Below are positions 1 to 64,000 of a DNA stretch of 64,000 nucleotides, piece by piece. The notes under the pieces are model-generated. The model was not told where the DNA came from. It did no database searches and saw only the letters and a list, made by a program, of their open reading frames with translations. Source of the stretch: an uncultured Pelagibacteraceae bacterium (lineage in GTDB: Bacteria; Pseudomonadota; Alphaproteobacteria; Pelagibacterales; Pelagibacteraceae); the NCBI GenBank assembly GCA_902552985.1, contig CACDII010000001.1, forward strand, positions 62,001 through 126,000, written 5' to 3'. A program made the position numbers and the translations under genes. Numbering within the stretch: position 1 is the stretch's first letter; every line of letters begins with the position of its first letter.

Positions 1-21
1 GGAATCGTTATAAAGCAAGAT

Positions 22-522
22 ATGTCAGAAAAACAAGCTAAAATTGCATATATAGGAATTGGTTCAAATTTAGGAAATAAAAAAAAAAATATTGTATTAT
101 CAAAATATTTATTAGATCAAAAGGAAATTAAAGTACTTAAGGTTTCAAATATGTTTGAATCTTTATCCTGGCCTAATCCCAAAAAACCAAAATTTATAAA
201 TATTGTAATTAAAATTAAAACTACTTTAACACCATACAATCTTATGAAAGCTTGTCTCGAAATTGAAAAAACTTTAGGTAGAAAAAGATTAAAAAGAAAT
301 CAACCTAGAACCTGCGATATTGACGTTTTAGATTACGATAGAAAAATTATTAATGAACCTCATTTAAAACTTCCACATCCTCGAATGCATACTAGAAATT
401 TTGTTCTGCTACCATTTTATGAAATCAACAAAACATGGATTCATCCAAAAAAAAAAATTAATATTAAAAAAATGTTAAGTTTTATTAAAGAATCCGATTT
501 AATATCTATTAAACTTATTTAA
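22..522 (+). CDS. folK: 2-amino-4-hydroxy-6-hydroxymethyldihydropteridine pyrophosphokinase (HPPK)
   Basis: Transfers pyrophosphate from ATP to 6-hydroxymethyl-dihydropterin in folate synthesis, in the cytoplasm. The 166-aa product is the normal length. YIGIGSNLG at residues 10-18 is the family N-terminal motif. QPRTCDIDVLDY (about 94-105) holds the two metal-binding Asp residues (D99, D101), and PHPRMHTRNFVLLP (118-131) is the C-terminal signature. The frame is open upstream to the window edge, but family alignment supports the ATG at 22. It is followed by RSH after 20 bases. Confidence 0.95.
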   Translation: MSEKQAKIAYIGIGSNLGNKKKNIVLSKYLLDQKEIKVLKVSNMFESLSWPNPKKPKFINIVIKIKTTLTPYNLMKACLEIEKTLGRKRLKRNQPRTCDIDVLDYDRKIINEPHLKLPHPRMHTRNFVLLPFYEINKTWIHPKKKINIKKMLSFIKESDLISIKLI

Positions 523-542
523 TTTAGTGATATAGTGAAAAA

Positions 543-2291
543 ATGCTTAAGCCTGAAGAATTAATAAATAAAGTAAAGTCATATAATAAGTTTTTGAACC
601 CTGAAACTTTAACAAAGGCTTATGATTTTGCTCTAAAAGCACATAAGACACAAAAAAGAGATGAGGGTGTTCCTTATATTAATCATCCTTTAGCAGTAGC
701 AAATATACTAACAGAATTAAAACTTGATAGCGCAACAATAGCCACAGGTTTACTTCATGACACAATAGAAGATACTTATGCTACATACAACACAATTAAA
801 AATGAGTTTGGTCAGGAAGTTGCAGATTTAGTTGATGGTGTAACAAAAATTTCTGAATTTGAAAATAAAGCTGTAGAAAATTCAAAAGCAGAAAACTTTA
901 GAAAATTAATTTTGGCAACTTCAAAAGACATTAGAGTTTTACTGGTAAAAATAGCTGATCGTCTTCACAATATGAGAACAATCAAATTTCTTAAAAATAA
1001 AAATAAGCAAATAAGAATAGCAAAAGAAACCATGGAAGTTTATTCACCTTTGGCAGATAGAATGGGCATGAACAGAATTAGGGATGAACTTGAAGATCTT
1101 TCTTTTCAAGTATTAAATAATGAAGCAAGGGAATTGATAAAAAATAGATTGGATGAGATAAAAGAAAATAGAACAAATAGCTTTAAAACTATTTCTTTTG
1201 AATTTAGTGATTTATTGAATAGATATAAAATTAATGCTCAAATTTTTGGAAGAGAAAAAACTCCTTTTTCAATTTGGAGAAAAGTTCAAAAAAAAAGAGT
1301 TTCACTAGAACAAATTTCAGATATTATCGGATTTCGTATAATTTTGGATAGCGTAGAGGATTGTTATAGAGCTTTAGGTATTTTTCATTCTGAATATAAT
1401 TGTATACCAGGTAAATTTAAAGATTATATATCTTCTCCTAAAATAAATAATTATCAATCTTTACATACTGCTCTAATCGGGCCTAATAAAAGACCAATTG
1501 AAATTCAAATAAGAACTATGCCAATGCATGAGTTCGCTGAAAGAGGTATAGCTTCTCATTGGAAATATAAATCATCAGAAAAATTTAATTCTTTAACTTG
1601 GAAAGAATATGATTGGTTAAAAGATTTAGTTGAAATTATCGAAAAAAATGAAAATCCAGAACATTATTACGAATATACAAAATTACAAATGTTTCAAGAA
1701 AATGTATTTTGTTTTACACCTAAAGGAATGATCATAAAATTACCTAAAGATGCAACACCAATTGATTTTGCTTACTCAGTTCATACAAAAATTGGTGACG
1801 CAGCTATAGGATGTCATATAAATGGTAGAGAAGGAGAACTACAAGATATTTTAAAAAATGGCGATATAGTTGAAATTGTAACTTCAAAAAAAGCATCACC
1901 ATCATTGCATTGGTTACCTTTGACAAAAACTGGAAAAGCTAGAGCAGGTATAAGAAGATACTGGCAACAAAAAGGTAACCCAGAAATAATAAAATCAAAA
2001 CAATATACCTCGGTATTGTGGATTTCCTTACCAGATAGACCAGGAAAATTAGGCGAAGTAACTACCTTAGTTGGAACAAATAATCTTAATATTTCTAGTG
2101 TCGAAATGACAGAAAGAGCTAAAGATCATATAGATTTTAAATTTAATCTAATTATTAAAGATTTGAAAAACTTTACAAATTTAATTAGTGAGTTAAAACA
2201 AAGAGATTTTAAATTTAAAATTATTAGACACGAAAATAAAAAAAAGAATGCTTTCACACAAAAAATCTTTAAATATTTTAAAAAAAACTAA
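543..2291 (+). CDS. RelA/SpoT family (p)ppGpp synthetase/hydrolase
   Basis: Makes and/or degrades the stringent-response alarmone (p)ppGpp. Order of domains: HD hydrolase (HD at residues 72-73, then TIEDT), synthetase region (about 230-345, with PGKFKDYI and NNYQSLHT), TGS (about 375-440, FTPKGMIIKLP) and a C-terminal ACT domain from about 490 (LPDRPGKLGEV). At 582 aa it is well short of the 700-plus residues usual for long RSH proteins, so the region between TGS and ACT is trimmed. Intact HD residues suggest hydrolase activity is kept. The 3' end overlaps pyrE by 44 bases. It is probably the only long RSH, so a relA or spoT name would be arbitrary. Confidence 0.93.
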   Translation: MLKPEELINKVKSYNKFLNPETLTKAYDFALKAHKTQKRDEGVPYINHPLAVANILTELKLDSATIATGLLHDTIEDTYATYNTIKNEFGQEVADLVDGVTKISEFENKAVENSKAENFRKLILATSKDIRVLLVKIADRLHNMRTIKFLKNKNKQIRIAKETMEVYSPLADRMGMNRIRDELEDLSFQVLNNEARELIKNRLDEIKENRTNSFKTISFEFSDLLNRYKINAQIFGREKTPFSIWRKVQKKRVSLEQISDIIGFRIILDSVEDCYRALGIFHSEYNCIPGKFKDYISSPKINNYQSLHTALIGPNKRPIEIQIRTMPMHEFAERGIASHWKYKSSEKFNSLTWKEYDWLKDLVEIIEKNENPEHYYEYTKLQMFQENVFCFTPKGMIIKLPKDATPIDFAYSVHTKIGDAAIGCHINGREGELQDILKNGDIVEIVTSKKASPSLHWLPLTKTGKARAGIRRYWQQKGNPEIIKSKQYTSVLWISLPDRPGKLGEVTTLVGTNNLNISSVEMTERAKDHIDFKFNLIIKDLKNFTNLISELKQRDFKFKIIRHENKKKNAFTQKIFKYFKKN

Positions 2292-2835
2292 AGCATTATT
2301 AGATGGGCATTTTGTCTTATCATCTGGTCTTCATTCATCAAAATATGTACAATGTGCAAAATTATTAAGTTACCCTCATATTGCTAAAAATATTTGCTTA
2401 TCGTTGAGTAAAAAAATAAAAAAAAATCATAAAAAAATTGATATAATTTTATCACCAGCAATGGGGGGAATTATTATTGGTTACGAAATAGGAAGATTGT
2501 TAAAAAAAGAAACAATTTTTTGTGAAAGAATAAATGGTATTTTTAAACTCAGAAGAGGATTTACCATTAGAAAAAAATCAAGAGTTCTGATAGTTGAAGA
2601 TGTTATAACAACAGGAAAATCAAGTTTAGAATGTGTTAATTTAATTAATAAGTCTAAAGCTAAGTTAGTTGGATTTGCTTGCATAATAGATAGATCAAGT
2701 AAAAAAAGTCTAAAAATAAAAAAAAAAATAACATCACATATGAAAATTAAAATTGAAACTTATAAAAAAAATAATTTACCGATAAAGTTAAAGAATATTC
2801 CAATAACAAAACCTGGAAGCAGACACTTAAAATGA
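2248..2835 (+). CDS. pyrE: Orotate phosphoribosyltransferase
   Basis: Joins orotate to PRPP to give OMP in pyrimidine synthesis. The PRPP-binding loop VLIVEDVITTGKS lies at about residues 112-124, and the N-terminal GHFVLSSGLHSSKYVQ stretch matches bacterial PyrE. The family needs nearly all the residues from the ATG at 2248, so the 44-base overlap with the RSH gene appears real. Its stop overlaps the pdxJ start by 4 bases (ATGA), which suggests translational coupling. Length 195 aa. Confidence 0.93.
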   Translation: MLSHKKSLNILKKTKALLDGHFVLSSGLHSSKYVQCAKLLSYPHIAKNICLSLSKKIKKNHKKIDIILSPAMGGIIIGYEIGRLLKKETIFCERINGIFKLRRGFTIRKKSRVLIVEDVITTGKSSLECVNLINKSKAKLVGFACIIDRSSKKSLKIKKKITSHMKIKIETYKKNNLPIKLKNIPITKPGSRHLK

Positions 2836-3551
2836 AAAGATTAGGTGTAAATATTGATCACGTTGCAACATTAAGAAACGCAAGAAAAAGTTTTCATCCT
2901 GATCCATTACTAGCAGCAAAAAGAGTAATACAGCTAGGAGCTAATTCTGTAACTATTCATTTACGAGAGGATAGGAGACACATAAATGATAAAGATTTAC
3001 AAAAAATTGCAAAAGATAAAAAAATTCCACTTAATCTAGAAATTGCTGCGAATATCAAAATGTTAAAAATTGCGCTTAAAAATAAACCAAATTTTGTTTG
3101 TCTAGTTCCAGAAAAAAGAGAAGAAGTTACTACAGAAGGAGGCTTAAATTTAAAAAAAAATAAAATAAAAATAAAACAAATTATTTCTAAGTTAAAAAAA
3201 AATAAAATAAGAACCAGTTTATTTATAAACCCAAATCTTCAAGATGTTAGATTATCAAAAGAACTTAATACTGATTGTATTGAATTACATACCGGGAAGT
3301 TATCTGAATTAATTAAATTTAATAAAAAATTTACTAAAGAACTTAATAAAATAAAAAAAAGTTCAAAACTTGGTTACCAGTTAGGAATTGAAATACATGC
3401 TGGTCATGGAATGGATTATAAAACAACTAAAATTTTAAGTAAAATAAATTATATTAAAGAATTTAATATAGGACACTTCATAATTGGTGAGTCAGTTTTT
3501 AATGGTTTAAATAAAGTTATAAAAAAAATAAAAAAATTATCAAATAATTAA
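2832..3551 (+). CDS. pdxJ: Pyridoxine 5'-phosphate synthase
   Basis: Condenses 1-deoxyxylulose 5-phosphate with 3-amino-2-oxopropyl phosphate to make pyridoxine 5'-phosphate, the last ring-forming step of vitamin B6 synthesis. GVNIDHVATLRNARK at the N-terminus and the IEIHAGHGMDY and FNIGHFIIGESV motifs near the C-terminus identify the TIM-barrel PdxJ family. The length (239 aa) is normal. It starts inside the pyrE stop and is followed by acpS after 3 bases, the common proteobacterial pdxJ-acpS pairing. Confidence 0.96.
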   Translation: MKRLGVNIDHVATLRNARKSFHPDPLLAAKRVIQLGANSVTIHLREDRRHINDKDLQKIAKDKKIPLNLEIAANIKMLKIALKNKPNFVCLVPEKREEVTTEGGLNLKKNKIKIKQIISKLKKNKIRTSLFINPNLQDVRLSKELNTDCIELHTGKLSELIKFNKKFTKELNKIKKSSKLGYQLGIEIHAGHGMDYKTTKILSKINYIKEFNIGHFIIGESVFNGLNKVIKKIKKLSNN

Positions 3552-3554
3552 TCT

Positions 3555-3938
3555 ATGAAAGTTGTAGGAGTAGGGGTTGATATTGTTAATAATGATAGAA
3601 TCAAAAAGTCAATAAAAAATAAATTATTTCTCAAAAGAATATATACCAATCAAGAAATTTTTTTATCTAAAAAAATAAAAAACAAAACTCTTTTTTTTGC
3701 AAAAAGATTCGCAGCTAAGGAAGCATTTTCTAAATCTTTAGGAACAGGTTTTAGAAAAAACCTAAATTTTAATGATATTTCTGTTAAAAACGATAAGCTA
3801 GGAAAACCCTCATTTTTAATATCAAAAAAAATAAAAAAACTAATTAAAAAAAAATTTAAGACTAATTCTTTTAATTTCTTTCTGTCAATTTCTGATGAAA
3901 GAAATTATTCTATAGCATTTGTAGTTTTTCAAAAATAA
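3555..3938 (+). CDS. acpS: Holo-[acyl-carrier-protein] synthase
   Basis: Transfers the 4'-phosphopantetheine arm from CoA to a serine of acyl carrier protein. GVGVDIVNNDRI at residues 5-16 and FAKRFAAKEAFSKSLGTG at about 48-65 are the two AcpS signatures with the Mg-binding Asp and Glu. The length (127 aa) is normal. It sits in a tight pdxJ-acpS-lepB-rnc-recO run. Confidence 0.95.
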   Translation: MKVVGVGVDIVNNDRIKKSIKNKLFLKRIYTNQEIFLSKKIKNKTLFFAKRFAAKEAFSKSLGTGFRKNLNFNDISVKNDKLGKPSFLISKKIKKLIKKKFKTNSFNFFLSISDERNYSIAFVVFQK

Positions 3939-3943
3939 TAAAT

Positions 3944-4675
3944 ATGAGTAAAAATTTTTTTATAGATAACCTTAAGACATTATTTTATGCATTGGTTATT
4001 GCAATAATAATAAGATCTATAATTATTCAACCATTTTATATACCTTCGTCATCAATGGAACCAAATTTGCTTGTTGGTGATCGTTTATTTGTTACAAAAT
4101 ATTCTTACGGTTATAGCAAACACTCTTTTCCTTTCAGTCCACCAATTTTTAAAGGAAGAATCTTATCAAAAAAACCAAGTAGAGGAGATGTTGTAGTTTT
4201 TAAAACACCCTCTGACAATAGAACTGATTATATAAAAAGATTGATAGGACTTCCTGGTGATTTAATTCAATTTATTGATGGAGACTTGTTTATAAATAGA
4301 AACCAAGTTTTGAAAACGCGAATTGCTACTAATGATAAAATTTATTGTGGAAATAAAATATTGCCTGTTAATACCTTTGAAGAAAAATTACCTAATTCAG
4401 TTAAATATGTGTCAGTTTACAATAGTGAATATAGTTTTCAAAATACTGATAAATTTATTGTTCCACCGAAACATTATTTTTTTTTAGGAGATAATAGAGA
4501 TTGTTCAAAAGATAGTAGATTTTTATCCAGCGTTGGTTACGTTCACGAAAACAATCTTGTTGGAAAAGCAAGATTTATATTTTTTTCATCCGATTATAAA
4601 AAAGGAAGTATATTTAAATTTTGGAAATGGAATGAAATAATACGCTTTAATCGTTTTTTTAAAAAAATAAAATAA
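3944..4675 (+). CDS. lepB: Signal peptidase I
   Basis: Membrane serine protease that cleaves Sec and Tat signal peptides on the periplasmic side. One N-terminal membrane helix (about 9-27) precedes the catalytic site: Ser37 in PSSSMEP and Lys98 in YIKRLIGLPGD. The late GDNRDCSKDSR box is typical. The length (243 aa) fits an alphaproteobacterial LepB. The stop overlaps the rnc start by one base. Confidence 0.95.
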   Translation: MSKNFFIDNLKTLFYALVIAIIIRSIIIQPFYIPSSSMEPNLLVGDRLFVTKYSYGYSKHSFPFSPPIFKGRILSKKPSRGDVVVFKTPSDNRTDYIKRLIGLPGDLIQFIDGDLFINRNQVLKTRIATNDKIYCGNKILPVNTFEEKLPNSVKYVSVYNSEYSFQNTDKFIVPPKHYFFLGDNRDCSKDSRFLSSVGYVHENNLVGKARFIFFSSDYKKGSIFKFWKWNEIIRFNRFFKKIK

Positions 4676-5340
4676 TGCACAATCATTTAAACAAACTTGA
4701 AAAAAAAATAAGTATAAAATTTAAAAATATAAAATTATTAGCTAGATGTTTAACCCATAAAAGTCGCAATCCAATTGATAATTATGAAAAACTTGAATTT
4801 TTGGGTGATCGTATATTAGGTTTAACCATATCTAACAAACTTTTAGAAATGTATCCTAAAGATAAAGTTGGTTCTTTAGATAAAAAATTAGCTTCATTAG
4901 TGAATAAAGAAAAATGTCTTAATATTGGGAAATTTTTAGGTTTAGAAGAATTTATACTAGTGGGGAGTTCAAAAAAAAATAAAATAAAAATTGAAAACAA
5001 AATAGTTTCAGACTGTTGCGAATCTTTAATTGGTGCAATTTATCTCGATCAAAATTTAAATATAGCTGAAAAGTTCATCTTAAGAATTTGGAAACCACAT
5101 TTAGAAAACACGTCCATTACCGTAATAGATTCAAAAACAAGGCTTCAAGAGTATTCACTTAAAAAATTTAAATGTTTACCTATATATAAATTAATAGAAA
5201 ATTCGGGACCTAGACATAAGCCAACTTTTAAAGTCGCAGTTAAACTTAAAAATTCAAAATTTATTTCGGCTGATGGAACATCAAAAAAAGATGCACAACA
5301 AAAAGCAGCAAAGTTATTATTAGAAAATATAGGTAAATAA
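4675..5340 (+). CDS. rnc: Ribonuclease III
   Basis: Cleaves double-stranded RNA in rRNA maturation and mRNA decay. The signature NYEKLEFLGDRIL is at residues 36-48, with the metal-binding acidic residues. A C-terminal double-stranded RNA-binding domain spans about 150-221 (KKDAQQKAAKLLL near the end). The length (221 aa) is normal. It overlaps lepB and recO by one base on each side, suggesting coupled translation. Confidence 0.95.
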   Translation: MHNHLNKLEKKISIKFKNIKLLARCLTHKSRNPIDNYEKLEFLGDRILGLTISNKLLEMYPKDKVGSLDKKLASLVNKEKCLNIGKFLGLEEFILVGSSKKNKIKIENKIVSDCCESLIGAIYLDQNLNIAEKFILRIWKPHLENTSITVIDSKTRLQEYSLKKFKCLPIYKLIENSGPRHKPTFKVAVKLKNSKFISADGTSKKDAQQKAAKLLLENIGK

Positions 5341-6026
5341 TGTATTGGGATGATTTAGGGTTTTTATTATCAAAAAACAGATATAACGAAAATTCTGTCA
5401 TAGCTGAAATTTTCACCGAAAATAATGGCAAGTGCAGCGGCATTATATTTGGAGCAACTTCAAAAAAAATTAAAAGTTATTTACAAATTGGTAATAAATT
5501 TCATGTTAATTATAATTATAAAAATGATAATAAACTAGGTTATTTTAAAATTGAAATTTTAAAAGCATTTACTCCTTTATATTTTGATAATAAAAATAAA
5601 TTATTATGTATTTCCTCAGCATTAAATCTAATAAAATTATTAACAGTAGAGTCACAAGAAAATTATAAAATATTTAATTTAATTGATGAATTTTTTTTAA
5701 TTTTAAAAAATAAAAACTGGGTAAAAGAATATATATTATGGGAACTTAAGTTTTTAAAACTTATTGGTTATGATCTTGAAATAGAAAATTTGGTAAGTCA
5801 TGAAATCAAAAATAATAAAAATCAATATTATGTAAAATCTGAAAAAGAAAAAAAGCTAGTACCTAATTTTTTAGTTGATAAGGATAGTGATAAATTTAAT
5901 AAAGATGATTTATTGAAAGGTTTAAAACTTGTTAGTGATTACATGGAAAAAAGTATATTAAAACCAAATAATATTAATTATCCAATAGCTAGATCAGATT
6001 TTTTTAATAATTTAAAAAATCTTTAA
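5340..6026 (+). CDS. recO: DNA repair protein RecO
   Basis: Helps RecR load RecA onto SSB-coated DNA in gap repair. The OB-fold N-terminus (WDDLGFLLSKNRYNENSVIAE) and position after rnc match RecO. At 228 aa it is close to the family length. No zinc-finger cysteines are visible, as in many Gram-negative RecO proteins. Its last 23 bases overlap hemB tail to tail, leaving no room for a terminator. Confidence 0.88.
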   Translation: MYWDDLGFLLSKNRYNENSVIAEIFTENNGKCSGIIFGATSKKIKSYLQIGNKFHVNYNYKNDNKLGYFKIEILKAFTPLYFDNKNKLLCISSALNLIKLLTVESQENYKIFNLIDEFFLILKNKNWVKEYILWELKFLKLIGYDLEIENLVSHEIKNNKNQYYVKSEKEKKLVPNFLVDKDSDKFNKDDLLKGLKLVSDYMEKSILKPNNINYPIARSDFFNNLKNL

Positions 6027-7026
6027 TTCTATCAGCATAATATGACACTATTGCAGTCGCACCAGCTCTTTTAAATGAAATTAAGTTTTCTAATACAGCG
6101 TTTTTGTTAATAATTTTCTTTTTTATAGCGTTTTCCATCAAACTATATTCTCCAGATACTTGATAAGCAAAAACTGGAATTTTAAAATTGTTTCTTACTG
6201 ATCTAATAATATCTAAATATGGTAAGCCCGGTTTAACCATAACTATATCAGCCCCTTCTTTAATATCTAAGGCCACTTCTCTTAAGGCTTCATTATTATT
6301 TCTAAAATCCATTTGATAATTCTTTTTGTCACTTTTAAGTAAATTATTTGATCCGACAGCGTTTCTAAATGGGCTATAAAAATTTGAAGCATATTTAACT
6401 GCATAGGAAAGTATTTGAATTAATTCATGTCCATTTTTATCTAAAACTTTTCTTATTTTGCCAATTCTCCCATCCATCATATCGGATGGAGCAATTACAT
6501 CACAACCCATCTGTGCTTGTAGTAAGGCTTGTTTAATCAAAATTTCATTCGTTCCATCGTTATCTACGTAACCAGATTTAATTATACCATCGTGACCATG
6601 AGAAGTATAAGGGTCTAATGCAACATCGCACATTATTCCAATTTCATTTTTATATTTTTTTTTAATGTATCTAATAGCTTTACATACTAGATTGTTTTCA
6701 TTTAAAGCCTCAGATCCGAATTTATCTTTTAATTTAGAATTAGTATAAGGGAATAAAGCGACCATTGGTATTTTTAGAGATATTGCTTTATCAATTATTC
6801 TGTTTAATTTATTGATACTATATCTATATACGCCAGGCATCGCTTTTATTGTTTGAATTTTGTTTTTTCCATCAATTAAAAAAATTGGCAATATGAAATC
6901 ATTAGATGATAGACTTGATTCTTCTATTAATCTTCTTGTCCAATCAAATTTTCTATTTCTCCTAAGCCTTAAATTTGGGTATTTTCCAGTGATAATCATT
7001 CTCAACAAATTTTTTATATGCGACAA
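6004..7026 (-). CDS. hemB: Delta-aminolevulinic acid dehydratase (porphobilinogen synthase)
   Basis: Condenses two 5-aminolevulinate molecules to porphobilinogen in heme synthesis. The Schiff-base lysine lies in VMVKPGLPYLD. The metal-site segment reads CDVALDPYTSHGHDG, with Asp and Ala where zinc-dependent enzymes carry the cysteine triad. By family knowledge this is the zinc-independent, magnesium-stimulated type. The length (340 aa) is normal. The gene is transcribed against recO and is divergent from the oxygenase gene across 45 bases containing a palindromic ATTATAAT that could serve as -10 for both. Confidence 0.95.
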   Translation of the reverse strand: MSHIKNLLRMIITGKYPNLRLRRNRKFDWTRRLIEESSLSSNDFILPIFLIDGKNKIQTIKAMPGVYRYSINKLNRIIDKAISLKIPMVALFPYTNSKLKDKFGSEALNENNLVCKAIRYIKKKYKNEIGIMCDVALDPYTSHGHDGIIKSGYVDNDGTNEILIKQALLQAQMGCDVIAPSDMMDGRIGKIRKVLDKNGHELIQILSYAVKYASNFYSPFRNAVGSNNLLKSDKKNYQMDFRNNNEALREVALDIKEGADIVMVKPGLPYLDIIRSVRNNFKIPVFAYQVSGEYSLMENAIKKKIINKNAVLENLISFKRAGATAIVSYYADRIKDFLNY

Positions 7027-7071
7027 AAGTTATATGTATTATAATTATAAATAAAGTATTTATTTAAACGC

Positions 7072-7695
7072 ATGAACAACCTAGCATCAGTAAAAAAAAC
7101 AGAAAAACCTGAAATGTTCGGTGATTTTCAAAAACAAGAAATTAAATTTGACATTATTAAGCTTAGAGAAGCTTGTAATGAAGTTTTAAAAATTAAGGGC
7201 TTTGATACTAGCTTAGGAATACCTCATTTTGCAGCTGTACCATTAAATCAAATACCGGGTGACCCTGATTCAATTAAAGGAAATAAAGCACGAGGAGTTT
7301 ATTGGACAAAACCCGACTCTTCAGGGATAGAAGTGTCAAGAGATGTTTCAATTAATGAAAGCAAATACACTGAATTTGTCAAAGATTTTGAACATACATA
7401 CTTTAAAGAAATTTATGATAAGTTATCAAAGATATATAAATTAGGTAGAGTTCGGTTGCTTTTAAAAGAACCAAGATCAACATTAAGTTGGCATAGAGAT
7501 CCTGAACCAAGACTTCATATTCCAATATATACTAATCCTGGAGCTATTATGGTTATTGATAAAGTTGCTCATCATATGCCCGCCGATGGATCTGTGTGGG
7601 TTACTAATAACTTAAAATATCACAATGCATTTAATGGTGGAGAAGAAAATAGAGTCCATTTAGTTGCATGTGTTTTGGACTATAAATTTAATTAG
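7072..7695 (+). CDS. Aspartyl/asparaginyl beta-hydroxylase-like 2OG-Fe(II) oxygenase
   Basis: A 207-aa soluble protein with the Asp/Asn hydroxylase cupin pattern. WHRDPEPRLHIPI (about 142-154) supplies one iron-binding His and Asp. YHNAFNGGEENRVHLV (about 183-198) supplies the second His and the Arg that would hold 2-oxoglutarate. No signal peptide or membrane segment is seen. The substrate is unknown; relatives hydroxylate Asp or Asn in proteins or small molecules. It is a single-gene unit between divergent hemB and rpiB. Confidence 0.75.
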   Translation: MNNLASVKKTEKPEMFGDFQKQEIKFDIIKLREACNEVLKIKGFDTSLGIPHFAAVPLNQIPGDPDSIKGNKARGVYWTKPDSSGIEVSRDVSINESKYTEFVKDFEHTYFKEIYDKLSKIYKLGRVRLLLKEPRSTLSWHRDPEPRLHIPIYTNPGAIMVIDKVAHHMPADGSVWVTNNLKYHNAFNGGEENRVHLVACVLDYKFN

Positions 7696-7719
7696 TTTTA
7701 GTTTATAAATTTACTTAAC

Positions 7720-8142
7720 TTGAAAAAGATTTTTATTGCATCAGATCACGCAGGCTATAATTTAAAAAGTAGCGTAGTTAGTAAATTTTCAAAATTACAA
7801 AAAATTATTGATTTGGGCCCAAATTCAAATAATTCAGTTGATTACCCAGATTATGCAAAAAAATTATCAAAAAGAGTAGCTTCAAATAAAGGAAGTTTTG
7901 GTATTCTTATATGTGGATCAGGGATGGGAATGGCAATCTCAGCAAATAAAACAAAAAATATAAGAGCGGCTTTATGTTACAGCATAAAAAACACTAAATT
8001 ATCACGATTGCATAATAACGCAAATATCATTACATTGGGTGAAAGATTGATTAATAAAAGTAAAGCAATTAATTTAATAAAAATCTTTTTGAGAACAAAA
8101 TTTGAAGGTGGTAGACACTTAAGAAGAGTTAGAAAAATTTAA
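7720..8142 (+). CDS. rpiB: Ribose-5-phosphate isomerase B
   Basis: Interconverts ribose 5-phosphate and ribulose 5-phosphate in the pentose phosphate pathway. [10 protein letters not shown] near the N-terminus and [14 protein letters not shown] (about 66-79) are RpiB signatures. The start is a TTG at 7720, chosen because it gives the conserved [13 protein letters not shown]-terminus; no ATG is available there. The length (140 aa) is normal. glyA follows after 2 bases. Confidence 0.93.
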
Positions 8143-8144
8143 TT

Positions 8145-9455
8145 ATGTCTAGTGAAGGTCAATATATAAACGATCAATACAAAGGTTTTTTTGAAGACAG
8201 TCTGTCTAAAGCTGATCCTGAATTATATAAGGCTATTAGCGATGAATTAAAAAGACAACAAGAACATATTGAACTTATAGCTTCAGAAAATATTGTTTCT
8301 CAAGCTGTCTTGGAGGCTCAAGGTTCAGTTTTAACAAATAAATATGCAGAAGGTTATCCAGGTAAAAGATATTATAATGGATGTGAACATGTAGATGTTG
8401 CAGAAACTTTAGCAATAGAAAGATTAAAAAAATTATTTGATTGTAAATTTGCTAATGCTCAACCACATTCTGGGGCACAAGCTAATGGTGCAGTATTCTT
8501 AGCATTATTGAAACCCGGTGATACTTTCATGGGAATGAGTTTAAATTCTGGTGGTCACATAACTCATGGATTAAAAATTTCAATGTCAGGTAAGTGGTTT
8601 AACGCAATTAGTTATGATGTGGATAAAGATTCAGAACTTATTGACTATGATAACGTTGAAAAAATTGCTTTAGAACACAAACCCAAACTCATAATTGCTG
8701 GTGGGAGTGCTTATTCAAGAGTTATAGATTTTAAAAGATTTAGAGAAATAGCAGATAAAGTTGGAGCCTACTTGATGGTTGATATGGCTCACTTCTCAGG
8801 TTTAGTAGCCGGTAAGGGTTATCCTAATCCTTGCGATCATGCTCATGTTGTTACGTCAACAACTCATAAAGTTTTTAGAAGTGCAAGAGGTGGAATTATT
8901 TTAACAAACCATGAAGATCTTGCAAAAAAATTTAATACTGCAGTTTTTCCTGGATATCAAGGTGGCCCATTAATGCATATCATTGCTGCTAAAGCTGCCG
9001 GGTTTTTAGAAGCGTTAAAACCAGAATTTAAAGTTTATATAAAATCTGTGCTTGCTAACGCAAAAATTTTATCAGAGACACTTAAAAATAATGGTTTTAA
9101 AATTTATTCTGGAGGAACAGACTCTCACTTAATGTTAGTTGATTTAAGACCTTTTAAAGTTAAAGGTAATTTAGCAGCCGAAAGTCTTTCAAGAGCAAAC
9201 ATTACCTGCAATAAAAATGGAATTCCATTTGATAACGAAAGCCCAATGATCACATCTGGAATAAGATTAGGAACGCAAGCAGCAACAACTAGAGGATTTG
9301 GCTTAAAAGAATTTGAAAAAGTAGGTGAATTAATTACTAAAACAGTTAAAGGATTATCATCTAATCCAGAAGATAATAGTAAAATTGAAAATGAAGTGAG
9401 AAAAGAAGTCGTTGAACTTTGCTCAAAATTTCCAATATATAAAAATTTAAGATAA
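8145..9455 (+). CDS. glyA: Serine hydroxymethyltransferase
   Basis: PLP enzyme that interconverts serine and glycine while charging tetrahydrofolate with a one-carbon unit. [19 protein letters not shown] and [15 protein letters not shown] are intact, and the PLP lysine sits in [13 protein letters not shown]. In most bacteria that motif reads TTHKTLRGPRGG, so this is a lineage variant. The length (436 aa) is normal. It overlaps nrdR by one base. No riboswitch is visible, since only 2 bases separate it from rpiB. Confidence 0.96.
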
Positions 9456-9913
9456 TGATTTGCTCTACATGTAAAAAAGGCGAGACCTCAGTTGTTGACT
9501 CCCGTCCTACAGAAGATGGAACGGCAATAAGAAGAAGAAGATTATGTGTTTGTGGTCACAGATTTACAACATTTGAAAGAGTTCAATTTAGAGAATTAAT
9601 GGTTGTTAAAAAAAGTGGAAGAAAATCTACTTTTGATAGAGATAAATTGGCAAAATCTATATTTATAGCATTAAAAAAAAGACCAATAGATACCGAAACT
9701 GTAGAAAAGTTTATAAGCAAAATTTCTAGATCTCTTGAAGAGTTAGGTCAAGCGGAGATTTCAAGTAATACAATTGGCACAATGGTTATGGAAGGTTTGA
9801 AGGAAATAGACCCTGTAGCGTATGTTAGATTTGCCTCTGTTTATAGAAATTTTAGAGAAGAAAAAGATTTCGTTCAATTTGTGGACAGGTTAGATGTCTA
9901 CAAAAAAAGATAA
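9455..9913 (+). CDS. nrdR: Transcriptional repressor NrdR
   Basis: ATP/dATP-sensing repressor of ribonucleotide reductase genes: N-terminal zinc ribbon for DNA binding, then an ATP-cone (about 48-140, ending [15 protein letters not shown]). The first zinc pair is CSTC (3-6). The second reads [12 protein letters not shown], so it is C-x-C instead of the usual C-x2-C, one residue short. The length (152 aa) is normal. The glyA-nrdR-ribD order is typical of alphaproteobacteria. It overlaps ribD by 20 bases. Confidence 0.94.
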
Positions 9914-10994
9914 ATTTACCAGTAAAGATCGTTACTTCATGAAAATTGCTATTAACTTAGCAGCTAATAGAAGTGGATATACAGGATCAAACCCTTCTGT
10001 TGGATGCGTGATTGTTAAAAATGATAAAATATTATCATTTGGGGCCACGAATATTAATGGTAGACCTCATGCAGAAACTATCGCATTAAAAAATAATAGG
10101 AAAAACAATAAAGGAGCGACAGTTTATGTAACTTTAGAGCCTTGCTCGCATTATGGCAAAACTCCACCATGCACAAAAGCACTAATAAAAGCTAAAGTAA
10201 AAAAAGTAATTTATTCAATCGATGACAAAGATTCTAGATCATTTAAAAGATCAAAAAAAATTTTAATTTCAAATAAAATTATTACCAAATCAGGATTGTT
10301 AAAAAATCAAGCTAATAAAATATATAAAAAATATAATTTTACTAAAAAAAATAATTTTCCCTATGTTACAGGTAAGCTTGCAAGTTCTTATAATTTATTA
10401 ATTGAAAAAGGTAATAAATACATTACCAATCAATACTCTAGAATGACTTCTCATCAATTAAGATCAAAAAATCAAGGATTATTAACATCGTATAAAACAA
10501 TCAATGCTGATAATCCGAAATTAAATTGTAGAATAAACGGGCTAGAAAAATTTTCTCCAATAATAATAGTTATAGATAAAGATTTAAAAATAAAATTGAA
10601 TACTTTAATTGTTAAAAATTCAGCTAAAAGTAAAGTTCTAATATTTCATAACTCCAATAATCTTTTAAAAATTAAAAAACTTAAAAAAAATGGCGTTAAA
10701 TTAATATACTTTAAAACTGAAGAAACTAATTATTTTGATTTAAAAAAAATTTTTAAAAAGATTTATAAACTAGGAATTCATAGTGTTTTAGTTGAAAGTG
10801 GAAGCCAATTAACAAGAAAATTGCTATCAAAAAGTTTATTTAATGAATTTTATTTTTATAGAAGCAACAAAATGCTTAATTATCGTGAAAAAATTAACGT
10901 TTTAGACATAAAAAGGAAATTAGATAAAAATTTTAAAAATAAAGATTTTGTTAATACATATCTAGATAAAGATAAATTAATGCACTATTACTAA
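9894..10994 (+). CDS. ribD: Bifunctional riboflavin biosynthesis protein RibD (deaminase/reductase)
   Basis: Performs the second and third steps of riboflavin synthesis. The N-terminal deaminase has the zinc motif HAE (about 62-64) and [11 protein letters not shown] (about 84-94). The C-terminal reductase (about 155-366) is recognisable but diverged, keeping [14 protein letters not shown]. The length (366 aa) is normal. The start overlaps nrdR by 20 bases. ribE follows after 4 bases. Confidence 0.93.
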
Positions 10995-10998
10995 AAAA

Positions 10999-11583
10999 AT
11001 GTTTAACGGAATAATTTTAAATCAAGGTATTGTTAGAAAGATATTAAAAAGACAAAAAGGAATTAATATCTTTATTTTTTCAAATATTAAAGTTTCAAAA
11101 AAAGATATTGGAATGTCAATTTGTTGTGATGGAGTCTGTTTGACGCTAGTCAGTTTACGCAATAAAGTAATGGAATTTTATTTATCTAACGAAACTTTGA
11201 AAAGATCAAAATTTAAAAAAGTTAAAGTTGGTGATTACATAAACATTGAAACATCTTTAAAATATGGAAATAAAATTTCTGGCCATATAGTTCAAGGTCA
11301 TATTGATTGTATCTCTAAGGTAAATTTCATAAGAAAAATTGATAAATCTTATTTATTTGATTTTTTAACGAATAGAAAAGAAAGAAAAAATCTAATTGAA
11401 AAAGCATCAATTGCTATAAATGGAATTTCATTAACTATATCAAGAAAAACACAAAAAGGTTTTCAGGTCTGGGTTATCCCACACACTTTAAAACTTACTA
11501 ATTTATGTAAAATTAAAAAAAATGATTTAGTTAATATCGAAATAGACATACTTTCAAAATATGTAAGAAATTATTTTAAATGA
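10999..11583 (+). CDS. ribE: Riboflavin synthase (alpha chain)
   Basis: Dismutates two 6,7-dimethyl-8-ribityllumazine molecules to riboflavin. MFNGIILNQGIV starts the first lumazine-binding repeat and SGHIVQGHIDCISKV marks the junction to the second, giving the expected two-barrel 194-aa protein. The family usually starts MFTGII, so Asn replaces Thr at position 3. Its stop overlaps the ribBA start by 4 bases. Confidence 0.92.
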   Translation: MFNGIILNQGIVRKILKRQKGINIFIFSNIKVSKKDIGMSICCDGVCLTLVSLRNKVMEFYLSNETLKRSKFKKVKVGDYINIETSLKYGNKISGHIVQGHIDCISKVNFIRKIDKSYLFDFLTNRKERKNLIEKASIAINGISLTISRKTQKGFQVWVIPHTLKLTNLCKIKKNDLVNIEIDILSKYVRNYFK

Positions 11584-12683
11584 AAAAAAGAAACTTTACT
11601 CCAATAGAATCTATTATAAATATCGCAAAAAAGGGTGGAATGTATATTCTTGTTGATGATGAAAATAGAGAAAATGAAGGAGATCTTGTTATACCAGCAG
11701 TTAATGTTTCACAAAAAAATATAAACTTCATGGCAAAGTATGGTCGTGGTTTAATTTGTCTTTCTTTAACAAATAAACAAGCAAAAAAACTTAATTTATC
11801 ATTAATGTCTCCTATAAATAAATCTCGAAATCAAACAGCATTTACAGTTTCAATTGAAGCACGCAAAGGAGTTACAACTGGAATTTCTGCAAAAGACAGA
11901 TCTGTAACAATCAAAACTGCAATTAAATCTAATGTTAAAAAAAACGAAATTGTTTCCCCAGGACATATATTTCCTATTATTTCAAAAGAAGGTGGAGTTT
12001 TAGTTAGGGCTGGTCACACAGAAGCTTCTGTAGATATTGCAAAGTTGGCTAAAAAAAATCCTTCAGCTGTAATATGTGAAATTATGAATGATAAAGGCGT
12101 AATGGCTAAAGGTTCTGAATTATTTAAATTTGCAATAAAGCATAAATTAAAAATTGGAAGAATTGACGATTTAATAGCCTATAGACTTAAAAAGGAGAAA
12201 CTTATTAAATTTAAAAAGACAGAACGAATTTTAATTAAAAATCAAAAATATAAAATTAAAATATTTGAAAATGTTTTAGACGGATCTGAAAATTTTGCTC
12301 TAATTAAAGGTGATTTAAAAAAAAATAAAAATCCAAGAGTTAGAGTAGTGTCATCAAATATAGTTCAAAATTATTTAATGGGGCAAAAATTACCTAATTC
12401 ATTTAGTCGAACATTAAAACATTTTAAAAATTATAAAGAATGTGTCTTAATTTTTATTAGAGATACGAACCTTAAATCAGTATCACAAACACTAAGAGAT
12501 TATAAAAGCACTAAATTTTATAAAAAAGGTCAAGATAAGCTTATAAAAAATTACGGTATAGGAGCACAAATAATTAAATCATTAAATATTAAAAATATGA
12601 TATTAGTTACAAGATCCAAAAAAAAAGTGGTTGGCTTGGATGGTTATGGCATCAAAATAGTTAAACAAGAAATAATTAAATGA
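11580..12683 (+). CDS. ribB: 3,4-dihydroxy-2-butanone-4-phosphate synthase with degenerate GTP cyclohydrolase II domain
   Basis: The N-terminal half (about 1-205) is an intact RibB: DDENRENEGDLV, FMAKYGRGLICL and GHIFPIISKEGGVLVRAGHTEAS are all present, so it should convert ribulose 5-phosphate to the four-carbon riboflavin precursor. The C-terminal half (about 210-367) aligns with RibA through its end (YGIGAQIIKSLN and VVGLDGYGIKIV). It lacks the CLTGD...RCDCG zinc cysteines and the HRQEGRNIGL catalytic segment. GTP cyclohydrolase II activity is therefore unlikely. It overlaps ribE and ribH by 4 bases each. Confidence 0.93.
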   Translation: MKKRNFTPIESIINIAKKGGMYILVDDENRENEGDLVIPAVNVSQKNINFMAKYGRGLICLSLTNKQAKKLNLSLMSPINKSRNQTAFTVSIEARKGVTTGISAKDRSVTIKTAIKSNVKKNEIVSPGHIFPIISKEGGVLVRAGHTEASVDIAKLAKKNPSAVICEIMNDKGVMAKGSELFKFAIKHKLKIGRIDDLIAYRLKKEKLIKFKKTERILIKNQKYKIKIFENVLDGSENFALIKGDLKKNKNPRVRVVSSNIVQNYLMGQKLPNSFSRTLKHFKNYKECVLIFIRDTNLKSVSQTLRDYKSTKFYKKGQDKLIKNYGIGAQIIKSLNIKNMILVTRSKKKVVGLDGYGIKIVKQEIIK

Positions 12684-13063
12684 AAAAAATATTAATCGTA
12701 GCTGCAAATTATTATAAGGATATATCATTAACTTTATTAGATTCCGCAAAGTCAAAAATATCGAAAAAATATTCAGTAAAAGTTTTGAATGTACCGGGCG
12801 TTTTTGAAATTCCAGTAGTTATCTCAAAAAATATTAAAAAGTATGACGCATTTATCGCATTAGGATGTGTCATAAAAGGTGAAACACCTCATTTTGATTT
12901 CATTTCAACAGCAGCTACTCAAGCTATTATGAATTTATCTGTTGAATATAAAAAACCAATTGGAAATGGTATTATTACATGTTTAAACTCTAATCAAGCA
13001 AGAGCTAGAGGAAAAAAAGGTGAAGAAGCAGCTCAAGCTGTAATTTCAGTTTTATCTCTATAA
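12680..13063 (+). CDS. ribH: 6,7-dimethyl-8-ribityllumazine synthase
   Basis: Joins the RibD product to the RibB product to make the immediate riboflavin precursor. VPGVFEIPVVI (about 39-49), ALGCVIKGETPHFDFI (about 60-75) and GIITCLNSNQARAR are the lumazine synthase motifs, including the catalytic His in the second. At 127 aa it is somewhat short, with a brief N-terminus. It overlaps ribB by 4 bases and is followed by nusB, the standard alphaproteobacterial order. Confidence 0.95.
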   Translation: MKKILIVAANYYKDISLTLLDSAKSKISKKYSVKVLNVPGVFEIPVVISKNIKKYDAFIALGCVIKGETPHFDFISTAATQAIMNLSVEYKKPIGNGIITCLNSNQARARGKKGEEAAQAVISVLSL

Positions 13064-13065
13064 TT

Positions 13066-13470
13066 ATGCCCTTACAACATGCTCCAAAAAACAACCCAAG
13101 AGTAATTGTAATTCAAAAACTCTATGGAAAATTTTTTAATGATGAAGAAAATTTAACTTTTCCCAAACACAGATTTAAAAAATTTATTAAAGATGTTGTA
13201 AATGGTACAATCGAAAGAGACGAAGTTATTAATGATGAAATTAAAATTCATCTTAATTTAGATATAAATATAAAAAATTTAGATAAAGTTTTCCAGGTTA
13301 TAATTAAATCAGCTATATTTGAATTTTTGTATAGGCCAAAAACCTCAGTTAACATAATTATCAAAGAGTATTTGAATGCATCAAATTACTTTTTGGATAA
13401 ATCTCAAACACGTTATTTAAATGCTATACTTGATAAAATATCTAAAAAAATAAGAAATTCTAATGGATGA
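13066..13470 (+). CDS. nusB: Transcription antitermination protein NusB
   Basis: All-helical RNA-binding protein that works with NusE (S10) on rRNA boxA antitermination. It is diverged but recognisable: N-terminal PRVIVIQKLYGKFF, late ILKSAIFEFL-like helix (IIKSAIFEFLYRPKTSVNIIIKEY as a region) and a C-terminus with FLDKSQTRYLNAILDKI. The length (134 aa) and the ribH-nusB-thiL neighbourhood support the call. It overlaps thiL by 8 bases. Confidence 0.87.
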   Translation: MPLQHAPKNNPRVIVIQKLYGKFFNDEENLTFPKHRFKKFIKDVVNGTIERDEVINDEIKIHLNLDINIKNLDKVFQVIIKSAIFEFLYRPKTSVNIIIKEYLNASNYFLDKSQTRYLNAILDKISKKIRNSNG

Positions 13471-14422
13471 ATTTGTATTAATAAAAAAATATTTTCAAAA
13501 AATCTCTAACAACAATCCCGGTGCAAAAAAATTAAATGATGACGTATTTTTTGATAAAAAAAGAAATTTAGCAGTATCTATTGATACTTATAATGAAGGT
13601 GTTCATTTTCCTGATTTTAAACTTCCTCATTTAGTAATTAAAAAAATTTTAAGATCTTCTATTTCAGATCTTATAGTTAAGGGGGTTACCCCTGAATATT
13701 ATTTTATTTCAGCCAGTGGGAACAAAAACAAATTCACTAAAAAAAATCTGAAAAAAATTTCAAAATCCTTAAATCAGGAACAAAAAAAGTATAATTTGAA
13801 ACTTTCAGGTGGTGATACTACTAATTCTAAAAAAGTATCGTTTTCAGTATCAACTATTGGTTTTTCTAAAGGTATTATCTTGAGAAATAAAGCTAAGTTA
13901 AATGATGATATATACGTCACAGGCAACATAGGTGATAGTTTTCTTGGATTAAAAATTTTAAAAAAGAAAATTAAAGTTGTATCAAAATTAAAAAAATATT
14001 TTATTAATAAGTTTTATTGTCCAAGTTTACCTTATAAAATTTCTAAGGAGCTGCATAAATTTGCAAACACTTCTATTGATGTATCTGATGGTTTAATTTC
14101 TGATTTAGCTAAACTTATTAACAATCAAAAATTATCATTTGAAGTTAGTATCAATAAGATTCCTACATCAAAAAATTTGCAGTTTTATTTAAAAAAATAT
14201 AATAAAAAAAAACATAAATTCATTTTTAGTGGTGAAGATTATCAAATGTTATTTACAGCACCTTCAAAAAAAAGGTCTTTAATTAAATCAATTACAAATA
14301 AATTTAATCAAAAAGTTACAATTATTGGTAAAATAAATGCTGGTTATAAAAAAAATTCATTAAAACTGGACAATAAGTCCCTAAATATATCTAATTTTAA
14401 AGGTTATTCACATAAGTTTTGA
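13463..14422 (+). CDS. thiL: Thiamine-monophosphate kinase
   Basis: Phosphorylates thiamine monophosphate to the active cofactor thiamine diphosphate. The ThiL pattern includes DDVFFD near residue 25, SIDTYNEGVHFPDF (about 40-53), LSGGDTTNSKKVSFSVSTIG (about 115-134), SIDVSDGLISDL (about 205-216) and FSGEDYQMLF (about 255-264). The length (319 aa) is normal. SAR11 strains often rely on external thiamine precursors, so this final kinase is expected even where synthesis is incomplete. Confidence 0.92.
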   Translation: MDEFVLIKKYFQKISNNNPGAKKLNDDVFFDKKRNLAVSIDTYNEGVHFPDFKLPHLVIKKILRSSISDLIVKGVTPEYYFISASGNKNKFTKKNLKKISKSLNQEQKKYNLKLSGGDTTNSKKVSFSVSTIGFSKGIILRNKAKLNDDIYVTGNIGDSFLGLKILKKKIKVVSKLKKYFINKFYCPSLPYKISKELHKFANTSIDVSDGLISDLAKLINNQKLSFEVSINKIPTSKNLQFYLKKYNKKKHKFIFSGEDYQMLFTAPSKKRSLIKSITNKFNQKVTIIGKINAGYKKNSLKLDNKSLNISNFKGYSHKF

Positions 14423-14504
14423 GAAGTTAAACATTGCCTTTTACTCTTTTTTTTGTAATGTGCGTTTTTTAATAATTACAAATTAACTTAGAATTAAAGG
14501 AATT

Positions 14505-16610
14505 ATGGAAGCTTCAGTCTCATTTATACTTCAAATTATCATTTTAGCAGGTTTACTATCAATAGTTTATGGTTATTTAACAGGTAAAAATATTTTAAAT
14601 TCTAGCCCTGGAAACACTAAAATGCAAGAAATAGCCTCAGCTATACAAGTTGGTGCAAAAGCTTATTTAAATAGACAATATAAGACAATAGCAGTTGTCG
14701 GCGTAGTCGTACTTATTATTATTAGTTATGCATTTAGTATTTTGGTAGGACTGGGTTATTTAATTGGAGCAACGTTATCAGGAATAGCGGGATATGTTGG
14801 TATGCTAGTATCAGTACAAGCAAATGTACGAACAGCTGAAGCTTCAAGAAAAGGATTATCCCAAGGTCTTTCTTTAGCATTTAAATCTGGTGCAGTTACC
14901 GGAATGTTAGTGGCAGGCTTAGCGCTTTTAGCAATAGCTGTTTATTATTATTTATTATTATCTTTTGGTGTCGAAGAAAGAGAGATTGTAAATGCTTTAG
15001 TTGCATTAGGTTTTGGTGCCTCTTTAATTTCAATATTTGCAAGACTTGGTGGAGGAATTTTTACAAAAGGTGCTGATGTAGGAGCAGATTTAGTTGGAAA
15101 AGTTGAAGCAGGTATTCCTGAAGACGATCCTAGAAATCCGGCTGTAATAGCCGATAATGTAGGAGATAATGTTGGCGATTGTGCTGGTATGGCTGCAGAT
15201 CTATTTGAAACATATGCTGTAACTATAGTAGCTACTATGGTTCTATCTTCAATATTTTTTCATGGAGATCTTAACATGATGATCTATCCGTTATCTATAG
15301 GAGGAGCTTGTATTTTAACTTCGATATTTGGAACTTTTTTTGTTAAATTAGGAAAATCTAAAAATATTATGGCTGCCCTATATAAGGGCTTTGTAGTAAC
15401 TGCAATCTCATCTTTGGTAATTTTATACCCAATTACGGATCATGTTTTAGGTTTAGATAATATTTATAAAATTTCTAATAAATCTTTTTCAGGAATGAGT
15501 TTATATATTTGTGGCGTTATAGGTTTAGTAATAACTGGTTTACTGATATGGGTTACTGAATATTATACAGGAACTAACTATAGACCTGTAAAAAGTGTAG
15601 CTTCTTCATCTACAACTGGACATGGGACTAATGTAATTCAAGGTTTAGCAGTTTCAATGGAAGCAACAGCTATACCTGCTTTAATTATTGTTGGCGGTAT
15701 ATTGTTAACAAATTATATTGCAGGTCTGTTCGGTATAGCTATAGCTGTAACTACAATGTTAGCTTTAGCTGGGATGGTTGTTGCTCTTGATGCATATGGG
15801 CCTGTTACAGATAATGCTGGTGGAATTGCTGAAATGTCTAATTTACCAAAAAATGTAAGAAAAACTACTGATGCATTAGACGCTGTCGGCAATACTACAA
15901 AAGCTGTTACAAAAGGTTATGCAATTGGTTCTGCTGGATTAGGAGCGCTCGTTTTATTTGCTGCATATACAGAAGATATCAAACATTTTTCAAAAGTTGC
16001 AGGATCTAATTTAGAAGGAATAATTGTTACATTTGATTTATCAAATCCTTTTGTAGTAGTTGGCTTGTTAGTCGGGGGCATGCTACCTTATTTATTTGGA
16101 TCTATGGGTATGCAAGCTGTAGGAAGAGCCGGTGGTGCTGTTGTGATTGAAGTTAGAAGACAATTTAAAAAAATTCCGGGTATTATGAAAAGAAAAGCAA
16201 AACCTGATTATGGAAGGTTAGTTGATTTGTTAACAAAAGCAGCTATAAAAGAAATGATTGTACCATCCTTACTTCCAGTTTTATCACCAATCGTTTTATA
16301 TTTATTTATTCTACCTATTGGTGGACAAGTAGCAGCACTATCTTCCGTAGGTGCTATGTTGTTAGGTGTAATAATTACTGGTTTGTTTGTTGCTATATCG
16401 ATGACAGCTGGTGGTGGTGCATGGGATAACGCGAAAAAATACATCGAAGATGGAAATTTTGGTGGAAAAGGTTCAGAAGCACACAAAGCCGCAGTAACTG
16501 GTGATACTGTAGGTGATCCTTATAAGGATACAGCAGGTCCTGCAGTAAATCCAATGATAAAAATTACTAACATAGTGGCTTTATTGTTATTAGCAGTAAT
16601 TGCTGGTTAA
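14505..16610 (+). CDS. hppA: Membrane-bound proton-translocating pyrophosphatase (K+-independent type)
   Basis: Pumps protons across the inner membrane using pyrophosphate hydrolysis. The 701-aa, multi-helix protein keeps the substrate site [20 protein letters not shown] and [19 protein letters not shown], and a second acidic cluster near the C-terminus ([13 protein letters not shown]). In [10 protein letters not shown], Lys466 occupies the position that is Ala in K+-dependent enzymes, so by family knowledge it is K+-independent. An AAAGGA ribosome-binding site lies 5 bases before the ATG. Its stop overlaps bamE tail to tail. Confidence 0.96.
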
Positions 16611-17083
16611 TATTTGGATTTACCTTTTTTTCTTTTTCCAAGAGGGTCATTAATTTTTTGCCTCATACTTGAAAGGAAATCATAAACAAAAGATCTTTTG
16701 TTATAAGATATTTGAGTTATATCTTTAGAAAATTTTAATTTTTCCATATTTTCTTTATTATAAAAATCTTTTTTTACGAGCATACCTTTAGTATCTAGTT
16801 CAAGTATAAGAACATTATTTATTAAGAGCTCTCTTTGACCAAATTTTAATAAACGAGTTGAATTTGTTGTTTTTCTCTCAATATATACCCATAAATCATT
16901 ATCAAAGGTGCTTTTAGTAGATGGTGGCCCTAGTAATTTTGTTATATCATTTTTGTTTGAACTATGAAGTGTTAATTTTTGTTGTTTTTTTTCTAAGAAA
17001 GGAACACCATGATGTTTTACCACTTTATTTAATGAGCAATTTGAAATAAAAAAAATAATTATAAAAAATAAAATTTTATTCAT
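16607..17083 (-). CDS. bamE: Outer membrane assembly lipoprotein BamE (SmpA/OmlA)
   Basis: Lipoprotein partner of the BAM complex that inserts beta-barrels into the outer membrane. Signal peptide with lipobox FISNC (Cys at 16). The SmpA/OmlA core includes [23 protein letters not shown]. The length (158 aa) fits alphaproteobacterial members. The only usable start codon (17083-17081) overlaps the divergent start of the UQCC-like gene by two bases, so each gene's promoter must lie inside the other. Confidence 0.88.
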
Positions 17084-17537
17084 GAATAATAAGTATATAA
17101 ATATTTATAATAATTTAGTCAATTTAACTAGAAATAAAGAACTTTACAAATACTTATCTAAAGAAGATAGTTTTTCAGACAGATTAATGATGTTTCTTTT
17201 CCATTTTGCCTTTTTTTTAAAGATTTTTAAAAATAATAGTGATAAGAAAACTCTTCAAAATATATTCGATTTTATATTTCGACATTTAGAGGTCTCTATA
17301 AGAGAAATAGGTTATGGTGATGCATCAATTAATAAAAAAATGAAAACTTATGTTAATGTTTTTTATGATATTTTAGCAAAGATTGACAACTGGTCTAATA
17401 TGTCAAAATTTGAAAAAAATGAAATATTAAAGAATTATTTATACCTTGATATTGAACCTAATGATTTAGTTGATTATTTTGATAATTATATGTTAAAATT
17501 GTCAAATAGTACTTTAAATTCATTTATAAATGTATAA
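17082..17537 (+). CDS. Ubiquinol-cytochrome c chaperone (UQCC/CBP3) family protein
   Basis: 151-aa soluble, helical protein. LVNLTRNKELYKYL then SFSDRLMMFLFHFAFFLKIF matches the UQCC/CBP3 pattern, a family implicated in assembly of cytochrome bc1 (complex III). The location beside bamE and upstream of rpmF-plsX is the standard alphaproteobacterial position. The DUF177 (YceD) gene often found between it and rpmF is absent here. The ATG at 17082 is the only in-frame start that keeps the conserved N-terminus, and it overlaps the bamE start codon. Confidence 0.72.
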   Translation: MNNKYINIYNNLVNLTRNKELYKYLSKEDSFSDRLMMFLFHFAFFLKIFKNNSDKKTLQNIFDFIFRHLEVSIREIGYGDASINKKMKTYVNVFYDILAKIDNWSNMSKFEKNEILKNYLYLDIEPNDLVDYFDNYMLKLSNSTLNSFINV

Positions 17538-17560
17538 AAAGATTAATTAAATAAAAATTT

Positions 17561-17740
17561 ATGGCTGTCCCGAAAAGAAAAACATCACCTTCAAGAGCAG
17601 GAAAAAGAAGATCCCATATTAAATTTTCTTCAAAAAATGTTATTGAGGATAAAAAATCTGGCGAATATAGATTATCTCATCATTTAGATTTAAAAACTGG
17701 AATGTATAAAGGGCGACAAATTTTAGACCCTAAAGAATAA
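17561..17740 (+). CDS. rpmF: 50S ribosomal protein L32
   Basis: 59-aa basic protein. [19 protein letters not shown] is the L32 N-terminus, and [14 protein letters not shown] follows the alphaproteobacterial pattern. There are no cysteines, so this is the zinc-free form. It lies 22 bases upstream of plsX, the usual rpmF-plsX pairing that ties ribosome and lipid synthesis. Confidence 0.94.
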
Positions 17741-17762
17741 TTATCTTTAAAAAATAAAAACT

Positions 17763-18767
17763 ATGAAAAAAAAAATAATAATTGCAGTTGATGCAATGGG
17801 TGGAGAGAATGCTCCTAAAAAAATTATAGATGGAATTATTCATCATTTCAGCGAAAACAAAAATACTTTTTATAAGATTTTTGGTATTAAAAATAAAATT
17901 GAAAAGTTTATTCCAAAAACATTTGATGAAACTATTTATGAAATAATTGAGGCTAATGATATAGTTGAAGATACTGATACACCCTTAGTAGCAGCAAAAA
18001 AAGGTAATAAAACTAGCATGTGGCTTGCAATCGACAGTGTAAAAAATAAAAAAGCCGACATAGTTATATCTGCAGGTAATACGGGAGCACTGTTCGTTAT
18101 AGCAAAACTTAATCTTGAAATGATACCAAATATTGACAAACCAGCATTATCAGCGCTTTGGCCTAATAAAAAAGGCATGAGCGTAGTTTTAGATTTAGGA
18201 GCTAATATAGAATGTAGTGAAAAAAATTTAGTTGATTTTAGCATAATGGGAGCTTCCTTGTTAAAATCTCTGTATCCAGATGAATTTCCGAAAGTGGCTT
18301 TATTGAATATTGGTTCTGAAGAAATTAAAGGTAATGATATAATTAAAAGCACATACCAAAATCTATCAAATAAAAAAAGTAAAGAATTTGAATTTAAAGG
18401 TTATATCGAAGGAAATAAGTTAATGGATGGTGATGTAAATGTTATTGTTGCAGATGGCTTCACGGGAAATGTTGCGCTTAAAACCGCCGAAGGAACAGCA
18501 AATTTCATTACAGCAGAGTTAAAAAAGGCAATGACAAAATCTTTGGTAGGAAAACTTTCAGCCTTGATAAATATTAAAAATCTAAATAATTTCAAAAAGA
18601 GACTGGACCCAAGATTATATAATGGAGCAATTTTTATAGGCTTAGACTCACCAGTAGTAAAAAGTCATGGAGCTACTGACTATTTAGGATTTTCGAACTC
18701 ACTAAGTGTATGCAGCAAAATTGTTAAGGCTAATTTAATAGAAAAAATAAAAAATAATATTGATTAA
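17763..18767 (+). CDS. plsX: Phosphate acyltransferase PlsX
   Basis: Makes acyl-phosphate from acyl-ACP for the PlsY step of phospholipid synthesis; peripheral to the inner membrane. AVDAMGGENAPK at the N-terminus, ISAGNTGALFVIAKL (about 101-115), VLDLGANIECSE and DGFTGNVALKTAEG are conserved PlsX motifs. The length (334 aa) is normal. It overlaps ihfA by one base; fabH, which commonly sits here, is missing. Confidence 0.95.
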   Translation: MKKKIIIAVDAMGGENAPKKIIDGIIHHFSENKNTFYKIFGIKNKIEKFIPKTFDETIYEIIEANDIVEDTDTPLVAAKKGNKTSMWLAIDSVKNKKADIVISAGNTGALFVIAKLNLEMIPNIDKPALSALWPNKKGMSVVLDLGANIECSEKNLVDFSIMGASLLKSLYPDEFPKVALLNIGSEEIKGNDIIKSTYQNLSNKKSKEFEFKGYIEGNKLMDGDVNVIVADGFTGNVALKTAEGTANFITAELKKAMTKSLVGKLSALINIKNLNNFKKRLDPRLYNGAIFIGLDSPVVKSHGATDYLGFSNSLSVCSKIVKANLIEKIKNNID

Positions 18768-19057
18768 TGAGAGTTAATATAACAAAAAAAAATATAATTA
18801 ATTCAATATATATGCAAATTGGTTTTTCAAAAAAAATTTCGGAAAACTTACTTGAGGATTTACTGAACTTGTTAATTAATAATTTAAAACAAAATAAAAA
18901 AATCAAAATATCAAACTTTGGAACTTTTAGCTTGAGAAACAAAAAAAGTAGAATTGGTAGAAATCCATTAACAAGAGAAAAAAAAACTATATCAAAACGA
19001 AATGTAATATTATTTAAACCATCGAAAGAATTTAAAGCTTTTATAAATTTAACTTAA
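18767..19057 (+). CDS. ihfA: Integration host factor subunit alpha-like (HU/IHF family)
   Basis: DNA-bending protein. The beta-arm region reads IKISNFGTFSLRNKKSRIGRNPLTREKK-like, including the GRNP tip that intercalates into DNA, and the C-terminus is FKPSKEFKAFI. At 96 aa it is the family size. Position between plsX and a MerR regulator is the alphaproteobacterial ihfA location, which is the main reason for preferring IHF-alpha to HU. Confidence 0.88.
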   Translation: MRVNITKKNIINSIYMQIGFSKKISENLLEDLLNLLINNLKQNKKIKISNFGTFSLRNKKSRIGRNPLTREKKTISKRNVILFKPSKEFKAFINLT

Positions 19058-19058
19058 A

Positions 19059-19436
19059 ATGAATAAAGACGATAAAGCCTACAAATCAATTAGTGAAGTT
19101 GCAAAATTATTAAATTTGGTTAATTCTAGAGATGGAAAACTAAATACCCATACAATTAGATTTTGGGAAAAAGAATTTAAGCAATTAAGACCGAAAAAAC
19201 TATCAGGAAATAGAAGATATTATGACCCAAAAGCAGTGAATATTTTAAAAAAAATTAAATATCTGTTAAAAGAAAAGGGATTAACTATTAATGGCGCTAG
19301 AAAAATTTTAGATAATCCGAACCCTATAGAACTTGACGAAAATAAAAAAAACTCTATAAGCGTTGACAGTAAAAAAATTAAAAAAAAATTAATTAATATC
19401 TCAAATTTAATTAAAGATATTAAAAGAATTAAATAA
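19059..19436 (+). CDS. MerR family transcriptional regulator
   Basis: 125 aa. An N-terminal winged helix carries the MerR pattern TIRFWEKEFKQLRP...GNRRYYDPKAV (about 29-60), followed by a helical segment (LLKEKGLTINGARKIL). The C-terminus is short and Lys-rich, with no metal or ligand motif, so the signal is unknown. The ihfA-merR order is common in alphaproteobacteria, where the gene has no settled function. Confidence 0.85.
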   Translation: MNKDDKAYKSISEVAKLLNLVNSRDGKLNTHTIRFWEKEFKQLRPKKLSGNRRYYDPKAVNILKKIKYLLKEKGLTINGARKILDNPNPIELDENKKNSISVDSKKIKKKLINISNLIKDIKRIK

Positions 19437-19438
19437 TT

Positions 19439-19630
19439 ATGGCAAAAAAAACTCACGTTAAAGTACGGCTTGTACCTGAAAATAAACCAGATAGTTCTTT
19501 TTTTTATTATGTAAAAAAACCAGCTGGTGGTGAAAAAGCTAAAGTTAAATTAAAGGCAAAAAAGTATAATCCATCAACAAGAAAGCACGAAGTTTTTGTT
19601 GAAAAAAAATTGCCTCCTCATAGTAAGTAA
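19439..19630 (+). CDS. rpmG: 50S ribosomal protein L33
   Basis: 63 aa. KVRLVPENKPDSSFFYYVKKPAG is the central L33 signature as a region, and the protein ends HEVFVEKKLPPHSK, close to KHVVYKEAKIK-type L33 tails. It contains no cysteine, so it is the zinc-free type. The stop codon abuts the last codon of the convergent chorismate mutase gene. Confidence 0.92.
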   Translation: MAKKTHVKVRLVPENKPDSSFFYYVKKPAGGEKAKVKLKAKKYNPSTRKHEVFVEKKLPPHSK

Positions 19631-19921
19631 TTATTTTTTTTTAAACTTTCTGTTTTCAAAATCTATATAAGCCCATATCATATTTTTCCATATACGATTG
19701 GTTACTTTTGTATCAATATTTCTTTTTATCGATTCTTTCTTTATTTTTTTTAGAATTGTAGAAATACGTCTTTTATCTATTATTTCATTTTTATATTTTT
19801 TTAATAATAAAACACTTTTGATAATTTCACTTCTTTTCTTGATGATTTTAAGTAATTGAGAATCTAATTTATCTAATTTTTTTCTTAGTAAATTAAGTTT
19901 TATTTTGTTTTTAGGCGACAT
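19631..19921 (-). CDS. Chorismate mutase type II (AroQ fold)
   Basis: Converts chorismate to prephenate for Phe and Tyr synthesis. The 96-aa all-helical, Lys-rich protein has the AroQ pattern: LRKKLDKLDSQLLKIIKKRSEIIKSV (region 10-35, with the active-site Arg/Lys positions) and a second helix with DKRRISTILKKIKKES. It stands alone on the minus strand between rpmG and ctaA. Identification relies on the helix pattern, not a strong signature. Confidence 0.8.
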   Translation of the reverse strand: MSPKNKIKLNLLRKKLDKLDSQLLKIIKKRSEIIKSVLLLKKYKNEIIDKRRISTILKKIKKESIKRNIDTKVTNRIWKNMIWAYIDFENRKFKKK

Positions 19922-19964
19922 TTATACAATTGGATTTATTAATAATTAATATATTTATTTATAT

Positions 19965-20996
19965 ATGTACATAGATAATAAACTAACTAAAAAATATATT
20001 TCTTATTGGTTAGCTGCCATGTTTTTGATTATTTCTATAATGATTGTAGTGGGGGGTTTAACTAGATTAACCGACTCGGGTCTTTCTATAACAGAGTGGG
20101 AATTATTTGCGGGTTTCCTACCTCCGATAAATAGTGAGGATTGGAATAATTACTTTAATTTGTACAAACAAATACCTGAATATACTTTGCAAAACTTTTC
20201 AATGACTTTAAATGAATTTAAAGTTATTTTTTGGTGGGAATGGATACATAGATTTCTTGGACGTTTAATTGGCATTTCTTTTATAATACCACTTATTTAT
20301 TTCACATTTAAATTAGGTTTTAAAAAATTAAAAATGCTTTATTTTATTTTTTTTCTCATTTGTTTTCAGGGATTTATTGGATGGTATATGGTATCTAGCG
20401 GTTTAGTTGATAGAGTAGACGTAAGTCATTATAGATTAGCTCTTCATTTAATAATTGCATTTATTATTTTATCTTTGATTTTGTGGTCTTTTTTACAAAC
20501 AAAAGATTTAAATTTACCTACTAATAATATTAATAATTTTTTTCCAATTTGTTTTTTATTTTTAGTTTTTTGTCAAATTATAATTGGAGCTTTTGTTTCT
20601 GGAATGGATGCAGGGACAATTTATAATACTTGGCCACTGATGGGTTCATCATATTTTCCTGATGATAGTAAAATAATTGAATTATTTAGCAGAAATATAT
20701 TTAACGATCCATCCATAGTTCAGTTTATTCATAGAAACATGGCTTATCTTATTTTATTTTTTTATGTTTATTTGTTTTTTAAAGTTTATAAAAATAAATT
20801 AATTGATTTTTATAAGACAATTAAAATAGTTGGTCTTATTTTGTTAATTCAGATTATTTTGGGAATTCTTACTATTCTTTATGGTGCACAGATTTTTATT
20901 GCATCCATGCACCAAATAAGTTCAATTTTTCTAGTTAGTTCAAATATTTATTTAATATATTTAAATTCTAACTCTAGCTTACAGCCTTCAAACTAG
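19965..20996 (+). CDS. ctaA: Heme A synthase (COX15/CtaA)
   Basis: Oxidises heme O to heme A for aa3-type cytochrome oxidase. Eight predicted membrane helices over 343 aa. GGLTRLTDSGLSITEWEL (about 27-44), WWEWIHRFLGR (about 89-99, heme His), SHYRLALHLIIAF, WPLMG and FIHRNMAYLILF, and a C-terminal SMHQISSIFLV are the type 2 CtaA motifs with His ligands. Its last 23 bases overlap the end of metY. Confidence 0.94.
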   Translation: MYIDNKLTKKYISYWLAAMFLIISIMIVVGGLTRLTDSGLSITEWELFAGFLPPINSEDWNNYFNLYKQIPEYTLQNFSMTLNEFKVIFWWEWIHRFLGRLIGISFIIPLIYFTFKLGFKKLKMLYFIFFLICFQGFIGWYMVSSGLVDRVDVSHYRLALHLIIAFIILSLILWSFLQTKDLNLPTNNINNFFPICFLFLVFCQIIIGAFVSGMDAGTIYNTWPLMGSSYFPDDSKIIELFSRNIFNDPSIVQFIHRNMAYLILFFYVYLFFKVYKNKLIDFYKTIKIVGLILLIQIILGILTILYGAQIFIASMHQISSIFLVSSNIYLIYLNSNSSLQPSN

Positions 20997-22302
20997 GTTT
21001 GCCTGAAGCCGTTAATGCCTGATCTAAATCAGCAATAATATCATCTGGATGCTCGATACCAATTGACAACCTAACATAACCTGGTGTTACACCAGCAGCA
21101 AGCAACTCTTCAGAAGTTAATTGACTATGAGTTGTTGTAGCAGGATGTATTGCTAGACTTCTTGCATCACCTATGTTTGCAACATGGTAAAACATTTTTA
21201 AAGCTTCAATAAATTTTTTACCTGCTTCCACACCACCTTTAACTTCAATTCCAACTAAAGCTCCATTTCCACCTTTGAAATATTTTTTCGCTCTAGCAGC
21301 TAAGTCACCTTTGTGAAGTGTAGGATAAATAACTCTTTCAACATTTTTATGTTTGTTTAAAAAATCTACAACTTTTTCTGCATTTGAACAGTGTTGTTTC
21401 ATTCTTAATGGAGCTGTTTCTAATCCTTGTATAATACCCCAAGCATTATCAGGCGCTAAAGGTGCTCCTAAATCTCTTAACAAACACACACGGGCTCTTA
21501 CCGCAAATGAAACATTAGCACCAGTTAATTGAGGAACTACTTCACCCCAAACTGCACCTCCATAACTTGCATCAGGTTCATTAAACATTGGTTGTCTTTT
21601 TGGATTAGCAGTCCAATCAAAATTACCTCCATCAACTAAACAACCACCGATAACAGTACCATGACCACCGATGAATTTAGTTAATGAATGAACAACTACA
21701 GCTGCACCATGTTCAATTGGTTTACAAATTACTGGAGCGGCTGTGTTGTCCATAATTAATGGTATATTATGTTTTCTTCCAATATCTGCCACTTCCTTAA
21801 TAGGAAAAACTCTCAAGTAAGGATTAGGCAAAGTTTCGGCGTAAAAGCATCTTGTTTTTTCATCAATCAGTTTTTCAAAATTTTTCGGATCTGATGGATC
21901 TGCATATCTACATTCGATACCTAGTTTTTTTAATGTATGAGTGAAAAGGTTAACTGTTCCCCCATATAAATCTGTTGAACTAATGAAATTATCACCAGAT
22001 TGGCACACATTCATTATAGCAAATGTTGATGCCGCTTGACCTGACCCAACAGTAACGCAAGCAAGTCCACCTTCTAATGCTGCAACTCTTTTTTCAAGCA
22101 CATCGTTAGTTGGATTCATTATCCTTGTATATATGTTACCGAACTCTTTTAATGCGAATAGATTTGCTGCATTTTCAGTATCTTTAAATTGATACGATGT
22201 TGTTCTATAAACTGGAACTGCAACAGCAGTAGTAGCTGGATCACTTCTATAATCACCACCATGTAAAGCTATTGTTTCCGGATTTTTTATATTTTTTGAC
22301 AT
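20974..22302 (-). CDS. metY: O-acetylhomoserine sulfhydrylase (MetY)
   Basis: PLP enzyme that makes homocysteine from O-acetylhomoserine and sulfide. TIALHGGDYRSDPATTAVAV at the N-terminus, GSGQAASTFAIMN and the PLP lysine in VVVHSLTKFIGGHGTVIGG fit the Cys/Met PLP family, and the 442-aa length fits MetY better than MetB or MetC (about 390). GAGAGG lies just upstream of the ATG. It converges on ctaA and diverges from rplM. SAR11 methionine genes are known to be under SAM riboswitch control; see the leader entry. Confidence 0.94.
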   Translation of the reverse strand: MSKNIKNPETIALHGGDYRSDPATTAVAVPVYRTTSYQFKDTENAANLFALKEFGNIYTRIMNPTNDVLEKRVAALEGGLACVTVGSGQAASTFAIMNVCQSGDNFISSTDLYGGTVNLFTHTLKKLGIECRYADPSDPKNFEKLIDEKTRCFYAETLPNPYLRVFPIKEVADIGRKHNIPLIMDNTAAPVICKPIEHGAAVVVHSLTKFIGGHGTVIGGCLVDGGNFDWTANPKRQPMFNEPDASYGGAVWGEVVPQLTGANVSFAVRARVCLLRDLGAPLAPDNAWGIIQGLETAPLRMKQHCSNAEKVVDFLNKHKNVERVIYPTLHKGDLAARAKKYFKGGNGALVGIEVKGGVEAGKKFIEALKMFYHVANIGDARSLAIHPATTTHSQLTSEELLAAGVTPGYVRLSIGIEHPDDIIADLDQALTASGKPSLKAVS

Positions 22303-22421
22303 TATTACCTCTCAATTAATTTAATTATTATAATTTAACTAAAATAAGCGCATGAATTCAAGTCAAATTGAGACTTTAAAATTGACTTTATGTATAAATC
22401 TCAGTATTTATGCGCATTCTT
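22303..22421 (-). promoter_or_regulatory. Structured leader of metY / divergent metY-rplM control region
   Basis: On the metY strand the leader contains two interleaved helices: 22403-22396 with 22376-22369 (8 pairs, one G-U) and 22388-22382 with 22366-22360 (7 pairs). That is an H-type pseudoknot order, as in SAM-II and SAM-V riboswitches, and SAM-V was described in SAR11. However, the linker between the last two strands is only 2 bases, which is too short to span an 8-bp helix, and I could not match a SAM-V consensus. The same bases hold TTGAGA and TGTATA 17 bases apart, a possible rplM promoter. Confidence 0.28.
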
Positions 22422-22880
22422 ATGACAAAATTTGTAAAAAAAGCAGAAGTTGAAAATTCATGGTATGAAATTGATGCTAAAAATGCTGTGGTTGGTAGAT
22501 TAGCAGCTATAATTTCTAAAATAATTAGAGGAAAAAATAAAAATACTTTTTCTCCTCATATGGACCATGGAGATTTTGTTGTTGTAAAAAATATAGAACA
22601 AATAAAATTTACTGGTAAAAAATTTCAGGAAAAAATATATTATAAACACACAGGTCATCCAGGAGGTATTAAAGAAACTACTCCTGAAAAATTATATAAA
22701 AAAAAGCCTGAAGAAACATTAAAACTAGCTGTAAAAAGAATGTTGCCAGGTGGAGCTTTAGGAAAAAAACAATTAAACAAATTAAAAATTTACAAAGGTA
22801 ATGAACATCCACATTCATCTCAAAATCCTAAAATTTTAGATTTATCAAAACTTAATAGAAAAAACATAAGAGCTGAATAA
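22422..22880 (+). CDS. rplM: 50S ribosomal protein L13
   Basis: Early-assembly large-subunit protein. WYEIDAKNAVVGRLAAIIS and HTGHPGGIKETTPEK are L13 signatures, followed by RMLPGGALGKKQLNKLKIY. I prefer the ATG at 22422 (MTKFVKKAEVEN) because family members start about 10 residues before the WY motif. An in-frame ATG at 22410 would add four residues. It overlaps rpsI by one base, the universal rplM-rpsI operon. Confidence 0.94.
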   Translation: MTKFVKKAEVENSWYEIDAKNAVVGRLAAIISKIIRGKNKNTFSPHMDHGDFVVVKNIEQIKFTGKKFQEKIYYKHTGHPGGIKETTPEKLYKKKPEETLKLAVKRMLPGGALGKKQLNKLKIYKGNEHPHSSQNPKILDLSKLNRKNIRAE

Positions 22881-23290
22881 TGTCTGAACCTCAAATAAAT
22901 TTTAAAGACAGTAAGTACTCTACAGGTAGAAGAAAAAAATCTATTGCTAAAATTTGGCTTACGAAGGGTTCAGGAAAGATTCTTGTAAATGGAAAAAACT
23001 ATGATGAATATTTTAAACGAGATAATCATAAAATGCAGCTATTAAGACCATTTGAAATTATTAACCAGCCCACTTCTTATGATGTTAGATGCAGTGTTAA
23101 AGGAGGAGGACACACAGGTCAGGCAGGAGCAATGGTTCTTGGAATTTCAAAAGCTTTGCTGCAATTTGATCCTGAGTTAAAATCAGCTTTAAAAAAAGAA
23201 AAATTAACAACCAGAGACTCTAGAGCCGTTGAGAGAAAAAAATACGGTCACAGGAAAGCTAGAAGAAGCTTCCAGTTTTCTAAAAGATAA
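22880..23290 (+). CDS. rpsI: 30S ribosomal protein S9
   Basis: 136 aa. YSTGRRKKSIAKIWLTKGSG at residues 13-32 and GGGHTGQAGAMVLGISKAL mark S9, and the C-terminus ends in the KARRSFQFSKR tail that contacts P-site tRNA. It is the second gene of the rplM operon. No terminator hairpin is visible in the 33 bases before argC. Confidence 0.96.
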   Translation: MSEPQINFKDSKYSTGRRKKSIAKIWLTKGSGKILVNGKNYDEYFKRDNHKMQLLRPFEIINQPTSYDVRCSVKGGGHTGQAGAMVLGISKALLQFDPELKSALKKEKLTTRDSRAVERKKYGHRKARRSFQFSKR

Positions 23291-23323
23291 TATCTTTTTT
23301 AATCACAACTGTTATATTAAATT

Positions 23324-24346
23324 ATGTCAAAGCTTAATGTATTAATTTTTGGTGCTACTGGTTATATAGGTACACAACTTGTCAAATTATTAATAAATCA
23401 CAAAAATGTTAAGATAAAATATTTGTGTGGTAGTTCATCTATTGGAAAAAAAATTTCATACTATGAACCAAAACTTAAAAATAAAAAAATACCTAGAATA
23501 ATTAAATTCCAAAAAAAATATTTAGAAGAAGTTGATATTATTTTTACAGCTTTACCTAATGGCGAAGCACAAAAAATATCTAATTTATTATTAAAGAGGA
23601 ATATATTAATAGATTTATCTGCAGACTTTAGGTTAAAAAAATCAAAGGATTATTTTAAATGGTATAAAATTAAGCATTCATCTTTACACAATATAAAGAA
23701 CAGCATATATGCTTTACCTGAAATAAATAAAACAAATATTAAAAAATCAAAAATTATATCATGTCCAGGCTGTTATCCTACTTCAATTTTATTAGCCTTA
23801 ATTCCACTTTTAAAAAAAGGATTAATAAGTACAAAAAATATAATAATAGATTCTAAATCTGGATACTCAGGTGCGGGTAGAGGAGTGCATAAAAAATATG
23901 CTAAAAAAAATCTTTATGAGTCTTTAAGTGCATACGGAGTTGCTTACCACAGACACAATTCAGAAATCCAACAAGAATTAGATTTGTATTCAGCTGATGC
24001 AGTTGATTTTTCATTTACCCCACATTTATCACCGATGTTTAGAGGAATTTTGAGCACAATTTATGTAGATATAAGAAAAAACAATAATATTAATAAAATT
24101 ATATCATCTTTGAAAACATTTTATAAAGGTGCAAAATTTATCAAAATTTTAAAAAAAAATTCTTTATTGAGTACAAATGAAGTAATAAATACAAATAACT
24201 GTTATATTTCTGTATGTAACAGTAAGTTTAAAAATAAAATTATCATTTTATCAGCGATAGATAATTTGATAAAAGGAGGTGCTGGTCAGGCAGTTCAAAA
24301 TATGAATATTAAATTTAATGTTAGCGAAACTAAAGGTTTAATATGA
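23324..24346 (+). CDS. argC: N-acetyl-gamma-glutamyl-phosphate reductase
   Basis: Third step of arginine synthesis: NADPH reduction of N-acetylglutamyl phosphate. FGATGYIGTQLVKLL (about 9-23) is the NADP fold, the catalytic Cys lies in SCPGCYPTSILLAL (about 148-161), and HRHNSEIQQEL carries the active-site His. The length (340 aa) fits type 1 ArgC. Its stop is shared with the start of a small lipoprotein gene (ATGA). Confidence 0.95.
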   Translation: MSKLNVLIFGATGYIGTQLVKLLINHKNVKIKYLCGSSSIGKKISYYEPKLKNKKIPRIIKFQKKYLEEVDIIFTALPNGEAQKISNLLLKRNILIDLSADFRLKKSKDYFKWYKIKHSSLHNIKNSIYALPEINKTNIKKSKIISCPGCYPTSILLALIPLLKKGLISTKNIIIDSKSGYSGAGRGVHKKYAKKNLYESLSAYGVAYHRHNSEIQQELDLYSADAVDFSFTPHLSPMFRGILSTIYVDIRKNNNINKIISSLKTFYKGAKFIKILKKNSLLSTNEVINTNNCYISVCNSKFKNKIIILSAIDNLIKGGAGQAVQNMNIKFNVSETKGLI

Positions 24347-24513
24347 AAAAAATATTTTTTTTATTATTTATAACTGCTTGTACTGCTAAAAACGTTGGAA
24401 ACAATATAAACAATGAAGCTTTTGATTTTAATATAAATTTAAATCTTGAAGAATTTAAATCATTATTGGAGAGATATAACAAAGTTAAAGGATACCCTGA
24501 TATAAATAATTAA
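24343..24513 (+). CDS. Small predicted lipoprotein, 56 aa
   Basis: MKKIFFLLFITAC is a short signal peptide with a lipobox (ITA before Cys13). The mature part is about 44 residues, Asn-rich at first (KNVGNNINNEAFDFNIN), then a likely helix (LEEFKSLLERYNKVKGYPDI). The start overlaps the argC stop by 4 bases and the stop is 4 bases before hom, so it is wedged in an amino-acid operon with tight spacing. That spacing argues that it is real. The function is unknown. Confidence 0.7.
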   Translation: MKKIFFLLFITACTAKNVGNNINNEAFDFNINLNLEEFKSLLERYNKVKGYPDINN

Positions 24514-24517
24514 TTAT

Positions 24518-25804
24518 ATGAAGAAAATTGGCATTGGAATAATCGGTTTAGGCAATATAGGAAGCCGTCTATACAAAGAAATTCTATCTAAAAAAAAAGA
24601 TATTGGCCTTAAAACAAATACAAATATTAATATAGTAGCTATATCAGCAAAAAATATTAATAAAAAAAGAAGTTTTAAAATTAAAAGAAAAATTTTTTTT
24701 AAAAGACCTTTGGATATAACAAAAAACCCAAAAGTTAACATTGTTATTGAGTTGATAGGTAAAGCTGATGGAATTTCTAAAAAAATTGTTGAAAATTCAT
24801 TAATAAATAAAAAACATGTTATTACAGCTAATAAGGCCCTTATATCTAAACATGGCGATTATTTATCTTCGATAGCAGAAAAAAATAAAGTAAATTTAGA
24901 ATTCGAAGCTGCTGTAGGTGGTGGTATACCTGTTTTAAGAACTTTAAAAGAGGGTCTAGCAACAAATAAAATTTCTAAAATTTACGGTATATTAAATGGA
25001 ACATGTAATTATATTTTATCCGAAATGGAGAGCACTAAAGATTCATTTCAAAATGTTTTAAAAAAGGCACAAAACCTTGGTTATGCTGAGCCCAGTAACC
25101 CCAAATTAGATCTAAATGGTTCAGATGCTTTGGCGAAAATAAAAATTCTTTCATCTTTAGCATTTAATAAAAAAATATCTAAATCTAAATGCATGCTAGA
25201 GGGTATTGAGTCTATTGAAAGCAAGGATATTGATATAGCTAACCAATTAAATTTAAGAATTAAGCTTTTAGGCATAACAGAATTAGTTAACAATAAATTA
25301 TTCGAAAGAGTTCATCCATGTTTGGTCCCAAAAAATACTTATATTTCAAATGTTAACGATGTTATGAATGCCGTTATCCTTGAGGGAGAGCCAGTTGGAG
25401 AAAGTGTTCTACAAGGTGAAGGTGCTGGTCCTGGACCAACGTCTTCAGCTTTAATGTCTGATCTTTTGTCAATATTAAGAGGTAATATTAAATTTCCTTT
25501 TGGTATACCATCTAGTAAAAGAAAAAAACCCGTTATTTATGACCAAAATCTAAATTTTAATTCTTTATATTTAAGATTTGAAGTTAAAGATAAACCTGGT
25601 GTTTTATCACAAATAACTAGACAATTAGCTAAATATAAGATTTCTATTGCTCGTTTAATACAAATTCCTGATCATAAGAGAAAAAGAGCATCAATTATAA
25701 TAATTACTCACAAGTCTAAAGAGCTGTATTCTTTCAAATGTTTAAAATCCTTTAAATCCAACAAAAATATATTGAAATTACCAACGTTAATAAGACTTTT
25801 TTAA
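24518..25804 (+). CDS. hom: Homoserine dehydrogenase
   Basis: Reduces aspartate semialdehyde to homoserine for Thr and Met synthesis. GIIGLGNIGSRLYKEI is the nucleotide fold, and KKHVITANKALIS and GIPVLRTLKEGLATN are family motifs (GGGIPV, about 128-133). NGTCNYILSEM follows, and a C-terminal ACT domain starts near residue 350 (LRFEVKDKPGVLSQITRQLA). At 428 aa it is the long, regulated form, so Thr feedback is likely. Confidence 0.96.
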   Translation: MKKIGIGIIGLGNIGSRLYKEILSKKKDIGLKTNTNINIVAISAKNINKKRSFKIKRKIFFKRPLDITKNPKVNIVIELIGKADGISKKIVENSLINKKHVITANKALISKHGDYLSSIAEKNKVNLEFEAAVGGGIPVLRTLKEGLATNKISKIYGILNGTCNYILSEMESTKDSFQNVLKKAQNLGYAEPSNPKLDLNGSDALAKIKILSSLAFNKKISKSKCMLEGIESIESKDIDIANQLNLRIKLLGITELVNNKLFERVHPCLVPKNTYISNVNDVMNAVILEGEPVGESVLQGEGAGPGPTSSALMSDLLSILRGNIKFPFGIPSSKRKKPVIYDQNLNFNSLYLRFEVKDKPGVLSQITRQLAKYKISIARLIQIPDHKRKRASIIIITHKSKELYSFKCLKSFKSNKNILKLPTLIRLF

Positions 25805-25805
25805 T

Positions 25806-26708
25806 ATGGAAATATATTTCAAGTTATTCGAAGTATTATTTCCAGTATTTTTTGTTGTAGGTATTGGTTATTATCTTGGAAAAAAAAACCCAAAAATAGA
25901 TACATCATTTATTACAAATTTTGCTGCAAATATTGGTACTCCAGCAATGATTATATTTGCTGTTACATCTACCGGTATAACATTTGATATTTTTAAGGAT
26001 TATTTTTGGTATTATCTGATAGCAATTCTATGTTTTGTTGTTGTTGGTATTCCAACTTTATTTTTTCTTAAAACAAAAGATATAGTTAGAGAGTTACCGC
26101 CACTTATTTTACCAAACACAGGAAATATGGGAGTCCCAATATGTCTTTTTGCATATGGATCAGAAGGCCTAGGAGTTTCGGCTTCTATAACATCTTTAAT
26201 TATACTATTTCATTTTACTTTAGGTGTTTTTTTAGCTGATAGAAAATTTAATTTGCACGTTATTTTAAAAAATCCTCCATTTTATTCAATATTATTTTCT
26301 GCCCTAATTTTGTATAATGATATAAATTTACCAATTTTTATTATTAATACTACCGAATGGTTAATGTTTGCTACAATTTTCTTGATACTTATGTCATTAG
26401 GTATAGCTTTAACTAGATTAAAAGTATTTTCGTTAACAAATGCTTTAGTTTCTTCATTTGCAAGAATGATTCTAGGTCCAATAATTGGATTGCTTATAAT
26501 ATTTTACTTTGATCTTTCTGGTTTTGCGGCTGGTGTTTTGTTAATTCAATGTTCTATGCCTAGCGCTGTTTTAAATTATTTAGTAGCTAGCATTTATTCT
26601 CCTAAAAAAATTGTGGATAGTGTAGCAAGCACTATTGTTGTTTCTACTTTGATGTCATTTATAACTTTACCTATTGTAGTTTATTTTGCTTTAAAATATT
26701 TTTCTTAA
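25806..26708 (+). CDS. AEC (auxin efflux carrier) family transporter
   Basis: 300-aa protein with about 8 to 10 hydrophobic helices. The AEC pattern is visible: two inverted five-helix halves, LPNTGNMGVPICLFAYG in the first half (discontinuous-helix region) and QCSMPSAVLNYLVA in the second. Bacterial members carry small organic acids such as malate or malonate, but the substrate cannot be read from sequence. It sits between hom and a DMT transporter. Confidence 0.8.
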   Translation: MEIYFKLFEVLFPVFFVVGIGYYLGKKNPKIDTSFITNFAANIGTPAMIIFAVTSTGITFDIFKDYFWYYLIAILCFVVVGIPTLFFLKTKDIVRELPPLILPNTGNMGVPICLFAYGSEGLGVSASITSLIILFHFTLGVFLADRKFNLHVILKNPPFYSILFSALILYNDINLPIFIINTTEWLMFATIFLILMSLGIALTRLKVFSLTNALVSSFARMILGPIIGLLIIFYFDLSGFAAGVLLIQCSMPSAVLNYLVASIYSPKKIVDSVASTIVVSTLMSFITLPIVVYFALKYFS

Positions 26709-27554
26709 ATGAAGGCTATTATATTAAATTTATCAGCATGGGTTATGCTACCTATAATGGATGGCTTCGCAAAATATTTAAGTTCAACGATACCAGTACT
26801 TCAAATCACATGGTCTAGATATTTTTTCACAGTTATAATTGTTTTACCTGTAATGTTTTTTTTATTTAAAAAAAATTTAAAATGGACACAGCGACCTAAA
26901 TTACAGCTAATTCGTGGTTTACTCTTATTTAGTGCTAATATTTTATTTTTTTATTCAATTTCAGTGATTTCACTTTCTAAGGCTCTTACTTTAGCTTTTA
27001 TAGCACCTTTAATAGTAACTATTCTTTCTCCAATTTTACTAGGTGAGAAAGTTGGTTTTAGAAGATGGGCCGCAGTGATTACCGGATTTATTGGATCATT
27101 AATTGTTTTAAGACCTGGTTTTGTGGAGATAAATCTTGCTAGCTTTGCTGCGTTAGGAACAGGTTTTTTATATGGAATTTATTTAATAGTAACTAGAAAA
27201 TTACATAATTCTGACCATCCTCTTTTAACACTTTTATTTACTGGTGTAGTAGGGGCTATAATTGGTTCAATAATAGTACCTGTCGTTTGGGTTAATCCAA
27301 CATTAGCTGAATGGTACATGATGTTTGCTCTTGGATTTTTTGCCTCCTTAGGTCATTTACTTCTTATTCTTTCATTAAGATATGCTGATGCTTCAAAATT
27401 AGCTCCTTTTGGATATTTTGAGATAATTACAAATATTATTATTGGTTTTTACTTCTTTAATCATTTTCCAGATAACTGGACTTTCACAGGTTTGTTTGTG
27501 ATTATACTTTCAGGCATATATATATTGAAAAGGGAAGCATTAAATAAGGCCTAA
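26709..27554 (+). CDS. DMT family (EamA domain) transporter
   Basis: 281 aa with ten predicted membrane helices in two EamA halves. ITWSRYFFTVIIVLPVMFF and LLFSANILFFYSISVISLSKALTL (as a region) fit the first half, and the second has ASLGHLLLILSLRYADASKLAPFGYFEI. Such proteins export amino acids or other metabolites; substrate unknown. It abuts the AEC gene with no gap and is followed by the long 27555-27901 spacer. Confidence 0.82.
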   Translation: MKAIILNLSAWVMLPIMDGFAKYLSSTIPVLQITWSRYFFTVIIVLPVMFFLFKKNLKWTQRPKLQLIRGLLLFSANILFFYSISVISLSKALTLAFIAPLIVTILSPILLGEKVGFRRWAAVITGFIGSLIVLRPGFVEINLASFAALGTGFLYGIYLIVTRKLHNSDHPLLTLLFTGVVGAIIGSIIVPVVWVNPTLAEWYMMFALGFFASLGHLLLILSLRYADASKLAPFGYFEIITNIIIGFYFFNHFPDNWTFTGLFVIILSGIYILKREALNKA

Positions 27555-27901
27555 ATATAAGTTAATGCAATACTTTAATTTTATTATTTATATTCCTGAA
27601 ATTATTAAATTATTTATTGTATTTAAAGTAATACTTTAGATTATATATAAACTTTTTTAAATCAATTAAGCGGATATATAAATAAGAGAGAAACCACGTA
27701 AAATATGGTTTTTTTGATGTTAAAATTAGCATTGATGTATCAAGATTCTAGAGGATTGCAGAATCAGAATATAGCGTTTAAACGGCCATAGAAGGGGTAT
27801 ATTTTGAGATATATAGCTATAGAGTACAACCGAAGGGTGAAATTAAAAAAATTAGAATATATAGACTTCAAGAAGATAAAAAACGTTGGTAATATTGGCT
27901 T
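27555..27901. other. Gene-free spacer with a possible decayed reading frame
   Basis: 347 bases between convergent genes, unusually long for this genome. The first 130 bases are almost pure A+T. A plus-strand frame from 27686 to 27892 reads protein-like but is broken by TAG at 27749 and TAA at 27779. Its last open part (27782-27892) would encode 36 residues containing YSYRVQPKGEIKKIRIYRL. It may be a gene remnant or chance. A short inverted repeat GATTCT/AGAATC also lies here (27744-27766). Confidence 0.4.
27687..27715 (+). terminator. Possible intrinsic terminator after the DMT transporter gene
   Basis: AAACCA (27691-27696) pairs with TGGTTT (27706-27711) around a 9-base loop, and the 3' arm runs on into four more T residues. 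Weak A-U and G-U pairs could extend the stem outward. The stem is GC-poor and lies about 135 bases past the transporter stop, so the call is tentative. It could also serve the opposite strand. Confidence 0.35.
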
Positions 27902-28177
27902 TTAAAGCGAAAAACCTTCTTTTTTTAGGAGTTTTTTCTTAGCCTTTATGCCTCCAGGAGCTGAGAAACCACCAAGTGTTCCATCAGACCTAATAACTCT
28001 ATGACAGGGTATTTTAGGCGCATAAGGGTTCTTGCCACATGCATTAGCTACAGCTCTCGCTGATTTAGGCATATTGATAGCAATCGCTACTTGTTTATAG
28101 GTTTTTACTTTACCTTTACGTATAGTTTTTAAATATTTCCAGACCTTTATTTGAAATTTAGTTCCTTTTAAGATCAT
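27902..28177 (-). CDS. MGMT-family DNA alkyltransferase-like protein, minimal form
   Basis: 91 aa, equal to the C-terminal DNA-binding/alkyl-acceptor domain alone. FQIKVWKYLKTIRKGKVKTY, then RAVANACGKNPYAPKIPCHRVI with the acceptor Cys in PCHRV, then a GGFSAPGG-type ending. Because Cys is present, it is not an alkyltransferase-like protein, which carries Trp there. The usual N-terminal domain of Ogt is absent. It lies directly downstream of the structured RNA on the same strand, with only 6 bases between. Confidence 0.88.
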   Translation of the reverse strand: MILKGTKFQIKVWKYLKTIRKGKVKTYKQVAIAINMPKSARAVANACGKNPYAPKIPCHRVIRSDGTLGGFSAPGGIKAKKKLLKKEGFSL

Positions 28178-28183
28178 AATTTA

Positions 28184-28368
28184 GGAAAAAACCCCTGTTT
28201 CCTTGCACTTTTTACGGTGCAAAGAACAGTAGTTTTGGCACGTCGTTTAATGCGCTACCGCCATGCCTTCCGCTCCACATGTTTAGCGCTGCTTTGTAGA
28301 GCTTTCTGCCCCCTGGGCTTGAACCTCTCGGTTTTTCCCCAATCGGCCAGTTAAGGGTTGCCCCTTAA
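28184..28368 (-). ncRNA. Candidate structured RNA, GC-rich, pseudoknotted (family unknown)
   Basis: GC-rich island in an AT-rich genome. On the minus strand: hairpin 28368-28351 with a GCAA (GNRA) loop; closing helix 28340-28330 with 28193-28184; helix 28302-28296 with 28278-28272 (7 pairs, one G-U); loop bases 28289-28284 pairing with 28257-28252, making an H-type pseudoknot with a 14-base linker; hairpin 28222-28217 with 28208-28203. The G-U pairs and GNRA loop work only on the minus strand. A frame reading AACGAC..., with its stop in the last hairpin loop, recalls tmRNA, but no tRNA-like T arm or CCA was found. 6S RNA or a leader of the MGMT gene are alternatives. Confidence 0.5.
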
Positions 28369-28464
28369 TTAAATAGAACTTAACAAAAGCTAAAGGTTGA
28401 AAGTATCACTTTTTTGGTGAATTATTTACATTTTACACAGGGCTGAATAGTGGGGAAAACTTTT

Positions 28465-28629
28465 TTAATTCATTAATAGATACAAAAGCACAAATATACT
28501 TAATAAAAATAAACCAAAAACAATCATTAATATTTTATTTTTAGTTATTTCAGAAGCTTTTGACCAAAAATTCATAATCACAAATAATAATATTGGTACG
28601 GCTAAACCAATTAAAATGTATTTAGGCAT
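28465..28629 (-). CDS. Small two-helix membrane protein, 54 aa
   Basis: Open frame with ATG at 28629-28627 and TAA at 28467-28465. It has two strongly hydrophobic segments (residues 4-20 and 33-53) joined by a short polar turn (WSKASEITKNK). Codon use is like its neighbours and the hydrophobic pattern is unlikely by chance. The gene is on the same strand as the structured RNA and MGMT, and divergent from the integrase. I do not recognise a family. Confidence 0.62.
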   Translation of the reverse strand: MPKYILIGLAVPILLFVIMNFWSKASEITKNKILMIVFGLFLLSIFVLLYLLMN

Positions 28630-28651
28630 AAATTTAATTTAACAAATTTGC

Positions 28652-28680
28652 TTGACATTAGAAATGTGATATATTATAAC
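28652..28680 (+). promoter_or_regulatory. Strong sigma70-type promoter of the integrase gene
   Basis: TTGACA at 28652-28657 is a perfect -35 box. A 17-base spacer leads to TATAAC at 28675-28680, five of six matches to the -10 consensus. It is the best promoter match I found in the window. Transcription would begin inside the palindrome that follows, leaving a leader of only about 25 bases before the ATG at 28712. Confidence 0.7.
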
Positions 28681-28705
28681 TTCCGATAATTAATGGTTAT
28701 CGGAA
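28681..28705. repeat. Perfect 9-7-9 inverted repeat between integrase promoter and start codon
   Basis: TTCCGATAA (28681-28689), spacer TTAATGG (28690-28696), TTATCGGAA (28697-28705). It begins right after the -10 box and ends 6 bases before the integrase ATG. Two 9-base arms around a 7-base centre have the geometry of a tyrosine-recombinase core site. The location also suits an autorepressor operator, or a hairpin in the leader RNA. Confidence 0.65.
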
Positions 28706-28711
28706 ATAAAT

Positions 28712-29629
28712 ATGAATGAACTTATAACAGATATAAAAAGTCTTGAATTAGAAACTATAAAAAATTTAAAGAATTCCAAAGCAGCTAACACATTAAGAGC
28801 TTATCAAGCTGATTTTAAGGACTTTTCATCGTTTTGTGTAAAAAACGGTTTAAAATCAATGCCAACAGAACCCAAAATACTCTCTTTATACCTAACTCAC
28901 TTATCATCTTCTTCAAAATTTAGCACTTTAAAGAGAAGAATAGCCTCAATAAGCGTGATTCATAAGATGAAAGGGCATTATCTAGATACTAAACATCCAA
29001 TAATTATGGAAAATTTACATGGAATTAAAAGAGTAAAAGGAAGCAATCAAAAAGCAAAAAAACCCATATTAATCAGTGATTTAAAGCTAATAATTAATGC
29101 AATAGATCAATCAAATCAAAATGAAAACAAAAAAATCAGAGATAAATCATTAATACTTACAGGCTTTTCTGGAGGTTTCAGAAGGTCAGAACTAGTAAAT
29201 ATTGATTATGAGGATGTAGAATTTGTATCCGAAGGTGTAAAAATTTTTATAAAAAGGTCAAAAACTGATCAATCTGGCGAAGGAATGATTAAAGCTATAC
29301 CCTACTTTGAAAATAAATTATTTTGTCCAGCAACAAACTTAAAAAAATGGATTGATTATTTAGAAATTAAATCTGGCAAAATATTTAATATTTCAGATAA
29401 AAGCGTTGGTCTAATAATCAAAAAATATGCATCATTATCAGGTTTAGACGCAAATAAATATGGAGGACATAGTCTTAGATCCGGTTTTGCTACTTCAACA
29501 GCTGAGTCAGGAGCGGAAGAACGTAATATTATGGCTATGACTGGTCACAAAACTACACAAATGGTTAGAAGATATATTCAAGAAGCAAATTTATTTAAAA
29601 ATAATGCCTTAAATAAAATAAAAATTTAA
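28712..29629 (+). CDS. Tyrosine recombinase / integrase
   Basis: 305 aa. The N-terminal SAM-like core-binding domain (about 15-100) is followed by the catalytic domain: Arg in GFSGGFRRSELV (about 152-163), HSLRSGF (about 248-254), GHKTTQMVRRYIQ (about 275-287) with the nucleophilic Tyr near 286. All key residues are present, so it is probably active. It is not a XerC/D-like housekeeping gene by context: it stands alone beside a structured RNA and a sugar-transferase cluster. Its stop overlaps the convergent dehydrogenase by 4 bases. Confidence 0.9.
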   Translation: MNELITDIKSLELETIKNLKNSKAANTLRAYQADFKDFSSFCVKNGLKSMPTEPKILSLYLTHLSSSSKFSTLKRRIASISVIHKMKGHYLDTKHPIIMENLHGIKRVKGSNQKAKKPILISDLKLIINAIDQSNQNENKKIRDKSLILTGFSGGFRRSELVNIDYEDVEFVSEGVKIFIKRSKTDQSGEGMIKAIPYFENKLFCPATNLKKWIDYLEIKSGKIFNISDKSVGLIIKKYASLSGLDANKYGGHSLRSGFATSTAESGAEERNIMAMTGHKTTQMVRRYIQEANLFKNNALNKIKI

Positions 29630-30900
29630 TTTTTATTTATATTATCACCAACTCTAATTACATTTGAATCCACGATATTGTAAATATATCTAAATGGATC
29701 AATAATAATAGAATTTTTAGGAAATTTAAATTTTAAAAACTCTTTATGTTTTGTTCCAATAAAAAAAGTATGCTTAATATTTTTATTGTCCCAATTATTT
29801 ATTGATAAAACTTTATCAAATGGTTCATCTACAAAAGGATCCCAAGAAAAAACTTTTTTTCCTTTTTCTTCAAGAATATTTTTAAGAAGAATGGAAGGAC
29901 TCCCCAATAATAAATTAGTTTCTGGTTTAAATGTTTTTCCTAAAATATTAATTTGTCTGTCGTTAGATTTGTCTATTATAAGCTTAGCCAACCATTCAGT
30001 TTGTTTTTCTCTTTGCATCATTATACCTTCAAACCAATCATAAGATAAATTTAATTTTTGAGACAAATGGCTTAATGCTATATTATCTCTAGGGTGACAA
30101 CCTCCCCCATCACCCATTCCTCCTGATAAATAAGCATCAGATATTAATCTTCTATTAGCCATTTTTAAAGCATTTGTAACATCGTCAATATTTGTATTTG
30201 GTAAATGATAACAAGCTTCCATAATTGTATTAACAAATGAAATTTTAGTTGAGATCATAGTGTTATAAGAAACTTTAATTAACTCTGCATTTTCAATTGT
30301 AGTTTTATAAAAAGGAGAATCACAAATAGTCTTATAAAATTTTTCTGCAATATCTGATGCATTTTGGTCATCAACACCAAATAAAATAAATTCAGGGTAT
30401 AGAAAATCTCTTATAGTTGATCCCATTGCTATGAAAAAAGGATTATAACAAAGCTTAGTATGCTTACCGAGTAGAGGCTTTATTTGATTTCTAATTGTTC
30501 CAGGTAAAACAGTAGAAATTATAATTACTACCTTATCTTCGTTGTTTTTTTCAATTGCTGCTGACAAATCTTTTAATCCAGCTTTTAAAAATGAGTAGTC
30601 AAAATCTATTCTTTTATCTGGTATTTTAGTAATTCCTTCATAAAGTGGATCATGAGGCGTTTGTATTGGAACAAAAATAATTTCAGATTTTTTGACTAAA
30701 TCGTCAATGCTAGTTATTTCTAAATTGGTTTTTGGCAGATACTTGTCTACCCATTCTTCTCTATATCTAATTTTTCTATTTTTTATATCATCTATTGTTT
30801 GTTTAGAAATATCATATCCAAAAACTTTATGACCTTTGCTTTCAACAGCTAAACTAACAGGAAGACCTAATTTACCTAATCCTAAAAATCCTATATTCAT
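29626..30900 (-). CDS. UDP-glucose/GDP-mannose dehydrogenase family protein
   Basis: Probably oxidises a nucleotide sugar to a uronic acid for surface glycans. The N-terminal NAD fold is GFLGLGKLGLPVSLAVESKG, followed by the central dimer domain and the active-site Cys in GGGCHPRDN (about 268-276). The common form is GGSCxPKD, so His replaces a hydrophobic residue and Arg replaces Lys. A C-terminal UDP-binding part runs to 424 aa (ILGKTFKPETNLLLGSPS). It is the last gene of the glycosyltransferase run. Confidence 0.85.
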   Translation of the reverse strand: MNIGFLGLGKLGLPVSLAVESKGHKVFGYDISKQTIDDIKNRKIRYREEWVDKYLPKTNLEITSIDDLVKKSEIIFVPIQTPHDPLYEGITKIPDKRIDFDYSFLKAGLKDLSAAIEKNNEDKVVIIISTVLPGTIRNQIKPLLGKHTKLCYNPFFIAMGSTIRDFLYPEFILFGVDDQNASDIAEKFYKTICDSPFYKTTIENAELIKVSYNTMISTKISFVNTIMEACYHLPNTNIDDVTNALKMANRRLISDAYLSGGMGDGGGCHPRDNIALSHLSQKLNLSYDWFEGIMMQREKQTEWLAKLIIDKSNDRQINILGKTFKPETNLLLGSPSILLKNILEEKGKKVFSWDPFVDEPFDKVLSINNWDNKNIKHTFFIGTKHKEFLKFKFPKNSIIIDPFRYIYNIVDSNVIRVGDNINKN

Positions 30901-31736
30901 ATCAACTTTTTTGACTCAATAATTCTGTTTTTTAATGTATCTTTCCAAATTTGATAATCTTTTTCTGGAATACCGTCTTTAATATTCTTAAGGTGAGTAT
31001 TGTCAACCTCATTTTCATGTGTATTAGCAGAAATTTGTGAAACGCGAATTTTTGACGAAACTAAGAATTTTTTGCTTCGGAAACTTAAGTCACATATCCA
31101 TGTATCTAAGTACCAAAAATTAAAAAATTCACTACCAACATAACCTAACATTTTATACCAATTTCTATTAATTATAGGAAAATCACAGTGCAAATATCTA
31201 TATTTTTTACCTGAATCAATCCATAAGCAGTAAGGTTTATTTTTTTGAATTTTTGAAAATTCTTGATTTATTAAAAAATCCCAATTTTTTGATTCAAAAA
31301 TCATATCATCATTGATTGGAAATAAAATTTCTCCAGTGGACTTTGAAGCTAAAAAATTATTTCTTTGAGCGTGAGTCTTGAAATTTTTAATAAATAATTT
31401 AATATTATTTTTTTTTAATGTTTCTTCGGTTATAATTTTTTTATACTTATCTATTTGATTATCATCTTCATCTAATAAAACTAAAATTTCAGTATTTGAA
31501 TTAGAGTTACATGTATTATTAAAACTTTTTAAAAGTCTCTCAAATTTAACAGATCTTTCTCTTGTAGGACATAATAAAGAAATTTTAGAATTATTCGTTT
31601 CTTTTTTTGTTAGATTAAATAAAAATGTCAGCATAAAGTATTTAGTAACGGTATAAAAGTACCAAAAAAATCTTTTAAAACCCTTAAAAATATCTTTTTT
31701 AATACTTTCTAATAGAGTACGATTATTTTTTTTCAT
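30897..31736 (-). CDS. Glycosyltransferase family 2-like protein
   Basis: 279 aa. After an N-terminal hydrophobic segment (about 20-40) comes a GT-A-type start, ISLLCPTRERSVKFERLLKSF. The putative sugar-nucleotide/metal site is FPINDDMIFE (about 138-147), a DD motif in place of DxD. The acceptor is unknown. Its ends overlap both neighbours by 4 bases, so the cluster is likely one operon. Confidence 0.72.
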   Translation of the reverse strand: MKKNNRTLLESIKKDIFKGFKRFFWYFYTVTKYFMLTFLFNLTKKETNNSKISLLCPTRERSVKFERLLKSFNNTCNSNSNTEILVLLDEDDNQIDKYKKIITEETLKKNNIKLFIKNFKTHAQRNNFLASKSTGEILFPINDDMIFESKNWDFLINQEFSKIQKNKPYCLWIDSGKKYRYLHCDFPIINRNWYKMLGYVGSEFFNFWYLDTWICDLSFRSKKFLVSSKIRVSQISANTHENEVDNTHLKNIKDGIPEKDYQIWKDTLKNRIIESKKLI

Positions 31737-32707
31737 ATTTGCTTAATAAGATTTTCTGCAACTTTTAACCAATTTTTTTTACCTCTAATATTTATTAAAT
31801 TATTTCTCATTTCTTTCCACAAAGAATCGTTAGCAAATAATTCTAAAGTATATTTTGCAAATTCTTTTTCATCTCTTGCTATAAATCCTGTTTTTCCGTC
31901 CTCAACCCTTTCAGACAAGCAACCTTTGCCTAAAGTTATGATAGGCACACATAATTCTTTTGCCTCTTCGGCAGCCAGGCAAAAAAGTTCAGCTTTATGA
32001 CCTGGTATTAAAAAAATTCTAGCTTTTAATAAATCATCAATTAAATCATGTTGGCTTGAAAGTTTTCTTTTAAATATATTTGCATTTTTGTAATTCAAGT
32101 TATTGTCTGTAACAAGTAATTTTAATCCGTTATTTTGTGGGTATATGTAATTAGTCCAAATTTTTAGTAAAAGATCTAAATTTCTATCTTGTCTGGACGT
32201 AAATATAGCTAAGTTTTTATCGACATTATCATTTAGATTGGTATTTAAAAAAATATCATCAACAGCATATCTTAGATTGATGTTTCCAAATAAGTATAAA
32301 AGTTTAGATCTTTTCTTAAGATGATATTCGCTCAAAAAACAGACTTTTGGTTTATGTTTTAAATAGGCGAATAGTTGTTTTTTTCTTATAAATTTTTCTA
32401 AACTTTGTAGACTATGTGAAAAAAGGATTTTTTTTTTCGATTTAACTAAATTAAACAATCTGCAATCAGCATTTGCAAAAGCTAAATCGTAATCATTAAT
32501 TTCAAAACTCGAATTTATATTTAACCATTTTATACCATTTATATTTTCTGATTTTGGGCAATTATTTATTATTGTAATTTTATGACCTAATTTAACTAAA
32601 GAATTGGAGAGATTTATTAAAACTGTTTCTGCTCCTCTAAGTTTTTCTGAATACAAATCTTTGGAATTATACTGAAAATTAGTATTATCAATAAAGCAAA
32701 TATTCAT
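31733..32707 (-). CDS. Glycosyltransferase family 4-like protein (GT-B fold)
   Basis: 324 aa. The N-terminal half begins NICFIDNTNF and carries RGAETVLINLSNSLVKLGHKITI, the acceptor-side pattern of GT4 enzymes. The C-terminal half has the donor-side LIPGHKAELFCLAAEEAKELCVPII (E-x7-E at about 240-262) and GKTGFIARDEKEFA. The sugar is unknown. It shares one base with the upstream GT2 gene. Confidence 0.8.
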   Translation of the reverse strand: MNICFIDNTNFQYNSKDLYSEKLRGAETVLINLSNSLVKLGHKITIINNCPKSENINGIKWLNINSSFEINDYDLAFANADCRLFNLVKSKKKILFSHSLQSLEKFIRKKQLFAYLKHKPKVCFLSEYHLKKRSKLLYLFGNINLRYAVDDIFLNTNLNDNVDKNLAIFTSRQDRNLDLLLKIWTNYIYPQNNGLKLLVTDNNLNYKNANIFKRKLSSQHDLIDDLLKARIFLIPGHKAELFCLAAEEAKELCVPIITLGKGCLSERVEDGKTGFIARDEKEFAKYTLELFANDSLWKEMRNNLINIRGKKNWLKVAENLIKQI

Positions 32708-33579
32708 TAAATTTTAAATAAAGTTGTTATAGTTTTCAAATAAAGGTATTTTAACTTATCAATTAAATAATCTTTAATAAAAATAATATTTAATTTAGGC
32801 TTTTTTAATGGTCCCTTATATTCAATTTTCTTTTCACCTTTTAGGTAATGATTTCGAAAAGTTCTTGGGCTTATTTTCCACTTTAATAAAAATGTTTTTG
32901 TACCTTTGTTTTTGGTTACATATTTGCTTTTTCTGGTAGTTGCTGATCCAAAATGATAAACCTTCCATTTAGAAAATGTTTTAAAAATTCGTATATTTTT
33001 ATGCCATAATTTATAACAAAAATCAGGATCCGAGCCATCGCCTGGATTAAACTCTTCACTAAACCCCCCTACTTCATTCCATAAACTTTTGTGAACAACA
33101 TGAGGTGCCCAATGAGATCCTTGATAACTTGGGGTATTATCATTTTCACAAAAAGAATGGAATTTATCTGGATCAAATTCATTTGGTAATTTACCACAAT
33201 CATGGTTTATAAAGCCATCTAAATAAGAAACATTCATTCCTGAAATATAAAAAAAATTATGATTTATATTTTTAATTTCTTTTAATAATTGAGCGTCCCA
33301 ATTTTTACAAAAAAACATATCATCATGCGCATAGATAATTAGTTCATGCGAAGCTTTTGCGGCAGCTATATTAACGGCACTACACAAACCAATATTTTCT
33401 TTAGAATATGTATACTTAATATTTTCATTTTTAACAAAATCCAAAGTACCGTCTGATCCCTCATTAACATGAACTATTGTTTCATTTTCATAGTTTGAGT
33501 TTTCCTTAATGCTTTTTAAAAAAAGTTTAAGGTAATTTAGGTTGTTATAAGTAGGAACTATTATTGATATTTTCATCAA
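32707..33579 (-). CDS. Glycosyltransferase family 2
   Basis: 290 aa. MMKISIIVPTYNNLNYLKLFLKSI is the classic GT2 N-terminus as a region. NEGSDGTLDFV gives the nucleotide site and IIYAHDDMFF (about 96-105) the DxD-like metal site. NPGDGSDPDFCYKLW (about 178-192) supplies a catalytic acidic region. A basic C-terminal tail may associate with membrane. The sugar and acceptor are not deducible. Confidence 0.88.
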   Translation of the reverse strand: MMKISIIVPTYNNLNYLKLFLKSIKENSNYENETIVHVNEGSDGTLDFVKNENIKYTYSKENIGLCSAVNIAAAKASHELIIYAHDDMFFCKNWDAQLLKEIKNINHNFFYISGMNVSYLDGFINHDCGKLPNEFDPDKFHSFCENDNTPSYQGSHWAPHVVHKSLWNEVGGFSEEFNPGDGSDPDFCYKLWHKNIRIFKTFSKWKVYHFGSATTRKSKYVTKNKGTKTFLLKWKISPRTFRNHYLKGEKKIEYKGPLKKPKLNIIFIKDYLIDKLKYLYLKTITTLFKI

Positions 33580-35684
33580 TATAATTTTGCATTAATACCA
33601 GTGGATATATCTAAAATATATTTAGAAATCTTTGTTTCGTTGAAAAGTTTAAAATATTTTTTTTTACCATTATATGCAATTTTTTTTCTAATTGAGTCAT
33701 TCTTTTTATAATATAAAATTTTATCAGCAAGATCGTCTAAATTATTATAAAAAATTATCTCTTTATTATTAAAAAAATCATTTAAACGAGTTTTTTTATC
33801 AATAAAAGTAAGTAAGCCATTACCCATTAAAGAGGCTATTCTGTTACTAGAATAATGTTTAGTTGGAAGACCACGACTTAGGTTTAAACCCATTTTTGAA
33901 TTTGTTAATGCATTATAAAATTCATCTCCCCAAATAGGTTCTTTATTTTCAAAACCATAAAAATCATAATTAATACCATTAATTTTTTTAATTAAAGAAT
34001 TTAGAAAATAAATTCTACTGTCATTTTTACCTTTTTTAAGAGTAGCTCTGTTAACCCCATGACTCATAGCGTAAAATATATCTTTTCTTGGGTTTAAATC
34101 ATAAACATCAAAACACTCAATATTTTTATCAACTGGAATGAACATAAAATGTAAATTGTTTATATTTTTATTTTGTTTTAAAAAAACTGATGGATGAGTA
34201 GTGATAAAATTATGATCGACCAAATTTCCATAATATGAAATTTTATCTATATTTGCTTGTGAGTCTTTAAGGCTCTTCATAATTGGATCTTCGTTCCATT
34301 GAGATATAATAATGTTTTTGTTTAAACTTCTGATAATTTCCAATGTTTCAAGGTTTATATTATTAGTATGTCCAAAGAATAGTAGATTAGGATTATAATT
34401 TTTAAAAGTTTCAATCAAATAGTCCTGAAATTTTGAAGATGTGCTATTAAGAGACAATTGTCTATTTTGTTTTATAAAGTCCCTATCACTTATTTCAAGA
34501 ACATCATGACCATTTCTTATAAAGCCGTTAGTAAATTTTTTTCCAACTGAAATATTATAAAGTCTATGGTTTAATTTTTGACCTAAATTATAAATATTGA
34601 CAATTTTTAACTTATTTCTAATTAAATTTAATTTATAGTTAATAAATAAAGACTTTCTAATATCATCGATGAGCAATGAGTTATCTTTTGTAATGTGTTT
34701 TACATTGAAAAAACCTCTTTTTTGATAATCTTTTCTTAATTTAGAATTTGTTATTAATTTTCTAATTTCAGTATATAAATTTTTATAATCTAATTTTTTC
34801 AAAACGACGCAATGATCTGAGGTTTCAGGCAATCCCCCTCTATTTGATATTATTGTAGCGCAACCACGAGATGATGCCTCAAGAGCTGTTCTTCCAAATG
34901 GCTCTTCCCATCTAGATGGAACTACAGCTATTTCAGTTTTACACAAAAAATTTAAAACTTCCTTGTGAGACAAATATCCTAATTCAATGTGATTTTTATG
35001 ATTTATTGTTGGTTTGTCTCGTCTCTCATCGCCTATAGAATAAGCTTTCCAATCAGTAAATTCGTTTAAGATTTTTATTATAGCATCTCTATAAATATCA
35101 TAACCTTTAGAAGGGTTAAGCTTTCCAACAAATACAATTTTTTTTTCTTTTTTTAATAGATGCGATTGTCTATGAATGCTTGGATAAACAACTTCAGTTT
35201 TGTTTAATAATCTTTTATCTAAATCTATAAAAAATCTTTTTTGAACCCATTCACTTACAAATATAATTTTTTCTACACTGTTAAGTAAATTTATTCTTTC
35301 ACTAGCACTTTTTGATCCTTTCATTGATAAAGGATCGTTATGAAAATAAATAATAAAATTTGATTTTATTTTCTTTTTTAATAAATTAAATACTAATGGT
35401 CTGTTGTGGATTTCAACTATGTCAAAATTTTTTCCCTCAATTTTTTTAATTAATTCGTTACAGTATTGATTTGTTGTACTTGTTAATTTTGAACTTAAAT
35501 CTTTAATTTTTATATTGATATAATTTTTTGATAAATAATCTTTAGCATCAGTTGATCCATAAATAAAATTATTTTTTTTTAATGATGAATGTTTAAAAAA
35601 ATCACAAACCCACAATGATGCTGCCGCAGCTTTTCTTTTAGAATAGTTTTCTTTATATGGAAGTATTGTTGCAATTTTTAACAT
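33576..35684 (-). CDS. Two-domain glycosyltransferase: GT4 plus CgeB-like domain
   Basis: 702 aa, about twice a single GT. Residues 1-345 form a GT4 unit: IVFVGKLNPSKGYDIYRDAI, then VVPSRWEEPFGRTALEASSRGC with the E-x7-E pair. Residues about 360-702 resemble the CgeB/GT1-2 type: SQWNEDPIMKSL, DIFYAMSHGVNRATL, SKMGLNLSRGLPTKHYSSNRIASLMGNGLLTF. It could add two sugars, or one plus a polymer step. It is the first gene of the cluster and overlaps the next by 4 bases. Confidence 0.82.
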   Translation of the reverse strand: MLKIATILPYKENYSKRKAAAASLWVCDFFKHSSLKKNNFIYGSTDAKDYLSKNYINIKIKDLSSKLTSTTNQYCNELIKKIEGKNFDIVEIHNRPLVFNLLKKKIKSNFIIYFHNDPLSMKGSKSASERINLLNSVEKIIFVSEWVQKRFFIDLDKRLLNKTEVVYPSIHRQSHLLKKEKKIVFVGKLNPSKGYDIYRDAIIKILNEFTDWKAYSIGDERRDKPTINHKNHIELGYLSHKEVLNFLCKTEIAVVPSRWEEPFGRTALEASSRGCATIISNRGGLPETSDHCVVLKKLDYKNLYTEIRKLITNSKLRKDYQKRGFFNVKHITKDNSLLIDDIRKSLFINYKLNLIRNKLKIVNIYNLGQKLNHRLYNISVGKKFTNGFIRNGHDVLEISDRDFIKQNRQLSLNSTSSKFQDYLIETFKNYNPNLLFFGHTNNINLETLEIIRSLNKNIIISQWNEDPIMKSLKDSQANIDKISYYGNLVDHNFITTHPSVFLKQNKNINNLHFMFIPVDKNIECFDVYDLNPRKDIFYAMSHGVNRATLKKGKNDSRIYFLNSLIKKINGINYDFYGFENKEPIWGDEFYNALTNSKMGLNLSRGLPTKHYSSNRIASLMGNGLLTFIDKKTRLNDFFNNKEIIFYNNLDDLADKILYYKKNDSIRKKIAYNGKKKYFKLFNETKISKYILDISTGINAKLY

Positions 35685-35688
35685 TATT

Positions 35689-35940
35689 TTATCTAGACTT
35701 TTCTACAATTGTTAATCTCTTTTTTCTATCTTTTTTTAACTTATATTCATAGCTCATAGCTTGATTTTTTGATGAAAATTTTTTACTAAAAATTATTTTC
35801 CATTTATATCCTTTAGTAGATTTAGCTCCTTTGCTAGAATTATGCTTTTTTAATCTATTATTTAAATTGTTTGTATAGCCAACATATGTCTTTTTTTTGT
35901 TTTTGGTGATTGATATGAGCATGTAGACAAAATATGTCAT
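35689..35940 (-). CDS. GIY-YIG domain protein (UPF0213/YhbQ type)
   Basis: 83 aa, a single GIY-YIG nuclease domain: YFVYML at 3-8, TYVGYTNNLNNRLKKHN at about 19-35 with the catalytic Tyr and Arg, and Glu in MSYEYKLKKD. Free-standing members of this size are common and poorly characterised. It lies 14 bases from tRNA-Glu and 4 bases from the glycosyltransferase operon. Confidence 0.85.
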   Translation of the reverse strand: MTYFVYMLISITKNKKKTYVGYTNNLNNRLKKHNSSKGAKSTKGYKWKIIFSKKFSSKNQAMSYEYKLKKDRKKRLTIVEKSR

Positions 35941-35954
35941 AAATACTTACTTTG

Positions 35955-36029
35955 TGGCGGTCCCTAGGGGAATCGAACCCCTCTTTCGAGGATGAAAACC
36001 ACGTGTCCTAACCGATAGACGAAGGGACC
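35955..36029 (-). tRNA. tRNA-Glu (anticodon TTC)
   Basis: 75 bases including an encoded CCA. The acceptor stem GGTCCCT pairs with AGGGACC, the discriminator is G, the anticodon loop is TTTTCAT with anticodon TTC, and the T arm is GAGGGGTTCGATTCCCCT. The anticodon stem has a central T-T mismatch. It lies at the edge of the accessory region. I found no partial copy of its 3' end near the integrase. Confidence 0.95.
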
Positions 36030-36064
36030 AAATTTTATTTTTCTATTGTAAAAAAATGTTTTAA

Positions 36065-37009
36065 TCAAGTATTGAATTCAGTTTTAATAATTTTTTTAAA
36101 ATCACTTTTTTTGTGAGTAACATAGGTTTCTGTGATAATAATGTTATTTTTTTTAATAACTCCTCCTACTAAATCTCCATTTGTAATTCCAGTAGCACAA
36201 AAAATAGAATCTCCTTTGACAATTTCATGTAAATCATACTTTTTTGAAAAATCTTTTATACCCATATTATGAGCTCTTTTTTTGTCTTCATCCGTTTTAA
36301 ATAAAAATCTTCCTTGAAAAGTGCAATTAAAAGCATCAAGAGCACAAGCGGCCAAAACTCCTTCTGGACCTCCACCAATACCTAGAAATATATCAACATT
36401 ATATTTATTTTCAGTTACCAAAAGTGCTCCCGATACATCGCCGTCAGAAATAAGTTTTATTTTAACTTTAAGTTTTTTTAAACTTTCAATAATTTGTTTG
36501 TGTCTAGGTCTATCAAGTACACAAGCAGTTATTTTTGTAATATCTTTATTTTTTGCATCTGCAACATTTTTTATATTTTTTTCTACAGAAAAATCTAGAT
36601 CTACAGCGTCTTTAGGAACTTCTTTTCCCACAGCCAATTTGTTCATGTATGTTTCTGGAGCATGAAATAAATTGTTTTTAGAAGTAATCGCAATTACAGA
36701 AAGTGCTCCTGGTAAATTTTTAGCTACAAAATTTGTTCCCTCGAGTGGATCGACAGCTATATCAATAGCCTGTCCTTTTTTTGTGCCAAGTTTTTCACCA
36801 ATAAATAACATCGGAGCCTTATCAAGCTCACCTTCACCTATAACAACCTTGCCATCAATATCTAATTTGTTTAAATTTTTTCTCATAGCTTCAGTGGCTG
36901 CTTTATCAGCTTTGATTTTGTCATTTTTTCCAACAAAATTTTTACAAGCTATAGCAGCTTCCGAAGTAACATTTGTAAGTTGTTGAATAAACTTTTTATC
37001 TAATTCCAT
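36065..37009 (-). CDS. glpX: Fructose-1,6-bisphosphatase class II (GlpX)
   Basis: Dephosphorylates fructose 1,6-bisphosphate in gluconeogenesis. VVIGEGELDKAPMLFIGEKLG (as a region, about 55-75) and DPLEGTNFVAKNLPGALSVIA give the metal and phosphate site; LISDGDVSGALL and GIGGGPEGVLAACAL are typical. The length (314 aa) is normal. It follows the SbmA-like gene by 2 bases and precedes tRNA-Glu. Confidence 0.95.
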   Translation of the reverse strand: MELDKKFIQQLTNVTSEAAIACKNFVGKNDKIKADKAATEAMRKNLNKLDIDGKVVIGEGELDKAPMLFIGEKLGTKKGQAIDIAVDPLEGTNFVAKNLPGALSVIAITSKNNLFHAPETYMNKLAVGKEVPKDAVDLDFSVEKNIKNVADAKNKDITKITACVLDRPRHKQIIESLKKLKVKIKLISDGDVSGALLVTENKYNVDIFLGIGGGPEGVLAACALDAFNCTFQGRFLFKTDEDKKRAHNMGIKDFSKKYDLHEIVKGDSIFCATGITNGDLVGGVIKKNNIIITETYVTHKKSDFKKIIKTEFNT

Positions 37010-37011
37010 TA

Positions 37012-38004
37012 TTAAGATGTTATAGCATCATTTTTTTGTGCATGTAACTTTACTTCGAATTCTCTTAATCTTTTCCAAACAGAAATTAATTCAACAATTG
37101 TTGACCAACTTTTAACCAAATATTGCAATGATCCCTCGACTCTACCAAATGCTCTTGTAATCTGCTGGACAAAACCAAGAGTTATTGCGCCAGTCACAAT
37201 TGTAGGAGCTAATGCAAGATATGGCACTATAACCATACCTTGAAAGTAACTCCATTTAACAGTGTTGAAATATAAATAATGAAAATAAGATTTATAGTGA
37301 ATACCTCTAACCCTGTTATACAATTGGCCTATAGTAGGAGGAGCTGCTCTAATAGGATCATCTTCTCCATGGACCAATTCTTTTCTGTACCCTGCTTCCT
37401 CTTTTTGGATATCATATTCTATTCCAGGTAATTTAATTCCAACAGCAGCAAGTAACAAAGTTCCTCCTAATGCAGAAATTATAGCTACCCAAACTAAAGC
37501 GTGATCAACTTCTCCTATCCACGGCAAGACATCTATTTGTTTAGATAAACCCCACAAAATTGGAGTAAAAGCAACAAGTGTCATTAAACTGTCTAGTAAT
37601 CCTGTACCTAAACCTTCCATAATTCTTGCAAATTTTAATGTGTCTTCCTGAACTCTTTGTGAAGCTCCTTCTGTTAGTCTAGCTTTTAACCATTGCTCAT
37701 GATAATAATTAGCCATTGAAGTTCTCCAACGAAAAACCCAATGACTTGTAAAAAAACCTGTAAACACAGCAATAATTATCCAAAGTGCAGCAATTTTAGC
37801 AAATGTAAACAAATATCCAATAAATTCTGATTCCGAAACTGAATTAGGAGTTGTTAAGGCTTTTTGAAGCGTATCATAAAACTCACCAAACCATTCATTA
37901 ATTTTAACATCTAGCTGAACTTGATACCAGGTTGAAACTAATATTAATAAGGATCCCAGTATACTCCAGCCAAACCACTCTTTTTGTGTAAAAAATTTAA
38001 ACAT
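37012..38004 (-). CDS. sbmA: SbmA/BacA-like inner membrane transporter
   Basis: 330 aa with at least six membrane helices and no ATPase domain. WFGWSILGSLLILVSTWYQVQLDVKINEWFGEFYD (region 10-44), FRWRTSMANYYHEQWL and the late QITRAFGRVEGSLQYLVKSWSTIVEL are SbmA/BacA features. E. coli SbmA is 406 aa, so this is a trimmed member. The family imports antimicrobial peptides and modified antibiotics using the proton gradient. The natural substrate here is unknown. Confidence 0.85.
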   Translation of the reverse strand: MFKFFTQKEWFGWSILGSLLILVSTWYQVQLDVKINEWFGEFYDTLQKALTTPNSVSESEFIGYLFTFAKIAALWIIIAVFTGFFTSHWVFRWRTSMANYYHEQWLKARLTEGASQRVQEDTLKFARIMEGLGTGLLDSLMTLVAFTPILWGLSKQIDVLPWIGEVDHALVWVAIISALGGTLLLAAVGIKLPGIEYDIQKEEAGYRKELVHGEDDPIRAAPPTIGQLYNRVRGIHYKSYFHYLYFNTVKWSYFQGMVIVPYLALAPTIVTGAITLGFVQQITRAFGRVEGSLQYLVKSWSTIVELISVWKRLREFEVKLHAQKNDAITS

Positions 38005-38286
38005 TTATCTTGTAAAATTTTCAGCGTAAGATTTTTTAACAATTTTTCTTTTTTTTGGTTCAATTAATTCATAATTAATTTTATTTTTTTTAGCATAGGC
38101 AATAGCCATATCCTTAGTAGAAAATTCCAGATTAAACTCAGACATTGTGTCTGTTGATGCTTCCCATCCCATTAACGGATTTACTGTTGGATCTTCAGTA
38201 ATAAATTCAAGAATCCATTTATTAGTCTTTTTTTTACCTGACTGCATAGATGTTTTACTAGGTTTATATATTTTAGCTTTTTTCAT
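38005..38286 (-). CDS. NDUFS4-like accessory subunit of NADH:ubiquinone oxidoreductase
   Basis: 93 aa. [21 protein letters not shown] then [35 protein letters not shown] is the pattern of the 18-kDa (AQDQ/NDUFS4) subunit found in alphaproteobacterial and mitochondrial complex I. The ATG is 6 bases from tRNA-Pro, so transcription probably continues from the tRNA. It abuts the SbmA-like gene. Confidence 0.85.
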
Positions 38287-38292
38287 ATTAAA

Positions 38293-38369
<77 letters not shown>

Positions 38370-38461
38370 AATTTGATTACTATTACAGTAGATACTGATA
38401 ATTTTAAAGGATAAAGAGGTCAAAAATAAAAGAAATTTGATAGGAATCTGATATATATGAG

Positions 38462-38911
38462 ATGATGATAATTTCATGTCCCTCTTGTGATAAAAAATTT
38501 GATGTTGATGTAAGCTTAATTCCAAAAGAAGGTAGGCTATTACAGTGTGGCTCTTGCTCACATCAATGGTTTTATAAACCTCAAAGTAAAATTAATATAC
38601 CAAAGGAAGTAGTTGAACTAAAAAATGAAGTTATTCAGGAAAACGAGATAACTAATAGCGTTGAAGAAAAAAAAGTAGAAAAACCAAAAAAAGAAAAAAT
38701 TAAAGAAAAAGAATACAAAGAAAGACCAAATAAAATAAATTTTTTAAATATATTAATAGTTGCCATAATTTCCTTTGCTGCTCTAATTTTAATTATTGAG
38801 ACTTTTAAGTTTCAAATTTCAAATTTTATACCAGATATTGATTTTTATCTTTCTAGTTTGTATGAATCTTTAAAAGATATATATTTGTTTTTCAAAGATT
38901 TATTAAAATAG
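38462..38911 (+). CDS. Zinc-ribbon (MJ0042-type) membrane protein
   Basis: 149 aa. The N-terminus holds CPSCDKKFDVDVSLIP...LQCGSCSHQW, two CxxC pairs (about 6-9 and 28-32) of the small zinc-ribbon found in many alphaproteobacterial proteins. A charged Lys/Glu-rich stretch (about 55-92) leads to one membrane helix (about 96-115). The function is unknown. A second ATG follows immediately, so the exact start is uncertain by one codon. nhaA follows after 4 bases. Confidence 0.8.
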   Translation: MMIISCPSCDKKFDVDVSLIPKEGRLLQCGSCSHQWFYKPQSKINIPKEVVELKNEVIQENEITNSVEEKKVEKPKKEKIKEKEYKERPNKINFLNILIVAIISFAALILIIETFKFQISNFIPDIDFYLSSLYESLKDIYLFFKDLLK

Positions 38912-38915
38912 ATAA

Positions 38916-40088
38916 ATGATTAATTATATTACATCACCATTCAGATGGTTTTTTAAATTAGAAGCAGCAGGCGGGTTGTTGTTATTAATTAGTGCAATTG
39001 TTGCGTTAATAATAAGCAATTCTTCATACTCTCAGATTTATTTTGAAACTTTAAATGAATATATCTTTATTGGAATTAATAATTTTGGTCTTAAATTATC
39101 TTTATTACATTGGATAAATGATGCTCTAATGGCTATATTCTTTTTTTTTGTTACTTTAGAAATAAAGAGAGAATTTATACAAGGAGAGCTTTCTAATATA
39201 AAACAGGCAGCTCTTCCAATCGTTGGTGCAATTGGAGGTATGCTTGTACCTGCTTTAATTTATATATTTATAAACTTTAATACTCCCGAAACACTTAACG
39301 GCTGGGCGATCCCCTCTGCTACTGATATTGCGTTCTCAATCGGTATATTATCATTACTTGGATCAAGAGTTCCTATATCCTTAAAAGTTTTTCTTACTGC
39401 ATTAGCTATTATTGATGACTTAGGAGCGATTCTAATTATTGCATTTTTTTATACAGGAGAAATAAATATAAATTATCTAATACTAATTCTCTTAAGCTTT
39501 ATTTTACTTTTAACTTTAAATAGATTTAATATTAAAAAAGCATTACCTTATTTAGTCGTTGGATTATTTTTATGGTTCTTTACCTATAAGTCTGGTGTAC
39601 ATGCTACTATAGCAGGTGTATTGCTAGCATCATGTATTCCTCACAGAAAAAAAGAGCATGATTTTTCCTTATTAGTAAAATTGGAACATAGTATTAGTCC
39701 TTATGTAGTTTATTTTATAATGCCACTTTTTGCCTTTGCTAACGCAGGTGTATCTCTAGAAGGAATTTCTGTGGACTCATTTTTAAAACCTGTACCATTA
39801 GGTATATTATTAGGGTTATTTGTAGGTAAACAATTAGGTGTTTTTGTATTTTCTTATATTTCAATTATTATTGGTGTTGCACAAATGCCAAGCAAATCTA
39901 ACTGGATTAGTTTCTACGGAGTTGGAATATTAACTGGTATTGGTTTTACTATGAGTTTGTTTGTTGGTAATTTAGCTTTTGCTAATGACCTGCAATATAT
40001 GGATGGTGTTAAAATAGGCGTTTTGTCCGGGTCACTTTTGTCAACTTTATTTGGTTATTTTTTATTGCTATTAAGCAATAAAAAGTAA
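38916..40088 (+). CDS. nhaA: Na+/H+ antiporter NhaA
   Basis: 390-aa inner membrane protein with about 12 helices. AGGLLLLISAIVALIISNS near the N-terminus, WAIPSATDIAFSIGILSLLG (about 130-149) and LTALAIIDDLGAILII (about 160-175) with the ion-binding Asp pair are NhaA hallmarks. It exports Na+ in exchange for protons, consistent with seawater life. A glutathione peroxidase gene follows after 2 bases. Confidence 0.96.
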   Translation: MINYITSPFRWFFKLEAAGGLLLLISAIVALIISNSSYSQIYFETLNEYIFIGINNFGLKLSLLHWINDALMAIFFFFVTLEIKREFIQGELSNIKQAALPIVGAIGGMLVPALIYIFINFNTPETLNGWAIPSATDIAFSIGILSLLGSRVPISLKVFLTALAIIDDLGAILIIAFFYTGEININYLILILLSFILLLTLNRFNIKKALPYLVVGLFLWFFTYKSGVHATIAGVLLASCIPHRKKEHDFSLLVKLEHSISPYVVYFIMPLFAFANAGVSLEGISVDSFLKPVPLGILLGLFVGKQLGVFVFSYISIIIGVAQMPSKSNWISFYGVGILTGIGFTMSLFVGNLAFANDLQYMDGVKIGVLSGSLLSTLFGYFLLLLSNKK

Positions 40089-40090
40089 CT

Positions 40091-40660
40091 ATGAACTTTT
40101 ATAAAAAAAGTTATTTAATAATAGTAGTTTTTATAACAACTTTATTTTTAATGGAAAATTCAGTAGCTAAATACGAAAAAATATTTTTTGATTTTGATGT
40201 AACTGGTTTAGATGGTGAAAATATAGATTTATCCAACTATAAAAATAATGCAGTACTATTAGTTAATGTAGCGAGCAATTGTGGATTCACAAAACAGTAT
40301 GGTGATTTACAAAGAATATGGGATCTATATAAAGATCAAGGATTAATAGTTCTGGGTGTTCCATCAAATCAATTTGGAAATCAAGAACCTGGATCAAATG
40401 AAGACATAAAGAAATTTTGTAAAGTTAATTTTAATGTAAATTTCCCAATGACCGATAAGTTAAATGTTAAAGGTGAAAATGCGCATGAAATTTATAAATG
40501 GGCAGTAAAAAATTTTGGGAAATCAGCAGAACCTAAATGGAATTTCCATAAAATTTTAATCAATAAAGATGGCAAAATAGTAGATACCTATTCTTCTTTT
40601 ACAAAGCCAACATCTAAAAAAATTGTTAGTGAAATTGAAAAAATATTAAATATAAAATGA
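40091..40660 (+). CDS. Glutathione peroxidase family protein, exported
   Basis: 189 aa. An N-terminal hydrophobic stretch (about 7-25) looks like a signal peptide or anchor, which is unusual for bacterial members. VNVASNCGFTKQYGDLQ carries the peroxidatic Cys (not selenocysteine), GVPSNQFGNQEPGSNEDI and PKWNFHKILINKDGKIV (catalytic Gln and Trp) complete the active site. It probably reduces lipid or organic hydroperoxides with thioredoxin or glutathione. Its last 15 bases overlap the convergent MBL gene. Confidence 0.92.
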   Translation: MNFYKKSYLIIVVFITTLFLMENSVAKYEKIFFDFDVTGLDGENIDLSNYKNNAVLLVNVASNCGFTKQYGDLQRIWDLYKDQGLIVLGVPSNQFGNQEPGSNEDIKKFCKVNFNVNFPMTDKLNVKGENAHEIYKWAVKNFGKSAEPKWNFHKILINKDGKIVDTYSSFTKPTSKKIVSEIEKILNIK

Positions 40661-41419
40661 TAACCCATCATAAGCTGGCGTTACATTTTTTGGAAGTTTT
40701 TTTTTAAGCTCAGAATAGTCCATCTCATTATTTAGGTTAGTTAAAATTGTTTTTTTTGGTTTAATAATATCAATTAATTTTAGTACGCTTTCTAAATTAT
40801 AATGAGAATAGTGAAAAGAATATCTTAAACAATCAATTATTAGATATTTAAGATTTAAAAATTTACTTAAATCCTTATCATAAATTTTACTTACATCACT
40901 TGCGTATGCACATTTATTATTTATTATATAGCAAATACTATTAATTTTTCCATGTTTTACCGGAACACTTTGAATTTTTAAATTTTCATGATTAATTTGA
41001 AAATTATGAATTTTTTTTAATTTATTTAATTTCAATATTGGTGGGTATTCATTTGTATTTAAAAAGCAATATTTAAATGTTTTTAAAAGGTATCTAGTTG
41101 TATTTTTATCTGCATAAACTGGTAATCTTTTTTTACTTTTTAAATAAAAAACTCTTAAATCATTAATTCCATGAGTTTGATCACCATGTGAATGTGTGTA
41201 GAAAACTTTATTAATGTTTTTAACTTTATTAAAAATTAATTGTGATTTTAAATCTGGAGAACTATCTATTAAAATATTTTCATTTGAACTTGTAATTAAT
41301 GCAGAGCACCTTGTTCTATAATTTTTTTTATTTTTAGGATTACATTTTCCAAAATATCCATCTATTCTAGGCACACCCATTGAATAGCCACAACCAAGAA
41401 TAGTAAACTTTATAGACAT
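40646..41419 (-). CDS. MBL-fold metallohydrolase (PhnP-like)
   Basis: 257 aa. GCGYSMGVPRIDGYFG at the N-terminus, then the metal motif THSHGDQTHGINDLR (about 76-90, HxHxDH type). VKHGKINSICYIIN and YASDVSKIYDKDL carry the later His and Asp ligands. The family hydrolyses cyclic phosphodiesters, as in PhnP. The alphaproteobacterial position after TatD supports the pairing. It shares one base with the TatD gene. Confidence 0.86.
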   Translation of the reverse strand: MSIKFTILGCGYSMGVPRIDGYFGKCNPKNKKNYRTRCSALITSSNENILIDSSPDLKSQLIFNKVKNINKVFYTHSHGDQTHGINDLRVFYLKSKKRLPVYADKNTTRYLLKTFKYCFLNTNEYPPILKLNKLKKIHNFQINHENLKIQSVPVKHGKINSICYIINNKCAYASDVSKIYDKDLSKFLNLKYLIIDCLRYSFHYSHYNLESVLKLIDIIKPKKTILTNLNNEMDYSELKKKLPKNVTPAYDGLSFYI

Positions 41420-42189
41420 TAATTGAAAAATAAATTATTAAAATTGTTACTTGTCACAGAATCTAATTCTTTTTGACTAATATTTTTTAAATTTGCTAAT
41501 TTTTTTAATGTATGCTCAATATAACTAGGTTCATTTTTTTTACCTCTTAATGGTACAGGAGATAAAAAAGGACTATCAGTTTCTATCAAAAGTCTTTCAA
41601 GAGGAATTTTTTTAAAAGTATTTTGCAAATCAATACTATTGTTAAAAGTTATAATTCCACTTGCAGAGAAAAATGTGTTGTATTTAAACAACTTTTCAGC
41701 AAATTGAAATGATCCTGTAAAACAATGCATAATTATTTTTAAATTTTCTTTTTCGTAACTTTTTATAATATTAAATGTTTCTTCTTCTGCACTTCTTGAA
41801 TGCACAATCAAAGGTACTTTTAAATCTATAGATGCCTCTATATGTTTTCTAAAACTATTTATTTGATCATCTTTCATGCTATTATTGTAGTAAAAATCTA
41901 ATCCTGTTTCACCGATCCCAATAATTTTTTCATTTTGGTTAAATTTTTGAATTATTTCATCTTTTTCCAAAACATCATTGCTAGATTCATGTGGATGTAT
42001 TCCAAAAGTTCCATAAATGATTGGATCAGTTTGAACTATTTTTAAAATATCATCATATCCTTTTTTTGTTGTGCAAATAGTTAAAAGTTTTTCTATACCT
42101 ATAGACTTAGATCTCAAAATAACTTTTTCTAAATTATTTGACAAAGGTTCATGGTCTAAGTGACAATGTGAATCAATCATTTGTTTCAA
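41419..42189 (-). CDS. TatD family metal-dependent DNase
   Basis: 256 aa TIM-barrel hydrolase. MIDSHCHLDHEPL supplies the first metal His pair, YGTFGIHPHESS, GIGETGLDFYY the Glu, VHSRSAEEET and IMHCFTGSFQFA further His residues, and LLIETDSPFLSP the last Asp. TatD proteins are 3'-5' exonucleases acting in DNA repair and degradation. It overlaps metG by 17 bases in the conserved metG-tatD-MBL order. Confidence 0.93.
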   Translation of the reverse strand: MKQMIDSHCHLDHEPLSNNLEKVILRSKSIGIEKLLTICTTKKGYDDILKIVQTDPIIYGTFGIHPHESSNDVLEKDEIIQKFNQNEKIIGIGETGLDFYYNNSMKDDQINSFRKHIEASIDLKVPLIVHSRSAEEETFNIIKSYEKENLKIIMHCFTGSFQFAEKLFKYNTFFSASGIITFNNSIDLQNTFKKIPLERLLIETDSPFLSPVPLRGKKNEPSYIEHTLKKLANLKNISQKELDSVTSNNFNNLFFN

Positions 42190-43711
42190 TTTTTTTAAAA
42201 AGAATATTAATTTTGCTTATTTTTGTTTTAGATTTTAAATAATCATTATCTTTAATTGATTTAAAATCAATTTTATTTTCATTTATACCAAAAATTTTTA
42301 ACACTTTTAAAGAACTTTCTGGAATAATTGGATAAAGCATTATTGTAATTTTTCTTATTAATTCAAAAGAAACATACTGAATTGTATTCAATCTATTTAC
42401 ATCATCTTTTTTATTCCAGGGCTCTTCATCATTAAAATACTTATTAGCCGCAAAGAGCTGATCTAATATAAAGCTCACATATGAATTTATATTTTGATTA
42501 TCTATGTAATTAATTAAATTATCATAATTTGATTTAAAAGTATTTAAAACTTTTAAATCACTTTCTGTAAAGTTGTCTTTCTTTGGAATTTCAAGATTAG
42601 AATTTTTTTCATTAAAAGAAATTACTCTTTGACATAAATTACCATAATTATTAGCAAGGTCACTATTTATACAATTTTCTAACTTTTCTTTAGAAATATT
42701 ACCATCATTTCCAAATGACACTTCTTTAATTAAGTAATATCTTAAAGGATCAAGCCCGTATGTATTTATGATTTCAATTGGATCTAATATATTTCCTTTA
42801 GATTTCGACATTTTTTCATCTCCAGAAAGTATCCATCCATGACCATAAATTCTTTTTGGCGGTTTAATATTTGCTGCCAATAAAAAAGCAGGCCAATAAA
42901 CTGCATGAAATCGTAATATATCTTTTCCAATAAGGTGAAGAGTTGCTGGCCAAAAATTTTTATATAAATCATCATTTTCATCAGGATAATTAAGAGCACT
43001 AATGTAATTTGTTAAAGCATCTAACCAAACATATATTACATGATCTTTATTTGATGGTACTTTTATTCCCCAAGAAAATGATTTACGACTTACCGATAAA
43101 TCTTTTAATCCACTTTTTACAAAGCTTAGAACTTCATTTTTTCTACTCTCCGGCAATATGAAATCTGGATTTTCCTCATAAAATTTTAACAATGGTTTTT
43201 GCCATTTTGAAAGTTTAAAAAAATAAGACTCTTCTTCGACCCACTCAACAGCAGATCCTGAAAGTTTTGATACTTTCTTTCCATCTACATTTTCAATTTC
43301 ATCTTCAGAATAAAAAGCTTCATCTGATACAGAATACCATCCTGAATATTTCGAAAGGTAAATTTCTTTTTTTTTTTCTAAAATGTTCCATAAATTCGAT
43401 ACAGATTTTTTATGTCTAGTTTCGGTTGTTCTAATAAAATCAGTATTTGATAAATTAAGCGTTTTTGAAAGATCTTTAAAAGTTTTACTTATTTCATCAC
43501 AAAAAATTAAAGGATCCATATTTTTTTTTTCAGCGGCTCTTTGAATCTTTTGCCCATGTTCATCTGTACCCGTTAAAAAAAACACATTACACCCTTGAAT
43601 CCTTTTAAATCGTGCAAAGAAATCAGCAATTATACTTGAATATGCGTGACCCATGTGTGGCTTTGCTGAAGGATAATAAATAGGTGTGGTGATATAATAA
43701 TTGTTACTCAT
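42173..43711 (-). CDS. metG: Methionyl-tRNA synthetase
   Basis: Charges tRNA-Met. HIGH-type motif in YYPSAKPHMGHAYSSI (about 12-27), FFLTGTDEHGQKIQ, and KMSKSKGN (about 297-304). The zinc-knuckle insert lacks cysteines (GWYSVSDEAFYSEDEIENV), as in other alphaproteobacterial MetG. At 512 aa it has no C-terminal tRNA-binding extension. It overlaps holB and TatD genes. Confidence 0.96.
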   Translation of the reverse strand: MSNNYYITTPIYYPSAKPHMGHAYSSIIADFFARFKRIQGCNVFFLTGTDEHGQKIQRAAEKKNMDPLIFCDEISKTFKDLSKTLNLSNTDFIRTTETRHKKSVSNLWNILEKKKEIYLSKYSGWYSVSDEAFYSEDEIENVDGKKVSKLSGSAVEWVEEESYFFKLSKWQKPLLKFYEENPDFILPESRKNEVLSFVKSGLKDLSVSRKSFSWGIKVPSNKDHVIYVWLDALTNYISALNYPDENDDLYKNFWPATLHLIGKDILRFHAVYWPAFLLAANIKPPKRIYGHGWILSGDEKMSKSKGNILDPIEIINTYGLDPLRYYLIKEVSFGNDGNISKEKLENCINSDLANNYGNLCQRVISFNEKNSNLEIPKKDNFTESDLKVLNTFKSNYDNLINYIDNQNINSYVSFILDQLFAANKYFNDEEPWNKKDDVNRLNTIQYVSFELIRKITIMLYPIIPESSLKVLKIFGINENKIDFKSIKDNDYLKSKTKISKINILFKKIETND

Positions 43712-44642
43712 TTAATACTTTTAATTTAAATTCTAAAAATAAAGCTTCGTCATCTAAATTATATTTAAATGTATTATTAATTTTATAGATGAACTTTGTA
43801 TATAAATTTAATATTTTATTTTTATTATTATCGTTATTAAAAATTTTTAAAAAATATAATTCAATTAAAACATATATATAAGATTTTACAAAAAAATTTT
43901 TTATATAAAGTTTTTCATTTATTAAATGTAGTAAGAAATCTTTTAAACTATATTGTGATAAATCTATATTATTTTCTTTTGCAAAATTTACGAGATTTAC
44001 AAAATCACCAGGTGTAAAATAATGATTTATAAAGTCATTGTGTACTAAATTTAGTAAATTTTCGTTTAACAAAAGATTAGAAATATCCAATGTTTCATCG
44101 AATGAAAGATTTATTTTGTATAATAAACATCTTGATTTTAAAGTATCAGATATTTGTTTATTAATGTTATGAATAAATATAAAAGAAACATTATCACTAG
44201 GTTCTTCAACTACCTTCAATAATGAATTTAATGAGTTTTTATTAAGATTTTCAGCATTATCAATAAGAATTATTCTAGGCAATTCATTAAAACTTGATTT
44301 GTTAATATAATTTATCATTTCTCTAGTTTGTGAAATTTCTATATTTTTTTTTTCTTTAAGCAAATCCACTAAGAAAAAGTTAGGATGTGTATTGTTATTT
44401 ATTAAAATAAAAGATTTATTATCTTTATTTATAGTTTTTTCATTATAGTTATATGAATATTTTTCATTTTTAGAAAATATATAATTAATAAAATGATACG
44501 CTAAGGTAGATTTTCCGCTTCCTTTAGGGCCGCTTAATAAAATTTTGCTAGGTAATTTTTTATTAATAAACAAATTAGACAACTCATCAAAAATTTTATT
44601 TAATCCGTAAAGTTTAGTTTGCAAATTGGGCTCCATCATCAT
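43704..44642 (-). CDS. holB: DNA polymerase III delta' subunit
   Basis: Clamp-loader subunit. An AAA+ P-loop GPKGSGKSTLAYHFI lies at about 39-53, RIILIDNAENLNKNSLNSLLKVVEEP (region) holds the Walker B-like and sensor helices, and SRCLLYKI the SRC motif. It lacks the zinc cysteines of E. coli delta'. The length (312 aa) is normal. It starts at one of three consecutive ATGs at 44642. The tmk-holB-metG-tatD order is conserved. Confidence 0.9.
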   Translation of the reverse strand: MMMEPNLQTKLYGLNKIFDELSNLFINKKLPSKILLSGPKGSGKSTLAYHFINYIFSKNEKYSYNYNEKTINKDNKSFILINNNTHPNFFLVDLLKEKKNIEISQTREMINYINKSSFNELPRIILIDNAENLNKNSLNSLLKVVEEPSDNVSFIFIHNINKQISDTLKSRCLLYKINLSFDETLDISNLLLNENLLNLVHNDFINHYFTPGDFVNLVNFAKENNIDLSQYSLKDFLLHLINEKLYIKNFFVKSYIYVLIELYFLKIFNNDNNKNKILNLYTKFIYKINNTFKYNLDDEALFLEFKLKVLNE

Positions 44643-45257
44643 TTATATGATTTGTTTAATTTTATTTAAAATTATTTTTTTATTACCGTTTATATCTAGA
44701 TTTGAATTAATTTTTAAATATTTTTTTCTACTTTTATTAGATAACTTTATATAGCCTGCTTGAACTCTTTTATAAAAAATCATTTTAAACTTATCATATC
44801 TGTTAAGATTTTTTCTTCTTATCAATCTTTTCTTCATATTTTTAGGGTCAACTAGATGTAGAAATGTAAAATTAACTTTCATTTTTTTTAATAAAAATTT
44901 ATTGATAGAATTTATGAACTTAATATCAATACCCATTCCATAATGCTGATAAGCAAGCGTAGAGTCAGTAAATCTATCTATTAAAATTATTTTTTTTTTA
45001 AAATTCTTATTGATTAAATTAACTATATTCTCATTTCTTGCTGCTGAATAGAGCAAAAGGTCTGTTGTCTTATGAAATTTGGATTTATTACTTAAAATTA
45101 ATTTTCTTATTTTTTCAGAATTTTGATTACCGCCAGGTTCTCTTATTTTAATAAATTTTCTTCTTTTTTTTTTTAAATATTTGGCAACATTGCTAATATG
45201 AAATGATTTTCCTGATCCTTCTATGCCTTCAAATACTATGATTGGTGTTTTATACAT
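44643..45257 (-). CDS. tmk: Thymidylate kinase
   Basis: Phosphorylates dTMP to dTDP. P-loop FEGIEGSGKSFHISNVA (about 9-25), REPGG near 40, and DRFTDSTLAYQHYGMGI (about 95-111) are the TMK signatures. The length (204 aa) is normal. Its start overlaps the D-Ala carboxypeptidase gene by 8 bases. Confidence 0.95.
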   Translation of the reverse strand: MYKTPIIVFEGIEGSGKSFHISNVAKYLKKKRRKFIKIREPGGNQNSEKIRKLILSNKSKFHKTTDLLLYSAARNENIVNLINKNFKKKIILIDRFTDSTLAYQHYGMGIDIKFINSINKFLLKKMKVNFTFLHLVDPKNMKKRLIRRKNLNRYDKFKMIFYKRVQAGYIKLSNKSRKKYLKINSNLDINGNKKIILNKIKQII

Positions 45258-46410
45258 CGCCCCAGATTAAATAATTAATTGACTGTATTAATCTGGAAAA
45301 AATATTAACTTTCTTAATATCTTCAAATGCTAATAAATCATATTCATTTATAAGTTCATCTTTAAAAAAAATTTTTAGTTTTCCAATTACCTGATCTTTT
45401 AAAATTGGAGCTTCAATTGGACCGTTGTACTCTACTAGAGCTTTTAAATATCTTTTTCTAGCTTTAGGTATAATTTTATATACATCTTCTTTAACATATG
45501 CGTTCACTTTATGTTTTTTTCCTAACCAAACATCCATGTCTGTAAAGGGGTTTTCTTTATTTGCTATTTGTATTAAATCAAAATGTGTTAATCCCCATAC
45601 GTGCAATTTTCTCGACTCCCTAGATCTATCATTTTTAGTTTGGAAACCACTTGCTACAGCAATCAGCCTTCTGTTGTTTTTGAATATAGAAGATGCTAAT
45701 GAATATTTTTCTACCGCTAAATATCCAGTTTTTATTCCATCAGCCCCGATATTTTTATATAATAAAGGATTACGATTTCCTTGAGTAATTGGATCACCAC
45801 CAGTTCTGTCCCAGGTAAACTCTTTTTCTTTAAAATATTTATACTCTTCTGGATAATTTTTAATTAGATAATTCGACATAATTAAAATATCTCTTACTGT
45901 AGAATAATTGTCAGGATCATTTATGCCTGAAGAGTTAGAAAAATTAGAGTTTGTCATACCTATTTCTTTAGCTTTAGAAGTCATCATAATTGCAAATTCT
46001 TCTTCTGAACCAGCAATACCTTCTGCTAGAGCAACACATGCATCGTTACCAGAAGCTACAATTATACCTCTTAATAAATCTTCTACACTTACTTCATCGC
46101 CAACCATAATAAACATTGAAGAAAAACCAGCAGCTGATAAACGCCATGCATTTTCAGAAACAATAAATTTGTCATCAAGGCTTAAATCGCCTTTAGATAT
46201 TAGTTCAAAAGCAATGATTGATGTCATAATTTTTGTCATAGATGCTGGATAAATTTCTCTATCTGCTTCTTTTTCAAAAAGAATTTCACCAGATAAATAG
46301 TCTTGAAGAATTACAGTTGATGCTTTTATATCGAAATTAGCATTTGCGGATGTAAAAAAAAATAAACCAACAAAAATTTTAGTAAAATAAATTTTAATTT
46401 TTTTTATCAT
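45250..46410 (-). CDS. D-alanyl-D-alanine carboxypeptidase (DacA-type, PBP5 family)
   Basis: 386 aa. N-terminal signal peptide ending near ANA (about 24). SxxK in YPASMTKIMTSIIAF (Ser about 57), SxN in VASGNDACVALAEG, and KTG in GADGIKTGYLAVEK give a complete serine-peptidase site; a C-terminal PBP5 domain and amphipathic anchor (SRLIQSINYLIWG) follow. It trims peptidoglycan pentapeptides in the periplasm. Its start overlaps the RlpA-like stop by 4 bases. Confidence 0.94.
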   Translation of the reverse strand: MIKKIKIYFTKIFVGLFFFTSANANFDIKASTVILQDYLSGEILFEKEADREIYPASMTKIMTSIIAFELISKGDLSLDDKFIVSENAWRLSAAGFSSMFIMVGDEVSVEDLLRGIIVASGNDACVALAEGIAGSEEEFAIMMTSKAKEIGMTNSNFSNSSGINDPDNYSTVRDILIMSNYLIKNYPEEYKYFKEKEFTWDRTGGDPITQGNRNPLLYKNIGADGIKTGYLAVEKYSLASSIFKNNRRLIAVASGFQTKNDRSRESRKLHVWGLTHFDLIQIANKENPFTDMDVWLGKKHKVNAYVKEDVYKIIPKARKRYLKALVEYNGPIEAPILKDQVIGKLKIFFKDELINEYDLLAFEDIKKVNIFSRLIQSINYLIWGDV

Positions 46411-47156
46411 TTTTTAATAATTTCAATGTTTTCGAATTGTAATATATTTATACTATTAAATCCTTTTTGTAGAGACTTTATGTCAGTATAAGGGCCTAAA
46501 AAAACTCGATATTCTGTATCCGAGCGCATTTGTATTTTAACGTTTTTTTCATTAGTTTCTTTAAGGATTCTGTTTACCATAGATTGAGCCGTATCTTTAA
46601 AGTAAAAGTCTGCAACTTTAATAATATATTTAAATTTAGCTTTTACAGGTTTAATCTTTTTTTCATCACTGGAATTAAGATCGTTAATATTTACACTATC
46701 TACTGGAGCTTTATTTGCAACTTCTTTTTCTTTCTCATAAATTTTTGCTTTTTTTGCAATAAATGTAGAATTGTGTATTACTTCATAAACTTCAACATAA
46801 GGTTCATTCAAATCTAAATCAATTTCCTTAGAAATTCTCTCGGTAACAACAACATTATTAAAAATGGGATAATCGGCTTTAGGTCCAACTTTGGCTAATA
46901 TGGTTTTACCATTTAAAATATTTTTAATTCTTACAATTGTCCCCTTTTTTAAATTTTTTTGAAAAACTACCATTTCTCTATTGTCTATTTTTTTTGAAAT
47001 TTGTTTAAGCTCAAAAAGATCGTCATTGTAAACAACAGCAAAACCTTTGTTAACAAAGTTTTTATTATTTATGTTTATTTTGTGTGACTTGTGATCTGTT
47101 GTTATACAGGATGTTAAAATTAATATTAATAAGATATAAAATTTTTTATAGAACAT
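46407..47156 (-). CDS. RlpA-like lipoprotein with SPOR domain
   Basis: 249 aa. Lipobox ILTSC (Cys about 16). The central region (about 75-115, GTIVRIKNILNGKTILAKVGPKADYP) resembles the RlpA double-psi barrel, but where RlpA has VNDRGP it reads VGPKADYP, so the usual catalytic Asp is not aligned. A C-terminal SPOR domain (about 175-247, YRVFLGPYTD) should bind denuded septal glycan. RlpA-DacA adjacency is common in alphaproteobacteria. It may bind glycan without cutting it. Confidence 0.78.
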   Translation of the reverse strand: MFYKKFYILLILILTSCITTDHKSHKININNKNFVNKGFAVVYNDDLFELKQISKKIDNREMVVFQKNLKKGTIVRIKNILNGKTILAKVGPKADYPIFNNVVVTERISKEIDLDLNEPYVEVYEVIHNSTFIAKKAKIYEKEKEVANKAPVDSVNINDLNSSDEKKIKPVKAKFKYIIKVADFYFKDTAQSMVNRILKETNEKNVKIQMRSDTEYRVFLGPYTDIKSLQKGFNSINILQFENIEIIKK

Positions 47157-48153
47157 TTGAAAATTTATTTTTTAATGTACACGTAGCTATAGCAAATCGT
47201 AATGATCTATTCCATTTTAATATTAATTCATAATTATCAAATACAATATAAGCAGGATTATAATTATCAGAATTAGAAACAATATCTTTATCTGGAGTAA
47301 TTATAGCTGCACTTGCGTTTTGTTTAATATTTAAATCATCATAATTTGCTATATATTTTTTAAAAAATTTGGCTTTTTTTTTATTTTTAATTTTTCTAGC
47401 AGAAGTATTTAAATATTTTGTAGGTATAGTCTTATTTAATTTTATTTTGTAAAAGCAAGGTTGATTTTTTTTCCAACCAATTTTACTTAGATAGTTGGCA
47501 GCGGAAGCAAATGAATCTTCTATAGTTTTAAGTTCTATTAAGTCGTTGGAGTCATGGTCAATTGCATATCTTTGAATTGTTGATGGCATAAATTGGAAGT
47601 TTCCAAATGCACCAGCCCATGAACCATAGAGTATTTTATAATCAATAATTCCTTCATCAACTAATTTTAAAACTGTTAATAATTCGTTTGTAAAAAAAGC
47701 ACTTCTTCTTTTATCAAAACTTAATGTAGCAAGAGATGATACAATATCCATTTTGCCCACATAGGTTCCGTAATTAGTTTCTATGCCCATTAGCGCTAGG
47801 AGCAATTCCTTTTCAACAGAAAATTTTTGATCAATTTTATTAATTATTTTTTTATTTGATTTGTAAAGTTTAATTCCACTTTTTACTTTTTTATCAGATG
47901 TTCGTTTTGATACATATGTTGCTGTATCTTCATAAAATTCTGGCTGATAGCGATCATACTTTATAACTTTAGGTAGAAATTTTGCATTTTTCATAACATT
48001 GGAAAATGTTGTTTCAGAAATACCCTCGTTTAAAGCTTTAACTTTAAAAGTTTTTTTCCACTCTAAAAATTTTTCCTGATTTTCAGATAAAGCATTTGAA
48101 AAAGAAATTATAAAATATATTAAAACAATATTAATTTGTTTCATAAAGATCAT
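47146..48153 (-). CDS. mltB: Lytic murein transglycosylase B
   Basis: 335 aa periplasmic enzyme that cuts peptidoglycan glycan strands. Catalytic Glu in LLALMGIETNYGTYVGKMD (Glu about 118), followed by SLATLSFDKRR, GSWAGAFGNFQFMPSTIQRY and a DLIELKTIEDSFASAANYL segment. It has a signal peptide without a lipobox, so it is the soluble SltB/MltB type. The first ATG overlaps rarD by 23 bases; Met4 (48144) gives a cleaner signal peptide and may be the true start. Confidence 0.93.
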   Translation of the reverse strand: MIFMKQINIVLIYFIISFSNALSENQEKFLEWKKTFKVKALNEGISETTFSNVMKNAKFLPKVIKYDRYQPEFYEDTATYVSKRTSDKKVKSGIKLYKSNKKIINKIDQKFSVEKELLLALMGIETNYGTYVGKMDIVSSLATLSFDKRRSAFFTNELLTVLKLVDEGIIDYKILYGSWAGAFGNFQFMPSTIQRYAIDHDSNDLIELKTIEDSFASAANYLSKIGWKKNQPCFYKIKLNKTIPTKYLNTSARKIKNKKKAKFFKKYIANYDDLNIKQNASAAIITPDKDIVSNSDNYNPAYIVFDNYELILKWNRSLRFAIATCTLKNKFSNVL

Positions 48154-49012
48154 TTAAATATATGATTACAGCAATCCAAATAATAATAAAACTTAGAAAT
48201 TTAACTAATGAAAACTCCTCGTTGTAATAAAAATAACCTAAAATAAACTGTAATGTTGGTGTTATGTAAAAAACCATTCCAGTTGGACCTAAACCTATAA
48301 GCTCAACACCTTTCACATATAAAAATAAAGGAATCACTGTCATTGGTCCAGCTAGAATCAAAAATAAACTTAAACCAGGATTTGATAAACTAAAATCATT
48401 AGAACCATTTATTGTGATTAAATAAAAAACAGTTAATGCTAAGGGTAAAATAAATAAACTTTCAATTAATAAACCAATATCAGTATCAACGTTTATTTTT
48501 TTTCTAATTAAATTATAAAAAGACCAACTTAAAGCAACTATTATACCTACCCAAGGTAAACTTTTAAAATTAAAAAATATTAATATTAAAATAGATATAA
48601 AAACTAAAATAATGGAAAAAACTCTTTTTTTATTTAAAGCTTCTTTAAAAAAAATATATCCTAACATAACACTAATTATGGGCATTATAAAATAACCAAA
48701 ACTTGCATCAATAATTCTTTCAGTTGCTACAGCATAAATCCAAACAGACCAGTTAATAAAAATTAACAAACCTGAACCAAACAAACCTATTAAATTTTTT
48801 TTATTTGATGAGATTTTAATAAAGTTTTTCCATTTTAAAAAAAAACTAGTTGTTAAAATCAACATAACAGCTGTCCATAAACATCTATGAACCACTAGTT
48901 CAATATGACCAATAAAAGAAACAGATTGAAAATATAAAACACCTATAAAACCCCACCAAAAAGAACCTAATGATGTATATAAAATACCTTTATTAAATTT
49001 AGAAATATTCAT
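48131..49012 (-). CDS. rarD: RarD protein, DMT superfamily transporter
   Basis: 293 aa, ten predicted helices. GILYTSLGSFWWGFIGVLYF and IELVVHRCLWTAVMLI at the N-terminus are the RarD pattern, and the C-terminus has ELIGLGPTGMVFYITPTLQFILGYFYYNEEF. RarD proteins are linked to chloramphenicol sensitivity in E. coli; the physiological substrate is unknown. The gene is in the middle of the envelope operon. Confidence 0.88.
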   Translation of the reverse strand: MNISKFNKGILYTSLGSFWWGFIGVLYFQSVSFIGHIELVVHRCLWTAVMLILTTSFFLKWKNFIKISSNKKNLIGLFGSGLLIFINWSVWIYAVATERIIDASFGYFIMPIISVMLGYIFFKEALNKKRVFSIILVFISILILIFFNFKSLPWVGIIVALSWSFYNLIRKKINVDTDIGLLIESLFILPLALTVFYLITINGSNDFSLSNPGLSLFLILAGPMTVIPLFLYVKGVELIGLGPTGMVFYITPTLQFILGYFYYNEEFSLVKFLSFIIIWIAVIIYLNDLYETN

Positions 49013-49026
49013 GTAATAAAAATTAC

Positions 49027-50499
49027 TTAATTGCCATTATTTAAGATATTATACAATATTTGATTTAAAGAAATTTTATCTTTTATAATAGCTGAATTAT
49101 CAGATTTACTTTTTTTATGAACAAATAAAACATTGTTAATACTATTACTGATAATTCTTGAATCGTGATCTGAAAAAAATATTATTTCTAAGTTGTTGAA
49201 AATTTTTTCTTTCTTTAATTTATTTAAAAAGTTGTCTAAATATACTGCTAAACAATATTTTTCTAAGTTGTGTCTTGATCTTTTTTCATCTGTTGTAATT
49301 TTATTATAATCAATTGATTTTGAACCATCATAATTGCACGAATTATCAAAACCATAAGGAATATGTGGAACAAGTATATGGGCAAATACTAAATTTGTTT
49401 TTTTATATTTTACACTCTCAAAAATTTGATCAAATATAAATTCAATAGCAGCTTTTTCTCCTTCTGGATCAAGTATACTATCACTAAATCTAAATTCTCG
49501 ACTTAGTCTCCAAATGTAATTACTAAATATAGAGCCGTTATTTTTATAAATAGACACATATCTTGTAGTTCTAGTATTATTAAATCCTTTTAAAAATTTT
49601 AAATCTCGATTAAATGGATTAAATTGAAAACATTTAATAACTTTTATATGATTACAGAAATTTAAAAACATTGATTGATGAACAATTATGTTTTTATATT
49701 CGTCCATATCAAACAACTTATTTTTAGTTAATTCATTGACAATGAAATAATTTTTTGACTTTTTAATAAATTGCTTGGAATTTTTTGTATTTATATTTTC
49801 ATAATCTTTTACATCAGTTATAAAATTTAAAGAAGAAGACATAACTTTGTCTGTTGAGAAAAATAAAGAGTAAGCATTGCTATATATATTAAAATTGTTT
49901 TGGATATAGAAATTTAGGATTGTATTATTAATATTGCTAGCATTTTCGACATTATTATCTTCGCTATTAAAACCTGACATTTCGTCAAAAACAATAATTA
50001 ATTTTTTTTCACCATTTAATACATCTGCTTCATTAATTTCTTTATTAACCACTATTGGTGGAAATTTAGAATAATTTTTTGTGGAGTCTAAAGAATTAAA
50101 TATAAATACTACTAATACAAAAGAAAAAATAATTTTTAGGCCATTTTTTTTTAACAATAAAAAAAATGTTGATAATAAAAAAATTGAAAATAATGAAAAA
50201 ATAAGTGAATTTAGATAAGGTGTACCCGCATTAAATAGTTTAGTAATATTGCCAGAAAATATCCATAATCCTAAATTTTGATCTATTGAATAAAAACTTA
50301 TAAATGCAAACCAAATATAAATTAAATAATCTTTCTTTTTTTTAATTAAAAAACTTAATAATTTAAAATGTACTAAAAAAGGAATTAATAAAAATAGAAA
50401 AAATAATATTAAAATATCAATAATACTAAGATTCCCTCTGAATATCCAAATCGGAAATAAGGATACCAAACCATAAATATTATAAAACCTTATATTCAT
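49027..50499 (-). CDS. Sulfatase-like membrane protein (alkaline phosphatase superfamily)
   Basis: 490 aa. Four to five N-terminal membrane helices (about 5-145) precede a periplasmic hydrolase-like domain. KKLIIVFDEMSGFNSED (about 163-179) matches the first metal-binding block, VFAHILVPHIPYGFD the middle His-containing block, and IIFFSDHDSR (about 446-455) the C-terminal DHD metal block. LTA synthase and phosphoethanolamine transferases share this layout. The substrate is unknown. It overlaps the methyltransferase gene by 20 bases. Confidence 0.78.
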   Translation of the reverse strand: MNIRFYNIYGLVSLFPIWIFRGNLSIIDILILFFLFLLIPFLVHFKLLSFLIKKKKDYLIYIWFAFISFYSIDQNLGLWIFSGNITKLFNAGTPYLNSLIFSLFSIFLLSTFFLLLKKNGLKIIFSFVLVVFIFNSLDSTKNYSKFPPIVVNKEINEADVLNGEKKLIIVFDEMSGFNSEDNNVENASNINNTILNFYIQNNFNIYSNAYSLFFSTDKVMSSSLNFITDVKDYENINTKNSKQFIKKSKNYFIVNELTKNKLFDMDEYKNIIVHQSMFLNFCNHIKVIKCFQFNPFNRDLKFLKGFNNTRTTRYVSIYKNNGSIFSNYIWRLSREFRFSDSILDPEGEKAAIEFIFDQIFESVKYKKTNLVFAHILVPHIPYGFDNSCNYDGSKSIDYNKITTDEKRSRHNLEKYCLAVYLDNFLNKLKKEKIFNNLEIIFFSDHDSRIISNSINNVLFVHKKSKSDNSAIIKDKISLNQILYNILNNGN

Positions 50500-51883
50500 A
50501 AATAACTCTATTTGAATTATGCAATTTATGTTTTTTTAAAATTTCTACATATTGGATTAAGTATTTTTCAAAATTTTCTTCAGTATAATCATTGTAAATA
50601 TCTTCCTTTGTTGAGAGCATATCTTGTACAGTTTGATCATCCTTTGGAACAAATTCTAATAATCCAATTTCGCTAAGATTAACTAACCACATGATAAAAT
50701 CTTTAATTGGAATATTTTTACCAATTACTAAATGATGTTCTAATGCTAAAGCTATCAAAGCATTGCATTTAAATCTTTCAACAAAGCCTTTTCTCTCTTT
50801 TTGATTCCACCCTTGATTAGGACTCGGATCTGATAGGTTTATTAACAAAGGTAAAAAATTTATATTATCCTTTTTAGCGGAATTATAACCTTCAGTTATT
50901 GCATTATAATCAAAGTCAACTCCTACAGCTTCTTTAGCACCGTTCTTTAAAGCAATTCTACTAAAAGACCCATTATTGCATCCTAGATCTAATATTTTAA
51001 CAGGTTTAAATTTTTTAGAAAAATTTGCAATTATTGTTTCTTTCTCATGTAAACTTTTTTCATTGTAAGTGTTTTTTCTACTATAAGAACCCCAAATAGA
51101 TTTTTCTTTTTTTAATTCAAGTTTTTGGATCCAAGATCTTAATTGTTTTAATAAAAAGAAATAAGAATTTTTTTTAAATTTTTTTAATTTTTTTTTTTTA
51201 TCTCTTGTATAACGAGGGTTTTCTATATCTTTTTTTAAAAGATTTGATTGTAATACGACATGCACAAAAGTATTAAAAGAAAATTTGTTTTTCAAACTTA
51301 AAAGGTTGTTTAATTTTATAGTTTCTAAACCTTCAATAGATCCTCTAAAAAAATCATTATGATGTATGGATTTTAAATGACTTAAAAGTAAAGGATTTAA
51401 AAAATTTTCACAAAATTGCTTATATCCAATCCAATATTCTCCCTCCTCATAATTTTTAAGTGACAAAATATCAATAAATAATGGTTTACCTTTATAGAAT
51501 TGAACATTAAATGCAGAAGAATCCCTTAATACACAGTTTTTATTCAATAAAAATATTTGAAAATCTAAATGATGTAAAGCCGCATCTTTTAATTGATCAA
51601 AAGTCCATTCATAAGGATAACTTATAAATGGTAACATTTCAGATTCTAAAATGATATTGTAATTTTTGAATTTCTCTGGAAAGTTATTTTTTTCTATTTC
51701 TTTAAAATTAATTAAATAATTATTGTTTATAGAATCAGTATAAATATTTTTTTTTTTTAAAGTTAAATAATTATTTTCTGCAACTGTATTAATTGTTCTT
51801 AGGATTTTATTTTTAAAAATATAAACAGAACCATGATTATCTCTATAAGAAGACTCTTCCTTATAAATTTCATTGTTTATCAT
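50480..51883 (-). CDS. Class I SAM-dependent methyltransferase with kinase-like N-terminal region
   Basis: 467 aa. The C-terminal third is a methyltransferase: motif I LDLGCNNGSF (about 299-308) and VGVDFDYNA (about 320-328). The N-terminal 160 residues read like a small-molecule kinase: a G-rich/Lys start (HGSVYIFKNKIL), a hinge-like ILESEMLPFISYP, a helix, then D121...N126 in RDSSAFNVQF and D138 in PLFIDI, the spacing of a kinase catalytic loop and metal Asp. That fold is inference. It overlaps the sulfatase-like gene by 20 bases and the small protein gene by 14. Confidence 0.72.
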   Translation of the reverse strand: MINNEIYKEESSYRDNHGSVYIFKNKILRTINTVAENNYLTLKKKNIYTDSINNNYLINFKEIEKNNFPEKFKNYNIILESEMLPFISYPYEWTFDQLKDAALHHLDFQIFLLNKNCVLRDSSAFNVQFYKGKPLFIDILSLKNYEEGEYWIGYKQFCENFLNPLLLSHLKSIHHNDFFRGSIEGLETIKLNNLLSLKNKFSFNTFVHVVLQSNLLKKDIENPRYTRDKKKKLKKFKKNSYFFLLKQLRSWIQKLELKKEKSIWGSYSRKNTYNEKSLHEKETIIANFSKKFKPVKILDLGCNNGSFSRIALKNGAKEAVGVDFDYNAITEGYNSAKKDNINFLPLLINLSDPSPNQGWNQKERKGFVERFKCNALIALALEHHLVIGKNIPIKDFIMWLVNLSEIGLLEFVPKDDQTVQDMLSTKEDIYNDYTEENFEKYLIQYVEILKKHKLHNSNRVIYEYKVL

Positions 51884-52076
51884 CAGTTAATTTTTTTTTA
51901 TTTTTAGTAAATATTTTTTTAATTTTAGTCCAATAAATGGAAGCTGTTGTACCTACAGCTGCAATCGCTCCAAGTATAGCTTGAATAATTATACTTCCTG
52001 AACCTGGATCAATATATGCATAAGCATTATTTGAAATGAACAAAATAAAAATATTTATGATAAAAAATTTTTTCAT
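51870..52076 (-). CDS. Small exported or membrane protein, 68 aa
   Basis: A signal peptide (residues 1-20, ending NAYA) leads to a mature part starting YIDPGSGSIIIQAILGAIAA, a glycine-rich helix (about 24-45), then a Lys-rich tail. The motif YIDPGSGS just after the cleavage site looks conserved in style, but I cannot name a family. It is the first gene of the 12-gene minus-strand run and overlaps the methyltransferase start by 14 bases. Confidence 0.7.
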   Translation of the reverse strand: MKKFFIINIFILFISNNAYAYIDPGSGSIIIQAILGAIAAVGTTASIYWTKIKKIFTKNKKKLTDDKQ

Positions 52077-52177
52077 TAAATTATTATGAATAATTACTCT
52101 TATTGAATCAGGAAATCAAATTTTAATAGTCTTTTTTTGTTGAATTTAATTATTATACTAATAAAAACGTTGCTTAC

Positions 52178-52267
52178 GGAGAGATGGCTGAGCGGTTGAA
52201 AGCACTAGTCTTGAAAACTAGCAAAGGGGCAACTCTTTCCTGGGTTCGAATCCCAGTCTCTCCGCCA
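52178..52267 (+). tRNA. tRNA-Ser (anticodon TGA)
   Basis: 90 bases with a long variable arm and encoded CCA. The acceptor stem GGAGAGA pairs with TCTCTCC, the anticodon arm is CTAGT-CTTGAAA-ACTAG with anticodon TGA, and the T arm is CTGGGTTCGAATCCCAG. The variable arm AAAGGGGCAACTCTTT is typical of class II tRNA. It is divergent from the envelope operon. Confidence 0.97.
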
Positions 52268-52270
52268 CAT

Positions 52271-52534
52271 TTATTTTTTAAATTTATATTCTTTAAACAG
52301 TTTATTGATTTTATTATTTGGAATTTTAATTGATGTTTTTATATCACATTTAAATTTATAAAGATTATCATCATCTATATCTATTAGTTTATATAAATTT
52401 ACCAAATCCTCATTATTCAAACTGTTGATAACTTTTTTCACAAAAGAACTTAACAAAGCATCCATTTCTTTACTTCCTCTATATGATGATCTGTAAATAA
52501 TTTTTTTTTTTAACTCTTCTGTACTAATGTTCAT
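52271..52534 (-). CDS. sdhE: FAD assembly factor SdhE (SDHAF2 family)
   Basis: 87 aa. The SdhE motif RSSYRGSKEMDALLSSF (about 15-31, RGxxE) is present, followed by a helical bundle. SdhE helps attach FAD to the succinate dehydrogenase flavoprotein. The position next to recG, divergent across 24 bases, is the usual alphaproteobacterial location. Its stop lies 4 bases from the tRNA-Ser 3' end on the opposite strand. Confidence 0.85.
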   Translation of the reverse strand: MNISTEELKKKIIYRSSYRGSKEMDALLSSFVKKVINSLNNEDLVNLYKLIDIDDDNLYKFKCDIKTSIKIPNNKINKLFKEYKFKK

Positions 52535-52558
52535 AAAATTTAATATATTATATTAAAA

Positions 52559-54610
52559 ATGAAAAATAATAATAATTACGAATATTTATTAAATAATCTT
52601 ACAAAAATTAAAGGTGTTGGAAAAAAAACTACTGAAATACTAAAAAAAAAGGGTATCACAAACATATTTGATTTATTGTGGAGACTTCCTAAATCCTATA
52701 TCGATAGATCTAACAAGTCTAAAATTAATGAGCTACAAATTGGACAAGTGTCCACTATAACAATAAAACCTATAAAATATTCTTTTCCCAGAATTAAAAA
52801 CTTGCCAAATAAAGTAACATGTCAGGATGAAACTGGATACATAGATTGTATTTTCTTTAATAGTTACGAGGGGTATATAAAAAAGATATTACCTTTAAAT
52901 GTTAATATAACTATAAGTGGCAAAATTGGTTATTACAAAAATAAATATCAAATTACTAATCCAACATATGTATCTGAAGATACGAGTATAATAGAAAAAG
53001 TTCATAACAAATATAGATTAACTGATGGAATTAACCAAAAATACTATAATAAAATAATTGAACAAATATTAAATAATTTACCTTCAATACCTGAGTGGCA
53101 CAGTAATAAAATACAAAAAAAATTTAATAATCAAAAATGGAGAGAGTCAATTATCAAGCTACATGATGCGAAAAATATAGGCAATTTTCAAAGTGATTAT
53201 TATAGAAGACTCGCATTTGATGAAATTCTAGCATCAATGTTAATTTCATCAGAAATAAGAAAAAAAATTAAAAAAATTAAGAAAGAAAATAAAATTTTTA
53301 AAGTTGATGAAGCTAAAACTATTTTTAATAATCTAGACTTTGAATTAACCAATGATCAAAAAAGAGCTTTAAATGAAATTAATCTCGATTTGAAATCTAA
53401 AAATAAAATGTTTAGACTTTTACAAGGAGATGTTGGTAGCGGAAAAACTATTGTTTCTCTTATTTCAGCTTTAAATGTTGTTAAATCAGATTATCAAGTC
53501 GCTTTAATGGCACCTACTGAAATATTAGCTAAGCAACATTATAATTTTGCTAAAAAAATATTTCCTAAAAATATTGAAATAGACATTCTATCTGGAAAAA
53601 CTGAAATGAAAAAAAAAAAATTAATTTATGAAAAAATTAAAAATGGTAAAATCAAAATGATTTTTGGTACACATACACTCTTTCAGAAAAAAATGAATTT
53701 TAATAATCTTGGATATATAATTATTGATGAACAACATAAATTTGGCGTTAAACAAAGAAAGAACCTTTCAGACAAAGGAGGAAGCAATTGTGATGTGCTT
53801 TTAATGTCAGCTACACCTATTCCTAGAACACTTATAATGTCAATTTATGGAGATATGGATATATCAATAATAAGAGAAAAACCCAAAAATAGAAAAAGTG
53901 TGATTACTTATAGCAAACCTGATAGCAAAATAAATGATGTAATTAAATTTGTAAGAAAAGAAATCGATGATGGAAATCAAATATTTTGGGTTTGTCCTTT
54001 AATTGAAGATTCAAAAAAAATTGATCATGAATCGGCAATAAAAAAATTTAAATACCTTAAAAATATATTTCCTGACTCTGTTGATATTTTACATGGCAAT
54101 ATAGATAAAAATAAAAAAGAAGAAATTTTAAATAATTTTTTAAATAAAAAATTTAGTATTTTAGTATCAACAACAATAATTGAAGTTGGTATAGATTTTC
54201 CAAATGCCAATGTTATTGTTATCGAAAATGCAAACAAATTTGGTCTTTCTCAACTGCATCAACTAAGAGGTCGTGTTGGCAGAGGTCATAAACAGGCTAG
54301 CTGTATTTTATTATTTAAATCAAATTTAAGTGAAAATGCTAGAAAAAGAATTAATATTCTTAAAAGTTCAAATGATGGTTTTGTAATTTCTGAAGAAGAT
54401 ATGAAATTGAGAGGTTTTGGTGACCTCCTTGGCTTTAAACAAAGTGGTTTAAAAAATTATAAATTGGCTGACCCTATTCATAATGCAGATTTATTTAAAC
54501 TTGGTGAAAATGAAATATTAAGAATTGAAAGAGAAGAACCTAATATTAAAAGATATAAACCATTGCTAAAATTATACGATCAAGCTGATATAATTAATGA
54601 TATTATTTAG
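52559..54610 (+). CDS. recG: ATP-dependent DNA helicase RecG
   Basis: Remodels stalled replication forks and branched DNA. 683 aa: N-terminal wedge/OB domain (about 1-165), then the helicase core with RLLQGDVGSGKTIVSL (Walker A, about 289), IIIDEQHKFGVKQR (DEQH, about 391), LLMSATPIPRTL and QLRGRVGRGHKQASC. The length is normal. Its last 8 bases overlap the convergent DUF502 gene. Confidence 0.96.
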   Translation: MKNNNNYEYLLNNLTKIKGVGKKTTEILKKKGITNIFDLLWRLPKSYIDRSNKSKINELQIGQVSTITIKPIKYSFPRIKNLPNKVTCQDETGYIDCIFFNSYEGYIKKILPLNVNITISGKIGYYKNKYQITNPTYVSEDTSIIEKVHNKYRLTDGINQKYYNKIIEQILNNLPSIPEWHSNKIQKKFNNQKWRESIIKLHDAKNIGNFQSDYYRRLAFDEILASMLISSEIRKKIKKIKKENKIFKVDEAKTIFNNLDFELTNDQKRALNEINLDLKSKNKMFRLLQGDVGSGKTIVSLISALNVVKSDYQVALMAPTEILAKQHYNFAKKIFPKNIEIDILSGKTEMKKKKLIYEKIKNGKIKMIFGTHTLFQKKMNFNNLGYIIIDEQHKFGVKQRKNLSDKGGSNCDVLLMSATPIPRTLIMSIYGDMDISIIREKPKNRKSVITYSKPDSKINDVIKFVRKEIDDGNQIFWVCPLIEDSKKIDHESAIKKFKYLKNIFPDSVDILHGNIDKNKKEEILNNFLNKKFSILVSTTIIEVGIDFPNANVIVIENANKFGLSQLHQLRGRVGRGHKQASCILLFKSNLSENARKRINILKSSNDGFVISEEDMKLRGFGDLLGFKQSGLKNYKLADPIHNADLFKLGENEILRIEREEPNIKRYKPLLKLYDQADIINDII

Positions 54611-55223
54611 CCTTAGGGTTAGATGTACCGGCAGAGACTATAAATTTAGAAGCTTCCTCGAAGCTAATATCTAAATATATAACCTCTTCTTTCGGAAACA
54701 TTAATAAAAAACCACTAGTAGGATTTGGCGTCGTTGGCACAAAGACGTTAACTAGTTCTTTATTAGTTTTTGATTGTATCTCACCTTTATTGTCTTTAGT
54801 GGCAAAACCAACAGCCCAAGTACCTTTTCTTGGATACTCAACCAGGACAACGCTTTTTTTTCCAGATTTGTTTTGGGTAAAAGTTTCCGTCATTTGAGTG
54901 AAGGCAGTATAAATGGTTCTTAAAATTGGAATTTTTTTAAATAAATCGTCAATAAATTGTAAAAATTTTTTACCTAAAAAAGATAACGACAGACCTCCAA
55001 TAATAGTAATAAATAAAACTGTAAGTAATATTTCTACACCAGGTATATAAAAATTAAGATATGTATTTGGATTTATTTTATCTGGTAAAATTCTTGATGA
55101 TAGATTTAATAATAATTTTGTAAGGTATAAAGTGAAAGCAATTGGAATTAAAACTATAACACCAGTAACAAAATAGTTTCTAATTCTAAGTGCAAATGAT
55201 TTTTTTTTTATTTTAGTCATCAA
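54603..55223 (-). CDS. DUF502 family membrane protein
   Basis: 206 aa. Two N-terminal membrane helices (about 15-35 and 52-80) and a soluble part. IPILRTIYTAFTQMTETF, VLVEYPRKGTWAVGFATKD and VFVPTTPNPTSGFLLMFPKEEVIYLDIS are DUF502 signatures, conserved widely in bacteria. Function is not established. The recG-DUF502 convergent arrangement is common in alphaproteobacteria. Confidence 0.88.
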   Translation of the reverse strand: MMTKIKKKSFALRIRNYFVTGVIVLIPIAFTLYLTKLLLNLSSRILPDKINPNTYLNFYIPGVEILLTVLFITIIGGLSLSFLGKKFLQFIDDLFKKIPILRTIYTAFTQMTETFTQNKSGKKSVVLVEYPRKGTWAVGFATKDNKGEIQSKTNKELVNVFVPTTPNPTSGFLLMFPKEEVIYLDISFEEASKFIVSAGTSNPKAK

Positions 55224-55341
55224 GTTTTATTTACTATAGATTTTTTTAATAGTTAAGCTTTAACATGGAGATTACAACATCTTTTTTAGATAAAACCATG
55301 CAAATTAACTTATTTTATGGTATTAATTATTTATTAATACA

Positions 55342-56169
55342 ATGAATAGAAGAAAATTTCTTAATTATGTTGGCTGCAGTTGTGGAAGCCTATTATTAGC
55401 TTCGTGCTCTACGGTTCCAATTACTGAAAGAAGACAGTTAAAGCTTATTCCTGAATATAAATTAAATGCACAAGCTGCACAAATTTATGAAAAAATTAAA
55501 AGTAACGAAAAACTAAGTGATGATAAAAAAAAATTGAATGAAATTAAAGAAATTGGAAAAAGGATGGAAGATTCTATAAGTGAATATTTTTATCAGTCAA
55601 ACCTTCAAGATCCTACGACTCAATTTGATTGGGAGTATATATTAATTGATAATGATAAAGTTAAAAATGCTTGGTGTATGCCTGGAGGAAAGATTGCTGT
55701 TTACACTGGCATACTTGATGTTACAAAAAATACACATGGATTGGCTGCTGTAATGGGACATGAAATTGCTCATGCAGTTGCTAAACATTCTGTAGAAAGA
55801 GCAAGTAGAGCAACTCTTATAAATACAAGTACACAAATAATTGACATTGTTACAGGTGGAAAAATATCTCAAGTAAATAGAACTACAGGGATGAATACAG
55901 TAGGATTATTATCTCAATTAGGATTAATGAATCCTTTTAATAGAAAACAAGAAAGTGAGGCAGATTATTTAGGATTGGTATTTTCATCTTTATCTGGTTA
56001 TGACATTAGAGAAGCTCCAAAAATTTGGGAAAGAATGAAAAAAGCAAACAAAGGTAAAGAGCCACCAGAATTTATGAGCACTCACCCTTCGTCTGCTAAT
56101 AGAATAAAAAAATTAAATGGGTGGATGAGTAGTGTAATATTAGAATATCCACCTATAGAAATTTCATAA
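55342..56169 (+). CDS. M48 family metalloprotease, exported lipoprotein
   Basis: 275 aa. The N-terminus NRRKFLNYVG...LLLASCST has twin Arg and a lipobox, suggesting Tat export and lipid anchoring. HEIAH at residues 140-144 and ESEADYLG (about 208-215) form the zinc site of M48 peptidases. It has no TPR domain, so it resembles LoiP/YcaL more than BepA. It probably degrades misfolded outer membrane proteins. 118 bases lie upstream, with no clear promoter. Confidence 0.88.
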   Translation: MNRRKFLNYVGCSCGSLLLASCSTVPITERRQLKLIPEYKLNAQAAQIYEKIKSNEKLSDDKKKLNEIKEIGKRMEDSISEYFYQSNLQDPTTQFDWEYILIDNDKVKNAWCMPGGKIAVYTGILDVTKNTHGLAAVMGHEIAHAVAKHSVERASRATLINTSTQIIDIVTGGKISQVNRTTGMNTVGLLSQLGLMNPFNRKQESEADYLGLVFSSLSGYDIREAPKIWERMKKANKGKEPPEFMSTHPSSANRIKKLNGWMSSVILEYPPIEIS

Positions 56170-56200
56170 TTGTAGGCAATAAAAATAAATGTAGTATTAC

Positions 56201-56276
<76 letters not shown>

Positions 56277-56324
56277 AACGGAAATTCTTATAATGTTTTT
56301 TTAGAAATAATCAATGCGAATAAA

Positions 56325-57437
56325 TTATAACTTTTTAATAAATTGATCATGAAATTCATCAAATGTGCCATTCTTAATGTTTTCTCTTATTGCTGACATC
56401 AATTCCTGATAGAAATTAATATTATGCAAAGTTAATATCATAGATGCTAGTATTTCATTTGTATTAAATAAGTGATTTAAATAGTTTTTTGAATATTTGT
56501 TTAGATTAAAATTTTTAGATTTTTGGTCTAATGGTTCATTATCCTTTTGATATTTAGAATTTCTTATATTTAAACGACCATTCCATGTGAAAGCCAAACC
56601 CGTTCTTCCTGATCTTGTTGGTAAAACACAGTCAAACATATCAATGCCTCTTTTAACGGCTCCTAATATGTCAGAAGGAGTTCCAACTCCCATTAAATAT
56701 CTTGGTTTATTTTCAGGTAAATGATCTTTTAAATTATCCAAAACCTTAAACATTTCATTTTGAGTTTCTCCAACAGCCAAGCCTCCAACGGCGTACCCAT
56801 CAAATCCTATTTTGACTAATTCATTTAGTGATTTAATTCTTAAATCATCAAATAATCCTCCTTGGACAATTCCAAATAAAGCTTTGTGAGGATTTTTTCC
56901 AAATTCCCTCTTTGACCTTAAAGCCCAATAAGTTGATAGATCCATTGATTTTTCAATTATTTTATAATCGTTTGTTTTTTTTGGACATTCATCCATAACC
57001 ATTACAATGTCAGAATTAAGTTTTTTTTGAATTTGAATGCTGGTTTCAGGACTTAATATAATTTTTTTTCCATCAATATGTGACTTAAAAATTGCACCTT
57101 TTTCTCTGTCAATTTTGTTTAATTTGGATAAAGACATTACTTGAAATCCACCTGAATCAGTTAATATCGGCAAAGAACAATTCATAAATTTGTGCAGGCC
57201 TCCAACTGACGCTATTCTGTCAGCCCCAGGTCTCAACATTAAATGATAAGTGTTTGAAAGAATTATTTCAGAACCTGTTTTAATTATATCATCCATAAAA
57301 ACAGCTTTTACTGTTGCTTGAGTGCCGACAGGCATAAATACTGGAGTTTTAATATTTCCTCGGTGAGTCTCTATTAATCCACATCTCGCATCTTTATTTT
57401 TTGATAGAACATTAAAACTAAAATTTTTTAATGCCAT
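56325..57437 (-). CDS. tgt: tRNA-guanine transglycosylase lacking the zinc cysteines
   Basis: Inserts preQ1 at the wobble base of GUN tRNAs. 370 aa. The active site is intact: LTDSGGFQVMSL (Asp about 91), GIVQGGLFDDLR, GGLAVGETQNEM, and DCVLPTRSGRTG with the second Asp. The C-terminal zinc segment, normally PLDPxCxCxxCxxYSRAYLHHL, reads PLDQKSKNFNLNKYSKNYLNHL. All three Cys are gone (S, N, L), though TLHN keeps the fourth ligand. See findings. Confidence 0.94.
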   Translation of the reverse strand: MALKNFSFNVLSKNKDARCGLIETHRGNIKTPVFMPVGTQATVKAVFMDDIIKTGSEIILSNTYHLMLRPGADRIASVGGLHKFMNCSLPILTDSGGFQVMSLSKLNKIDREKGAIFKSHIDGKKIILSPETSIQIQKKLNSDIVMVMDECPKKTNDYKIIEKSMDLSTYWALRSKREFGKNPHKALFGIVQGGLFDDLRIKSLNELVKIGFDGYAVGGLAVGETQNEMFKVLDNLKDHLPENKPRYLMGVGTPSDILGAVKRGIDMFDCVLPTRSGRTGLAFTWNGRLNIRNSKYQKDNEPLDQKSKNFNLNKYSKNYLNHLFNTNEILASMILTLHNINFYQELMSAIRENIKNGTFDEFHDQFIKKL

Positions 57438-57447
57438 TATTTATAAT

Positions 57448-58008
57448 TTACAAAGATTTGAAGCTAATTATTTTATCCGGATTTTCTACTGATCCATTTT
57501 GATTTGAATCACCCATTTTAATTTTATCTACAAATTCCATTCCTTCAACAACTTTTCCAAAAACTGTATACTGTCTATCTAGAAATGGCGCTGGTTTAAA
57601 ACATATAAAAAATTGACTATTTGCACTGTTTGGATCTTGAGATCTTGCCATAGATAAAACTCCTCTATCATGTGGTAGATCATTAAATTCAGATTTAAGA
57701 TCAGGCAAAGATGAACCGCCTGTGCCTACTCTTCTCAGGTCATAATTGTCATTTGAAGAATTTCCAAATTGTACATCACCTGTTTGAGCCATGAATCCTT
57801 CAATAACTCTGTGAAACACAACATTGTCATACTCTCCTTTGTCAGCTAAAAATTTAATTCTTTCAACATGTTTTGGCGCAACATCTGGAAAAAGTTCAAT
57901 TTTCACATCACCATCTTTAAGTTTTAGTATCATCATATTTTCCTCTCCTATTATATAACTAGTAAAAAAAAAAAATAAAACTAAAATCTTGATGAACAAT
58001 TTAGACAT
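57448..58008 (-). CDS. Peptidyl-prolyl cis-trans isomerase, cyclophilin type, exported
   Basis: 186 aa. Signal peptide at about 1-21, then a compact cyclophilin: VVFHRVIEGFMAQTGD (about 68-83, catalytic Arg), RGVLSMARSQDPNSANSQFFIC (as a region) and FGKVVEGMEFVDKI. It likely helps fold periplasmic proteins. It lies between coaD (overlap 8 bases) and tgt in a gyrA-coaD-ppi-tgt run. Confidence 0.92.
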   Translation of the reverse strand: MSKLFIKILVLFFFFTSYIIGEENMMILKLKDGDVKIELFPDVAPKHVERIKFLADKGEYDNVVFHRVIEGFMAQTGDVQFGNSSNDNYDLRRVGTGGSSLPDLKSEFNDLPHDRGVLSMARSQDPNSANSQFFICFKPAPFLDRQYTVFGKVVEGMEFVDKIKMGDSNQNGSVENPDKIISFKSL

Positions 58009-58495
58009 ATTTTTCTTTTAAATACTTTATAGTGCTTTTTGTGGTAAATTTATTTATATCACCCCCCAAAGCTATAATTTCTTTTACAAATTTTGATGAA
58101 ATAATTTGATTTTCCACGTTAGACATTAAAAAAATAGTTTCTATATTATTATTCAGTTTTCTATTCATACCAGCAAGCTGAAATTCATACTCAAAATCTG
58201 ATACTGCTCGCAATCCTCTTAATATAATATTTGATTTATACTTTTTGCATAAGTTTGTTGTTAAAGTTCTGAAGGAAACAACTTTAATTCTATTTTTTTT
58301 AAATTTAAGGTCTGAAAATAATGCAGTTTTAACTATTTCAATTCTTTCATCTGAGCTAAAAAGATAATCTTTATTGCTAGTATCAGATATAGCAATTATC
58401 ACAGTATCAACAATTTTTAATGCTTTTTTGATAACGTCTATATGACCATATGTTATTGGATCAAACGTTCCTGGATAAATTGCATTCTTTTTCAT
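58001..58495 (-). CDS. coaD: Phosphopantetheine adenylyltransferase
   Basis: Penultimate step of CoA synthesis. AIYPGTFDPITYGHIDVIKKA (region 5-25) carries the TxGH nucleotidyltransferase motif; RGLRAVSDFEYEFQLAGMNR is the substrate-binding block, and SSKFVKEIIALGGDI the C-terminal signature. The length (164 aa) is normal. It overlaps gyrA by one base. Confidence 0.96.
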   Translation of the reverse strand: MKKNAIYPGTFDPITYGHIDVIKKALKIVDTVIIAISDTSNKDYLFSSDERIEIVKTALFSDLKFKKNRIKVVSFRTLTTNLCKKYKSNIILRGLRAVSDFEYEFQLAGMNRKLNNNIETIFLMSNVENQIISSKFVKEIIALGGDINKFTTKSTIKYLKEKYV

Positions 58496-61074
58496 CAGAT
58501 TAAATTATCATCAATTTTAATTGCTGAAACAACTTTTTCATCGCCTGATAACTTAATAATCCTTACACCTTGAGTATTTCTACCAGCTATTCTTATTTCT
58601 TTGACCGCAACTCTAATTACTCTTCCTTTGTTTGTAGAAATTAATATATCGTCTCCTTCATTAACTGGAAAAGTAGATGAAACGTTTCCATTTCTATCGG
58701 AGTTAATTATTCCTATAATGCCTTTTCCGCCTCTATTTGTTACTCTATAATCGTAATGAGATGTTCTTTTACCATAACCGTTTTCAGTTATTGCTAGTAT
58801 AAATTTCTCTTTTGCCATAATTTCTGACTTGTTATCCTTGGTCAATTTGCCATTTTTTTTGTTAGAGGAATGATCAATTATAGACAATGAAACAATTGTA
58901 TCTTTATCAGATAAATTAACACCCTTTATTCCTTTTGAAGATCTACCCTTAAAAACTCTTAATTTTTTAGATTCAAATCTTATGCATTTGCCATTTTTAG
59001 TTCCTAAAATTATATCTTGATCGTCTTTACATATTTTTACACCTATAATTTTATCATTACTATCAAGTTTCATTGCTATTTTTCCAGAAGCGCTAATAGA
59101 AGAAAAATCCTCAAGTTTATTTTTTCTAACCTTGCCGTTCATAGTAGCAAAAACTATATTTAAGTTTTTCCATTCAGACTCATTTTCAGGGAAAGGCATT
59201 ATTGAGCTTATAGATTGGTGATTTTTTAATGGTAGTATATTAAATAATGATTTTCCTTTTGAAGAAGCAGATCCTTCAGGAATTTTCCAAGCTTTTATTT
59301 TATAAACTAAACCTTCAGTAGAAAAGAATAAAACTGAGGTATGTGTATTTACTGATAATGTTTGAACTACTGAGTCTTCATCTCTTGTTTTTATACCAGA
59401 TTTACCCTTTCCTCCTCTTTTTTGTTTTTTTACACTACTTAAAGCACCTCTTTTAATATATCCTTGTAACGTAACGGTAATTATTACTTGTTCTTTTTGT
59501 ATCGTTTCTTCGATATCATAATTTAAAACAGCATCAATAATTTGTGTTCTTCTAGGTACTGAAAACTTTTCTTTAATATTTTTTAACTCTTCACTTATTA
59601 CTTTCAAAAGTTCTTTTCTTGAATTTATAATTTTCTTGTACTTAGTAATTAAATCAGAAAGTTTTTTAATTTCATTTTCTATTTCGCTGATACCAATTGC
59701 TGTTAATTTTTGAAGCCTTAGTTCCAAAATTGCAATAACTTGCGGTTCAGATAAAGCATAAACATTTTTCCCTTTTCTAGATTCTATAAAATTTATAAGC
59801 TTTAATGATTTTTTTATTTTCCACTTAGTATTAAGTAAAATCTTTTTTGCATCTTCAGGAGTTTTAGAATTTCTAATTATTTTTATAACTTTATCTAAAT
59901 TTTCTACAGAAACAGATAAACCAATTAGTATATGTGCTCTTTCTTCAGCTTTGGTTAATTCAAATTTTGTTTTTTTTATTACTACATCTTCTCTAAATTT
60001 TAAAAAATTTTCTAAAAAATCCTTAAGATTACAAGTTTTGGGTTTGTTGTCGACAATTGCAAGAGTATTAAAACCAAAAGAAGATTCGATAGATGTATAT
60101 TTAAATAACTGCCTTTTTACAGTTTCTGGTTCAACATTTGATCTTAAATCAATAGCTACTCGTATTCCTTCTCGATTTGATTCATCTCTTATATCTCTTA
60201 TACCTTCAATTTTTTTATCTCTAACTAACTCAGCTATTCTTTCATTTAGTGCAGATTTATTTACTTGATATGGGATAGATGTAATAATTAAACGTTCTCT
60301 ATTATTTTTTGTTTGCTCAATTTTTATTTCTCCTCTGATTTTAAATGAACCACGACCAGTTTTATATCCTTCCTTAATAATATTTTTTCCTATTATAATT
60401 CCTCCTGTAGGAAAGTCAGGACCAGGTATATGTTTCATTAATTCGCCAACTTTAATTTCTTTATTTTCAATTAATGCTAAGGTTCCATTTATAATTTCGC
60501 CTAAATTATGAGGTGGTATGCTGGTAGCCATACCAACAGCTATACCACCAGCACCATTAACCAGTAAATTTGGATACTGAGCTGGTAAAACCGATGGTTC
60601 TTTTTCTGTTTCGTCATAATTACTTTTAAAATCTACAGTTTGTTTTTCTATATCATCAATCAAGAATTGTGATACTTTTGATAATCTAGTTTCAGTATAC
60701 CTCATTGCTGCAGGAGGATCCCCATCGACAGAACCAAAATTTCCTTGACCTTCTACAAGAGGTAAGCTCATTGAAAAATCTTGAACCATACGAACTAACG
60801 CATCATAAACCGATTGATCTCCATGTGGATGATACTTACCTATTACATCACCAACAATTCTTGCAGATTTTCTAAATTGTTTAGACCAATCAAAACCACC
60901 TTTGTACATTGCATAAAGTATCCTTCTATGAACGGGTTTAAGTCCATCTCTTATATCAGGCAACGCTCTACTTACAATTACGCTCATTGCATATGATAAA
61001 TATGATGAACTTATCTCATCATGCATTGAGATTAACTTAGCTTTTGACTCTTTAGAAATTTCGTTTTTTTGCAT
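58495..61074 (-). CDS. gyrA: DNA gyrase subunit A
   Basis: 859 aa, normal. The breakage-reunion domain has the catalytic Tyr in [11 protein letters not shown] (about 125), and the C-terminal DNA-wrapping pinwheel repeats run from about 510. The GyrA box reads [11 protein letters not shown]. The quinolone region is [13 protein letters not shown], with Gln at the Ser83-equivalent position of E. coli. The last residues overlap coaD by one base. ssb lies 5 bases upstream. Confidence 0.97.
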
Positions 61075-61079
61075 AATAA

Positions 61080-61535
61080 CTAAAATGGAATATCATCATC
61101 TAAATCATTTTGAGGTATATCTGTTATATCGTCAGTTTTTTTTGATATAGATTTAGATGAAGGGTCATTTTGTATGCCTCCACCACCCCCTAACATTGTA
61201 AGTGATGAATTATAACCTTGTATTATAATTTCTGTTGAATATTTATCTTGCCCAGACTGTTCGTCCTTCCATTTTCTTGTGGAGATTTGACCTTCAACAT
61301 ATATTTGAGCACCTTTTTTTAAATATTGTTTAACAACATTAACTAAGCCTTCATTAAATACAACTATACGGTGCCATTCAGTTTTTTCTTTTTTTTCACC
61401 AGTATTTTTATCTTTCCAAGATTGGCTTGTAGCTAAACTTAGTCTAGCGACATTTTTACCATTAACCATTTGCTTAATTTCAGGGTCAGCACCAAGACGG
61501 CCTATTAATAATACTTTATTTAAACTTCCTGCCAT
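61080..61535 (-). CDS. ssb: Single-stranded DNA-binding protein
   Basis: 151 aa. [21 protein letters not shown] opens the OB fold; [34 protein letters not shown]-like core follows (about 50-84). A Gly/Ser-rich linker leads to the acidic tip DDDIPF that recruits partner proteins such as RecO and RecG. It is divergent from uvrA across 91 bases, the same arrangement as in E. coli. Confidence 0.96.
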
Positions 61536-61626
61536 AATATTTTAAGATTTTTAATTTTAATAATATATATTTATATCACAAATTTGATTTGAATATTAAT
61601 TTTATTAACCTAAAGCAACAAAAATT

Positions 61627-64000
61627 ATGCTTAAAAAGATAGTTATTAAGGGCGCAAAAGAACACAATTTAAAGAATATTTCTTTAGAAATTCCTAAAGA
61701 CCAGTTTGTGGTTATAACGGGTCTTTCAGGTTCAGGAAAATCTTCTCTCGCATTTGATACAATCTATGCAGAGGGTCAAAGAAGATATGTAGAAAGCTTG
61801 TCTGCCTATGCAAGACAATTTTTAGATAAAATGAAAAAACCAAAAGTTGATTTAATAGAAGGTCTTAGTCCAGCTATATCTATAGAACAAAAAAATACAT
61901 CAAAAAATCCACGTTCAACAGTTGCTACAGTCACTGAAATTTATGATTACATGAGAGTTTTATTTGCACGAGCTGGAATTCCTTATTCTCCATTTACAGG
62001 TAAACCTATTCAATCACAGACTATAACTCAGATAGTTGATCAAATAAAAAAACTACCTAAAAAATCAACAATTTATATTTACGCTCCTGTAGTGCGGGGT
62101 CGTAAGGGTGAATATAAAAAAGATATACTAAATTACAAAAAAAGAGGATTTAGAAAGATAAAAATTGACAATAAATTATACGATATAGATAAAATTCCCG
62201 AGCTAAACAAAAAAATTAAACATGATATTTCAATTCTTGTGGATAGAGTTGTTTTAAATTCAAACTTAGGAAACAGATTAGCTGAAAGTGTAGAGACATC
62301 TGTAAATTTAGCAAATGGACTTATATTCATAGAATATGAAAATGAAACATTACCAACAAAATATAGAAAAATTGAAAAATTAATTTTTTCAACAAAATTT
62401 GCGTGCCCAGAAAGTGGTTTTACTATTGAGGAAATTGAGCCAAGATTATTTTCTTTTAACAGTCCATATGGAGCATGTGAAGAATGTGAAGGTATCGGAG
62501 TAAAATTGAATGTCGATCCTAAACTTGTAGTACCTGATGAAAAAAAAAGTATAGGTGATGGTGCTATAGAACCTTGGTCGAAATCATCTACTTTATATTA
62601 CGCACAAACATTAGCTTCTTTAGCAAAACATTACAATTTTTCTCTTGATGATAAATGGAAAAAATTGCCACAAAAAATTAAAGATATAATTTTATTTGGA
62701 TCGGATGATGAGGAAATAAGATTTTCGTACAATGATGGTTATGAAAAGTACTCACATAAAAAAACATTCGAAGGTGTTGTAAATAATTTAGAAAGAAGAT
62801 ACTTGGAAACTGACAGTGATTGGAAAAGAGAAGAAATTGCCCAATATCAATCTGATACAAAATGTGAAAAATGTAATGGGCATAGACTAAAAGATGAGGC
62901 TTTATGTGTAAAAATTGATAAATTAAATATAAGTCAAGTAACTGAAAAATCAATTTTAGAAGCAAAATCATGGTTTAAAAATCTTGATTCAAATCTTGAT
63001 AAGACTCAATTAAAAATTGCTGAACATATTTTAAAAGAAATTAACGAAAGATTAGATTTTTTATTAAATGTTGGTCTTGATTACCTAACATTATCGAGAG
63101 AGTCTGGAACATTATCAGGAGGAGAATCTCAAAGAATACGACTAGCATCACAAATAGGATCTGGACTGACTGGAGTTCTCTATGTTTTGGATGAACCATC
63201 TATAGGATTGCATCAAAAAGATAACATCAAACTTATTAATGCTCTTAAAAGATTACGAGATTTAGGAAATACTGTAATTGTAGTCGAGCATGATACTGAA
63301 ACAATGGAAAATGCAGATCATATTATTGACCTTGGTCCAGAGGCTGGTAACAATGGTGGTCAAGTTGTTGTTCAAGGATCGTATAATGATATTTTAAATA
63401 ATGAAAATAGTATTACTGGTAAATATTTATCATATAAAAAATTTATTCCTATACCGAAAAAAAGAAGACTAGCAAAAAATGGTCGTTTTCTTGAAATATC
63501 TGGCGCATCAGGAAATAATTTAAATAATGTAAATTTAAAAATTCCTCTAGGAACTTTTTCTTGTGTCACAGGAGTATCCGGTAGTGGAAAGTCTACACTA
63601 ATATTACAAACTTTGTTTAACGCTTTGAATTTAACTTTAAATAATAATAAATCACGAAAAATTCCTAAACCATTTAAAGGTTTTAAAGGGATTGAATTAA
63701 TTGATAAAGTAATTGACATAGATCAATCGCCAATAGGCAGAACGCCAAGATCAAACCCTGCAACATATACTGGAGCATTTGGACCCATTAGAGATTGGTT
63801 CACAGCTTTACCTGAATCAAAAAGCAGAGGATATAAACCTGGAAGATTTTCTTTTAATGTAAAAGGAGGTCGTTGTGAAGCCTGCGAAGGAGATGGAGTT
63901 ATAACATATGAAATGCACTTTTTGCCTGACGTTTACATAACTTGTGATGAATGTAAGGGATCAAGGTATAATAGAGAAACGTTAGAAATTAAATTTAAAG
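61627..64000 (+). CDS. uvrA: Excinuclease ABC subunit A (3' end cut by window)
   Basis: Starts [22 protein letters not shown] and stays open to the window edge (791 codons; full proteins are about 940). It has Walker [15 protein letters not shown] (about 32-45), signature [11 protein letters not shown], first zinc region [18 protein letters not shown] with Ser in place of one Cys as in other alphaproteobacteria, ABC signature [13 protein letters not shown], and a second Walker [11 protein letters not shown]. It recognises damaged DNA in nucleotide excision repair. No LexA-type box is obvious upstream. Confidence 0.95.

Follow-up and report, generated by a model that had tools for sequence, protein, structure and literature searches.

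The locus considered here raises the question of what kind of RNA is specified by a compact, GC-rich block in the genome of an uncultured Pelagibacteraceae (SAR11) bacterium, and how such an RNA would be controlled. Within the window (the whole stretch of DNA that was analysed, 64,000 nucleotides), an original prediction made from the letters alone had singled out a 185-base block as a pseudoknotted RNA of the minus strand, which might be a divergent part of tmRNA, a 6S-like RNA, a cis-acting leader of the adjacent MGMT gene or a member of a new class. When searched against Rfam, as that prediction had proposed, positions 28375-28235 of the minus strand match the IMES-2 family (RF02035) with 158.1 bits, well above the gathering cut-off of 54.7 (E 1.5e-41). 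The match extends over all 141 of the 141 model positions, with helices identical to those of the family in the Rfam alignment and no structural difference between the IMES-2 motif and the window RNA, and the next-best Rfam matches over the same stretch are at chance level (E 1.1 and E 6.1). The RNA is thus already catalogued and does not represent a new class. The IMES-2 motif was reportedly described by Weinberg and co-workers in 2009 from marine environmental sequence, and it is an orphan family of such sequence whose transcript is reportedly abundant. In searches of the open-licence PubMed Central literature, the word IMES-2 was found solely in one squid genome paper; the main text of a study of 'Cand. 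P. ubique' (Meyer, 2009; PMC2704228) contains neither the word IMES nor 6S RNA, and the main texts of three further papers (PMC2864571, PMC5069720, PMC13414033) carry no mention of IMES.

The RNA core (28235-28375, minus strand; model positions 1-141, with covariation in 54 homologs) is followed by a hairpin and U-run at 28232-28186, so that the 185-base block corresponds to the RNA together with an apparent terminator. Its G+C content (0.46-0.57 in 100-base windows across 28200-28399, compared with 0.18-0.34 directly outside) is as high as had been described, although the MGMT gene itself reaches 0.47, and the contrast is therefore with intergenic DNA rather than with all of the surroundings. 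The assignment to the minus strand is likewise borne out by folding, with a minimum energy of -71.4 kcal/mol (z -4.5, and none of 200 shuffles equally low) compared with -56.9 kcal/mol for the plus strand (z -2.8, 2 of 200 shuffles equally low). An antisense 45-aa ORF (28217-28354, plus strand) is not kept, as all antisense frames are interrupted by stops in 58 of 70 homologous loci. A phage origin found no match among 50,697 phage records; a conserved 18-base IMES-2 word does occur in one IMG/VR contig, within a long ORF that presumably resembles a phage structural gene, and was taken as a chance match.

A conserved fold under selection

The 70 homologous loci reduce to 61 different RNA cores. 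The upstream alignments comprise 60 homologs, one with too little upstream DNA having been excluded, and the alignment used for covariation (A1) was drawn from a different set of 60, in which one sequence with N had been left out, and holds 54 of them after exclusion of five close copies and one cut row. On the minus strand, the RNA begins with hairpin P1 (28351-28368), which is capped by a GCAA tetraloop and is paired in 100% of alignment cells, with changes on both sides in 4 of its 7 pairs. This is followed by the long hairpin P2/P2b (28306-28350), which includes an inner, GAGA-capped helix, and by two further hairpins, P3 (28272-28302) and P4 (28237-28267), whose loops supply the 5' strand GCGCUA (28289-28284) and the 3' strand UAGCGC (28257-28252) of a pseudoknot, respectively. 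P1, P2/P2b and P3 are drawn from the Rfam alignment together with covariation, and P4 from covariation.

Across the 54 homologs, 92.8% of the cells in the 45 pairs (pseudoknot included) are standard, compared with 77.3% in shuffles, and compensatory changes on both sides are found in 33 of the 45 pairs. The covariation score of 0.501 compares with 0.204 +/- 0.007 in shuffles and with at most 0.115 in slid controls. The pseudoknot helix is paired in 96.6% of cells and shows compensatory changes in 2 of its 6 pairs (such as CG to UA and GC to AU), while RNAalifold, which is blind to the pseudoknot, proposes 33 pairs of its own, 27 of them with compensatory change. The family secondary structure is thus reproduced in the homologs, its weaker points being helix 5, with 79.6% of cells paired, and one pair of the Rfam structure (columns 127/146), which is never standard in the alignment. 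The fold is conserved under selection.

Much of the predicted architecture is recovered in this structure. The GNRA (GCAA)-capped hairpin is present in the Rfam structure, the minimum-energy fold and the covarying structure alike, the helix whose loop pairs downstream is the pseudoknot described above, and the final hairpin is also present. The exception is a closing helix proposed between 28340-28330 and 28193-28184, which finds no support: its arms (GGGGAAAAACC and GGTTTTTTCC) are complementary, but in the Rfam, minimum-energy and covarying structures the second hairpin (P2/P2b) takes up the 5' arm, and the 3' arm is the U-run that follows the terminator-like hairpin. Between 7 and 11 of the 11 arm bases can be paired somewhere downstream in the 61 RNAs; since any A-rich arm beside a U-run would pair in this way, the count is not decisive for the closing helix.

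A stand-alone gene with a patchy distribution

Beyond the 3' end of the Rfam model, the core is followed by an intrinsic-terminator-like hairpin and six U (28186-28232, minus strand), recognised from sequence and fold. A similar hairpin of -8 kcal/mol or better lies before a T-run just downstream of the RNA in 62 of the 70 homologous loci. A simple terminator scan reported no terminator in the window, possibly because its stem rule may not allow bulges. The next gene downstream, a neighbour and not part of the RNA, encodes an MGMT/Ogt-type protein of 91 aa (27902-28177, minus strand; PF01035, 108.7 bits; TIGR00589). Further on, the MGMT gene is separated from an EamA transporter gene by some 350 intergenic bases (27555-27901), which show a strong positive GC skew over much of their length and no Rfam match over cut-off, and which are perhaps a decayed gene.

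The neighbours of the RNA differ among the 13 loci compared: in 2, both from the window's genus, MGMT is the downstream gene, in 8 an MnmA-like gene lies upstream and a convergent gene for a membrane-like protein downstream, in 2 (g9) the neighbours are SNase and SRAP, and in 1 (g7) they are SelO and RmuC (the family names rest on Pfam and NCBIfam searches in the window and in a single locus per remaining context, and were given by eye elsewhere). Throughout, the order of upstream boxes, promoter element, RNA and terminator-like hairpin remains constant, and because this module stays in place while the neighbours change, the upstream elements belong to the IMES-2 RNA gene. In the single set of loci examined closely, L199 and L201 against L061, the whole cassette is also cleanly absent between the same two neighbours, boxes and terminator-like hairpin included. 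IMES-2 is a stand-alone gene in its own right. Upstream of it in the window, between IMES-2 and a recombinase gene, there is a 54-aa membrane-protein-like ORF without a Pfam match (28465-28629, minus strand), and relatives have similar short ORFs in the corresponding position, whether or not they carry IMES-2 (L199, L201, L061).

In searches whose filters lose some weak matches, IMES-2 was found in 134 of 197 Pelagibacteraceae genomes, representing 12 of 14 genera and always as a single copy, and in 200 of the 397 genomes (6 of 13 genera) of a sample of the order, all 200 being Pelagibacteraceae. A scan of named genomes for the conserved 18-base word gave at least 120 matches, and the 80 of these that were listed are all assigned to Pelagibacteraceae, Pelagibacter or Pelagibacterales. 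Within the window's own genus, the presence of IMES-2 is patchy. Rfam searches did not find it in 20 near-complete genomes of this genus (completeness 94-100%; six consist of a single contig), and a model that includes divergent homologs (R1) gave nothing below E 0.019 in the same 20 genomes; matches of E 0.019-0.5 occur in 8 of them, and Rfam, applied to five of these eight places, reports nothing over its cut-offs. The idea that a narrow model had missed the RNA was accordingly rejected, as was a supposed divergent copy in G344, where the match is cut by the contig end. A replacement by IMES-1 (RF02034) was also dismissed, as no match over cut-off exists in the 197 genomes; the one weak match (27.4 bits) is in G123, a carrier of IMES-2. 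On a tree of 32 MGMT proteins, 10 from genomes without and 22 from genomes with IMES-2, its presence requires three changes, two of them forced by well-supported branches, with the caveat that MGMT, being a short protein, may have a history other than that of the genomes.

These observations bear directly on the functional readings first attached to the block. As a cis-acting leader of MGMT, either an attenuator or a riboswitch, the RNA would be expected to accompany that gene, and in the window the MGMT gene indeed lies on the same strand, 8 bases after the U-run, and it also follows the RNA in relatives within the genus. This linkage is not conserved, however: MGMT stands beside the RNA in only the two loci of the window's genus and is not a neighbour in the 11 loci examined from other genera, while it persists in 10 of the 10 IMES-2-lacking genomes searched, and the terminator-like hairpin stands between RNA and gene. 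With a terminator-like hairpin before MGMT and neighbours that differ across lineages, a leader function is very unlikely. The most tempting lead, a divergent or split coding piece of tmRNA with the tag ALNDVPKLLFFAP and a stop codon in the terminator loop, drew on a frame (GCA TTA AAC GAC ... CCG TAA) that runs into the hairpin loop of the window, and alpha tmRNA does have a pseudoknot. Yet the genome carries an ordinary alpha tmRNA (RF01849) at a separate locus (G000:C2:132989-133287), with 241.2 bits against a cut-off of 50, and the same model finds no match at the IMES-2 locus down to E 10. Nor is the tag frame kept in the homologs, as AACGAC is absent from 23 of 61 and the other 38 would yield peptides of 4 to 57 residues; the CGAC of this supposed tag is instead paired, as the 3' strand of the final helix of the core. 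With an ordinary tmRNA elsewhere and homologs of this kind, we regard the tmRNA reading as ruled out for practical purposes.

A resemblance to 6S RNA is similarly confined to general features, the IMES-2 product being a small RNA of comparable length, about 190 nt. That it might be a functional stand-in for a 6S RNA seemingly missing in SAR11 gains some appeal from the finding that the 6S model (RF00013) matches nothing in 197 of 197 Pelagibacteraceae genomes, whereas it matches 5 of 14 control genomes, Caulobacter included, in searches whose filters lose weak matches. A 6S RNA has the architecture of one long bulged rod, in contrast to the several hairpins and pseudoknot of IMES-2, and the 20 near-complete genomes of the window's genus have neither IMES-2 nor a recognisable 6S RNA. 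No 6S match was found in the window's own genome either, so that the block is not recognisable as 6S-like, and a substitution for 6S appears improbable. In the Pelagibacteraceae at large, 6S RNA may have been lost, or it may have diverged beyond the reach of the model and filters used.

The upstream module and its predicted control by DnaA

The DNA upstream of the 60 different homologs, which represent 12 genera, contains two conserved words. The one nearest the RNA is a promoter-like element with the consensus CAAYnAnnAAGTGAT(A), present in the window as CACCAAAAAAGTGATA (28404-28419, minus strand), about 45 nt upstream, which probably overlaps a -35 region; a possible -10 element, TTTGTT, lies at 28387-28382 as part of the putative promoter region. 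A sigma-70 scan returned no promoter at the expected place on this strand. Searched for in 24 genomes, the motif (CAAYNANNARGTGATA) occurs 8 times, twice at IMES-2, compared with 9 occurrences of a reversed control pattern, and taken alone it is therefore not specific. The four occurrences in genomes that lack IMES-2 (G063, G074, G149 and G170) were inspected by eye for some other RNA behind the motif and were rejected, as they have neither boxes nor a GC-rich RNA. A longer pattern combining box and promoter found nothing in 12 genomes, carriers of IMES-2 included, as it was too strict.

The second word, further upstream, has the consensus TTATCCACA and is represented in the window by TTTTCCCCACTATTCAGC (28442-28459, minus strand), with a second copy in part of the homologs. 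It corresponds to TTATNCACA, which we take to be the usual 9-mer of the standard DnaA box, a consensus derived from other bacteria and assumed here to hold for SAR11; to our knowledge, no other factor recognises it. At -97 to -60, 55 of the 60 homologs carry TTATNCACA with at most one mismatch (21 exact and 34 with one mismatch; the remaining 5 have two), compared with 0 of 60 on the opposite strand, 0 of 60 further upstream and 2 of 59 downstream. From the background of sampled G043 DNA, an exact site would be expected in 0.05% of such sequences, and one with no more than a single mismatch in 1.8%. The stretch from -97 to -60 was chosen after the alignment had revealed the box positions, and the homologs are related and not independent. 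When the whole 140 nt are considered, a site with at most one mismatch is present in 58 of 60 homologs, compared with 11.5% of shuffles, although the best site of several homologs is then a different one, further upstream. In 17 of the 55 homologs, another box-like word (ATTCACA or ATTAACA) lies one helical turn further along. Boxes conserved near the promoter, as in a DnaA-controlled gene, are thus a feature of the family, whereas the window's own box (TTTTCCCCA), one of the weakest, departs from TTATNCACA at two positions, so that regulation by DnaA could be lost or weak in this particular genome.

One DnaA gene is found in each of the 5 genomes searched, and the C-terminal end of these SAR11 proteins looks ordinary, as far as we can judge. 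A box with one mismatch lies within 120 nt upstream of the dnaA frame in 2 of the 5 genomes, exact boxes in none. The sampled blocks of the G043 and G009 chromosomes contain no convincing cluster of boxes of the kind sought as oriC, and the boxes at IMES-2 are accordingly not read as an origin. A less likely alternative is that IMES-2 acts in trans from a promoter that is ordinary or under some other regulation, with the TTATNCACA-like sites serving another factor or an unusual promoter and DnaA having no role. Such an arrangement would accommodate the likewise strong conservation of the promoter-like element nearest the RNA, which is no textbook promoter, the degenerate boxes of the window and the lack of exact boxes upstream of dnaA itself; set against this are the fit of the conserved word to the standard DnaA 9-mer and the second box-like word in 17 of 55 homologs.

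The reading we favour, with moderate confidence, is that IMES-2 is a stand-alone, trans-acting RNA gene of the Pelagibacteraceae whose transcription is predicted to be set by DnaA. The gene would be transcribed on the minus strand, from a promoter of its own that lies just upstream of 28375, and transcription would end at the Rho-independent terminator-like hairpin (28232-28186), giving a product of about 190 nt with four hairpins, the third and fourth joined by the pseudoknot, and the terminator. From the boxes, which lie about 75-90 nt upstream, bound DnaA would probably set transcription, so that the level of the RNA would follow the replication or growth state. The RNA itself is expected to act in trans, putatively within a ribonucleoprotein, a role that fits its compact, covarying and pseudoknotted fold better than that of a simple antisense RNA. 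More tentatively, the cassette may be a travelling unit built around DnaA boxes, a replication-timed RNA regulator of SAR11 that is dispensable in some sublineages.

A link between DnaA and IMES-2 was not found in print in the open-licence PubMed Central literature. The nearest analogue in logic, with no claim of kinship, is CcnA of Caulobacter, likewise an alphaproteobacterial ncRNA of similar length (182 nt), with DnaA boxes at its locus and a link to the replication machinery (PMC8959179). As described there, CcnA lies inside the origin, is transcribed from a CtrA-box promoter, has weak DnaA boxes within the gene and acts on the ctrA and gcrA mRNAs (PMC8959179). The IMES-2 boxes, in contrast, are upstream of the gene rather than inside it, and the position of IMES-2 with respect to the origin and terminus, as defined by skew, is not fixed in the two chromosomes sampled, whereas CcnA is part of the origin (PMC8959179).

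To what was known of IMES-2, the present analysis adds a host family and host genomes, a terminator-like hairpin beyond the end of the model, covariation of the pseudoknot, a conserved upstream module of box and promoter element, and patchy absence within a genus. The tie to the Pelagibacteraceae, the proposed gene ends and control region, and the natural presence and absence of the gene make its function testable. If DnaA drives IMES-2, the replication initiator of SAR11 would have an RNA as one of its direct outputs, and a cassette that is both replication-timed and dispensable would constitute a natural experiment on the coupling of growth and replication in streamlined ocean bacteria.

Chromosomal position and the adjacent recombinase

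In the window, IMES-2 lies at the replication terminus, and roughly so in the G043 chromosome, but not in that of G009 (sampled in 40 and 20 blocks of 20 kb, respectively); the location at the terminus is therefore not a property of the RNA. Beside it, a tyrosine recombinase gene (PF00589; 28712-29629, plus strand) starts 6 bases after a 25-base palindrome, TTCCGATAATTAATGGTTATCGGAA (28681-28705). In the window, this gene coincides with the maximum of the cumulative GC skew, and in the sampled chromosomes of G043 and G009 it lies near that maximum; it is the sole PF00589 match in each of G000, G043 and G003, with two matches in G009. Palindromes of this kind, in one of two types (TTCC..GGAA or TANN..NATA arms), precede the recombinase in 4 of 5 loci and are present in 10 of 10 MGMT loci that lack IMES-2, the loci outside the window being L308-L311 and L198-L207. 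Recombinase and palindrome together resemble a Xer/dif unit with a single recombinase, situated at the SAR11 terminus, whereas one study states that Pelagibacter ubique is without a dif/Xer system (PMC2731167). The recombinase scores far below the cut-offs of the NCBIfam models for XerD, XerA, XerC and XerS, and its best match by sequence among solved structures is the XerC-like recombinase 4a8e (E 7.6e-10).
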